From positions 1 to 34,894 of IMG/VR virus record IMGVR_UViG_3300032820_000050: a stretch of 34,894 bases of DNA; one strand, 5' to 3'. Positions 1 through 34,894 of this stretch are shown one piece after another. Every line of letters starts with the position of its first letter. Position 1 is the stretch's first letter. The notes under the pieces are model-generated. The model was not told the origin of the DNA, searched no databases, and was given only the letters and a program-made list of their open reading frames with translations. The DNA is from a virus. The translations under genes and the position numbers were made by a program.

Positions 1-168
1 AGCTTCATTAAAACTTTCTATTACTTTTTCATAACAATCTCTATGTATAAAAATATGTATATAAGTTCCTGTTTCCCATTCGACATAATCACCTGTTGAT
101 TTAATGTCAACTCCAACTATTCCATACTGAAGACCGCTTAAATCTTCACCACATATTTCACATGACAT
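1..168 (-). CDS. Small CxxC protein, truncated by window edge
   Basis: This leftward ORF of at least 56 codons begins with ATG at 168 and runs off the left edge. A clear Shine-Dalgarno (AAGGAG) lies about 9 nt before the start. The product opens with MSCEICGEDLSG and later has HRDC, so Cys3/Cys6 and a distal His/Cys pair could bind zinc as a small treble-clef or knuckle. If position 1 is joined to 34894, the next codon is TAA and the protein would be a complete 56 aa. Its function is unknown. It is the last gene of the left early block. Confidence 0.75.
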   Translation of the reverse strand, partial: MSCEICGEDLSGLQYGIVGVDIKSTGDYVEWETGTYIHIFIHRDCYEKVIESFNEA

Positions 169-219
169 TTAATTTTTCTCCTTCTCTCTTTTAATCTTTC
201 CCCTTAATCTTTATACTCC

Positions 220-294
220 TTAACCTTTTAATAAAAAAACAATAGTTATTAATATAGACATATAAAATACTTTGTTATATTTTTTCATTGCCAT
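220..294 (-). CDS. Possible 24-aa single-span membrane micropeptide
   Basis: A short ORF starts with ATG at 294, ten nt past the stop of the preceding leftward gene. Its product begins MAMKKYNKVFYM and continues as one hydrophobic stretch (SILITIVFLL), so it would be a lone transmembrane helix. The ribosome-binding site is weak (GAGAG). Tiny ORFs arise by chance in sequence this AT-rich. It is kept only because it fills a gap in an otherwise packed gene string. Confidence 0.35.
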   Translation of the reverse strand: MAMKKYNKVFYMSILITIVFLLKG

Positions 295-303
295 TAATCA
301 CTC

Positions 304-504
304 TCAGCTATTTAATTTATTAAACAATTGTTCTCTCATATATTCTTCATCTCGATTTGCTTTAACTTTACGCCACGCATCACTTGCCTTAATATCAAAT
401 CTATAAGGTTGAGTCATTGGAGATGTTTTAGGATTATCAAAAAACTCTCTAGCTTTTTCCCAATCCTCAAACGAATGAGTTTCAATTGATAGTTTATAAA
501 TCAT
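304..504 (-). CDS. Hypothetical early protein, 66 aa
   Basis: The 66-aa product is unrecognised: a charged soluble protein with a short beta-like start (MIYKLSIETHSF) and an Arg/Glu-rich C-terminus. Its ATG overlaps the stop of the upstream gene by 4 nt (ATGA), indicating translational coupling. There is no Cys cluster and no membrane segment. The start is set by the overlap. Confidence 0.7.
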   Translation of the reverse strand: MIYKLSIETHSFEDWEKAREFFDNPKTSPMTQPYRFDIKASDAWRKVKANRDEEYMREQLFNKLNS

Positions 505-734
505 TTTTGATCTAAACCTTCTTCTTTCAAAGCCTCTATTAATGTACCTAAGAAGAAATGAATACTCTTTAATCCATCAAAATCTTTTTCAGCAATCTTA
601 ATTATCTTTCTATAGGCTTGTTTCCCTAGAATACTATTTGCCCTAGAACCTAACATCATAGATTTTTGATAATTACTTATTTCAATTTTAATAGATTTTA
701 ATTCTCTAACTACTTCATTATTATTCACAGTCAT
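501..734 (-). CDS. Hypothetical early protein, 77 aa
   Basis: The frame is open back to 785, but the ATG at 734 (MTVNNNEVV) is preferred: GGAAGG lies about 9 nt upstream and the longer version would overlap its neighbour by 65 nt. The product is helical and charged, with an N-terminal stretch likely to form a coiled coil (VVRELKSIKIEISNY). No family is recognised. It overlaps the stop of the upstream gene by 14 nt and the next start by 4 nt. Confidence 0.7.
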   Translation of the reverse strand: MTVNNNEVVRELKSIKIEISNYQKSMMLGSRANSILGKQAYRKIIKIAEKDFDGLKSIHFFLGTLIEALKEEGLDQK

Positions 735-972
735 TTTCTGCATCCTTCCAACTTTCTTTTGTAAGAGTTTCTTGAGTTGCATCACAATTTTTATTAGCGC
801 ACTTAAAAATAGCTTTTCTAGTCTCAGGAAATTTATCTATCGCTTCCCCTAATGGTGGCATTATTCTGCTTAAAGTAGTTTCCTGATGTACCCATTTATG
901 CTCATAAGGTTTACAGTTCATATTATCTTTCCTCATCTTTACTATTTCACTTGTAAGATATTTGTTAAGCAT
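721..972 (-). CDS. Hypothetical early protein with CxxxxC pair, 83 aa
   Basis: The 83-aa product carries one C-terminal cysteine pair (CANKNC) after a helix rich in Lys and Glu, and ends in DCE. The pair resembles half of a zinc ribbon, with other ligands possible at Cys21 and His25 (NCKPYEHKW). The start is coupled to the upstream gene by TAATG. The function is unknown. It belongs to the run of small Cys-containing early proteins in this block. Confidence 0.7.
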   Translation of the reverse strand: MLNKYLTSEIVKMRKDNMNCKPYEHKWVHQETTLSRIMPPLGEAIDKFPETRKAIFKCANKNCDATQETLTKESWKDAENDCE

Positions 973-1163
973 TATTTTTCCTCATCTATTTTTACTCTAA
1001 CTATTAATCTAGTGATAGAAGTTAAATCCCTTAACTCTTTAGCTTCTATTCCAAATTCTTTTTTATGACCGCACCATCCACACATTTTTATATCTCTGTA
1101 ATAAGTTAACTTTGTAGGATAATATTCATTACAGGTTAAGCATTTGAATTTATGAATTCTCAT
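972..1163 (-). CDS. Small zinc-ribbon protein, 63 aa
   Basis: Two CxxC knuckles, CLTC near residues 8-11 and CGWC near residues 28-31, are spaced as in a classical zinc ribbon. A charged C-terminal half follows (EAKELRDLTSITRL, VRVKIDEEK). Proteins of this kind usually bind nucleic acid or a partner protein, but nothing specific can be assigned. It lies between the 280-aa acidic gene upstream and the 83-aa gene downstream, with a TAATG junction. Confidence 0.75.
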   Translation of the reverse strand: MRIHKFKCLTCNEYYPTKLTYYRDIKMCGWCGHKKEFGIEAKELRDLTSITRLIVRVKIDEEK

Positions 1164-1166
1164 TAG

Positions 1167-2009
1167 TTACCAACAATTTAATGCTATAGCTTCACCTGCT
1201 ATATCAATTTCATTTGGCAAAGGTTTAACTGTAACTCTGACTTCACGTTTACAAGTTATACATATAGCGTCTGAATATTTCACATTCATTTTTTCTTTAG
1301 GTCTAAACTCTTCATCATTAAATAAATTATTCATGTGTGAGATTTTCCAATAATCTGTATGAATATCATCCCAATTCCCTAGAACATGATTCCTAGATTC
1401 AGTATGTTCTTCAGCCCTAAGTTTTAAATTTTTTAAACTATCTATTAAACCTAAATCTTTAAATACTTTTTCTACAGCATTATCAATATCTTCTTCTCTA
1501 ATATGTTCTAAATCTCTACCATAATCTGAAACTAATTGTTCTACCCTTCCATAAACATCTAAATCTTCCCAATTATCCTCAAGTCTATGTTCTTGATAAA
1601 CCATCCATTCATGAATCCATTCTTGAATATCATCAGAAAACTTTTCACATTCTTTTTCATAAAATGTATCTTCATCTAATATGCCTGATTCAAAAATAAC
1701 TTGAGAAATATTATCGTCAACCCATTCACATAATTCATCAAAGCTATCATCACAATTTTCACAAGGCGTGATTAAAATATATTCAATCCACCCTACAGCC
1801 CAATGACTATTATTTATTACAAAATGATGATCACCTTTAATATGAGAATTTTCCCACGCGTCTAATTCTTCTTTTGTAGAATCAAAATTAACTTGATCCA
1901 TTAAATCTGAATCCCTAGATTTCATAACAACTATATAAGAATCTGAATGATCATCACCCATATAATTCTCAGCCCTAGACCATTTCTCTAGATAATTTAA
2001 TTTCTTCAT
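1167..2009 (-). CDS. Acidic hypothetical protein, 280 aa
   Basis: This is the longest gene of the left early block. The protein is strongly acidic and Trp-rich, especially over residues 85-185 (CENCDDSFDELCEWVDD, WIHEWMVYQEHRLEDNWED). The C-terminal part carries a possible Cys pair (ICITC). I recognise no family. Such acidity suits a DNA mimic or a protein-binding inhibitor, but that is speculation from composition. The ATG follows AAGGA by about 10 nt. A repeated 30-nt element lies 14 nt upstream of the start, so the gene may have its own promoter. Confidence 0.75.
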   Translation of the reverse strand: MKKLNYLEKWSRAENYMGDDHSDSYIVVMKSRDSDLMDQVNFDSTKEELDAWENSHIKGDHHFVINNSHWAVGWIEYILITPCENCDDSFDELCEWVDDNISQVIFESGILDEDTFYEKECEKFSDDIQEWIHEWMVYQEHRLEDNWEDLDVYGRVEQLVSDYGRDLEHIREEDIDNAVEKVFKDLGLIDSLKNLKLRAEEHTESRNHVLGNWDDIHTDYWKISHMNNLFNDEEFRPKEKMNVKYSDAICITCKREVRVTVKPLPNEIDIAGEAIALNCW

Positions 2010-2022
2010 ATTTATTTATCCT

Positions 2023-2052
2023 TTAAAATAATTGCGGTTAATCTTAACTATC
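2023..2052 (-). promoter_or_regulatory. Copy 1 of a repeated upstream element
   Basis: Read on the minus strand, the core AGATTAACCGCAATTATTTT is nearly identical to a second copy at 4152-4182: two substitutions and one missing A across about 31 nt. Both copies lie in gaps just upstream of leftward genes. No convincing -35/-10 pair fits both, so it may be a phage-specific promoter or a regulator site. Confidence 0.45.
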
Positions 2053-2056
2053 CCTA

Positions 2057-2248
2057 TTAATTTCTTTTAAAAACAGCTTCTTTAAATTTTTCTTCATTAA
2101 ATCTTTTGTTATCAGATTTAAGAAATTCACATAAACTATTTAATAAACCCCATGCTAAAGAATTAGCATCATAAGTATCATAAGATTTTGAATTAAATTC
2201 TTTATTAAAAACTTTTGCTAAACCTATGTAATCTTTTCTAGTCATCAT
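2057..2248 (-). CDS. Conserved phage-type small protein, 63 aa
   Basis: The product starts MMTRKDYIGLAKVF and ends with the pattern NKRFNEEKFKEAVF. This resembles a family of short phage proteins with an N-terminal MTRKDY helix and an RFNxxxF tail that I have seen beside genes of the WTNxETW type, as here. Its function is unknown. The reading frame extends to 2287, but the paired ATGs at 2248/2245 give a normal short overlap with the upstream gene, so 2248 was chosen. Confidence 0.75.
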   Translation of the reverse strand: MMTRKDYIGLAKVFNKEFNSKSYDTYDANSLAWGLLNSLCEFLKSDNKRFNEEKFKEAVFKRN

Positions 2249-2519
2249 TTCTAAATTCTTCCCACCAAGATTCTGCAATTTCAACAAAATTTACAGGCTT
2301 TAAACTACAATCATCAGGGGTTTTTCCATCCCAAATTATCCATAAAAATTGTTCTAATCTATCTGCACAATCACCTAAATTTTTACTTTCTTCAACTATC
2401 CCTAGAATTAAATTGTAAAGAGGTTCTACATTTCCAATCCATAAAGATGTATTCCAAGTTTCTCTATTTGTCCAACCGTTGTAAGTTTCTTTTTTCCACT
2501 CATCAAAAGTTTGAGTCAT
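2238..2519 (-). CDS. WTNRETW-motif phage protein, 93 aa
   Basis: The N-terminal region contains YNGWTNRETWNTSLWIGN, the hallmark of a widespread phage family of unknown role (NGxxNxETWxxxLWI). The rest is helical with Trp residues and an acidic end. Genes of this family sit in early regions, often next to the MTRKDY protein found immediately downstream here. The ATG at 2519 is preceded by AAAGGA. Identification by motif is firm; function is not known. Confidence 0.8.
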   Translation of the reverse strand: MTQTFDEWKKETYNGWTNRETWNTSLWIGNVEPLYNLILGIVEESKNLGDCADRLEQFLWIIWDGKTPDDCSLKPVNFVEIAESWWEEFRNDD

Positions 2520-2533
2520 AATAATTTTTCCTT

Positions 2534-2764
2534 TTAATTATTCTTAGAGATTAAAATTATTTTTTCTAACTCATCTTCTTGAGAAATTATTAATTGATTT
2601 AATGAATCGAGATCATAACCTACATTAGTTAATTGATCTTCTATTTCATTTATTACACTTTCAGCTTGTGATTTTAATTCTTGCAATTCGCCTAGACCAT
2701 CAAATAATGGTTCATAAATTTTATTTAGTTTTTCTATTAAATTCTTTCTTTCTAAGATAGACAT
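2534..2764 (-). CDS. Coiled-coil hypothetical protein, 76 aa
   Basis: Almost the whole protein is predicted helical, with heptad-like spacing (LGELQELKSQAESVINEIED, then LNQLIISQEDELEKIILI). It probably forms a coiled-coil dimer or acts as a small adaptor. No Cys or membrane segment is present. It lies 14 nt before the WTNRETW gene on the leftward transcript. Confidence 0.7.
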   Translation of the reverse strand: MSILERKNLIEKLNKIYEPLFDGLGELQELKSQAESVINEIEDQLTNVGYDLDSLNQLIISQEDELEKIILISKNN

Positions 2765-2777
2765 TTTTAAACCCCTA

Positions 2778-2912
2778 TTAAAATATTTCCCTTAAATAAT
2801 CTCTACACTTTTCTAGAAACGATCTATCGTAATGATAAATTATTGTGTTTTTTAAATTCTTATGAGAATTACACATGTGATTAAAAATGTAATTACAATT
2901 TTTACATCTCAT
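2778..2912 (-). CDS. Zinc-knuckle microprotein, 44 aa
   Basis: A 44-aa product begins MRCKNCNYIFNHMCNSH, giving Cys3, Cys6, His12, Cys14 and His17 as zinc ligands, followed by a basic helix (HYDRSFLEKCRDYLREIF). The start codon lies just past the stop of the upstream gene with GAGGAA before it. The gene fills an otherwise empty 150-nt gap. Its compact Cys/His cluster and its matching neighbours support it as real. Function is unknown. Confidence 0.7.
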   Translation of the reverse strand: MRCKNCNYIFNHMCNSHKNLKNTIIYHYDRSFLEKCRDYLREIF

Positions 2913-2914
2913 TT

Positions 2915-3196
2915 TTATTCCTCTTCTTTACATTTACTAAATTCACAATAAGCTAATTCAACATAATCAATAAAGAAATATTTTCTGTTAACAGTTGCAC
3001 CAACTAGAAACATATCTTTATCGTAAACAACATTAATTGACGCTTCTAATTCTTTGTCTGAAATATCTATATCTACAGAATCTTTTAAATGTTCTAGATA
3101 ATCTTTCATCTCATTATCAGAATCTTTTAAATTAATTACTTCAGAAGCATAAGATGGTAAGTATCCAAAATCCCCTGCTAGAATATGATTATGCAC
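2915..3196 (-). CDS. Hypothetical protein with GTG start, 93 aa
   Basis: No ATG is available near the 5' end. A GTG at 3196 preceded by AGAGGA (about 9 nt) and overlapping the upstream stop is the likely start. The product has an acidic middle (NLKDSDNEMKDYLEHLKDS) and a beta-rich second half (INVVYDKDMFLVGATVNRKY). No family is recognised. Confidence 0.7.
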   Translation of the reverse strand: MHNHILAGDFGYLPSYASEVINLKDSDNEMKDYLEHLKDSVDIDISDKELEASINVVYDKDMFLVGATVNRKYFFIDYVELAYCEFSKCKEEE

Positions 3197-3503
3197 AATT
3201 ATTTTCCTCTAGAGATTTTTTATTCTCTAACTTTGAAATGACTGCTTTTTCAAAATCTTGTAAAACTTTTTCTACTTCATCATCTAAAATATTTCTTAAC
3301 TCTATTGCCTGATCAAAACTAAGGAATAATCCTAATTCTTCTTTTTCCTCAAGCCAAGTATTTTCCCCTTTAATTTCTACATAGATATCATTTTTACTCA
3401 TCTCAGAATTAGAATTAATCCAATTAAAACTTTTAAATGAATATTCATCTACATGTTTTAAATGAACACTAACTTTTTCTATTTTTTGTTCAACCCTTAA
3501 CAT
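3189..3503 (-). CDS. Hypothetical early protein, 104 aa
   Basis: The N-terminal half looks beta-rich (IEKVSVHLKHVDEYSF, DIYVEIKGENTWL). The C-terminal half is a long charged helix (ELRNILDDEVEKVLQDFEKA). The fold order resembles small phage modulators, but nothing diagnostic is present. The ATG follows AAGGGA. The gene lies downstream of the AT-rich tandem-repeat gap at 3504-3616, which may hold its promoter. Confidence 0.7.
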   Translation of the reverse strand: MLRVEQKIEKVSVHLKHVDEYSFKSFNWINSNSEMSKNDIYVEIKGENTWLEEKEELGLFLSFDQAIELRNILDDEVEKVLQDFEKAVISKLENKKSLEENNCA

Positions 3504-3533
3504 TGGATTCCCTTAAATATATATATAATTTTT

Positions 3534-3566
3534 ATTAATTTATTTATTAATTTATTTATTAATTTT
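3534..3566. repeat. 12-nt AT-only tandem repeat
   Basis: The unit ATTAATTTATTT occurs two and three-quarter times in the short gap between two leftward genes. It is an A/T-only, probably bent or easily melted stretch. It could serve as an UP element for the downstream leftward gene or be a neutral slippage product. Confidence 0.6.
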
Positions 3567-3616
3567 TTTAAGAGCAGTTTTAAATCTTGCTCAGGATTCC
3601 TTATAGGAAGGCTTAA

Positions 3617-3826
3617 TTAATATCCTAAATACATTTGAAAACTAGGATTTAATGTGTAATATTTTTTATCACCAAACATTTCTACAAACTCAATAAAATC
3701 TATTTTTCCTAAACCATGATCCTTAAATATTTTCATAACATATTGTTTAGTAACTCGACCATTTCCATAACAATCTTCAAATAATTCTGAATAACTTACA
3801 TATTTACCTTCAGGAGTTTTTCTCAT
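3617..3826 (-). CDS. Hypothetical protein, possible HTH, 69 aa
   Basis: The protein has a stretch (SYSELFEDCYGNGRVTKQYV followed by MKIFKDHGL) that could form a helix-turn-helix, then an aromatic tail ending in MYLGY. The resemblance to DNA-binding folds is weak and not diagnostic. The start is coupled by TAATG to the upstream 46-aa gene. It is followed by the AT-repeat gap. Confidence 0.65.
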   Translation of the reverse strand: MRKTPEGKYVSYSELFEDCYGNGRVTKQYVMKIFKDHGLGKIDFIEFVEMFGDKKYYTLNPSFQMYLGY

Positions 3827-3966
3827 TAAAAAACCTTCCTGATTAATTTCTTGATAAATCTTTTAAACTTACAATCAAAGCATGAATAATAATTACATTT
3901 ATCGCACATTAAAATTTCTACATGAGATGGAATGTTAATAACTATTTCTAATTGTTCATTTCTCAT
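3826..3966 (-). CDS. Zinc-binding microprotein, 46 aa
   Basis: The 46-aa product has a tight cysteine cluster, CDKCNYYSCFDC, in the second half, followed by a very basic helix (KFKRFIKKLIRKVF). The start overlaps the stop of the upstream gene by 4 nt, and its own stop overlaps the next ATG. Both junctions argue for translation. A Cys cluster plus a basic helix suggests nucleic-acid binding, with no further assignment possible. Confidence 0.7.
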   Translation of the reverse strand: MRNEQLEIVINIPSHVEILMCDKCNYYSCFDCKFKRFIKKLIRKVF

Positions 3967-4103
3967 TTTATTTTCCTATCTAAATCATGAGTAGGATATA
4001 AAATACAATCAGGATTTTCACACTTTAATATCATTCCTAGTTTAGAATAATAAGTTGAGATTAGAGATATAATTTCTAATCCACACGCTTTACAATATTT
4101 CAT
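3963..4103 (-). CDS. Zinc-ribbon microprotein, 46 aa
   Basis: The product starts MKYCKACGLEI (CxxC) and has a second pair, CENPDC, about 22 residues on, matching a minimal zinc ribbon. AGGAAGG precedes the ATG by about 7 nt. It is the first of a set of three overlapping genes and lies downstream of repeat element copy 2. Function is unknown. Confidence 0.7.
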   Translation of the reverse strand: MKYCKACGLEIISLISTYYSKLGMILKCENPDCILYPTHDLDRKIK

Positions 4104-4151
4104 TTAGAACCTTCCTATAATTCTACTTGTCAATTAAAACCCTTAAATAAG

Positions 4152-4182
4152 TTAAAATAATTTGCGGTTAATCTATACTATC
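4152..4182 (-). promoter_or_regulatory. Copy 2 of a repeated upstream element
   Basis: The minus-strand core AGATTAACCGCAAATTATTT matches copy 1 at 2023-2052 with one extra A and two changes nearer its 5' end. It lies 48 nt upstream of the leftward 46-aa gene, between that gene and the terminator of the first leftward gene. This is where a second leftward promoter would be expected. Confidence 0.45.
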
Positions 4183-4244
4183 TTTTTAGTATCTCTAAAA
4201 AATTTAAATAAAATTTATTTTCAAATTTATTTTTCATTTTTTTT

Positions 4245-4283
4245 AAGAAAAAGAGTTAGGAAGTTTTTTAAATTTCCTAACTC
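4245..4283 (-). terminator. Intrinsic terminator of the leftward 197-aa gene
   Basis: On the minus strand, a perfect 10-bp stem (GAGTTAGGAA with TTCCTAACTC), extendable through A-T pairs, is followed at once by TTTTTCTT. It starts 8 nt after the stop codon of the 197-aa gene. On the plus strand the downstream T-run is poorer, so it mainly serves leftward transcription. Confidence 0.8.
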
Positions 4284-4291
4284 GATTTTAA

Positions 4292-4885
4292 TTATCCCTT
4301 TTTGCAAACCTCACTTTCGCAAAAATGACTTTCGCATACTTCAGCTTTGGAATTATTTTTATCAATCTTGTGATTGTTCATCCAATTCTTAGCCCTAGTT
4401 TCTAAAGCCTTTTTAACTTTTGATTTCCTATTTAATAAAGCTGTAGTAGCTAAATTAGTTTTAGAATTTTTATCCTCAATGTTACAGGCTATTTTAAATT
4501 CACCTAAAGAATCTTGTGATGGTTGAAGATTTAAACTTATCGCATCACCATTTTCAAAAAATTCCTGAAGCACATCTTTAAAATCCTGTAAATCATTTTC
4601 ATTTATAGCATTGAAAATCTTCTCAGCTTTTTCGTCTAAGCCATCGTCGAATTTAAATGTACCTTTAGCTAAAATCCCACCTTGAGAATCTAGTGATACT
4701 CTAGCTTTATCATTATGTATAACCAAATGATAAATCTGATTATCTTGTGGATTAAAAGTTATTGTGGCATCACTTTTAATTCCTAACTCACTAAGTTTTA
4801 AAAACTCTTCCTCAGTTTTAAATTGTCCCACACCATTTATCAAAATATATTCTTTTGTTTCTTTTAGAGCGTGTTCTTCTAACAC
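4292..4885 (-). CDS. First leftward gene, Cys-tailed protein, 197 aa
   Basis: The gene is nearest the divergent control region and is closed by its own terminator, so it is probably a separately controlled, early and abundant product. GTG at 4885 is the start, with AGGAAGGAAGG upstream. The body looks like an alpha/beta soluble protein with a middle acidic helical segment (ENDLQDFKDVLQEFFENGD) and a basic stretch (LLNRKSKVKKALETRAK). The C-terminus is unusual: VCESHFCESEVC, then KKG, three regularly spaced Cys. No family is recognised. Confidence 0.75.
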   Translation of the reverse strand: MLEEHALKETKEYILINGVGQFKTEEEFLKLSELGIKSDATITFNPQDNQIYHLVIHNDKARVSLDSQGGILAKGTFKFDDGLDEKAEKIFNAINENDLQDFKDVLQEFFENGDAISLNLQPSQDSLGEFKIACNIEDKNSKTNLATTALLNRKSKVKKALETRAKNWMNNHKIDKNNSKAEVCESHFCESEVCKKG

Positions 4886-5188
4886 TTTTTGTACCTTCCT
4901 TCCTATAATTTATACTTTTTTTATATTTATTTATTTATCTAATATAATTACCATCCTTTTTTTATTTACTATTTATTTATTTATCTATAGATATTATAGA
5001 TCCTATAGAGGCTCAGGAACATATACCATAGTGTTGCTCATAACAAATATGCACAATATACCGAACCCTAATTATGAGATAGGTTCTAACTGTACGCAAG
5101 TATGATATATATACCTAGCGGATGTCACTAAGAAAGGGCTTTATGATAAGATTTATCGGAGAGAAGGGAGAATATAAAAAGGATTAAT
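4886..5188. promoter_or_regulatory. Divergent early/late control region
   Basis: This 303-nt gene-free stretch separates the leftward and rightward transcripts. Next to the leftward gene are two perfect 18-nt direct repeats, TATTTATTTATTTATCTA, at 4924-4941 and 4970-4987. Towards the rightward gene is an imperfect inverted repeat (GAACCCTA at 5063-5070, TAGGTTC at 5080-5086) just upstream of a TATGAT box at 5101. AAGGA precedes the rightward ATG. No consensus -35 is evident, so the promoter positions are inferred. Confidence 0.5.
4924..4987. repeat. Pair of perfect 18-nt direct repeats
   Basis: TATTTATTTATTTATCTA occurs at 4924-4941 and again at 4970-4987, with start points 46 nt apart, in the leader of the leftward 197-aa gene. 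Low complexity limits the weight of this. Still, the shared non-repetitive end (TATCTA) makes the match more than a simple ATTT run. The repeats could be binding sites or promoter-linked UP elements. Confidence 0.55.
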
Positions 5189-6481
5189 ATGGATACGTTA
5201 AAGAAGAAAGTTTTAACCGTATTGGCGATTGTTCTAACAGTCTCCTTAATACTGGGTGGAATTGTTGGATTGGCATTAAGTTATTTAAATCCTGTTCAAT
5301 GGATTCAACCTTACCTTTCCCCATGTATTAATTATGTTGGATGTTGGGTTCACCCAACGCTACTCTATACGAGTTCTGTAATTGATACGTTAAATGCTAA
5401 CTGGTTAATAACATTACCTACTTCTCTCGTGATTTTTGCTACAGGTTTACTTCAACCTGAAGCACGTAGAAACATACGTGCCTTTCCTCGTAAAGTTATC
5501 AACGCATACAAGAGGGTATGTATATGGAGAGATAAGCTATTCAGTTTAATAGAAAGACTGAATACTGAATCAGCCAAGTGGAAGAGAACTTTTAATGTAC
5601 TCAAATCTCCCTACACATTACTTCGTGCATTCGGGCTAAGTCCACAGATGGCCATATCTCTCTTGGCAGTAGGGTCTACCGCAGGAACTGGAGTTATAGT
5701 TAACGAAACCGTCTTAGCGGAACGCTCATTTTCAAATGGAGACTCAGGTGTATACCTTGCTCCACTAGATACTCCTTCTTACTTTGACGATAAAGATAAC
5801 ACGTTAAGGATTAACCTAGGTGCTGTACCAGTAAGAGAGATTACTATTGAGAACGTATCAGCAGGAACAGTTTACTCAGGAGATGCTGCAGGAGCAAAAG
5901 TTTCTGCATTACCTGCAACCTGTGGGTCAAATGGAAGTACGGCTTGTACAGAAGCAGTTTTAATTTCTGGTAATCCTACCGTAGTTGATCCCGCGTTTAC
6001 TGGAACAAGGCTACAGGTAGGTACATTTATAATTGAGAAGTCTAGATGTAAGAGTATGGACTTCAGCGATATAGATGCTCATACAATAGTTATAGAGCAT
6101 AACGCCAGTGATGGGCAAAGTATTACCCAAACATCTGGTAACGCTAGAAATAGGGCTATAGGAGGGGGACATCATCAAGCAGAAGCTATGGTAACTAGTG
6201 GAGGTACATATGACCGCATATGGATTGACGCTCCTAACTCTGGGGTTAACGGAAAGATAGGTACATTAACTTTAAGCAATTTATGGACGAAGGGTGGAAG
6301 TTGTACCTTTAAAAACATGGACATAGGCGTATTAAAGATTTTACAGAATGAAGTTGGTAATGACGGCAACTTGGTTACAAAGGAGTTTCAAGTATCTGGA
6401 GTTACAGGTGCTAACTGGACGGTAACCGATAACGTGGAATTAATCTTCTCTGAACCTGCACTTGATAAGGGTAACGAGTAG
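5189..6481 (+). CDS. Membrane-anchored protein leading the late operon
   Basis: This 430-aa product of unknown function is the first rightward gene. Three hydrophobic segments are visible: residues 9-32 after a Lys-rich start, 72-89 and 153-171. A basic stretch (residues 91-145) lies between the second and third. After residue 180 comes a roughly 250-residue beta-rich region with Gly/Thr/Asn turns and several Cys, ending in a probable jelly-roll-like domain. It could be a membrane receptor or exclusion protein, or a virion spike with a membrane base. AAGGA precedes the ATG. Arg codons CGT/CGC are somewhat more common than in the neighbours. Confidence 0.8.
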   Translation: MDTLKKKVLTVLAIVLTVSLILGGIVGLALSYLNPVQWIQPYLSPCINYVGCWVHPTLLYTSSVIDTLNANWLITLPTSLVIFATGLLQPEARRNIRAFPRKVINAYKRVCIWRDKLFSLIERLNTESAKWKRTFNVLKSPYTLLRAFGLSPQMAISLLAVGSTAGTGVIVNETVLAERSFSNGDSGVYLAPLDTPSYFDDKDNTLRINLGAVPVREITIENVSAGTVYSGDAAGAKVSALPATCGSNGSTACTEAVLISGNPTVVDPAFTGTRLQVGTFIIEKSRCKSMDFSDIDAHTIVIEHNASDGQSITQTSGNARNRAIGGGHHQAEAMVTSGGTYDRIWIDAPNSGVNGKIGTLTLSNLWTKGGSCTFKNMDIGVLKILQNEVGNDGNLVTKEFQVSGVTGANWTVTDNVELIFSEPALDKGNE

Positions 6482-6505
6482 GAATATAAATACATAAGAG
6501 GATAT

Positions 6506-7168
6506 ATGATCGAACAAAAAGAATTAGCTTCCCTAGAAGAACATTATGGTAAACCAATCCTTTCGGATGAAGGTGATCCTATCTGTGGGAGAGGAAAGAA
6601 AGGTGGTGGGGTGTGTAGATTTGAGGCAGGTTGGGGAACTGATCACTTAGGATACGGAGCATGTAAACATCACGATAGTGAAGAGAGAATGGATGTTGCT
6701 CTAGGAGACTCAGGGAAAGGAAGAGTTATATACAGTAATATAGCTCAAAACCTTAGACTGAGAGAACATCTACAATCAGAAGAGAAAAGAACAGAACTAG
6801 ATAACCTTGATGGCGAAATAGTTCTTCTTAGAGCAATGCTTAAAATACTCGTAGAGAAGTATGGAGAGAAAGTAATCGATGACGAACTCTTTGACATACT
6901 GGAGGTTGGAACTGACTTTGATGCAGTGGATCAGCAAACAAGAAGTTTAGTGAACCTAGTAGACAAGATTAGCACTAGCATTAAGCGTAAGTATGAAGTC
7001 TTACAGATTGCAGGAAGCACCATCACTAGAGGGAGAGTACGTGAATACGTAGCTAGTATACAACTTGCTCTTGGTCAAGTCTTACGTAACGAATGCCCTC
7101 ATTGCCACAAGAAACATAACCAAAGAGATCAAGCGATTGAAGCTATACGGAGAGTCGGAGAACTTTAA
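6506..7168 (+). CDS. Terminase small subunit-like zinc protein
   Basis: The 220-aa protein is probably the DNA-recognition subunit of the packaging motor. Near the N-terminus lies a zinc-binding signature, Cys27, Cys37, then AGWGTDHLGYGACKHH (Cys53, His55, His56). This pattern recurs in phage proteins encoded just before the large terminase. The centre is helical (residues 75-185). The C-terminus has a second knuckle, CPHCHKKH. AGAGGA precedes the ATG by a few nt. The stop overlaps the next start. The call rests on motif and position. Confidence 0.65.
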   Translation: MIEQKELASLEEHYGKPILSDEGDPICGRGKKGGGVCRFEAGWGTDHLGYGACKHHDSEERMDVALGDSGKGRVIYSNIAQNLRLREHLQSEEKRTELDNLDGEIVLLRAMLKILVEKYGEKVIDDELFDILEVGTDFDAVDQQTRSLVNLVDKISTSIKRKYEVLQIAGSTITRGRVREYVASIQLALGQVLRNECPHCHKKHNQRDQAIEAIRRVGEL

Positions 7169-7647
7169 TGTACGAATACAGGGTTAAAATTACAAGAGTG
7201 GTTGATGGAGATACAGTAGATGCCGAATTGGATTTGGGGTTTGATATTATCTATCGAGATAGAATCAGGCTTATGGGGATTGATACACCTGAGTCAAGAA
7301 CGCGAAACAAGAGAGAGAAAAGTTTGGGACTTGAATCTAAAGCTAGGCTCAAAGAACTCTGTTCTATTCATAAGGGAAATATTTTACTCAAGACTGCTAA
7401 AGAAGGTAAAGGTAAGTTCGGAAGGATATTAGGAGATTTATACCCTATAGATTCTAAAATATCTTTAAATACAATGTTGGTAACTGAAGGACACGCTAGA
7501 CCTTACTTTGGTGGAAGTAAAAATGAAACTGGAGATTGGACTAAAGAAGAAGGCGATTGTAATTGCGGAGGAAGAAAAGCATTTAGTCGCTGTACTGGAA
7601 AATGGTTTCGATGGACTTCAAGTGGTTATGTAGAGTTGGAAAACTAA
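7168..7647 (+). CDS. Staphylococcal nuclease-family (SNase) endonuclease
   Basis: The 159-aa protein has the SNase OB-fold motifs in order: VVDGDT (residues 11-16), RIRLMGIDTPES (32-43) and KFGRILGDL (83-91). These supply Arg34, Asp39, Glu42 and Arg86, matching the calcium-binding and catalytic residues of micrococcal nuclease, so it should be active. There is no signal peptide, so it acts inside the cell. A C-terminal Cys cluster (CNCGGRKAFSRC) is an added feature. Its place between TerS and TerL suggests a role in DNA processing or host DNA breakdown. Confidence 0.9.
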   Translation: MYEYRVKITRVVDGDTVDAELDLGFDIIYRDRIRLMGIDTPESRTRNKREKSLGLESKARLKELCSIHKGNILLKTAKEGKGKFGRILGDLYPIDSKISLNTMLVTEGHARPYFGGSKNETGDWTKEEGDCNCGGRKAFSRCTGKWFRWTSSGYVELEN

Positions 7648-8435
7648 TGCCAAGACAAATAGCTGATACAGCGAGTATCTCTATACTGTCAGGTATGAAA
7701 GAACGATCAGTAGCAGAAGAACGAGCATACGATCACCCTGCTTATTTTCATGAATATGTATTCAATCAAACTCTTGCTACGTTCCAGTGGGAGATTATGG
7801 AAACGCTATTGGAAGCTCACGTTAATCCGAATAACTCTTCTGTTAATCCCCTTCTTATTCTTGCTCCTAGAAATCATGGCAAAACTTCTATTGCCGCTGA
7901 AAGTTTTCCTCTCTGGAAAGTTGGCAGAAATAGATTTGAGTTGGTTCAAATTATTTCTAGTGTTATTTCATTAGGGGTAGAGCGAATGGGAAAGATTGAA
8001 TCCTGTATTCGTTTTAATGAAAGATATAAGCAAATGTTTGGAAATCTTTATCCTGAAGAACTAAATGATTACACATGGAAAGTTGATAGGATGGAAGTAG
8101 CTAGAGATCAAGCTCAAGCATGGGAAAGTGGAGATATACAACGTGATGCTACATTTGCTTGTTTTGGTATAGGTACAAGCGTGGAAGGTGGACGATCAAC
8201 TCTTCAGATATTTGATGATGTTGTGAGTATGGAGAATACTCAAAGTGAAACTTCTAGAAGAAATGTTTCTACAAAATTCTGGATGTCTTTTGACCCAATG
8301 CTCATGCCTAAAGGACAACAGATATTCCTTGGTACGAGATTTCATTATGATGATCTCTATGCAGAACTTATACCTATATTAGATACAGATAGATTGTATA
8401 CAGACCTTTACCCAAATATCTTGGAGGAAAGCTAA
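7647..8435 (+). CDS. terL: Large terminase, ATPase half (split TerL)
   Basis: The 262-aa product is the packaging ATPase domain only. Walker A is APRNHGKT (73-80), Walker B LQIFDD (186-191), and the coupling motif GTRFH (229-233). These are the motor motifs of phage large terminases. The protein ends soon after DLYAELIPILDTDRLY, where a normal TerL runs on into its linker and nuclease. ATG at 7647 was chosen because it forms a TAATG junction with the nuclease gene. The nuclease half is encoded separately at 8919, in the same reading frame. Confidence 0.9.
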   Translation: MPRQIADTASISILSGMKERSVAEERAYDHPAYFHEYVFNQTLATFQWEIMETLLEAHVNPNNSSVNPLLILAPRNHGKTSIAAESFPLWKVGRNRFELVQIISSVISLGVERMGKIESCIRFNERYKQMFGNLYPEELNDYTWKVDRMEVARDQAQAWESGDIQRDATFACFGIGTSVEGGRSTLQIFDDVVSMENTQSETSRRNVSTKFWMSFDPMLMPKGQQIFLGTRFHYDDLYAELIPILDTDRLYTDLYPNILEES

Positions 8436-8584
8436 TGAAGAAAAAGATAGCAATAGGTTCTGTATTAGGACTCACGACTTTAGCTATCGGTGGATTAATT
8501 TGGAAAATCAAGAATGTTCGTATGTGGCGAGAGATAGATGGAAGTTTACCTTTTCCTAGAGCAAAGAAACTTGGAGACAAGTAA
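8435..8584 (+). CDS. 49-aa membrane protein inserted in TerL
   Basis: A short protein with a Lys-rich start (MKKKIAIGSV), one transmembrane helix over about residues 6-23, and a basic C-terminal tail. GGAGG lies about 10 nt before its ATG, which overlaps the stop of the ATPase half (TAATG). It ends in another TAATG junction. This tight packing supports translation. It could be a small holin-like protein or a partner of the next gene; neither is established. Confidence 0.75.
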   Translation: MKKKIAIGSVLGLTTLAIGGLIWKIKNVRMWREIDGSLPFPRAKKLGDK

Positions 8585-8916
8585 TGGACATTAAGAATAT
8601 GAAAGTAATGATTGGAATCATTGTTGCAATCGTTGCTCAAGCCTTTGGAATGATTTGGTATATAGCCCAACTTGATTCCACAGTAACCAATAATACTCTT
8701 GCTATAGAAAGTCTAGAAGTATTTGATGATACTGACCTCCTAGAAGCAATTGAGGATTTTGATAACCGCCTAGATGATATCGAGAAGAAGCAAGCAATTA
8801 TAGAAAATGAAATGAGGTCTATCATGTCAGACCATTCCAGTTTTAATAACATCCTAAAAGACATGGGTCAAAGTGGATATGGAGATACTAGACAGTATGG
8901 TAATTATGGTAACTGA
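8584..8916 (+). CDS. Membrane plus coiled-coil protein inserted in TerL
   Basis: The 110-aa product has one N-terminal transmembrane helix (residues 8-27), then IAQLDSTVTNNTLAIESLE and a long acidic coiled coil to about residue 85, and a Gly/Tyr/Asn tail. One N-terminal span plus an external coiled coil is the topology of i-spanins, and similar short proteins with a WxxxQLDSxV motif after the helix occur in phages. No lipoprotein partner is visible, so a lysis role is only a suggestion. Confidence 0.75.
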   Translation: MDIKNMKVMIGIIVAIVAQAFGMIWYIAQLDSTVTNNTLAIESLEVFDDTDLLEAIEDFDNRLDDIEKKQAIIENEMRSIMSDHSSFNNILKDMGQSGYGDTRQYGNYGN

Positions 8917-8918
8917 TA

Positions 8919-9794
8919 ATGGGAGTTAGAATATATCGGGCAATCAATCCTGATGGTTCAGTCTTATGGGAAGAGGAACGCCCTAGAGAGTGGCTTGAGA
9001 AGAAAAAACGTTCTATGCCACCCTCATTATTTAATGCTCAATATCAAAATGATCCTTCTGGAATGAAGGGAGTTAAATTTGAAATTGATTGGCTTCACTT
9101 TTATGATGATGTGTCTATACCTCCTATACATAGATTAATAGGAGTCCAAGGTGGTGATCCTGCAACAAGTGAAGGAGAAAGTGCTAATTACTTTGGTCAC
9201 TGTACAGCAGGGAAAGACCCTGAGACTGGAATAGTTTATGTGCTAGATTTTGCATATGGAAAGATAACTGCACCTAAACACCTTGAATTTCTTCATGCTC
9301 AATACGAAACATGGAGAAGAAGGGGTCTAACAATTAATAAAGTTATTCTTGAAACAAATGGGCCTCAACAGGCAACCACTCAACATCTTATTAATCAAAC
9401 ACGAAATGATCCTAGAGGTGCTATGCCTATTGATACTGTTAGTCCCAAGGGTTCTAAGGAACAGCGTTATGATTCTATTATTCCTTTTATAGCTAATGGC
9501 AGTATTAAATTCAAAGGAGAAAGGCGTGGGGATGATATGTTTATGAGTTCTGAAAATGGATTTAAAGAATTCATGCACGAGTATAGCTCTTTTCCTAGAG
9601 GGGGTAGAGATGATATTCTTGACGCACTATGGATTGCAGTTCATCAATTAACTTCATCAGTTGAAGCTGTTGCAATAACAGAAGAAGATGTTATGGAAGA
9701 AAATCAATATATAGAACCAATGGATACTCCAAGAGAAAGAGTTTTAAGTGCTTCTGCTCGACCAAGTTTATTTCATAGTAGAGGATTTAGGTAA
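8919..9794 (+). CDS. terL: Large terminase, nuclease half (split TerL)
   Basis: The 291-aa protein opens with the linker that normally joins the two TerL domains (RIYRAINPDGSVLW, then SLFNAQYQNDP) and goes on to the RNase H-like headful nuclease. Likely metal ligands are Asp80 (GVQGGDPA), Glu145 (VILETNG) and Asp231/232/235 (GRDDILDALW). The fold is complete, so cutting activity is expected once it pairs with the ATPase half. Its ATG lies 2 nt after the stop of the inserted coiled-coil gene, with no strong Shine-Dalgarno, suggesting coupled translation. Confidence 0.9.
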   Translation: MGVRIYRAINPDGSVLWEEERPREWLEKKKRSMPPSLFNAQYQNDPSGMKGVKFEIDWLHFYDDVSIPPIHRLIGVQGGDPATSEGESANYFGHCTAGKDPETGIVYVLDFAYGKITAPKHLEFLHAQYETWRRRGLTINKVILETNGPQQATTQHLINQTRNDPRGAMPIDTVSPKGSKEQRYDSIIPFIANGSIKFKGERRGDDMFMSSENGFKEFMHEYSSFPRGGRDDILDALWIAVHQLTSSVEAVAITEEDVMEENQYIEPMDTPRERVLSASARPSLFHSRGFR

Positions 9795-9798
9795 TCAT

Positions 9799-11343
9799 AT
9801 GGGTAAGTTAAAAAATGCTTGGAATGCTTTAACAACAACAGAGAAGGAAGCTGTTAGTTTCGCAGACACTACTGAACCTGATGAGTATTTGTGGAAAAAG
9901 ATGGGAACAGGGAATAAGACTAATAATCTTCCTCCTTTAACTCAAGAACAAACATTAGAGTATGCTCAGTATTTTTATAAGAGTAACCCTATAGCTAAAA
10001 GGATTATTGATCTTACTGCTGAATATGTTATCGGTGATGGTATTAAATATGTAGCAGAAGATACTGCTGTTCAAGAAATACTGGATGCTCATTGGACTGA
10101 TCCCACAAACAATTGGACTATTAATCAATTTACAAGAGTAAGGGATTTAGGCTTAACAGGAGAACAGTGTATACCTGTATATATTAATGAAAGTAATGGA
10201 CACGTTACTCTTGGAAATATTGATACCGCAATGATTGATACTGTTATTGAAAATCCTCATAACAACATGAAACAACAGATGATCATATTGAAGAAGATTG
10301 CAGGAGAAGCATACCGTAGAGCTTACAAGATCATAGATATATCCAATGCTCCTATAGGAACAAAAGAATATGGGAGATTGGTGGGATTAAATTGTGGAGA
10401 GATTAAGGGTGGAGATTTTGAACTTGGAGATATCATTGAACCCAAACAGGGACGTAAAAAATATAAATGTAAAATAGCAGGTGCTTGTTTCTTCTTTACA
10501 ATTAATAATCCAATGACTGCTGATAGGGGATGGAGCGATCTTCTTCCTGATATGGATTGGATAGACGCTCATGATCAATTCTTATTCTCTTCTGTAGAGA
10601 AAGCAATAGAATCCTCTAAGTATGTACTTGATGTAACTTTAACTGGTAAAAACGAACAACAGATTAGAGAGTGGTTAAGAAACCAATCAGCCCTAAAACC
10701 CGGTCAAAGATTTGCTCATAATGAAAACGTCACACAGGAATTTAAGACTCCTGATTTACGTTTAGAGGATAGTGCAAGTTTAGCCTCAGTATTAAAAAAC
10801 CATGTTCTAGCAGGGGCAGGTTTACCTCCTATATGGTTCTCTGAGTCCTTAACTTCTCGTGCTTCTGCTCCCGAAATGACTGAACCTGCATATCGCCACT
10901 TGAAGATGAGGCAAAAACATATTTCTTACATAATGAGTAGGATATTTAGATTTGTCCTAGATACAGCAATAGTGTATGGACGATTAAGACAAGATGGTCG
11001 TTATAGCGATAGAAATCTTGCTAGTATTGAATCTGCAAGTTTTTATCTCCGAATGCCTGAAGTTTCCTTTAGGGATCAAAGGGCTAATGCAATTACTTTA
11101 AGATCAGTATCTACGGCTCTTAAAGATGCAACGTCTAATGGCTTCATAGATTTAGAAGAAGCTAATAGAATCTTTAAAAGATATTTAGGGCTTACAGGAA
11201 TTGATACAGGAAAAGATGAACCTGCACAAAAACGTGGGGTGTATGATGTAGATACAACTCTAAAGGAATTGTTCCAAACAACTACTGAATCTATTCATAT
11301 TAATGATTTTACTTATTATCCTTTTCCCGATAGAGTAAAATAA
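9799..11343 (+). CDS. Portal protein
   Basis: The 514-aa protein is called as the portal from its position after the terminase and before the capsid fusion, and from portal-like features: the early helix YFYKSNPIAKRIIDLTAEYV, a beta-rich wing (residues 120-240) and the C-terminal helical crown region with the FRDQRANAITLRSVSTAL stretch. Portals form the dodecameric DNA gateway and docking site of the terminase. The start at 9799 (MGKLKNAW) is preferred over an upstream in-frame codon that would lie within the terminase gene. Confidence 0.85.
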   Translation: MGKLKNAWNALTTTEKEAVSFADTTEPDEYLWKKMGTGNKTNNLPPLTQEQTLEYAQYFYKSNPIAKRIIDLTAEYVIGDGIKYVAEDTAVQEILDAHWTDPTNNWTINQFTRVRDLGLTGEQCIPVYINESNGHVTLGNIDTAMIDTVIENPHNNMKQQMIILKKIAGEAYRRAYKIIDISNAPIGTKEYGRLVGLNCGEIKGGDFELGDIIEPKQGRKKYKCKIAGACFFFTINNPMTADRGWSDLLPDMDWIDAHDQFLFSSVEKAIESSKYVLDVTLTGKNEQQIREWLRNQSALKPGQRFAHNENVTQEFKTPDLRLEDSASLASVLKNHVLAGAGLPPIWFSESLTSRASAPEMTEPAYRHLKMRQKHISYIMSRIFRFVLDTAIVYGRLRQDGRYSDRNLASIESASFYLRMPEVSFRDQRANAITLRSVSTALKDATSNGFIDLEEANRIFKRYLGLTGIDTGKDEPAQKRGVYDVDTTLKELFQTTTESIHINDFTYYPFPDRVK

Positions 11344-11354
11344 AGTATACTTTG

Positions 11355-11384
11355 TTGACAAAACTCTAATTTAAGAAATAAAAT
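11355..11384 (+). promoter_or_regulatory. Sigma70-type promoter before the capsid gene
   Basis: A consensus -35 hexamer TTGACA (11355-11360) is followed after 18 nt by TAAAAT (11379-11384, five of six matches to TATAAT). It lies in the 65-nt gap before the capsid fusion gene. The leader would be only about 20 nt. It would add to read-through transcription and raise capsid output. Confidence 0.65.
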
Positions 11385-11408
11385 CGCTATAGTGCTTTAG
11401 GGGTTAAT

Positions 11409-13610
11409 ATGCCAGAAAAACTAGAAGATTGCGTTAAAGATATTTTAGCTGATCCTGATTTTGTACCTGAAGAGGGACATGATAGAGAGGATGCGGCTTA
11501 TGCTATTTGTACCGCAAGAATGAAGTTAGATCAGGTGGAACAAGAGGCAATGGCTCATTCTGATTATGTAGAAAGTACACAGATGATTAAACGTACTCTT
11601 CAATTTGAAGCTAGAGCATTAGATGATACAGGAAGCGATTGGCGTATTCGTATTATCAATGCAGGAACATCAAGAAATAATAGAGAATATCCTTTAGATG
11701 TTCTTCATAGAGATGCGTTAATTTTTGAAGGAGTTCCAGTTCATGCAGGAAATGGTAGAGATCATTCTCCTGAAGAACGTGGCGTTAAAAGTATTGTTGG
11801 GTTTATTAAAAATGTAGATCGAGTTCCGGAAGGACTTGATGCTACATTTCATGTTTCTGATCCAACTCTAAGAGATACTCTTCTTGATTTACATAAGGAA
11901 GGAGTATTAAGTTCTGTTGTTGGATTTAGCATTGTTGCTGAAGGACGATGGCAAAGTGATCAGGTAATGAAGTCAGAGCGAGCAATACAGCTAGTACGAG
12001 CCGACTCTGTAGATTTGGTTAGAGAACCTGCCGCAGGGGGTAAATTCCTTGCAGTTGCAGAGTCAGAAGAAGTTATCCATAAAGAAGAAGTCATTAATAC
12101 AATTCCTTTTAAGGAGGGAAAAACAATGGAAATAACTGAGGAAAAGTTACAAGACCTTCTTGCGGAAGCCTCCAAAAGGGAAGCCGTAAAAGAAGTTATA
12201 GAAAGTGAGGAAGTAAGTAAGGTTGAAGAAGCTCTTACTCAGCTAAATTCCACTCTTCTTAATTCAGCGATTTCAGGTGCAGGTTTACCTGACATTGCAG
12301 AGAATAGAATTCGGGTTCAATTTGAAGGTGGATCATTTGATGCTCCTGCTGTTCAGAAAGCAATTGCAGACGAGAAAGATTATCTCGCTAGTTTAAATAA
12401 GGTTGCTGTAGAGAACGTCACCACTAGTAAGACTGAAATTATTGCTGATGAGGGTGACAAGAAACTTGCTCGACTGGATGCTTCTTTCACACCATCTAGA
12501 GTTATAGTAACTAAAGATGGAGAGAGAATTAAGGGATACCGAACCTTTACAGAAGCATATTGTGATTGGACTGGAAAGAATCCTTTTGAAGTTGGACGAG
12601 ATGAAGTTTGGGAAGCATGGATGAATGGCTCAAGAGGTTATGCGTCTTGGCGTGAAGAAGCTGTTAGTAGGCTTTACACAGAAGCAATAGGTACATCTGA
12701 ATGGGCAGAAGTTGCCGCAGACAGAATGCACAAAGCCCTGTTACAGAACTATGTTGATCTGCCTCAGTATCAAGATTGGAGAAAAGTAGCAAAGGTTATC
12801 AGCGTTAATGATTACCAAGCATACAGAGACATCAAAATTGGTGGCTTTGCAGATTTGGCAGTTGTTGCAGAAGCAGGTACATATGCTAACCTAACCAATC
12901 CTACAGATGAGGAAACTTCAGTTACCATGCAGAAGCGTGGTGGTATCGCTTATCAGATAACACGCGAATTGGTGTTGAATGATAATATCGGTGCTGTAGC
13001 TGAGATACCTCGTGAACTGGCTCGATCTGCTGCTAGAACTCTTTATAAGCAGGTCTTTAATATAATGGGTGACAATGATCACACTTATCAGCCTGACTCT
13101 GTAGCTACGTTCAATGCTGCTCATAATAATATTGGCACTACTGCTCTTTCTATTGCAGGTCTGAATGAGACATCAATAGGCATGAGAAGTCAGACTAGAT
13201 ATGGTGCTACCGCTGATGTGCTTGGAGCTGCAAATGCACCTAGAACATTGGTTGTGCCTAATGAGCTGACTAGCTTGGCAATGAGGATTTCAAATCCATC
13301 TGCTCACGTTCAGGTCGAGTTAACTGCTGATGCTGATACAGATATAGATGCCGCACGATTCGCAGGATTAGATGTCATAACAGTTGACTACTTCACTAAT
13401 GCTACTCAGTATTTCACCGTTGCTGATCCTGATGAAGCCGCAGGAATTGTGGTTGCATTCTTGAACGGTAACGAAGAGCCTGATCTGTTTATACAGAATG
13501 ACGAGACTCAAGGTGATACATTCACCAATGATGTACAAAGCATTAAAGTAAGGCACGAGTTCAACACAACTGTTGCTGACTTCCGACCGCTTTACAGGCA
13601 AATTGGGTAA
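11409..13610 (+). CDS. Prohead protease-scaffold-major capsid fusion
   Basis: This 733-aa polyprotein holds three parts. Residues 1-42 carry a small helical module ending AYAIC. Residues about 60-215 are an HK97/Mu-type prohead protease: His112 or His119 and Ser174 (VVGFS) are candidate catalytic residues, with the typical SVDLVREPAAGG end. Residues about 240-345 are a charged, helical scaffold-like region. Residues about 350-733 are an HK97-fold major capsid protein (E-loop and spine-like regions around YRDIKIGGFADLAV and KRGGIAYQITREL). A strong internal start at residue 240 should supply extra capsid. A terminator follows. Confidence 0.85.
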   Translation: MPEKLEDCVKDILADPDFVPEEGHDREDAAYAICTARMKLDQVEQEAMAHSDYVESTQMIKRTLQFEARALDDTGSDWRIRIINAGTSRNNREYPLDVLHRDALIFEGVPVHAGNGRDHSPEERGVKSIVGFIKNVDRVPEGLDATFHVSDPTLRDTLLDLHKEGVLSSVVGFSIVAEGRWQSDQVMKSERAIQLVRADSVDLVREPAAGGKFLAVAESEEVIHKEEVINTIPFKEGKTMEITEEKLQDLLAEASKREAVKEVIESEEVSKVEEALTQLNSTLLNSAISGAGLPDIAENRIRVQFEGGSFDAPAVQKAIADEKDYLASLNKVAVENVTTSKTEIIADEGDKKLARLDASFTPSRVIVTKDGERIKGYRTFTEAYCDWTGKNPFEVGRDEVWEAWMNGSRGYASWREEAVSRLYTEAIGTSEWAEVAADRMHKALLQNYVDLPQYQDWRKVAKVISVNDYQAYRDIKIGGFADLAVVAEAGTYANLTNPTDEETSVTMQKRGGIAYQITRELVLNDNIGAVAEIPRELARSAARTLYKQVFNIMGDNDHTYQPDSVATFNAAHNNIGTTALSIAGLNETSIGMRSQTRYGATADVLGAANAPRTLVVPNELTSLAMRISNPSAHVQVELTADADTDIDAARFAGLDVITVDYFTNATQYFTVADPDEAAGIVVAFLNGNEEPDLFIQNDETQGDTFTNDVQSIKVRHEFNTTVADFRPLYRQIG
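12111..12128 (+). promoter_or_regulatory. Internal ribosome-binding site for nested capsid start
   Basis: AAGGAGGG at 12111-12118 is followed after 7 nt by an in-frame ATG at 12126. It is one of the strongest Shine-Dalgarno sites in the window, and it lies inside the fusion gene exactly at the protease/scaffold boundary. Confidence 0.75.
12126..13610 (+). CDS. Nested scaffold-capsid protein (internal start)
   Basis: Translation from the internal ATG gives a 494-aa scaffold-capsid protein without the protease, identical to residues 240-733 of the fusion. A shell needs hundreds of capsid subunits but few proteases. Nested in-frame starts solve this in other phages (for example lambda C/Nu3). 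The product is inferred from the ribosome-binding site and domain boundary, not shown. The first residues (MEITEEKLQDLLAEASKR) form a helical scaffold-like segment. Confidence 0.65.
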   Translation: MEITEEKLQDLLAEASKREAVKEVIESEEVSKVEEALTQLNSTLLNSAISGAGLPDIAENRIRVQFEGGSFDAPAVQKAIADEKDYLASLNKVAVENVTTSKTEIIADEGDKKLARLDASFTPSRVIVTKDGERIKGYRTFTEAYCDWTGKNPFEVGRDEVWEAWMNGSRGYASWREEAVSRLYTEAIGTSEWAEVAADRMHKALLQNYVDLPQYQDWRKVAKVISVNDYQAYRDIKIGGFADLAVVAEAGTYANLTNPTDEETSVTMQKRGGIAYQITRELVLNDNIGAVAEIPRELARSAARTLYKQVFNIMGDNDHTYQPDSVATFNAAHNNIGTTALSIAGLNETSIGMRSQTRYGATADVLGAANAPRTLVVPNELTSLAMRISNPSAHVQVELTADADTDIDAARFAGLDVITVDYFTNATQYFTVADPDEAAGIVVAFLNGNEEPDLFIQNDETQGDTFTNDVQSIKVRHEFNTTVADFRPLYRQIG

Positions 13611-13637
13611 ACCCTTAACGGTTAACTCCCATAGTTA

Positions 13638-13684
13638 AAAGGGGAGAGGGAGGTAAAATCTCTCCCTCTTCCCTTTATTTTTTT
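13638..13684 (+). terminator. Intrinsic terminator after the capsid gene
   Basis: A 15-bp stem (13638-13652 with 13662-13676, a single G-U pair, 9-nt loop) is followed by ATTTTTTTT. It lies 28 nt after the capsid stop and immediately before the Shine-Dalgarno of the next gene. It is the strongest terminator in the window and would set a step-down between capsid and tail genes. Confidence 0.9.
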
Positions 13685-13695
13685 AGGAGATTTTT

Positions 13696-13839
13696 ATGGC
13701 TACAGAGAAAACTAAGACAAAAGCAAAAAAGACTACACCAAAGTCTGAGGCTTGTACTTGTTCGGTTTGTGTGAAAGCATCAACATCGACTAAAGAGTCT
13801 TATATAGCGAAACGAAAAGCTAAGTGTTTAAATAGATAG
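13696..13839 (+). CDS. Lys/Thr-rich Cys microprotein, 47 aa
   Basis: The ORF begins after AGGAGA (5 nt before ATG) and ends 12 nt before the next gene. The protein is a basic, disordered-looking Lys/Thr segment (MATEKTKTKAKKTTPKSE) with a Cys cluster CTCSVC and a further Cys near the end. It may bind zinc or DNA inside the head. Homologues of such short genes are often missed in annotation. Function is unknown. Confidence 0.7.
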   Translation: MATEKTKTKAKKTTPKSEACTCSVCVKASTSTKESYIAKRKAKCLNR

Positions 13840-13851
13840 GGGAGAAAAGTA

Positions 13852-14148
13852 ATGCCAGTTAACTCATTAGTTAAAACTGTATCAACAGCAGGTACAGCGG
13901 AGAGAATTTCGGCTACTCCAATATTTGTCACTACGGTTACATTTAGGGCAAGTAAAGGTAATACGAATGATGTTTATATTGGGGACAGTGGTGTTGGAAA
14001 TTCTTATCCTGATTTAGACGCAAATCAAACAGTAACTTTTGCAGCACCAACAATTGCGGGAAATGTGGAAGGTATAGACCTAAGAAGTATTTGGGTAGAT
14101 GCTGACACAAATGGTGAGGGAGTTGATGTTTGGTACAACAGTTTATAG
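13852..14148 (+). CDS. Probable head decoration or structural protein
   Basis: The 98-aa product is made almost wholly of beta strands and short turns (TVTFRASKGNTNDVYIGD, QTVTFAAPT), as in small decoration or connector proteins. It comes directly after the capsid genes and before the connector genes. GGGGAG precedes the ATG by about 7 nt. The role is inferred from position and composition. No family motif is recognised. Confidence 0.6.
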   Translation: MPVNSLVKTVSTAGTAERISATPIFVTTVTFRASKGNTNDVYIGDSGVGNSYPDLDANQTVTFAAPTIAGNVEGIDLRSIWVDADTNGEGVDVWYNSL

Positions 14149-14163
14149 GATAAAGGAATAGAT

Positions 14164-14523
14164 ATGAGTGTTAATGATTCCCTTAGAACTCTTTATTCCG
14201 CACAAGCGATTAGTTTAGCAGATACTTCATCCTCTTCTATTGAAGTAGGAAGAAGTAGTGAGGTAACTATTTATATTAAAGTTACAGCCAAATCAGGAAC
14301 TAGTCCTACTTTAGATTTAGATGTTGAGACTTCACCTGACAATGAAGATTGGCATAAAGATTCTTCCATTACACAGATTAGTGACCCTACAGTTACTTAC
14401 TATGCTGATGCAGTTAAAGTAGCCAATTGTATTGGAAAATACATTAGGTTACGCAGTACAGCAGTTGGTGGGAGTGCTACTCCTAGTATGACTGTAACAG
14501 CTAGAGTGGTGGCAAAAGGATAA
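14164..14523 (+). CDS. Probable beta-sandwich structural protein, 119 aa
   Basis: The protein resembles small virion beta-sandwich domains: alternating strands (SSEVTIYIKVTAKSG, LDLDVETSPDNEDWHK), and a C-terminal strand pair (PSMTVTARVVA). Such proteins are found near capsid genes in marine phages, as decoration or accessory head proteins. AAAGGA precedes the ATG. Translation is probably coupled to the next gene (stop TAA, start 4 nt later). Confidence 0.6.
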   Translation: MSVNDSLRTLYSAQAISLADTSSSSIEVGRSSEVTIYIKVTAKSGTSPTLDLDVETSPDNEDWHKDSSITQISDPTVTYYADAVKVANCIGKYIRLRSTAVGGSATPSMTVTARVVAKG

Positions 14524-14526
14524 AGT

Positions 14527-15249
14527 ATGGCAACAACTTTAGAGACAGTTCGTGCTGAAGTTAAAAACATTACTGGAACTTTTCCATTCTTTACTGGAGA
14601 AAATGAAGTTGGAGATGGAGTTATTGATCAGTCTATTCAACAGGCGATTAATAATTTTAGTAGAGATGTCCCTAGAACAATAGTAGAAAGCGAGGTTGGT
14701 GATGGTGGAAAATATTATCCACTAAGCACTCTTGCCTCTTGGGAGGATGACTTTTCTTTAATAACTGCAATTGACTATGATTCAGGTGATCGCATTACTG
14801 GAGATGAGTTACCCCAGTTCCTTTCAGAAGATAATGGTGATTGGCAATATTATCGTAATAACAGTACAAGATATTTTGTGTTACCTAACCATTCACCTGC
14901 CGCAACAATAACAATGATGATCACATATACAGCTAGACATAGTTTAGATTCCACCTCTTCAACTATTCCTACGCAATACGAGAAAGCTGTTGTTTATTTG
15001 TCTGTAGCAGAACTCGCTTCTACGCTTTCTTTTCATGCTGAGAAAGCAATAGACCCTCCTGCCGGAGCAACTTATATTTCTATGAGAAATAAATCCAGTG
15101 GATTCCGATCTGTTGGAGATCATTTTAGAGAAAAGTATATTGATGAGTTGGGAGGTCAGGGAGTAGTTGGTGCAAGTTTTTGGAGAGATTTTGATCAAGA
15201 GTTTGCAACTGGTGAAAAATATTTTTACCATAACTACGCAGGTAGCTAA
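14527..15249 (+). CDS. Head-tail connector/adaptor-like protein
   Basis: This 240-aa protein has features of adaptor proteins that bind the portal: an N-terminal helix with a following acidic loop (SIQQAINNFSRDVPRTIVES), a beta centre and a C-terminal helical bundle (TQYEKAVVYLSVAELASTL). It lies between the head genes and a probable tail terminator, where head completion proteins are encoded. AAGGA overlaps the preceding stop. The call depends mainly on gene order. Confidence 0.55.
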   Translation: MATTLETVRAEVKNITGTFPFFTGENEVGDGVIDQSIQQAINNFSRDVPRTIVESEVGDGGKYYPLSTLASWEDDFSLITAIDYDSGDRITGDELPQFLSEDNGDWQYYRNNSTRYFVLPNHSPAATITMMITYTARHSLDSTSSTIPTQYEKAVVYLSVAELASTLSFHAEKAIDPPAGATYISMRNKSSGFRSVGDHFREKYIDELGGQGVVGASFWRDFDQEFATGEKYFYHNYAGS

Positions 15250-15782
15250 TGACTACAGGAAATGCCACACCAACAAATGTTACGTTAAAAACAAGAGCTG
15301 TTATTGAGGATGCCTCTGCAAAGATTTTAGATTCCATTGAGTGTAAAAATATTTTTATGGAAGACTTAGAGCCATTAGTAACTACACAGGCATTTGTGGA
15401 TATGTTACGAATAAATGCAGGGTTAAACCAACCTCATTATGAAGGATGGTTTTTACATCGTAATGGATTTAGACAAGATTCTAGTGCTGTAACTAATGCT
15501 TATCAATACGATACTGTGCATGATATGATTGTGACAGGATTGGCATTTCATGGCTCATTCTCAGAAAGTTATAAGTACATACAAGATAAAACAGAAGAAT
15601 TATTTTGGACGTTAGAAAAAAATAAGAATATGTTAGGCAATGAAACAATTAAGTACATCGAAGGGATGAGTGTTAACTTTTCCTTTGAGCAGTTTGGAGA
15701 GATGTATTTATATCGTTCCCAAACTTCTTTTACTGCCCATAGTTTAATAATAGAAACTGACGGTAGAGTTTATACGAGTTAA
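15249..15782 (+). CDS. Probable tail terminator/completion protein
   Basis: The 177-aa protein starts inside the stop of the connector gene (TAATG) and directly precedes the tail tube gene, the usual position of the tail terminator that caps the tube and joins it to the head. It has an alpha/beta composition (TLKTRAVIEDASAKILDSIE, YKYIQDKTEELFWTLEKN, RSQTSFTAHSLIIETDGRV), compatible with that fold. No diagnostic motif is seen. Confidence 0.5.
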   Translation: MTTGNATPTNVTLKTRAVIEDASAKILDSIECKNIFMEDLEPLVTTQAFVDMLRINAGLNQPHYEGWFLHRNGFRQDSSAVTNAYQYDTVHDMIVTGLAFHGSFSESYKYIQDKTEELFWTLEKNKNMLGNETIKYIEGMSVNFSFEQFGEMYLYRSQTSFTAHSLIIETDGRVYTS

Positions 15783-15797
15783 TGGAGGATATACGAT

Positions 15798-17075
15798 ATG
15801 GCAATTAGATCAGCAACAGAGCAGGTAACAATTGGCTTGCAAGCAAGCATTGGTGGTACAAGTGCTGTCAATCATATAGTTCCTGTTAACACAGGTAGCT
15901 TTTCAGCAACGGAAACCTTTGAAAACATTATGGACACAGGAAGACGCGGTTCAGAAGCTATGGACTTTAACTCCTTTAGAGGTGTTGGTTCTACTGAAAT
16001 TACTTTTGAATTTCCTATGATGTATGGAAAGGCAACTCCAGGAGCCGGTGGTAATGGAGCTACAGGTTCTGTATTAGGTATTTTAGTTAGGAATTTACTT
16101 GGAACGAATATAAATAGAACAGCTCTAGGTGGTGCAACAACTGCAACTAGAGCAGAAAATTTAGAAGATAATTCTGCTGCTGCAACTACAGGTTTTGCAA
16201 CTTACTTTAGGTTAGCTAACGGTTCAGATTATGCACAAGAGTTTCTAACTGTAGGAAGAAAACTAGAGGGAACAAATTTAGATACGTTGTATTATGACTG
16301 TAGAGTTACAGAGATAGGTATTTCTGCTAATGCAGGAGAAGGGCCTGTAATGATTACAGCAAATCTTACAGGACAACCGTTCACTAAGTCAGCCGTTACT
16401 GTTAATACAAGTTACTTTACTCAATCAGAAAAAATTGCATTGGGATGGGAAAACAGTATGATTGATACCGTTATTCCTACTGGTGCATCAAAGGCTCTTA
16501 GTCCTTGGTTATTAGGGGTTAACCTCTATTCTACTAATGGCACTAATGCCGCCAATAGAATGATTAGTACAGAGATAACTATGACTAGAGAGGCAACTCC
16601 TGTTTATGGATTAGGAAATACTAATGGGTTTAATAATCTTTATATGGGGCCATTGGGAGTAACCTTTAGTGCTACTGCTCAACTTAATGAATCTGAACTA
16701 GAGAGAGCAAGAGCAGGTATGCCTTTAAATGATAGTCTTAGTGGATTCACTTCCAGTAAAACAATATTTGGATTTAGTTCAGGTACAGGTGATGGTACTG
16801 CAACTGCCGCAGAAACAAGGGCTTTATCTATTGGTATGACTGCTGTTACTGCATTGGAAGCACCTTTAGTTTTGGATACTTCAGGGGCATATACTACTAT
16901 TGCGATATCAGGACGAGCATTAGCTACAACTGGAGATTTGCCTTTAAGTGGAGATGCCTATACTGGATCGAGTAATCCTAGAAGAAGTCCTGTAGAAATT
17001 ATGTTGATTGAACAAGGAAAATCAAATACTGTGAACACAGGTAGACCTAGTTATGGTGGGGATGCAACAGTTTAA
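15798..17075 (+). CDS. Major tail tube protein
   Basis: The 425-aa protein has the start and pattern of tail tube proteins (AIRSATEQVTIGLQASIGGT, then alternating strands and Gly/Thr/Ala loops). It precedes the tail assembly chaperones and tape measure, the conserved siphovirus/myovirus order. The strong site GGAGG lies about 9 nt before the ATG, as expected for an abundant structural protein. At over 400 aa it is larger than lambda gpV (246 aa), suggesting extra surface domains. Confidence 0.75.
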   Translation: MAIRSATEQVTIGLQASIGGTSAVNHIVPVNTGSFSATETFENIMDTGRRGSEAMDFNSFRGVGSTEITFEFPMMYGKATPGAGGNGATGSVLGILVRNLLGTNINRTALGGATTATRAENLEDNSAAATTGFATYFRLANGSDYAQEFLTVGRKLEGTNLDTLYYDCRVTEIGISANAGEGPVMITANLTGQPFTKSAVTVNTSYFTQSEKIALGWENSMIDTVIPTGASKALSPWLLGVNLYSTNGTNAANRMISTEITMTREATPVYGLGNTNGFNNLYMGPLGVTFSATAQLNESELERARAGMPLNDSLSGFTSSKTIFGFSSGTGDGTATAAETRALSIGMTAVTALEAPLVLDTSGAYTTIAISGRALATTGDLPLSGDAYTGSSNPRRSPVEIMLIEQGKSNTVNTGRPSYGGDATV

Positions 17076-17098
17076 TCTAATTTAGTCTCCTCTCTCTT

Positions 17099-17126
17099 GC
17101 ACATGATATTGACGAATATCATGTGC
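17099..17126. promoter_or_regulatory. Perfect 12-bp palindrome upstream of MerR-like gene
   Basis: GCACATGATATT (17099-17110) and AATATCATGTGC (17115-17126) form a perfect inverted repeat with a 4-nt centre GACG. No T-tract follows, so an intrinsic terminator is less likely. The palindrome overlaps TTGACG (17109-17114), a near -35 hexamer, with TAAAGG 17 nt on. It may be an operator for the MerR-like protein encoded 31 nt downstream, or a mRNA stability hairpin. Confidence 0.6.
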
Positions 17127-17156
17127 TTTAGTAAAGGTTACAGTTAGAGTGTAAGT

Positions 17157-17504
17157 ATGGTATCTCAAATAGAAGTATTAGAAAGGTTAGAAGGTGAAGG
17201 TTACGAGATAACCAAAAGAACTCTTGGTTACTGGAGAGGAAAGGGTTTGTTGCCACCATTGGAGAGAGATGGTCAACAGTATTATTGGGAAGAGAATGTA
17301 ATAGAGAGAGTTAAGGATTTATGTAGCAAGAGAGAGGAGAGTGTTCTATGTGAGATAGAGTTGGAAGGAATTAAATTTCCTGTTGAGAGAGTTGAGATAA
17401 AGAGATTTAGAGGAGAGTTAAAAGCTATCATTTATTTAGAAGATGGTCGCTTTATATTAAAGAAAGTAAGAGAGGAGTTTATTAATGCCATTTCCATCAG
17501 CTAG
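17157..17504 (+). CDS. MerR-like winged-helix DNA-binding protein
   Basis: The 115-aa protein starts with a MerR-type helix-turn-helix: LERLEGEGYEITKRTLGYWR, then KGLLPPLERDGQQYYW (residues about 6-43), where the RxxxYWRxxGLLP pattern matches the recognition helix and wing. The C-terminal half is beta-rich and basic, not a coiled coil or effector domain. A perfect palindrome lies 31 nt upstream, so autoregulation is plausible. Its place inside the tail cluster, between tube and chaperone genes, is odd. It overlaps the next gene by 20 nt. Confidence 0.75.
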   Translation: MVSQIEVLERLEGEGYEITKRTLGYWRGKGLLPPLERDGQQYYWEENVIERVKDLCSKREESVLCEIELEGIKFPVERVEIKRFRGELKAIIYLEDGRFILKKVREEFINAISIS

Positions 17505-17832
17505 AAAAAAGGTAACTTTAGAAGAAATTGATTGTCCTGAATATTGGTGTGAGTTTAAAACTATGACAGGAATGAAATACAGGGATGTTAAGAAGATGAT
17601 TAACTCTACTGATGCTAATGATGATGAGGCTGATCATGTTGGTAATCTTTTAAAACAAACAATTCTTTCTTGGAATTTACCTGAAGAAGATGGTGGTGAG
17701 GTATTACCTATTCCTTCTCAAGATGAAACTTCTGCAGAAAGACTTCCTAATATTGTCGTTAACTTTTTAGTTGAACAAATATCTGGTTCAGATGGGAGTG
17801 CTGAAACTGAAAATTTAGAATCAACCTCCTGA
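17485..17832 (+). CDS. Tail assembly chaperone (gpG analogue)
   Basis: The 115-aa protein is the short, unshifted form of the tail assembly chaperone, encoded between tail tube and tape measure as in lambda-like tails. It is soluble, helical and acidic (ATG at 17485 after GAGGAG). Its last codons contain a slippery site, after which ribosomes either stop at TGA 17830-17832 or shift to the -1 frame. The product binds the tape measure protein and recruits tail tube subunits. Confidence 0.8.
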   Translation: MPFPSARKKVTLEEIDCPEYWCEFKTMTGMKYRDVKKMINSTDANDDEADHVGNLLKQTILSWNLPEEDGGEVLPIPSQDETSAERLPNIVVNFLVEQISGSDGSAETENLESTS

Positions 17833-18083
17833 ACTCATTTACTTCAGGGGGAGGATCAATACCAGAAGAATTTTGGGAAGTATATATAGCACAAGAGTTT
17901 AACACTACTCCTTGGGATGTAAGGGAAAATGCTACATTTGGAGATGTGAAATTAATAGAAATTTGGTTAAGGTCAAAAAGCATGGGAGAAAAGGTAGCTA
18001 ATCAAAGAGCAAGGGCAAAGTCAGCTAGTAGAGTTGATTCAGGTTCTAGCCCTAGAAGGATGCCTAGAGTAAGAAGAAGATAA
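17485..18083 (+). CDS. Frameshifted tail assembly chaperone (gpGT analogue)
   Basis: A -1 shift at 17811-17817 joins the first 111 codons to 88 codons of the overlapping frame, giving 199 aa. The downstream frame opens exactly at the slip site (its preceding stop is TGA at 17808-17810) and ends at TAA 18081-18083, overlapping the next ATG. The T-like extension contains GGGSIPEEFWEVYIAQEF, then an Arg-rich tail (RRMPRVRRR). No ATG with a ribosome-binding site starts this frame independently. Frameshifted GT forms of tail chaperones are conserved across siphoviruses. Confidence 0.8.
17811..17854 (+). promoter_or_regulatory. -1 frameshift signal: slippery heptamer plus hairpin
   Basis: The zero-frame codons GAA AAT TTA contain A AAT TTA (17811-17817), a canonical X XXY YYZ slip site also used by Rous sarcoma virus. 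Seven nt later CCTCCTGAA (17825-17833) can pair with TTCAG (17843-17847) and GAGG (17851-17854), with a GGG bulge. The hairpin encloses the zero-frame stop. Spacing and structure match known stimulators. Confidence 0.8.
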
Positions 18084-19075
18084 TGGTTTCTGTTCAACTA
18101 ACAATGCAAACAGATGATTCGTTAGACCTATTCATTAATGAGTTAAATGAAGTGGATACCGAAGGTATGCTTGTTATTTTAGAAAGAGTTAAACGAGATA
18201 TTATTAGATTTTTAATACAAAGATATCAAGATCAACCACAACAAAAAGGACATGGGCTTACGATAGAAACCACAGGATATCTTGAAAAGGCTTTAAGAGA
18301 GTGGCAAGTTTTAGAAGATGCTGATGGAGACGCTAGACTTGTTTGGAATGGTGGACAAATGTCTGCTGTTCAAGAAGGACAATATGTTTCTACACCTTGG
18401 TCACAGATTTATTTTATAAATAAAGGTAGAGCAGGATGGGGTGGAGATAATGATGACTTTGATGATGTTCAAGGATTTACTGCTTATGGTCAACCTAAAA
18501 ATTCAGAAGGTAAAGTAGACTTACAAAAGTATTTAAACAGAAAAGGTGGAAGTAGTTCTGATGTAGGATCAGGGACATTTGTTAGCCCTCGTAGTGCAGA
18601 GATGTCTCACCAAGAGGGATTAATTGCTGATAAGAAAAGAAAGGCAGGATTTGATCCTGATGAATTAGGAGCATATAGATTAGCTATATATGAATGGTCG
18701 CAAACAAAAGGGCTTAGTCAATATTGGGCAGCTATTGCAAATAAGATAGCTAAACATGGCTCACAACCTTCTATACCTTCATTAACAGAGGAATTACTTG
18801 GAAGCACATTCCCAAGTGGGGAAGCAACAATGGGAAAATTATTGATTGATATAATAGGTAATGCGGTTAAAGATTATCTTAATCAAGCAATAACTCCCCA
18901 AAAAGGTAAGATGGGACAAGCGATTCCTATTGCTAATGTTTTCATTAATATTGCAGGAAGATGGCAAGTAGCACAGGGACAAACTATTACAATTGGAGAG
19001 AAGGTGTATGGGGGTGGAAAATTTATTCCAAAAGGAACATACGGTCAAACTTCTGAAGGGCTTCAGATTACTTAG
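18083..19075 (+). CDS. Tail-associated protein, 330 aa
   Basis: The gene lies between the frameshifted chaperone and the tape measure, where most siphoviruses have nothing. The protein has a helical N-terminal part (residues 15-60), a Gly/Asp-rich middle (GRAGWGGDNDDFDDVQG), and a C-terminal beta end (GEKVYGGGKFIPKGTYG). I do not recognise it. A tail-tip or tape-measure accessory role is inferred only from location. Its ATG is in a TAATG junction. Confidence 0.65.
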   Translation: MVSVQLTMQTDDSLDLFINELNEVDTEGMLVILERVKRDIIRFLIQRYQDQPQQKGHGLTIETTGYLEKALREWQVLEDADGDARLVWNGGQMSAVQEGQYVSTPWSQIYFINKGRAGWGGDNDDFDDVQGFTAYGQPKNSEGKVDLQKYLNRKGGSSSDVGSGTFVSPRSAEMSHQEGLIADKKRKAGFDPDELGAYRLAIYEWSQTKGLSQYWAAIANKIAKHGSQPSIPSLTEELLGSTFPSGEATMGKLLIDIIGNAVKDYLNQAITPQKGKMGQAIPIANVFINIAGRWQVAQGQTITIGEKVYGGGKFIPKGTYGQTSEGLQIT

Positions 19076-19084
19076 GAGACAGTA

Positions 19085-21118
19085 ATGACATCACAAAATA
19101 ATGTTGTAATTTCAGCTAAGTCTCAGGGCATAGCCCAAGTGATGAAAGAGATTAATGCGTTACGTCAATCTCTTAGGTCTTTAAATCAACAAGGTCAACA
19201 GGCTAAATCAACTTATTCTGAAAGGCAACAGAGAGCCAAGGAACATCTTACTGATCGCAGAACTAAAACTGGAATACGTAAAAGTCAGCCAATTGCATCA
19301 TCTATTGCCGGAAGAGGATTGAATGTAGCGGAAGCAGGTGCAGTTGCAGGAATGCAAGGTGCAATTGATCCTGCTTTAACTGGACAACAAAGAGCTATAC
19401 AAACCATGCAAAACATAGCCGCAGATGAGATGCTTCCTGATTCATCTAAATTTGGAAAAGCTGAAGCAAAAGCATTTGATCAGATGAACACTCAGTACGA
19501 TAGGGTTGTTGAGAAAGGTTCGTTATATGAACGTCAACAAAGAGAACTTGGACATGCAGCTAAAATATCTGCTAAAGAAACTTTAGGGCTTAGGGTACAG
19601 ATAGAGAAACTAAGGGCTTCTCAGTCTTTCCAAACTAATGCTACTTCAGAACAAGTTAACCGCTTAAAAATGTTAGAAGCACAAATGATTAAAATGCAAG
19701 CTCAAGCTGTTAAGAATACAAGTTCTTTTCAGTTTATGGCAGGGGCAAGCGTTTTAGTTCAAAGAGGCATTAGGAACATTGGAGCAGCAGCTCAAGGTGC
19801 TATGTTAGCAATGAGCATGTTAAATGGGGATGTTATGGGTATGGCCTTTAGCTTAATCTTCTTACAATTTGCAGCTAACCTTCCTGTTGCCCTTGGATTT
19901 GGAGCAATTGCTATAGCAGGTGTTTTAGCATTTAAAGCTATTAAAAAGGTATATAACACTAAGAAAGAAGTTCGAGAATTTACAGAGGCTTTCAAGATAG
20001 CTACAGGTAACGTAGAAGCATATTCTCTTGCACAGGATAGAGCAGGAGATGTTGTTGCTTCATTAGGAGTTAAAGGAGACGAACAAAAAGAAGCTATAAA
20101 AGTTGCTACTAATGCCATTATGGATATGGAAATGAGGAGGCAGAAGGTAACTACAACTTCTATAGGGGTCGCAGTTAAAGCATGGCTTGTTGCTGGAAGA
20201 ACTGCTAAGGATGAAGCTGAACGTCAGACTACAGCTCTTGATGCAGTACAGAAACATATGGAAGGTAACCAGATGACAATTAATGGTTACGGATATGATC
20301 TTAAGAGGTTAAATCAAGCAGCTACCAGAGAGTTAATTCAGTTAGGTGGTAGCTTTATGGCATACGGTAAAACCGTAGAAGAAGCCATGATAGCTATGGG
20401 TGCATCAGAGAAAGAGCTTCAAGATGTTTCTCATGAAATGCTTCAGATGACTATGGCTGATCTTTTTGAATCAACTATAAGTCATGATGAATCGAAAAAT
20501 AAAATGATGCGTTACTTCAATGACATGGAACTAGAGTACGAAAAGGATTATGGAGAACAGCAAGAAAGAGTCTTAGGAATGATTGAGGAGTTCGACAAAG
20601 AGAATGACGCTAAAGAAAAATCTGTAAGTAGGCTTAAAGGTGAAAGTGAAAAAGAGATTTCTCAAATGTGGGCAGGTGTTGACCAAAAGCGTTTAAGTAA
20701 TGAGAGATTGATGGATTTGGATAGTATGTATGTAGAATCTTTTAAAGAAACAGTTGATGAGATAATAACTGATATGAAAAGACTAGAGGATGCTAGTACA
20801 CAAGCTCCTTCCTTCTTAGGATTTAATAAATCGCAAATGGCTCAATGGAAACAAGATACAAGCAAGCAGTTATTGCACGAGAGAGATAGAGAGTTCAAAA
20901 CAGGGGAATACTTAGGAAAAGATACGTTTACAGAAACATATGGAGGAAGTCAGGAACATTTCTCTATGGAGTTTGATGGAACAGGTTACAGCGAAGAAAT
21001 AGTTATTACAATTGAAGATCAGACAAGAGGGGGACTAGATGTTACTCAAACTATTGCAAAGCAAATGGCAGGAGTAGTTACATCATCTGTTGGTATGGCA
21101 TCGGAGTCGGGTGGGTAA
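19085..21118 (+). CDS. Tape measure protein
   Basis: The 677-aa protein has the tape-measure profile: a long helical N-terminal part (INALRQSLRSLNQQGQQAKS), Gln/Lys-rich coiled-coil tracts, a central hydrophobic segment (residues about 218-289, with LIFLQFAANLPVALGFGAIA and an AIAGVLAF span), then further helices (residues about 475-560). It follows the chaperones. It sets tail length and enters the tail tube; about 0.15 nm per residue implies a tail near 100 nm. GGAGA precedes the ATG. Confidence 0.85.
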   Translation: MTSQNNVVISAKSQGIAQVMKEINALRQSLRSLNQQGQQAKSTYSERQQRAKEHLTDRRTKTGIRKSQPIASSIAGRGLNVAEAGAVAGMQGAIDPALTGQQRAIQTMQNIAADEMLPDSSKFGKAEAKAFDQMNTQYDRVVEKGSLYERQQRELGHAAKISAKETLGLRVQIEKLRASQSFQTNATSEQVNRLKMLEAQMIKMQAQAVKNTSSFQFMAGASVLVQRGIRNIGAAAQGAMLAMSMLNGDVMGMAFSLIFLQFAANLPVALGFGAIAIAGVLAFKAIKKVYNTKKEVREFTEAFKIATGNVEAYSLAQDRAGDVVASLGVKGDEQKEAIKVATNAIMDMEMRRQKVTTTSIGVAVKAWLVAGRTAKDEAERQTTALDAVQKHMEGNQMTINGYGYDLKRLNQAATRELIQLGGSFMAYGKTVEEAMIAMGASEKELQDVSHEMLQMTMADLFESTISHDESKNKMMRYFNDMELEYEKDYGEQQERVLGMIEEFDKENDAKEKSVSRLKGESEKEISQMWAGVDQKRLSNERLMDLDSMYVESFKETVDEIITDMKRLEDASTQAPSFLGFNKSQMAQWKQDTSKQLLHERDREFKTGEYLGKDTFTETYGGSQEHFSMEFDGTGYSEEIVITIEDQTRGGLDVTQTIAKQMAGVVTSSVGMASESGG

Positions 21119-21121
21119 TCA

Positions 21122-22606
21122 ATGGCAATTACTATAACAATAAAAGGAGTAGATGTAACAGATTTTACTGACTTTCAATCAGTAGCTATTGTTGACACTA
21201 TGGAAGTAACAGGGGATACCATGTCCTTTACTCTATACATGACAGCAAGCAATATATTTGGATTACCTGTTATTCTTGCTTGTGGAAATGAAGTTATATT
21301 AACTGATGATGTTACAAAAGAATTTGCAGGAACAATTACTTCAATTTCAAGAAATCTTGGTGAAGGTAATCAAACAGTTTCATATAACTGTACTGCAACT
21401 GATTATAGCTATATGTTAAATAGACGTTATGTAAACGGCATATTCTCAGCTAAAGCTATTACAGATGGTAGTGCTGATTCTATGGTTAAAGATATATTAG
21501 AGCATCTAAAAAATGCTGCACTGTCAGATACCGCAGGTGGAGATTATTACTACAATACATTTGTTGCCAATATGTCTACTCCTTACCTTATGGCAAATGG
21601 GCCTCAAGTAAAGAATCAAATTTATCAACGTGTTCTCCCTGCTCAAGTCTTTTCTGACTTAGCTGAAAATACCGGAATGATTTGGTGGATTGATTTCGAC
21701 AAGAGAGTAAATTTTAGATCTACTACAGAAATGCCAGCTACATTTTTACCTGTAGTTGCAGGGGGAAGAGGAATATATGTTGAAGAAGATGTAACTAATT
21801 TTAGTAATCTTAGTGTAGATGATTCAGCAGATGGGGTGGGAACAAAGGCTATTATTAAAGATGCTGTAATTCAAAGTACATCTGCTACAGAAGATCAATT
21901 TAAAATTAATGATCTACAAGCTGTATCAGTTGCTGGTGGTGGGAAAGGGGCAAAACTTGCTTTAACTCGTAAGCCATTTTCAGAAAGAAGTATTACTAGA
22001 GTTATAAATTTAACTACTGGTGCTGTTTATGTACAAAAGTTAGAAGATATTGCAAGAGAGGCAAATGATCTATCTCCAAGTGTAAATGCTGATGATCCTT
22101 CAAAGTTTGATTGTTTTATTTACGTTGGACACCAAGGAAGAACTGGTGGTTCTTACGTTAGAATTCTTCCTGACTCATATTCTTTGAATGATGAGATTGA
22201 AGTTGAATATCAATATGTAACTAACGATGAACATGAAAATATAGATATAGATCAAGTTGAGGTTCAAGCTGAAGCTACTGGTGGGGACGGTTTTCATGAA
22301 TTTGTTTTTACAAAGAAGAGTGAAATTGCTGTTACAGATGTAACCGATTTAGATATTGTTGCTGATATTTTATTGGCTCGTAAAAGTAAAGTATTGCGTA
22401 AAGGTTCTTTTAGTTCTCTTACAAAAGGATGGCAAGCAGGACAAATATTTAAATTAAAATGGGATAGAGAAAGTATAGAAGAAGATGTATGGGTAATAGT
22501 TTTAAATAAAACAATATTAACTCCTGCTAATGATCCTTCATTAAATGATAATATTATTCAAACAGAGGTACAATTTTCTAACATACCAAGGGGGTTAAGA
22601 CTGTAA
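21122..22606 (+). CDS. Probable tail hub/baseplate protein
   Basis: The 494-aa protein lies directly after the tape measure, the site of distal tail and hub proteins. Its beginning (AITITIKGVDVTDFTDF) and pattern of long antiparallel strands with a central helical part (PAQVFSDLAENTGMIWWIDF) resemble hub proteins of the gp27/Tal type, where two tube-like domains flank an insertion. The C-terminal segment has LTKGWQAGQIFKLKW, seen in such proteins. Location and fold-style support the call; a homology search is needed for the family. Confidence 0.6.
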   Translation: MAITITIKGVDVTDFTDFQSVAIVDTMEVTGDTMSFTLYMTASNIFGLPVILACGNEVILTDDVTKEFAGTITSISRNLGEGNQTVSYNCTATDYSYMLNRRYVNGIFSAKAITDGSADSMVKDILEHLKNAALSDTAGGDYYYNTFVANMSTPYLMANGPQVKNQIYQRVLPAQVFSDLAENTGMIWWIDFDKRVNFRSTTEMPATFLPVVAGGRGIYVEEDVTNFSNLSVDDSADGVGTKAIIKDAVIQSTSATEDQFKINDLQAVSVAGGGKGAKLALTRKPFSERSITRVINLTTGAVYVQKLEDIAREANDLSPSVNADDPSKFDCFIYVGHQGRTGGSYVRILPDSYSLNDEIEVEYQYVTNDEHENIDIDQVEVQAEATGGDGFHEFVFTKKSEIAVTDVTDLDIVADILLARKSKVLRKGSFSSLTKGWQAGQIFKLKWDRESIEEDVWVIVLNKTILTPANDPSLNDNIIQTEVQFSNIPRGLRL

Positions 22607-22899
22607 TGCCTGATAATGTTGGAGATGAAAATGCGTTAGCTACATTTATGACAAATATTTATACAGAATTATTTGTCAGTAGTCCATCTAATCCTAATGC
22701 TCCGATTAATACCACACAGCACCTACGCAAAGAATTTTTAATGGACGATAAAAATATTGAAGTTGTTCAGACTCCACAGTTAGGAAATAATAATTTTTGG
22801 GTATGGGGAATTGCAGGTTATAGCGATACGCTTGTATCTACTGGACTTGCAACTATGCCTTTATCTGCAAGATATGAAGGAACTGCAAATTGGGGATGA
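22606..22899 (+). CDS. Tail-tip hypothetical protein, 97 aa
   Basis: A short protein translated from an ATG overlapping the hub gene stop (TAATG). It contains an acidic helix (VGDENALATFMTNIYTELFV), a Pro/Asn linker and a strand-rich end (NNFWVWGIAGYSD). I do not recognise it. Gene order and tight coupling point to a small tail-tip component. Confidence 0.6.
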   Translation: MPDNVGDENALATFMTNIYTELFVSSPSNPNAPINTTQHLRKEFLMDDKNIEVVQTPQLGNNNFWVWGIAGYSDTLVSTGLATMPLSARYEGTANWG

Positions 22900-23792
22900 T
22901 TACAGAATTTAAACCTGAACCAAAAGATAGTTTTATTGATGGCATTAAACCACGCGGTTATGTTCACTGGGAATTACTCGATGAAGAGGACAATATTATT
23001 GAACGTGGATATGGAGTGGGATCACAATGGTGGTTAAAGTTTATTCCCAAGTTTCTACATAAATTTTTACCTTATGGGAAACAGAACGCTATTGTTGATA
23101 CTTCTAGGAAACGTATTACTGATTGGGTGGCAGGTGGTTCTGCTCCTCCTGTACCTAACTATGTTGCAGTAGGAACAGGTGTTACACCAGTAGCCGCCTC
23201 AGATACCGCCCTAGAAAATGCTATTCCATATACAGGAGTAACAGCTACAGCAAAAATAGCTGATACCACTTCTATATTCGGAGAGATGGCTGTAAGGTAT
23301 GTTACTTCATTTAATACTAATGAAATAACTACAGGTGCAAGTAATGTAGATATTAAAGAATTTGGTCTTTTTACAGGTACGGATTTATCAACAGCAGATA
23401 TGTGGGCAAGAGTAAATGTTAATATTGATAAAAGTCCACAACAGAAAGTAAACGTATATTGGTATCTAGTTTTTGAAAGGAGGACAGGATTGGCTATTAA
23501 AAGTGGAGAGAGCATTGGAGCAACAGGTTCAATAACTGCTAATACAGCTAGTACCTTATCCTTTGCATCTCAAGTAACAATATGTACGATTCATAACAAT
23601 ACAGGGCAACCGTTGTATGTAAAGCTAAATGGTGTTTTAGTAGGAACGCCACCAACAAACTATGACTTTATATTATTAGATGGTCAAAGTTATCTTCAGA
23701 GTGATGAAGAAATTGCTATTAATACTGTTGGTGTATACGTTAACGCTACTATCACTATGCCTAGTAATACAATAGTTGTTAGGGGGTGGTAG
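22896..23792 (+). CDS. Tail fibre/baseplate-associated protein, 298 aa
   Basis: The ATG at 22896 overlaps the previous stop (ATGA). The N-terminal region has a short basic/aromatic part (YGVGSQWWLKFIPKFLHKFL); after residue about 70 it turns into strand-rich sequence with Thr/Ala repeats (AVGTGVTPVAASDTALENAI, VDIKEFGLFTG), resembling baseplate wedge or fibre-attachment proteins. The last third is a separate beta domain. It is one of several fibre-region genes here. The exact role is unknown. Confidence 0.6.
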   Translation: MITEFKPEPKDSFIDGIKPRGYVHWELLDEEDNIIERGYGVGSQWWLKFIPKFLHKFLPYGKQNAIVDTSRKRITDWVAGGSAPPVPNYVAVGTGVTPVAASDTALENAIPYTGVTATAKIADTTSIFGEMAVRYVTSFNTNEITTGASNVDIKEFGLFTGTDLSTADMWARVNVNIDKSPQQKVNVYWYLVFERRTGLAIKSGESIGATGSITANTASTLSFASQVTICTIHNNTGQPLYVKLNGVLVGTPPTNYDFILLDGQSYLQSDEEIAINTVGVYVNATITMPSNTIVVRGW

Positions 23793-24314
23793 ATGGCTGT
23801 AACAATTGTTCCATCATTACTACATGCAGGTGCTGTATCTGCTACAGCTTTTGAGATAACAGGTGGAGGGGGAATAGAAATAAACCCTGCTACTGATGTT
23901 GATTCTAAAATTCAGTTTAAAATTCAGGGTACTAATCATTTTACTATGGGTGTAGATACTAATACTGCTAATAATGATTGGGTGTTAAGTATAGGTGCTG
24001 TATTAGGGACTGGTAATGTTTGGTCTGTAGATGGTGTATCAGGAGTAATTTCTTTTACTGGTGGATTAAGTTATACAGGAACAACATGGAATGGTAACGC
24101 TGTACAGGAAACATACGGTGGAACTAATCAATCTACATATACTCAGGGAGATTTATTATATTCATCTGCATCTAACACATTAGCTAAATTAGCTTTAGGA
24201 AATGCAGGAGATCAGTTAAAAGTTAATGGAGCAGGAACTCAAGTTGCTTGGGAAGCCGCAGGATCGGCAGGGGCATCAGTTGGTTTAGCGGCTGCTTTAG
24301 CAATAGTTTTATAA
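23793..24314 (+). CDS. Tail fibre-like protein, 173 aa
   Basis: A Gly/Thr/Asn-rich beta protein. Residues about 110-155 contain GTNQSTYTQGDLLYSSASNT and GNAGDQLKVNGAGTQVAWEA, a repeat unit that recurs in fibre proteins of marine phages. The C-terminus ends in a hydrophobic Ala/Gly/Leu tail (GLAAALAIVL). It starts next to the previous stop. The fibre call is based on the repeat style. Confidence 0.7.
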   Translation: MAVTIVPSLLHAGAVSATAFEITGGGGIEINPATDVDSKIQFKIQGTNHFTMGVDTNTANNDWVLSIGAVLGTGNVWSVDGVSGVISFTGGLSYTGTTWNGNAVQETYGGTNQSTYTQGDLLYSSASNTLAKLALGNAGDQLKVNGAGTQVAWEAAGSAGASVGLAAALAIVL

Positions 24315-24324
24315 GGAGAATTAA

Positions 24325-24705
24325 ATGGCGAATCCACCTGACATAGTGTCTGTTGCTCATATCTATGGGCAGAATCAAACGACAAAGTTATCGGCACTTA
24401 CAGCCACATCTATCATGGATGCAGTTCCTACGGATTACACCCATAAGGTTAATATGATAATCGTTTCAAACATTGATGGGTCAAACGCTTGTGACATTGA
24501 TATTTATATAGATGAAAATACAGTGGCAACTTATATAGCCAAGACGATAACAATCCCTGCCGATTCATCTCTTAGCCTTATAGATACACCGTTATATATT
24601 AATTATCTTGCAACTGGTACAGGAAACAGATTAATGGCAGTTGCTCAAACTGTTGATGACATAGATGTTGTTGTTAGCTATGAAGCGATTACGGATGTTG
24701 CTTAA
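24325..24705 (+). CDS. Small virion protein, 126 aa
   Basis: The sequence MANPPDIVSVAHIYGQNQ followed by KVNMIIVSNIDGSNACDIDI resembles a common small structural protein of marine phages with an IxVxNxDGxNAxD core. It is beta-rich, with no membrane segment. AAGGAG precedes the ATG. It lies between fibre genes, and its stop overlaps the next start (TAATG). It is probably a tail-tip or fibre accessory component. Confidence 0.7.
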   Translation: MANPPDIVSVAHIYGQNQTTKLSALTATSIMDAVPTDYTHKVNMIIVSNIDGSNACDIDIYIDENTVATYIAKTITIPADSSLSLIDTPLYINYLATGTGNRLMAVAQTVDDIDVVVSYEAITDVA

Positions 24706-25523
24706 TGCCTGATTATCGCATTCCAAATAATGCTAATAATGATGCCAATGGCATGTGGAAATTAAATGCCGTCCAAAGGGCTAGAAAAGGAGAAGAATGG
24801 CCTGACTCCACTTTTGCTTTACCTAGAACACAGCACTATTTGAGAAGGGCTACATATGGTTCTTATTATCCTTATGGACAGATTCATCAGGGAACAACTT
24901 CTAGCTTTGCAGGAATGCCCAACAACTATCTTGAATACACTCATAGCGGAACTGCAGGATACTGGGTAGGTAACAATGACTGTGATGCCTTAGTGATAAC
25001 CGCAGGAGATGCGGCTTATGCTCCTAAACAGCTTTGGCAAATAAATGGATTTACTTTAGGAGTCAGCACTTCTTGGAGTCCCTTAACTTCTCTAGGAGGA
25101 TATGTATATGTTGGAATCTTTCAAGGGAACAGCTTATTAGACGTAGATAGATTGTATTTACATTTATATAGTTCCTTTACTATTTATGGAAATTACTTAG
25201 GTTATCGTGGTGGATATATGTATGAGATTCCTGTAACAGCTTCAACAGGAGATACCCTACCAGTATTAGAACCTAATACCGCATACACCGTAGCTGTAGG
25301 AATGAAGTATGGATATTATCAACCACTTTATGAGGTAGAAACTTCTCGTGCTATAACCAGTGATAGCTTCACAACAGCACAAGGAAGAACTTTTGCATAC
25401 GCATTTACAGATGTGAGTTCTTTTAATGGAAATTCTCTATATGGTTTTAATTCAAACAATGGAACATATGCTACTGGTTCACAAGCAGGGCAACTAGTTG
25501 GAATAGGAGTAATGACTCACTAA
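24705..25523 (+). CDS. Tail-tip/receptor-binding paralogue A
   Basis: The 272-aa protein is the first of three consecutive genes sharing an N-terminal module: here RIPNNANNDANGMWKLN then GEEWPDS. After about residue 30 its sequence diverges into a Tyr/Gly/Ser-rich beta domain (LYLHLYSSFTIYGNYLG). A common anchor with a variable distal part is typical of receptor-binding tips. It starts in a TAATG junction. The function is inferred from this arrangement. Confidence 0.7.
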   Translation: MPDYRIPNNANNDANGMWKLNAVQRARKGEEWPDSTFALPRTQHYLRRATYGSYYPYGQIHQGTTSSFAGMPNNYLEYTHSGTAGYWVGNNDCDALVITAGDAAYAPKQLWQINGFTLGVSTSWSPLTSLGGYVYVGIFQGNSLLDVDRLYLHLYSSFTIYGNYLGYRGGYMYEIPVTASTGDTLPVLEPNTAYTVAVGMKYGYYQPLYEVETSRAITSDSFTTAQGRTFAYAFTDVSSFNGNSLYGFNSNNGTYATGSQAGQLVGIGVMTH

Positions 25524-26305
25524 TGGCACGAATACCTAACAGTACAGATGCGTCATCCATGTGGAAGATGAATGATGTCTATGTCGCAGAAAGTGGTGGC
25601 GAATGGATTGATTCTTATGTTCCTTATATTGTAGTAGAGAATTTTATAAAGAGACAAAAAGGAACTTGGGATAATTTAACTGATGGCACTACAACAAACA
25701 CTTGGCCTGTTGCGAATCCAAGTATTGGGTATCAACTAAGTGCCTATACTGTATGGAATCAATATTATGGTAGCCATGCAATTTCTTTTAATGTTGCAAG
25801 TAGTTATGCCACTACTTATAAGATAACTCGTTTTGGTATAGGGGCAATTAGTTCTGATACTGTTGGGGCTATTAATCCTTATGCTATATATCTGCAATTA
25901 ATAGCAGGAACTACAACAGGGGGAACAAGTTTATATAAAAAAACTTATCCTGCTTGGAATCTAATGTTAACTGGATATGGTTCATCATATGCTTCAGCCT
26001 ATGGAGCGAATTTGTTAACTCTTCCAACAGATGATTCTGGCAATCCACCTCCAACTCTTAATACAAACACAGATTATGTAGCAGTATATGCAAATGCAGG
26101 TACTCAAGGGTATCAAATGTATGGAGGGAGTGATTTTCTTAGCACAAGACAAATTACTCCGGGAACAGGAGGGTCGGCTCCGGGAACTGTAGATATAACA
26201 TATTCCAATGTAACCTCTTTTAATGGCAGTGGATATCTAGGAACTGACTTGGGAACTGATTTAACTAATGGCCCCTGTCACGTAATATTTGGGATAGAAA
26301 TTTAA
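25523..26305 (+). CDS. Tail-tip/receptor-binding paralogue B
   Basis: The 260-aa second paralogue starts RIPNSTDASSMWKMND then GGEWIDS, matching the anchors of its neighbours. The rest is a strand-rich, Thr/Tyr/Gly domain (SAYTVWNQYYGSHAISFNVA, YKITRFGIGA) that resembles paralogue A only in style (similar lengths and a shared VTSFNG-like element near the end). Its start overlaps the stop of paralogue A. Confidence 0.7.
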   Translation: MARIPNSTDASSMWKMNDVYVAESGGEWIDSYVPYIVVENFIKRQKGTWDNLTDGTTTNTWPVANPSIGYQLSAYTVWNQYYGSHAISFNVASSYATTYKITRFGIGAISSDTVGAINPYAIYLQLIAGTTTGGTSLYKKTYPAWNLMLTGYGSSYASAYGANLLTLPTDDSGNPPPTLNTNTDYVAVYANAGTQGYQMYGGSDFLSTRQITPGTGGSAPGTVDITYSNVTSFNGSGYLGTDLGTDLTNGPCHVIFGIEI

Positions 26306-27363
26306 TGCCTAGAATACCGAATGTAAATGATGCCGTTGGTATGTGGGATGTTACTCGTCCTAATCAACAGCGAAATGCCGCTTATGGCGAAAGGTGGCCT
26401 GTAACGTATATACAACCGCCTGCTTGGTCAGGAACTAGATACTTTAGTTATTGTGGATTTAACGGAAGTAATCAGTCAGGTTATTACATTAATAACAGTA
26501 GAACATTAGGTACGGCTTGGACATTTCCATTAGCTGGAATGTGGGCATCGGCTCAGTATGCTTATACAGGAAAGCAATCTAATGGAACGAGGTTTTTAAA
26601 TTCTTCAGGGGAAACTAGCTCAGGTTGGTCAAACGTAATTGAATATGTAACCTGTTCCACATTAGGAAATGCTGCTTATTTCGGAGATGCAGTTGTATAT
26701 ACGAAAGGGGGAAGGGGTGGTAGTAATGGGACAATAGGGATATATGCAGGGGGAAACCAGTTAAGCGGTGGCTCAAGCAGTAATACAGATATTAAAAGAT
26801 ATGTGACTATTTCTACAACTAGCGCAGGGGCTTCTTATGGAAATTTGACTACAAATAGATATCGTGCAGGGAGTGCCAGTGGAGCAACATACTTCTGTAT
26901 GTTCGGTGGTTATCCCTATGGTACTGGAGGAGGAAATGGAGATAAGTGGGACTATGTAACCTTTGTTTCTTCAGGCTCTTCAATAAATGCAGGAGATATG
27001 GAAAATGTTGGTTCTCCAAGATTCAATACAGATTGTGATGCTATTGATGGTGGTATAGGAAGTTCACGAATAGTTCTTGCAGGTGGTGCTTGGCAAAATG
27101 GTGGACATAGTAATGCTATGTGGCATTTCTCTACCGCTTCATTCGGATACGGTACTGACTATGGAAACATGGCAAGTGCGAAAGAAGCAAACAGTACAAC
27201 AGGAGATGGACAGTATGGGATTATTGCAGGAGGACAAGGGCCAACGGCTTATGAAACAAGTTCACTAATATTTAACGTAACAACTTTATCGTTGGCTGTG
27301 GTTTCTCCATCGTCATTAATTCATGGTGTTACTAGAAATGGAATGGCGGCAGGTAACCAATAA
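26305..27363 (+). CDS. Kelch-like fibre protein, paralogue C
   Basis: The 352-aa third paralogue starts RIPNVNDAVGMWDVTR then GERWPVT. The distal part shows repeated Gly-rich blades of about 50 residues (CSTLGNAAYFGDAVVYTKGG, GDKWDYVTFVSS, SSRIVLAGGAWQ, DGQYGIIAGGQ), resembling Kelch-type beta-propeller repeats found in marine phage fibres. It probably binds a surface ligand. ATG in TAATG. Confidence 0.75.
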   Translation: MPRIPNVNDAVGMWDVTRPNQQRNAAYGERWPVTYIQPPAWSGTRYFSYCGFNGSNQSGYYINNSRTLGTAWTFPLAGMWASAQYAYTGKQSNGTRFLNSSGETSSGWSNVIEYVTCSTLGNAAYFGDAVVYTKGGRGGSNGTIGIYAGGNQLSGGSSSNTDIKRYVTISTTSAGASYGNLTTNRYRAGSASGATYFCMFGGYPYGTGGGNGDKWDYVTFVSSGSSINAGDMENVGSPRFNTDCDAIDGGIGSSRIVLAGGAWQNGGHSNAMWHFSTASFGYGTDYGNMASAKEANSTTGDGQYGIIAGGQGPTAYETSSLIFNVTTLSLAVVSPSSLIHGVTRNGMAAGNQ

Positions 27364-28202
27364 TGGTTGATTTAATTAAAAGAGAAGAAGAGAAATTTGA
27401 TATTGTTAAAGCCTATGAGTATGTCTCAACAGGGTTAGATACTATGACCTCTGATAAGTTAGCAAAAGTGTCAGAGAGAATGGTGGAGATAGATAGGGCA
27501 AATAAAACCCTTGGTCGTTCTCAAACTCAAACAACAAACCAGTTAATGACACTCACTATGTTAACGGATGCTCCCTATAGGAGATTACGTCAATGTCTTG
27601 CACAGATTGAGGATAGAAGAAAGGTAATTGAAGAAACATATTTTCGTATGCGAAAAGAAAAAGTGCAGATGAAAAAATGGCAACAGCAAGCAGAAGACGG
27701 AAGTGAGTTAGCCCAAATCAGGATAGAGGAACGTCTATATCAACTGGAAAGAAGTAAAATCTATCTTGATGGTGCGTTCAAAGAACTTGCAGTCTTTCAG
27801 GAAGCGTATGAAGAAATAAGAGTTAACAATGGCATCCCTGAGAATTGGGATGAGATGGACGCAGAGCGTGATGAAATAAGACATCACATTCGTCAAGCAT
27901 TTCGCCAAGGTCACAGGGATATGATTCTGACAAAAAAAATTTCCAACGGTAATGCAGAATACTTTGAACAGTATGGCATTCATCTCCAAGTCGCTCAACA
28001 AATTATTGGAAATTATATTGCCCATTGTGAAGAATTAATTGAACAAGGGCAGATGCCAAGGGTAACTCATTTATATGCGTTTCTTGATGACATGGTTGAA
28101 CAGTTCGGAGATGCTCATCAGGACGTTGTAAACCACATTGGTTTAGATAAATTATTAAGAGGTGAATTTCTTTATAGAGAGGATAAACATGGCGATAATT
28201 AA
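27363..28202 (+). CDS. Helical protein downstream of fibres, 279 aa
   Basis: The 279-aa protein is all-helical and highly charged, with long coiled-coil stretches (residues about 80-150, RRLRQCLAQIEDRRKVIEET, QLERSKIYLDGAFKELAVFQ) and no membrane segment. It may be a fibre-assembly chaperone or virion rod. No family is recognised. Translation is coupled to both neighbours by overlaps (TAATG before; a 14-nt overlap after). Confidence 0.65.
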   Translation: MVDLIKREEEKFDIVKAYEYVSTGLDTMTSDKLAKVSERMVEIDRANKTLGRSQTQTTNQLMTLTMLTDAPYRRLRQCLAQIEDRRKVIEETYFRMRKEKVQMKKWQQQAEDGSELAQIRIEERLYQLERSKIYLDGAFKELAVFQEAYEEIRVNNGIPENWDEMDAERDEIRHHIRQAFRQGHRDMILTKKISNGNAEYFEQYGIHLQVAQQIIGNYIAHCEELIEQGQMPRVTHLYAFLDDMVEQFGDAHQDVVNHIGLDKLLRGEFLYREDKHGDN

Positions 28203-28521
28203 ATATACGGTTGAAGTTGGACAACCAGTTCCAAGTTGGGTTTTCGATCCGGGTCATTTTACACACCCTACTCCTGTTTCAGATGATCCATTAACAGTAG
28301 AATCTGTTGGCATAGGACTTGGTGGTGGAACAGTTCTTACTCATGCAGAATTCTTAACATATGTACAAAGCATTCATGCACTTATTACTTTTATGACACA
28401 AGTAGACCCTGATGCCAGAGATAACCCAGTTGAAATGAGGGCTATGACTGATGCTGAAGTTGAAACAATGGTTTCAGATTGGTGTATAGATAAGGGGCAT
28501 ACAAACCCTGATGGAAGATAA
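28189..28521 (+). CDS. Hypothetical protein in late operon, 110 aa
   Basis: The likely start is ATG at 28189 (MAIIKYTVEVGQ), which has GAGAGG upstream; an earlier in-frame ATG lies deep in the previous gene. The protein has a beta N-terminal part with two Pro-Thr motifs, a hydrophobic helix (YVQSIHALITFMTQ) and an acidic C-terminus. I do not recognise it. Confidence 0.6.
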   Translation: MAIIKYTVEVGQPVPSWVFDPGHFTHPTPVSDDPLTVESVGIGLGGGTVLTHAEFLTYVQSIHALITFMTQVDPDARDNPVEMRAMTDAEVETMVSDWCIDKGHTNPDGR

Positions 28522-28552
28522 AGTATAATAAACCAAAAGAGAGAGGTTCATT

Positions 28553-28732
28553 ATGAAGTGGATAGGAAAAATACGACCACAAATATTTCTTGCATTAGTT
28601 ACACTTGGAGTTATCGCAGTTTTGGGAATCAGCAATGAAATGACTGAAGTTACTGTTGGCTGTATCGCAGGTATTATTGCGTTAGCAAAAGATGTTTTGC
28701 AAAGTGACTCTGGTGATGGAGGTGCAGGGTAA
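28553..28732 (+). CDS. Holin-like two-span membrane protein, 59 aa
   Basis: A 59-aa protein with a short basic start, two hydrophobic segments (residues about 11-26 and 33-47) and a Gly/Ser/Asp tail, the topology of small class II holins. GAGAGG lies about 7 nt before the ATG. A second membrane gene of XhlA style follows 21 nt downstream, making a possible lysis pair. No endolysin is visible nearby, so the lysis role is not proven. Confidence 0.7.
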   Translation: MKWIGKIRPQIFLALVTLGVIAVLGISNEMTEVTVGCIAGIIALAKDVLQSDSGDGGAG

Positions 28733-28753
28733 CTACTTGAAGGAGAATAGTAG

Positions 28754-28966
28754 ATGGCAATTTTGGACAAAGATGCTGAAAGGATTTTTGGAAAAATAGA
28801 AGAAATAGAAAACTCAATTAGAATATTAAAGACAAACGATTTACATCACATAAGTTTAAAATTAAAACAATTGGAGGGTAATCAAAAATGGATTAGAAGT
28901 TTATTGCTAGGAACAATGTTTGTAATAGTAGCTTCTGCCATTGGAATTATATTTAGTAATGTTTGA
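28754..28966 (+). CDS. XhlA-like coiled-coil membrane protein, 70 aa
   Basis: An N-terminal amphipathic/coiled-coil half (residues 8-45, DAERIFGKIEEIENSIRILK) and a C-terminal transmembrane helix (residues 48-67) match the layout of XhlA proteins, which help holins of Bacillus PBSX-type phages. GGAG lies upstream. The match is by architecture and length only. It overlaps the next gene by 8 nt. Confidence 0.7.
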   Translation: MAILDKDAERIFGKIEEIENSIRILKTNDLHHISLKLKQLEGNQKWIRSLLLGTMFVIVASAIGIIFSNV

Positions 28967-29120
28967 TGCTTTTTCTCCTAAAATTTTCATGTCACTCAGG
29001 CGGTTAATAAAGGCTTGTCGTGATACTGAGAATAAGGAGAGGTTCACAAGTGAGGAGCAAAGTGAAGTAATGAAAGCATCTTGGCAATTAGTTAAAGTCA
29101 TAAGAGGAGAGAGGAAATGA
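28959..29120 (+). CDS. Small basic hypothetical protein, 53 aa
   Basis: A 53-aa helical, basic protein (MSLRRLIKACRDTENKERF at residues 11-29; KASWQLVKVIRGERK at the end). It overlaps the stop of the XhlA-like gene by 8 nt and the start of the next gene by 4 nt (ATGA), consistent with coupled translation in a dense cluster. No family is recognised. Confidence 0.6.
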   Translation: MFDAFSPKIFMSLRRLIKACRDTENKERFTSEEQSEVMKASWQLVKVIRGERK

Positions 29121-29311
29121 CTACTGAAGAAAAAGAAATTGAGACAGTAGGGATTACAGATGACGATCTGCAAAAACTTTTTGCCGTTAATCCTATAGCC
29201 CTAGAGCAAGTTAAGCGAATCATAGGCGAGAGAGTGATAGACGAGCAGGATAATAAGATCAAATTATTGGAAGAAGAATTGCGTAAGTATAACGAACAGG
29301 GGAGCATCTAA
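29117..29311 (+). CDS. Acidic helical hypothetical protein, 64 aa
   Basis: A 64-aa, acidic, predicted helical protein (LQKLFAVNPIALEQVKRIIG, then a coiled-coil tail KIKLLEEELRKYNEQ). It is preceded by GGAGAGAGG and overlaps the previous stop; its own stop overlaps the next ATG (TAATG). The position before the last fibre gene suggests a small tail accessory or chaperone, with no direct evidence. Confidence 0.65.
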   Translation: MTTEEKEIETVGITDDDLQKLFAVNPIALEQVKRIIGERVIDEQDNKIKLLEEELRKYNEQGSI

Positions 29312-30174
29312 TGCCTACAAGTACACCAGTAACCGCAGGTGATCCTGTAAAAGCATCTCAATACAACAGTCTTATTACTGATATGACCACGATTGAGACT
29401 GATATGACTACGTTAGAAACTAGTGTAAATAGTTCTATTGCTGATCTTGAAGCACAAACAGAATTACTTTTACTTAATACTAAAGTTGATTTACGAGTTA
29501 TTGATTGGTCAAATAACCTAGCAAGCGGAAGAGGTTATGACTATACCTACAATAACACTTCTGCTATAACCCAAAATAAAGGGTTAGGGCAAATGAATGC
29601 TTATGAGGGCAATGGTTCATGGGCAGGAACGGCAGGATGGGATGGGTGGGGAACAGTTAATGGAACAAGTTCTTGGGTATGGTCTATGAGTACAAGTATA
29701 AATACTGGTTGTACAACTCAGATGTCTTGGGGATTAGCAACAAGTGGAGCATGGAGTAACTCTATACAGTATGGCATAACATCAAGCACTAGTTATGGTT
29801 ATACACTATTTAGACATAACGGTGCAGACTTACATTTATATGCAGTAACTAGAGCCTCTAGTGCAGATACAGAAGAAGTAACAGATTTAGGGTTATCGTC
29901 AAGTATATCTGCTTATGTAGGAAGTAGAATACATCTTAAAATTGTTAAAGATAATTTTTCTCCAACTCCTGGAGTTAAATATTATATTAATGGAGTTTTA
30001 GTGGCATCTGATCTTCATGCAAATAGTTCAGGAAATAATCAATATAATAACTTTACTGGACAATGGGATATGGGAATGGGGAATAGTAATTTAAATAATA
30101 CTCAACCTTCATCGGGGAGTAACCAATTGATTATATATGCTAACCCAATGCATTGTGCAATCTTAACAACTTAA
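29311..30174 (+). CDS. Tail fibre protein with lectin-like end
   Basis: The 287-aa protein begins with TPVTAGDPVKASQYNSLITD, the typical short attachment motif of phage fibres (GDPVxASxxN), then a coiled-coil-like stretch (TTIETDMTTLETSVNSSIAD) and a strand-rich C-terminal domain of about 200 residues with many Trp/Gly/Ser/Asn residues. The C-terminal part resembles jelly-roll receptor-binding domains (ISAYVGSRIHLKIVKDN, VKYYINGVLVASD). TAATG start. Confidence 0.75.
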   Translation: MPTSTPVTAGDPVKASQYNSLITDMTTIETDMTTLETSVNSSIADLEAQTELLLLNTKVDLRVIDWSNNLASGRGYDYTYNNTSAITQNKGLGQMNAYEGNGSWAGTAGWDGWGTVNGTSSWVWSMSTSINTGCTTQMSWGLATSGAWSNSIQYGITSSTSYGYTLFRHNGADLHLYAVTRASSADTEEVTDLGLSSSISAYVGSRIHLKIVKDNFSPTPGVKYYINGVLVASDLHANSSGNNQYNNFTGQWDMGMGNSNLNNTQPSSGSNQLIIYANPMHCAILTT

Positions 30175-30184
30175 AGGAATAGAT

Positions 30185-30439
30185 ATGTCTAAATATACAT
30201 CTTTTATGGATGCGAATGTTTTATATTTATTAACTGGAAAACATTATCGAGTTGATCAAAATGCTTCTATTGTTGAGATAACTCCAGTAGATGCTAGTGA
30301 TACAGATGCACAATCAGTCCTAGATACTTTAGTTGCAAAGATGGGATTATATAAATTAGCAGATGAACATGAGGAAAAAGCATTAGAAGAATTTATGGAT
30401 GGAACAGCAATTAGTGATGCTATCACACGCAGAGGTTAA
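30185..30439 (+). CDS. Last late gene, hypothetical protein, 84 aa
   Basis: The last rightward gene encodes an 84-aa acidic, mostly helical protein (VLDTLVAKMGLYKLADEHEE). AAAGGA precedes the ATG by about 6 nt. Its stop lies within TTAA, shared with the stop of the convergent leftward gene. I do not recognise it. There is no terminator between the converging genes. Confidence 0.65.
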   Translation: MSKYTSFMDANVLYLLTGKHYRVDQNASIVEITPVDASDTDAQSVLDTLVAKMGLYKLADEHEEKALEEFMDGTAISDAITRRG

Positions 30440-30792
30440 GTTATAGGAGACTTAGAACCCCCTAGACTAATTCCTCTTCCACCTGATCGCCTGTTAATAT
30501 TAAGCATGTCTATAGAATTAAAGTAATGTTTAACCTCACAACACTTTATGCAAACTCCTCTACTGGTTTTACCATTTGGAGTATCAATTGTAAAAAAATG
30601 TTGATGTTCAGGAATTGGAAAAATTTCTTCTTCTGTGACTCGACCATCTCTATATTTCTGCAACCAAGAGAAAACAGTGCCTTCTGACAGCCCCATATAG
30701 AGCTGTATTTCTTTCGCAGTAAGTCCATGTACCTCTAAGCCATTGATAACTCCATATTTAACAGAGCCATTAATTTTATTATTCTTTTTCAT
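30436..30792 (-). CDS. HTH plus zinc-knuckle protein, 118 aa
   Basis: An N-terminal helix-turn-helix (LTAKEIQLYMGLSEGTVFSW, residues about 24-43) is followed by a variable linker and GVCIKCCEVKHYFNS, a short phage motif of GxCxxCxxxxxFxNS form, then a basic Arg/Gly-rich tail (INRRSGGRG). The fold is compatible with a transcriptional regulator. It is the last gene on the leftward transcript. The start overlaps the upstream gene by 14 nt. Confidence 0.7.
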   Translation of the reverse strand: MKKNNKINGSVKYGVINGLEVHGLTAKEIQLYMGLSEGTVFSWLQKYRDGRVTEEEIFPIPEHQHFFTIDTPNGKTSRGVCIKCCEVKHYFNSIDMLNINRRSGGRGISLGGSKSPIT

Positions 30793-31123
30793 TTTTCTTT
30801 TGAATCTCGCTCAACTTTATATATTCGTATTGTTTACCTTCTGAGAATACCTTTTCCATTTCTAAGGGAGAAAGAATTTGATACAACTTATCCTTGTTCC
30901 ATCTTCCTGCACTTTTAGAAGTTATACTCTCAACCTTCAGTAAAGAGTGTTCCAAACTATTTATATTATTTCGCGTGAGGAATTCTTTTATCTCATGGTC
31001 AATTACTTTACGTCTACTCTCTAAGTCTTTTTTATAATGATTGATTTTATTTCTTTCTTCAATCAAGTCTTTCATCTTGTTAGCATCAGGAATCTCATTA
31101 TCTATTGCTTCATTAATATCCAT
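30779..31123 (-). CDS. Coiled-coil hypothetical protein, 114 aa
   Basis: The ATG at 31123 (MDINEAIDNE) has GGAGTG at the right distance; an upstream in-frame codon at 31150 lacks that. The protein is mainly helical, with a long charged coiled coil (LIEERNKINHYKKDLESRRK) and a C-terminal helix of basic/acidic mix. In phages, such helical proteins next to recombination genes are often gp-associated chaperones or nuclease partners, but no motif proves this. Confidence 0.6.
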   Translation of the reverse strand: MDINEAIDNEIPDANKMKDLIEERNKINHYKKDLESRRKVIDHEIKEFLTRNNINSLEHSLLKVESITSKSAGRWNKDKLYQILSPLEMEKVFSEGKQYEYIKLSEIQKKNEKE

Positions 31124-31529
31124 ATGAATCACTCCAAAACAATTTCTCAAAATTTAAAAATATTATGTGGCTAGTAACCAGATTACATTGATACCATTTA
31201 ATGCTAGACCTTCTCACTACTCTTTCTTTAGCCCTATCAACTGTCATATCATTTTGACACTTAGGGCATAGAGGTATTAATTTAGGCTCACTGTCTTTGT
31301 TTGAAACCACATTCTCTAATTTAATTTTTACTATTACATCTTTATTAACTAGAGTAAGTCCTCTATAGTGTGCTATATATAAATTTCCTCGCAATGCTTC
31401 AGGGCTAGATATACTTTCTTCAACAATCTCAGTTGTGTAGTCTTCATAACCACATGTAATACATTGAGGATACCCACCAAGACTTCTCATTTCTTTTGTA
31501 CATTTAGGACACTCTAAGAGGTTTTCCAT
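31113..31529 (-). CDS. Zinc-ribbon protein, 138 aa
   Basis: The N-terminal zinc ribbon has CPKC (residues 8-11) and CITC (residues 23-26). A second pair, CPKC, lies near residue 88, followed by basic residues (DRAKERVVRRSSIKWYQC) with a last Cys. So up to two metal sites are possible. It overlaps the end of the XPF-like gene by 26 nt, with GGAG before its ATG, and may be a repair or transcription accessory. Function is unknown. Confidence 0.7.
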   Translation of the reverse strand: MENLLECPKCTKEMRSLGGYPQCITCGYEDYTTEIVEESISSPEALRGNLYIAHYRGLTLVNKDVIVKIKLENVVSNKDSEPKLIPLCPKCQNDMTVDRAKERVVRRSSIKWYQCNLVTSHIIFLNFEKLFWSDSYGY

Positions 31530-32229
31530 TTACAAACTCCAATACCTTGTCTACTGTCTTTTTACCAAACCCATCCAACTCTATAAGTTCTTGTGGTGTA
31601 GCCATAGTAAGGGAATGAAGAGTAGGGTATTCTTCAGCTAGAACTTTTGCTCTCTTAATACCTATTCCCATCCTTTCGTACATCTCCATTAAAGGAGAAT
31701 CTAACAATTGCCAATCAAGAAACTTATGTCTCTTTCGATAGAACACTTCTTCTTTATGCTCTTCCTTTCTCCAAAATCTCATTAAAGAAAGAATGTTTAC
31801 AACCAAATGATTAGTATCCTGTACTTCTCTTATGCGCCCACCACTCGCTTCAAATCTTGTAAGGATCGAATTGAGATAGTGGAATGAGAATGATGACTCC
31901 CCCCACCTCCCCCCTCGTACCTTTTCTTTTAGTTTGCCTGAATCGAAATCAACTTTTGTGTGATCTCCTATAAGGTACAGATAAGCCATGTCATACTCTT
32001 GAGTCAATCGTGGAAGTTGAGTCATTAACCTACCGTCCCTAAGTGAACCCATAAGGTCACTAGGTGCTTTCTTTAACTCTATTCCTACCTTAACCTGCTC
32101 ACCTTTCATCTTACCAATGAACATTAGATCAGCAGTTTCAAGAGGTGAGACAATTAATGGAGTTTGTCTTTCTAAAGAAATCTTCAAACCTGTATCCATA
32201 CTTGCTTGGTTAGAATCAATAATTAACAT
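31504..32229 (-). CDS. XPF/ERCC4-type nuclease with helix-hairpin-helix
   Basis: The 241-aa protein has an ERCC4 nuclease core: Asp34, Glu51 and Lys53 (GIELKK), Asp58, and SLRDGRLMTQL, typical of phage and archaeal members (the ERKx3D motif appears as ELKx4D, one residue longer). The C-terminus has two helix-hairpin-helix units (residues about 180-205 and 212-235: MGIGIKRAKVLAEEYP, LIELDGFGKKTVDKVLEF) for branched DNA binding. It should cut flaps or branched intermediates. Short phage form without the helicase domain. AGGAGA precedes the ATG. Confidence 0.85.
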   Translation of the reverse strand: MLIIDSNQASMDTGLKISLERQTPLIVSPLETADLMFIGKMKGEQVKVGIELKKAPSDLMGSLRDGRLMTQLPRLTQEYDMAYLYLIGDHTKVDFDSGKLKEKVRGGRWGESSFSFHYLNSILTRFEASGGRIREVQDTNHLVVNILSLMRFWRKEEHKEEVFYRKRHKFLDWQLLDSPLMEMYERMGIGIKRAKVLAEEYPTLHSLTMATPQELIELDGFGKKTVDKVLEFVNGKPLRVS

Positions 32230-32232
32230 TAG

Positions 32233-32433
32233 CTAATCTCCTACTTCCAATTCCCATCCTTGCTCCAAGGCTATTTGTAACATGTCTTTGGGAAACAATA
32301 TGGGGTCATCGCTACCTTCTACGAATATAGCCATAGTTGGTATGTACTCATCAGTTATGTATCCAAATGCCACTTGGATGTGTCTACCAGTTACTTCTTC
32401 TTCAAAATTCAAAATTGATCTTTCCACATTCAT
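32233..32433 (-). CDS. Hypothetical protein, 66 aa
   Basis: ATG at 32433 (MNVERSILNFEEEV) was chosen over an in-frame TTG further up because GAGGT lies about 9 nt before it. The product is an alpha/beta protein with acidic residues (HIQVAFGYITDEYIPTMAIF) and no Cys. No family is recognised. It lies between the DUF3846-like gene and the XPF-like gene. Confidence 0.6.
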   Translation of the reverse strand: MNVERSILNFEEEVTGRHIQVAFGYITDEYIPTMAIFVEGSDDPILFPKDMLQIALEQGWELEVGD

Positions 32434-32435
32434 AC

Positions 32436-32717
32436 TCAACTAACCTCATCTTCCATAACTATAATTGCATCTCCTACTATGGTTCTTCCTGAGAGAATCG
32501 ATGCAGTAGGATTTACTTTCAAGTTATGTAATAACCCTTCCTCGTTAACATACATCTCTCTCCAACTAGGTTCTGTTCCTCTAATATCTCTTCTCAAAGG
32601 AACAGGTTCTATAAGACCACCTACATATGCCTGTAGTTCATCTAGAGTAAATTCTTTTCCATTGGCAGGAGAAACTTTAACTCCATCATTCTCTCCTGCT
32701 TTAATTAGCCATCCCAT
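32436..32717 (-). CDS. DUF3846-like protein, 93 aa
   Basis: The pattern FTLDELQAYVGGLIE, then VNEEGLLHNLKVNPTAS and IVGDAIIV, matches the core of DUF3846, a family common in phages and plasmids (typically LQxxVGGxIE, NEEGxxxxLxxNxxA, IVGD). Its function is unknown. ATG at 32717 is preferred, with GAAGGTGG upstream; GTG at 32726 is possible. Confidence 0.75.
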   Translation of the reverse strand: MGWLIKAGENDGVKVSPANGKEFTLDELQAYVGGLIEPVPLRRDIRGTEPSWREMYVNEEGLLHNLKVNPTASILSGRTIVGDAIIVMEDEVS

Positions 32718-32719
32718 GT

Positions 32720-33256
32720 TTACCACCTTCTATTAATATTTATTCTGTTAGCACCGAATCCAAAATTTCTACCTGAGTATTCCCCTAGACAAGTCTTGCT
32801 ACAAAAGTTCATCTCAGGATATTTTGCTACTTTTTTATACGCTTTTCTGTGATACTTATAGCTACTGTTGAGAGAGAAAGTTATTCCACAATTAGTACAT
32901 ATAGGTCGAATTGCTTCCCATTGTTTTTTTCTGCAATCTACACAAATATATTTTGTCTTAACCTTTTTTCGCAAAACCTTATAGACCCACTTACCACAAT
33001 CTCCACTACAGTAATCTACTTTATTTAGATTGATTCCCCCTCGTCTTTTAATTCTATTAATAGGCATGAGGGTATTATCTTTATGTGAATCACTTATAAG
33101 CTGTCTAACTCTTTCTCTTGTACGACTAATCTCATAACCAATTTCTTCTAATGTAACTTTAGGATTCTCCAATACAATTTTATAAATCTGTTCATTAAGT
33201 CGTTTGGCTTTAAGTTTATTAGATTTTCGTTTATGTTTAGGTAATTCAGAATTCAT
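32720..33256 (-). CDS. Sigma4-like HTH plus two zinc ribbons
   Basis: The 178-aa protein has an N-terminal HTH, VTLEEIGYEISRTRERVRQL (residues 34-53), nearly the sigma-70 region 4.2 signature (LEEIGxxxxxTRERVRQ), which reads the -35 box. Two zinc ribbons follow: Cys83/87/105/108 and Cys120/123/152/156. The ends are basic. It lacks sigma regions 2 and 3, so it is not a full sigma factor; it could be an anti-sigma, co-activator or promoter-recruitment protein. It lies just downstream of the RecA-like gene on the leftward transcript. Confidence 0.75.
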   Translation of the reverse strand: MNSELPKHKRKSNKLKAKRLNEQIYKIVLENPKVTLEEIGYEISRTRERVRQLISDSHKDNTLMPINRIKRRGGINLNKVDYCSGDCGKWVYKVLRKKVKTKYICVDCRKKQWEAIRPICTNCGITFSLNSSYKYHRKAYKKVAKYPEMNFCSKTCLGEYSGRNFGFGANRININRRW

Positions 33257-33257
33257 G

Positions 33258-34016
33258 TTAAATTCCTATTGCGTTTAATACACTGTCAAAAGTAGGATTA
33301 TCTACATCTTCTCCAATCTTTTCTACATTAACTCTACACTTCTCTATTAAAGCAAATCGTTCTTTTGTATTAGCGTCATACTTTAATTGAATTTGAACAT
33401 CTACCCATTGTGGCAATTGATTATTACCTGAGTATTCACTTCTTTGAGTTTTCTCACCTTTAGCGTTATAAACAGTTTGACCATGATGAGTAATAACGCA
33501 ATTAAGATTAGAGTTTCTAATCGCATCTAAAGAACTCTTCATTGCTTTATTTGCATAACGATAATCAAAAGGAAACAAGTCTCTACCTTGGCTCTTTCTT
33601 TTTTTATTAATTTCTTCCATCTCTACTTCTTGCATCATGTGATTCCAAGTAGTTCCTGTGTCAATAACAAGAGTTCCATTGTCATCACCTTCAGCTACCA
33701 CATCTTCAATAACACTTTTCATATAACGATAAATTTTTACTTCATCAGAAAGATTGCGAACTAAAGGAATGTCATTAGTACCTAATGCACTTCTAATAAT
33801 CTCATCTATCTTTATATCATCAGGTTTTATTAATTTGTTTTCCAAAGCATTCTGCATACTCCAGTATGCTCCTTCAGGTTCTAGGCTCAAGAAGTAAACT
33901 GGTTTAGGTGCTGTTAATGCAAAGTAACTTTTACCAACTCCTGTTGTTGCCCAAACACTCATTACTATTCTTCTTCTATTCTGTAAATAGTTTTCTAGAC
34001 TTTCAAAATTATTCAT
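33258..34016 (-). CDS. Sak4/RecA-like single-strand annealing ATPase
   Basis: The 252-aa protein has Walker A ATTGVGKS (residues 23-30), Walker B TLVIDTGT (115-122), and the phage-type motif VITHHG (175-179). The family is the RecA-core, AAA_24/Sak4-type recombination proteins of phages. It probably anneals or drives strand exchange. The first Walker A residue is Ala instead of Gly. ATG at 34016 (MNNFESL) with GAGGT before it was chosen. The Cas4-like nuclease nearby would supply single-stranded ends. Confidence 0.8.
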   Translation of the reverse strand: MNNFESLENYLQNRRRIVMSVWATTGVGKSYFALTAPKPVYFLSLEPEGAYWSMQNALENKLIKPDDIKIDEIIRSALGTNDIPLVRNLSDEVKIYRYMKSVIEDVVAEGDDNGTLVIDTGTTWNHMMQEVEMEEINKKRKSQGRDLFPFDYRYANKAMKSSLDAIRNSNLNCVITHHGQTVYNAKGEKTQRSEYSGNNQLPQWVDVQIQLKYDANTKERFALIEKCRVNVEKIGEDVDNPTFDSVLNAIGI

Positions 34017-34215
34017 CAAATACCTCATATGCTTTTGGTGCAATCCAAATGTCAGCTTTTCCTAAAGACCTTCTAAGTGGATTAATAAATATTTCTATAC
34101 AATCAGGACACACAGGTTGTTTGTTATCGTAATAAGCAAGGTGTGGTTTAAACCTAATCAACGTATTACATTTACAACAAGTATCTCGTATCCATTCATT
34201 TCTATCATGAGTCAT
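34009..34215 (-). CDS. Zinc-ribbon protein, 68 aa
   Basis: Two CxxC pairs, CCKCNTL (residues about 13-19) and CPDC (residues 36-39), form a simple zinc ribbon, after which comes a short segment with KADIWIAPKAYEVF. It lies between the Cas4-like and RecA-like genes, overlapping both ends, so it is translated with them and may be their accessory protein. Function is unknown. Confidence 0.7.
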   Translation of the reverse strand: MTHDRNEWIRDTCCKCNTLIRFKPHLAYYDNKQPVCPDCIEIFINPLRRSLGKADIWIAPKAYEVFDE

Positions 34216-34837
34216 CGCAAACTTCTTTATAACTACATCCTCGACATAGCCAAGTTAAAGGAGTCTTCATAGGTAGTTCGGAATTAGTTTTCTTCATTTC
34301 TATATATTCTTTATTCTCTAAAAACTTATTCCATAAATCTTCAAGTTCATATTCATCCCACGTTAATCTATAACTTCTTAATCTAGGAATGGGATTAAGG
34401 AAACAAACAACAAAGTTCATTTCAGTTCTATCTCTCATGTGGGTGTAAGCACCTGCTTGTTCTACCCAATAGAACTTATCGGCAAATAGTTTATCAACAG
34501 ATGAGGGTTCTTTACCCCAAGTTAATTTACATTCGTAATCTATCTCTTCTCCTGCAAAATCTATATGACCTACAATGCCATCTTTTTCTACAGACATTTC
34601 TTGAGTAGACTCAGGAAGTAAATCGGAGAAGAAAGACTTCTCCATTGAACGTCCCATAGTAAACCTAAATAGAGTTGTGTTATCCCATACAGGTTTATGT
34701 AGACGCGAAAGTGCTGTCTGCCTTAAACATAAAGTTAGATCAGATACGTGCATACCTGTTCTAGGTTCATTATCATAATTCTTTTGTAATTTCTCATGCC
34801 ATATTTCTTCATCGGCATTTAATCTTTGTACATCCAT
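34205..34837 (-). CDS. Cas4/RecB-like Fe-S exonuclease
   Basis: The 210-aa protein belongs to the PD-(D/E)xK superfamily with a Cas4-type cluster: Cys37, then Cys198, Cys201, Cys207 (WLCRGCSYKEVC) can hold a [4Fe-4S] cluster, and the active site is Asp93 (GHIDF), Glu102 and Lys104 (YECK). It probably resects DNA ends and works with the RecA-like ATPase. ATG at 34837 was chosen (GAGAGA upstream); one at 34873 remains possible. No CRISPR array lies nearby, so no adaptation role is implied. Confidence 0.8.
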   Translation of the reverse strand: MDVQRLNADEEIWHEKLQKNYDNEPRTGMHVSDLTLCLRQTALSRLHKPVWDNTTLFRFTMGRSMEKSFFSDLLPESTQEMSVEKDGIVGHIDFAGEEIDYECKLTWGKEPSSVDKLFADKFYWVEQAGAYTHMRDRTEMNFVVCFLNPIPRLRSYRLTWDEYELEDLWNKFLENKEYIEMKKTNSELPMKTPLTWLCRGCSYKEVCDDS

Positions 34838-34894
34838 TTTTCTCTCTCTCTCTAAGGGGAGAAGAACTTTCATCTTCTTGTCTAACGTAAGTTA

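Follow-up and report, generated by a model that had tools for sequence, protein, structure and literature searches.

The window analyzed here, a 34,894-nucleotide stretch of an uncultured phage (IMG/VR record IMGVR_UViG_3300032820_000050, positions 1 to 34,894), carries its packaging genes as one plus-strand operon in the order given in Table 1. The large terminase (TerL) drives DNA into the virus shell; it is usually viewed as a single protein of two domains, and its gene is a standard marker for tailed phages. It is encoded here by an ATPase gene and a nuclease gene with two small open reading frames, ORF1 and ORF2, between them. The ATG of the ATPase gene overlaps the stop codon of the upstream gene, and a longer in-frame alternative start lies at 7602. 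Stop and start codons meet as TAATG at the ATPase/ORF1 and ORF1/ORF2 junctions and as TGATAATG at the ORF2/nuclease junction. The coordinates and TAATG junctions given for this region in an initial annotation are correct. That annotation had ended the ATPase gene directly after the residues DTDRLY, but the gene runs for 11 residues more (TDLYPNILEES), to a stop codon at 8433-8435. The nuclease gene adjoins the portal gene, a position that fits a role in packaging. The possible small terminase has a homologue in the same operon of those relatives whose sequence covers the region (34-96% identity), and its product had no family match in the family searches.

Table 1. Features of the terminase region of the window
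Feature	Position	Strand	Evidence
Possible small terminase gene, by position only	6506..7168	+	Conserved, upstream of packaging genes
Staphylococcal-nuclease-like gene	7168-7647	+	PF00565 8.6e-12, phrog_452 1.1e-38
TerL ATPase half, 262 aa, tail LYTDLYP	7647..8435	+	PHROG 38 match, AlphaFold2 model, invariant residues
ORF1, 49 aa, single-span membrane protein	8435..8584	+	Hydrophobic segment, homologues in relatives
TAATGG junction copy 1 (ORF1 stop/ORF2 start)	8582..8587	+	L002 and L011 alignments to window break after 8587
ORF2, 110 aa, N-terminally anchored, weakly spanin-like	8584..8916	+	Hydrophobic segment, relocated homologues
TAATGG junction copy 2 (nuclease start)	8917..8922	+	Alignment restarts at 8917 (L002) or 8916 (L011)
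TerL linker and nuclease half, 291 aa	8919..9794	+	PHROG 38 match, AlphaFold2 model, invariant residues
Portal protein gene	9799..11343	+	phrog_10963 portal, E 6.9e-34

The two gene products match consecutive parts of the TerL family PHROG 38 (760 positions), with the ATPase half covering positions 261-463 and the nuclease half covering 473-721; a further search placed them at 262-463 (E 1.1e-33) and 474-717 (E 7.8e-43), respectively. The ATPase half has the Walker A and B residues, and R75, K79, D190 and D191 are invariant across split and fused relatives; the nuclease half has an RNase H fold with an acidic triad, and D80, E145, D232 and D235 are likewise invariant. The AlphaFold2 model of the ATPase half (pLDDT 84) was matched to the PhiV-1 terminase (8dgc_E; Z 23.1, rmsd 4.4 over 227 residues) and to the T4 gp17 ATPase domain (2o0j; Z 17.0), and that of the nuclease half (pLDDT 80) to the G20c TerL nuclease (5m1o; Z 16.5, rmsd 2.6 over 159 residues). 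In order to place the boundary, the halves were mapped on a profile HMM made from 18 fused TerL relatives. On this profile, the ATPase half stops at 227-231 and the nuclease half begins at 236 in shallow members of the clade described below and at 238-243 in deep members. Since the halves abut there, the break falls in the linker, all of the conserved residues are kept, and the linker is carried by the nuclease chain. When joined, the halves aligned to cultured-phage TerLs in one piece, through the junction, in all of the best 60 records (60/60), which confirms that fused homologues spanning the split exist. The ATPase chain extends past its domain into a tail with the motif LYxD[LM]Y, which is conserved in relatives and in which AlphaFold2 confidence drops to low values. 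The nuclease start is also conserved among split members (MGVRIY, MGVRLY or MAVRIY), as is the position of the ATPase stop.

IMG/VR was searched with each half and then with alignments, yielding 16 contigs that form one clade and carry 15 sample ids; two later IMG/VR scans added nothing beyond a 454-base fragment. TerL is split at the same place in all 16 contigs, at identities down to approximately 48%, and together with the consecutive family matches this recurrence upholds the initial assignment of TerL to two genes. Each half has its own stop and start in 16/16 contigs, so that this TerL departs from the usual, if not strictly defining, criterion that both domains lie in one polypeptide. 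Because it recurs in 16 contigs, the arrangement is far beyond chance, and L007, one of the contigs, hardly differs from the window (99.98% identity over 12.9 kb). In more distant relatives, with identities of about 32% or lower, TerL is fused in a single ORF. In the pairs shown, dN/dS was 0.02-0.13 for the ATPase half and 0.05-0.18 for the nuclease half; these low values indicate strong purifying selection and, therefore, that both genes are maintained. No other TerL was found in eight records, which may be incomplete and could therefore lack a second TerL that the phages carry. Scans of bacterial and archaeal genome contigs found no host or related prophage.

The contents of the gap between the halves differ within the clade. 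In L004 the gap is empty, with a one-base stop/start overlap (TTAATGG), while L002, L005, L006, L008 and L011 have a single membrane ORF of 43-49 aa. The window and L001 hold ORF1 and ORF2, and L003 and L010 combine a small membrane ORF with a PAPS-reductase-like gene (in L003, PF01507 5.7e-8 and phrog_424 7.6e-40). In the deep branch (L012, L062 and L063), the gap holds a Cys-containing, HTH-type protein of 103-123 aa, the HTH matches being weak and confined to L012, and a membrane gene is absent. A small membrane ORF lies directly 3' of the ATPase gene in nine of the ten shallow-clade members examined. Mapped on a tree of the joined halves, the gap states as labelled imply five or more changes, a minimum that drops when the small membrane ORFs are treated as a single kind; L004, which lacks an insert, is nested among insert-bearing members with moderate support (84-85%). 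These gap states and the nested position of L004 indicate that the split is common to the whole sampled clade and that its cargo turns over. The best reading of the sequence comparison is that genes turn over at the boundary between the two TerL genes. The initial annotation had envisaged membrane genes inserting into terL and splitting it. This idea fails, since L004 is split without an insert, other relatives carry other cargo and the deepest members have no membrane gene; on the genomes compared, the membrane genes are not the cause of the split. The PAPS-reductase-like gene (L003:866-1660 and L010:5225-5998, between the TerL genes) is a possible auxiliary metabolic gene, and a homologue anywhere in the record was found in only one of eight records searched.

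Both ORFs in the gap of the window encode N-terminal single-span membrane proteins, as initially annotated, with one hydrophobic segment each (residues 5-23 of ORF1 and 9-27 of ORF2; 19-residue Kyte-Doolittle means of 1.9 and 2.2, respectively). Homologues of ORF1 with a clear sequence match directly follow the ATPase gene in L001, L002 and L011, similar small membrane ORFs occupy the same position in L003, L005, L006, L008 and L010, and dN of ORF1 was well under dS in the pairs compared. ORF2 matched phrog_739 (Rz-like spanin) at 0.04 and its L004 homologue did so at 2e-5, values to which coiled-coil bias possibly contributes; judging from the weak match of the L004 homologue, ORF2 may be lysis-related. 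In L004 this homologue is found between the nuclease-like gene and the ATPase gene, where the junction is also AAGTAATGGA, and in L005 and L006 the homologues immediately precede the counterpart of gene 5189-6481.

Two relatives, L002 and L011, are colinear with the window on both sides of ORF2, and their flanking alignments overlap by 6-7 bases, so that ORF2 represents a one-gene difference between two TAATGG copies at a stop/start junction. This repeated TAATGG is the real junction signature. The initial annotation had instead pointed to the codons AGA-TTG-TAT and AGA-ATA-TAT as possible insertion remnants; both are present, but the first Arg varies among relatives (DRLY, EQLY, QKLY, EKLY, ENLY, EGLY), and because the Arg of AGA-TTG-TAT is not conserved, the codons are not a junction remnant. 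The movement of ORF2 looks like recombination at short shared junction sequences, and its direction, gain or loss, is one that we infer solely from the tree. Across 8328-8729 (~400 bases that take in the 3' end of the ATPase gene, ORF1 and some of ORF2) the window matches L001 base for base, in a 10-kb alignment that is about 92.5% identical, which suggests a recent exchange by recombination, though further high-identity tracts exist. Most probably, the window's membrane proteins are passengers and do not belong to the motor.

We hypothesize that these contigs represent a phage lineage with a stable two-gene TerL, split at the ATPase/nuclease linker, whose chains would assemble with each other, and we consider this very probable. 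A two-chain motor, which the initial annotation had thought necessary for packaging, follows provided that splicing and another TerL are both absent, and no sign of either was seen. The ATPase and nuclease chains would be made by coupled translation, their genes having overlapping or close stop and start codons, and would come together at the portal, without a covalent bond, to form one motor, with the linker that joins the domains in fused TerLs riding on the nuclease chain. The LYxD[LM]Y tail of the ATPase chain could serve as a docking peptide, although a docking role is a guess given the low-confidence prediction for this segment. As the coding sequence is broken already, gain and loss of small genes would be tolerated at the stop/start junction, and hence lineages would differ in their cargo.

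The fused TerLs of the PHROG 38 type (Weizmannia phage Youna2, PhiV-1 8dgc and T4 gp17) share both domains, their order, the catalytic residues and the linker with the clade, but are single polypeptides where the clade has two genes. When T4 gp17 was split at the linker, both activities were kept and translocation was abolished (PMC3012670). That cut was artificial and made in the same linker, whereas the split in the clade is natural and conserved. Set against the loss of translocation in T4, either a compensating contact involving the nuclease linker and the ATPase tail would restore movement, or the ATPase ring would move DNA alone and the nuclease would be separate. A natural, clade-wide motor of separate chains, in which the covalent hinge of T4 gp17 is dispensable and the gene boundary serves as a site of accessory-gene gain and loss in a conserved packaging operon, is a wider proposal whose chances we judge to be even.

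The second of these possibilities amounts to a division of labor, in which the ATPase chain alone would form the translocating ring and the nuclease chain would act as an endonuclease only for the cuts that initiate and terminate packaging. The separate genes of the two chains are in line with such a division, and the phi29 packaging ATPase has a nuclease-like domain that is not used for cutting. The separated T4 domains also retain ATPase and nuclease activity, but the T4 data give the nuclease domain a role in DNA movement (PMC3012670). With the domain-joining linker of fused TerLs retained on the nuclease chain as well, we regard a division of labor as unlikely, though it merits serious attention.

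A self-splicing intron that has gone unrecognized, with small ORFs between the halves and a spliced mRNA yielding one TerL, is highly improbable. Group I introns are known to invade terL, and splicing has been demonstrated for Shewanella phage KASIA (PMC8541194) and for the Jug phages (PMC12363816), where the terL coding sequence also lies in separate genomic pieces. In the window both halves are in one reading frame, as initially noted, but this does not hold as a feature of the clade, since the frames differ in L002, L004, L010, L011, L012, L062 and L063. Rfam gave no intron-type ribozyme match in the window or in 11 relatives, a search that an undescribed type of ribozyme would escape. L004 has nothing to remove, only a TAATG overlap; the gap contents are unrelated coding genes without a recognizable homing endonuclease among them; and the nuclease start codon is conserved. 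An intron, which the initial annotation had named as one outcome that would overturn its reading, thus appears strongly disfavored by the insert-free member, the varying frames and the lack of a ribozyme match. In KASIA and the Jug phages, by contrast, a spliced mRNA gives one protein.

Equally hard to sustain is a membrane-anchored form of packaging, in which the ORFs in the gap would be working parts of the packaging machine. Such a role would accord with the small membrane ORF that so regularly follows the ATPase gene in the shallow clade; however, L004 and the deep branch have no membrane gene in the gap, and ORF2 homologues sit elsewhere in relatives. Finally, decay or artefact, meaning an assembly chimera or a broken gene with another TerL active, is barely conceivable even though annotated split TerLs can be frameshifts (JXY1, phiPDS1), because the split occurs in 16 contigs with 15 sample ids, a comparison that excludes the chimera also raised in the initial annotation, both halves are under purifying selection, and no other TerL was found in the eight records.

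The open-access literature yielded no described stable two-gene TerL, only intron, intein, frameshift or annotation cases. The TerL of Microcystis phage Mic1 is interrupted by foreign sequence, as in the clade, but its inteins lie in one continuous ORF and are removed by protein splicing (PMC7156551), whereas the clade halves are separate genes with their own stop and start. Parabacteroides phage phiPDS1 (PMC10773633) and Streptomyces phage JXY1 each have two annotated TerL CDS, like the clade; both were rejected as precedents, being frameshifts in which homology runs on in another frame and close relatives are fused, and the phiPDS1 break is not at a domain boundary, in contrast to the break at the ATPase/nuclease linker in the clade. 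Cultured phages examined, including MD18, TR020, Youna2, Stella, PA11, CW02, Pecta, T4S1-k141_462158 and others, have a fused TerL gene, and those named were rejected as split precedents, with one full-length gene each. PHROG 4758 and 5573 (243 and 250 positions) are each matched by one TerL half, and two BFVD entries are short (A0A7M1CRY3, 327 aa, nuclease-like; A0A7M1CP09, 255 aa, ATPase-like), which hints at further short or split TerLs having been recorded unnoticed.

The two-chain lineage would offer a natural setting in which to ask whether translocation requires a covalent hinge. Marker-gene trees and annotation that count on a full-length TerL would be misled by such a split, which also illustrates how dividing a gene can create room for others.

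Several further features were observed. In two distant fused TerLs (L029:3-2591 and L031:3901-6651), a large intein-like insertion separates the Walker A region from the remainder of the ATPase domain; the insertion begins with Cys and ends with FTHN ahead of Ser. The staphylococcal-nuclease-like gene immediately precedes the ATPase gene, a position kept across the shallow clade, and no match to it was found in L012, L062 and L063. Gene 5189-6481 encodes a 430-aa protein that has hydrophobic stretches at its N-terminus and matches no family significantly; it adjoins the packaging genes across the clade and lies downstream of them in L063 and L064. A single 733-aa ORF at 11409-13610 has family matches to both head maturation protease and major head protein, a protease-capsid fusion.
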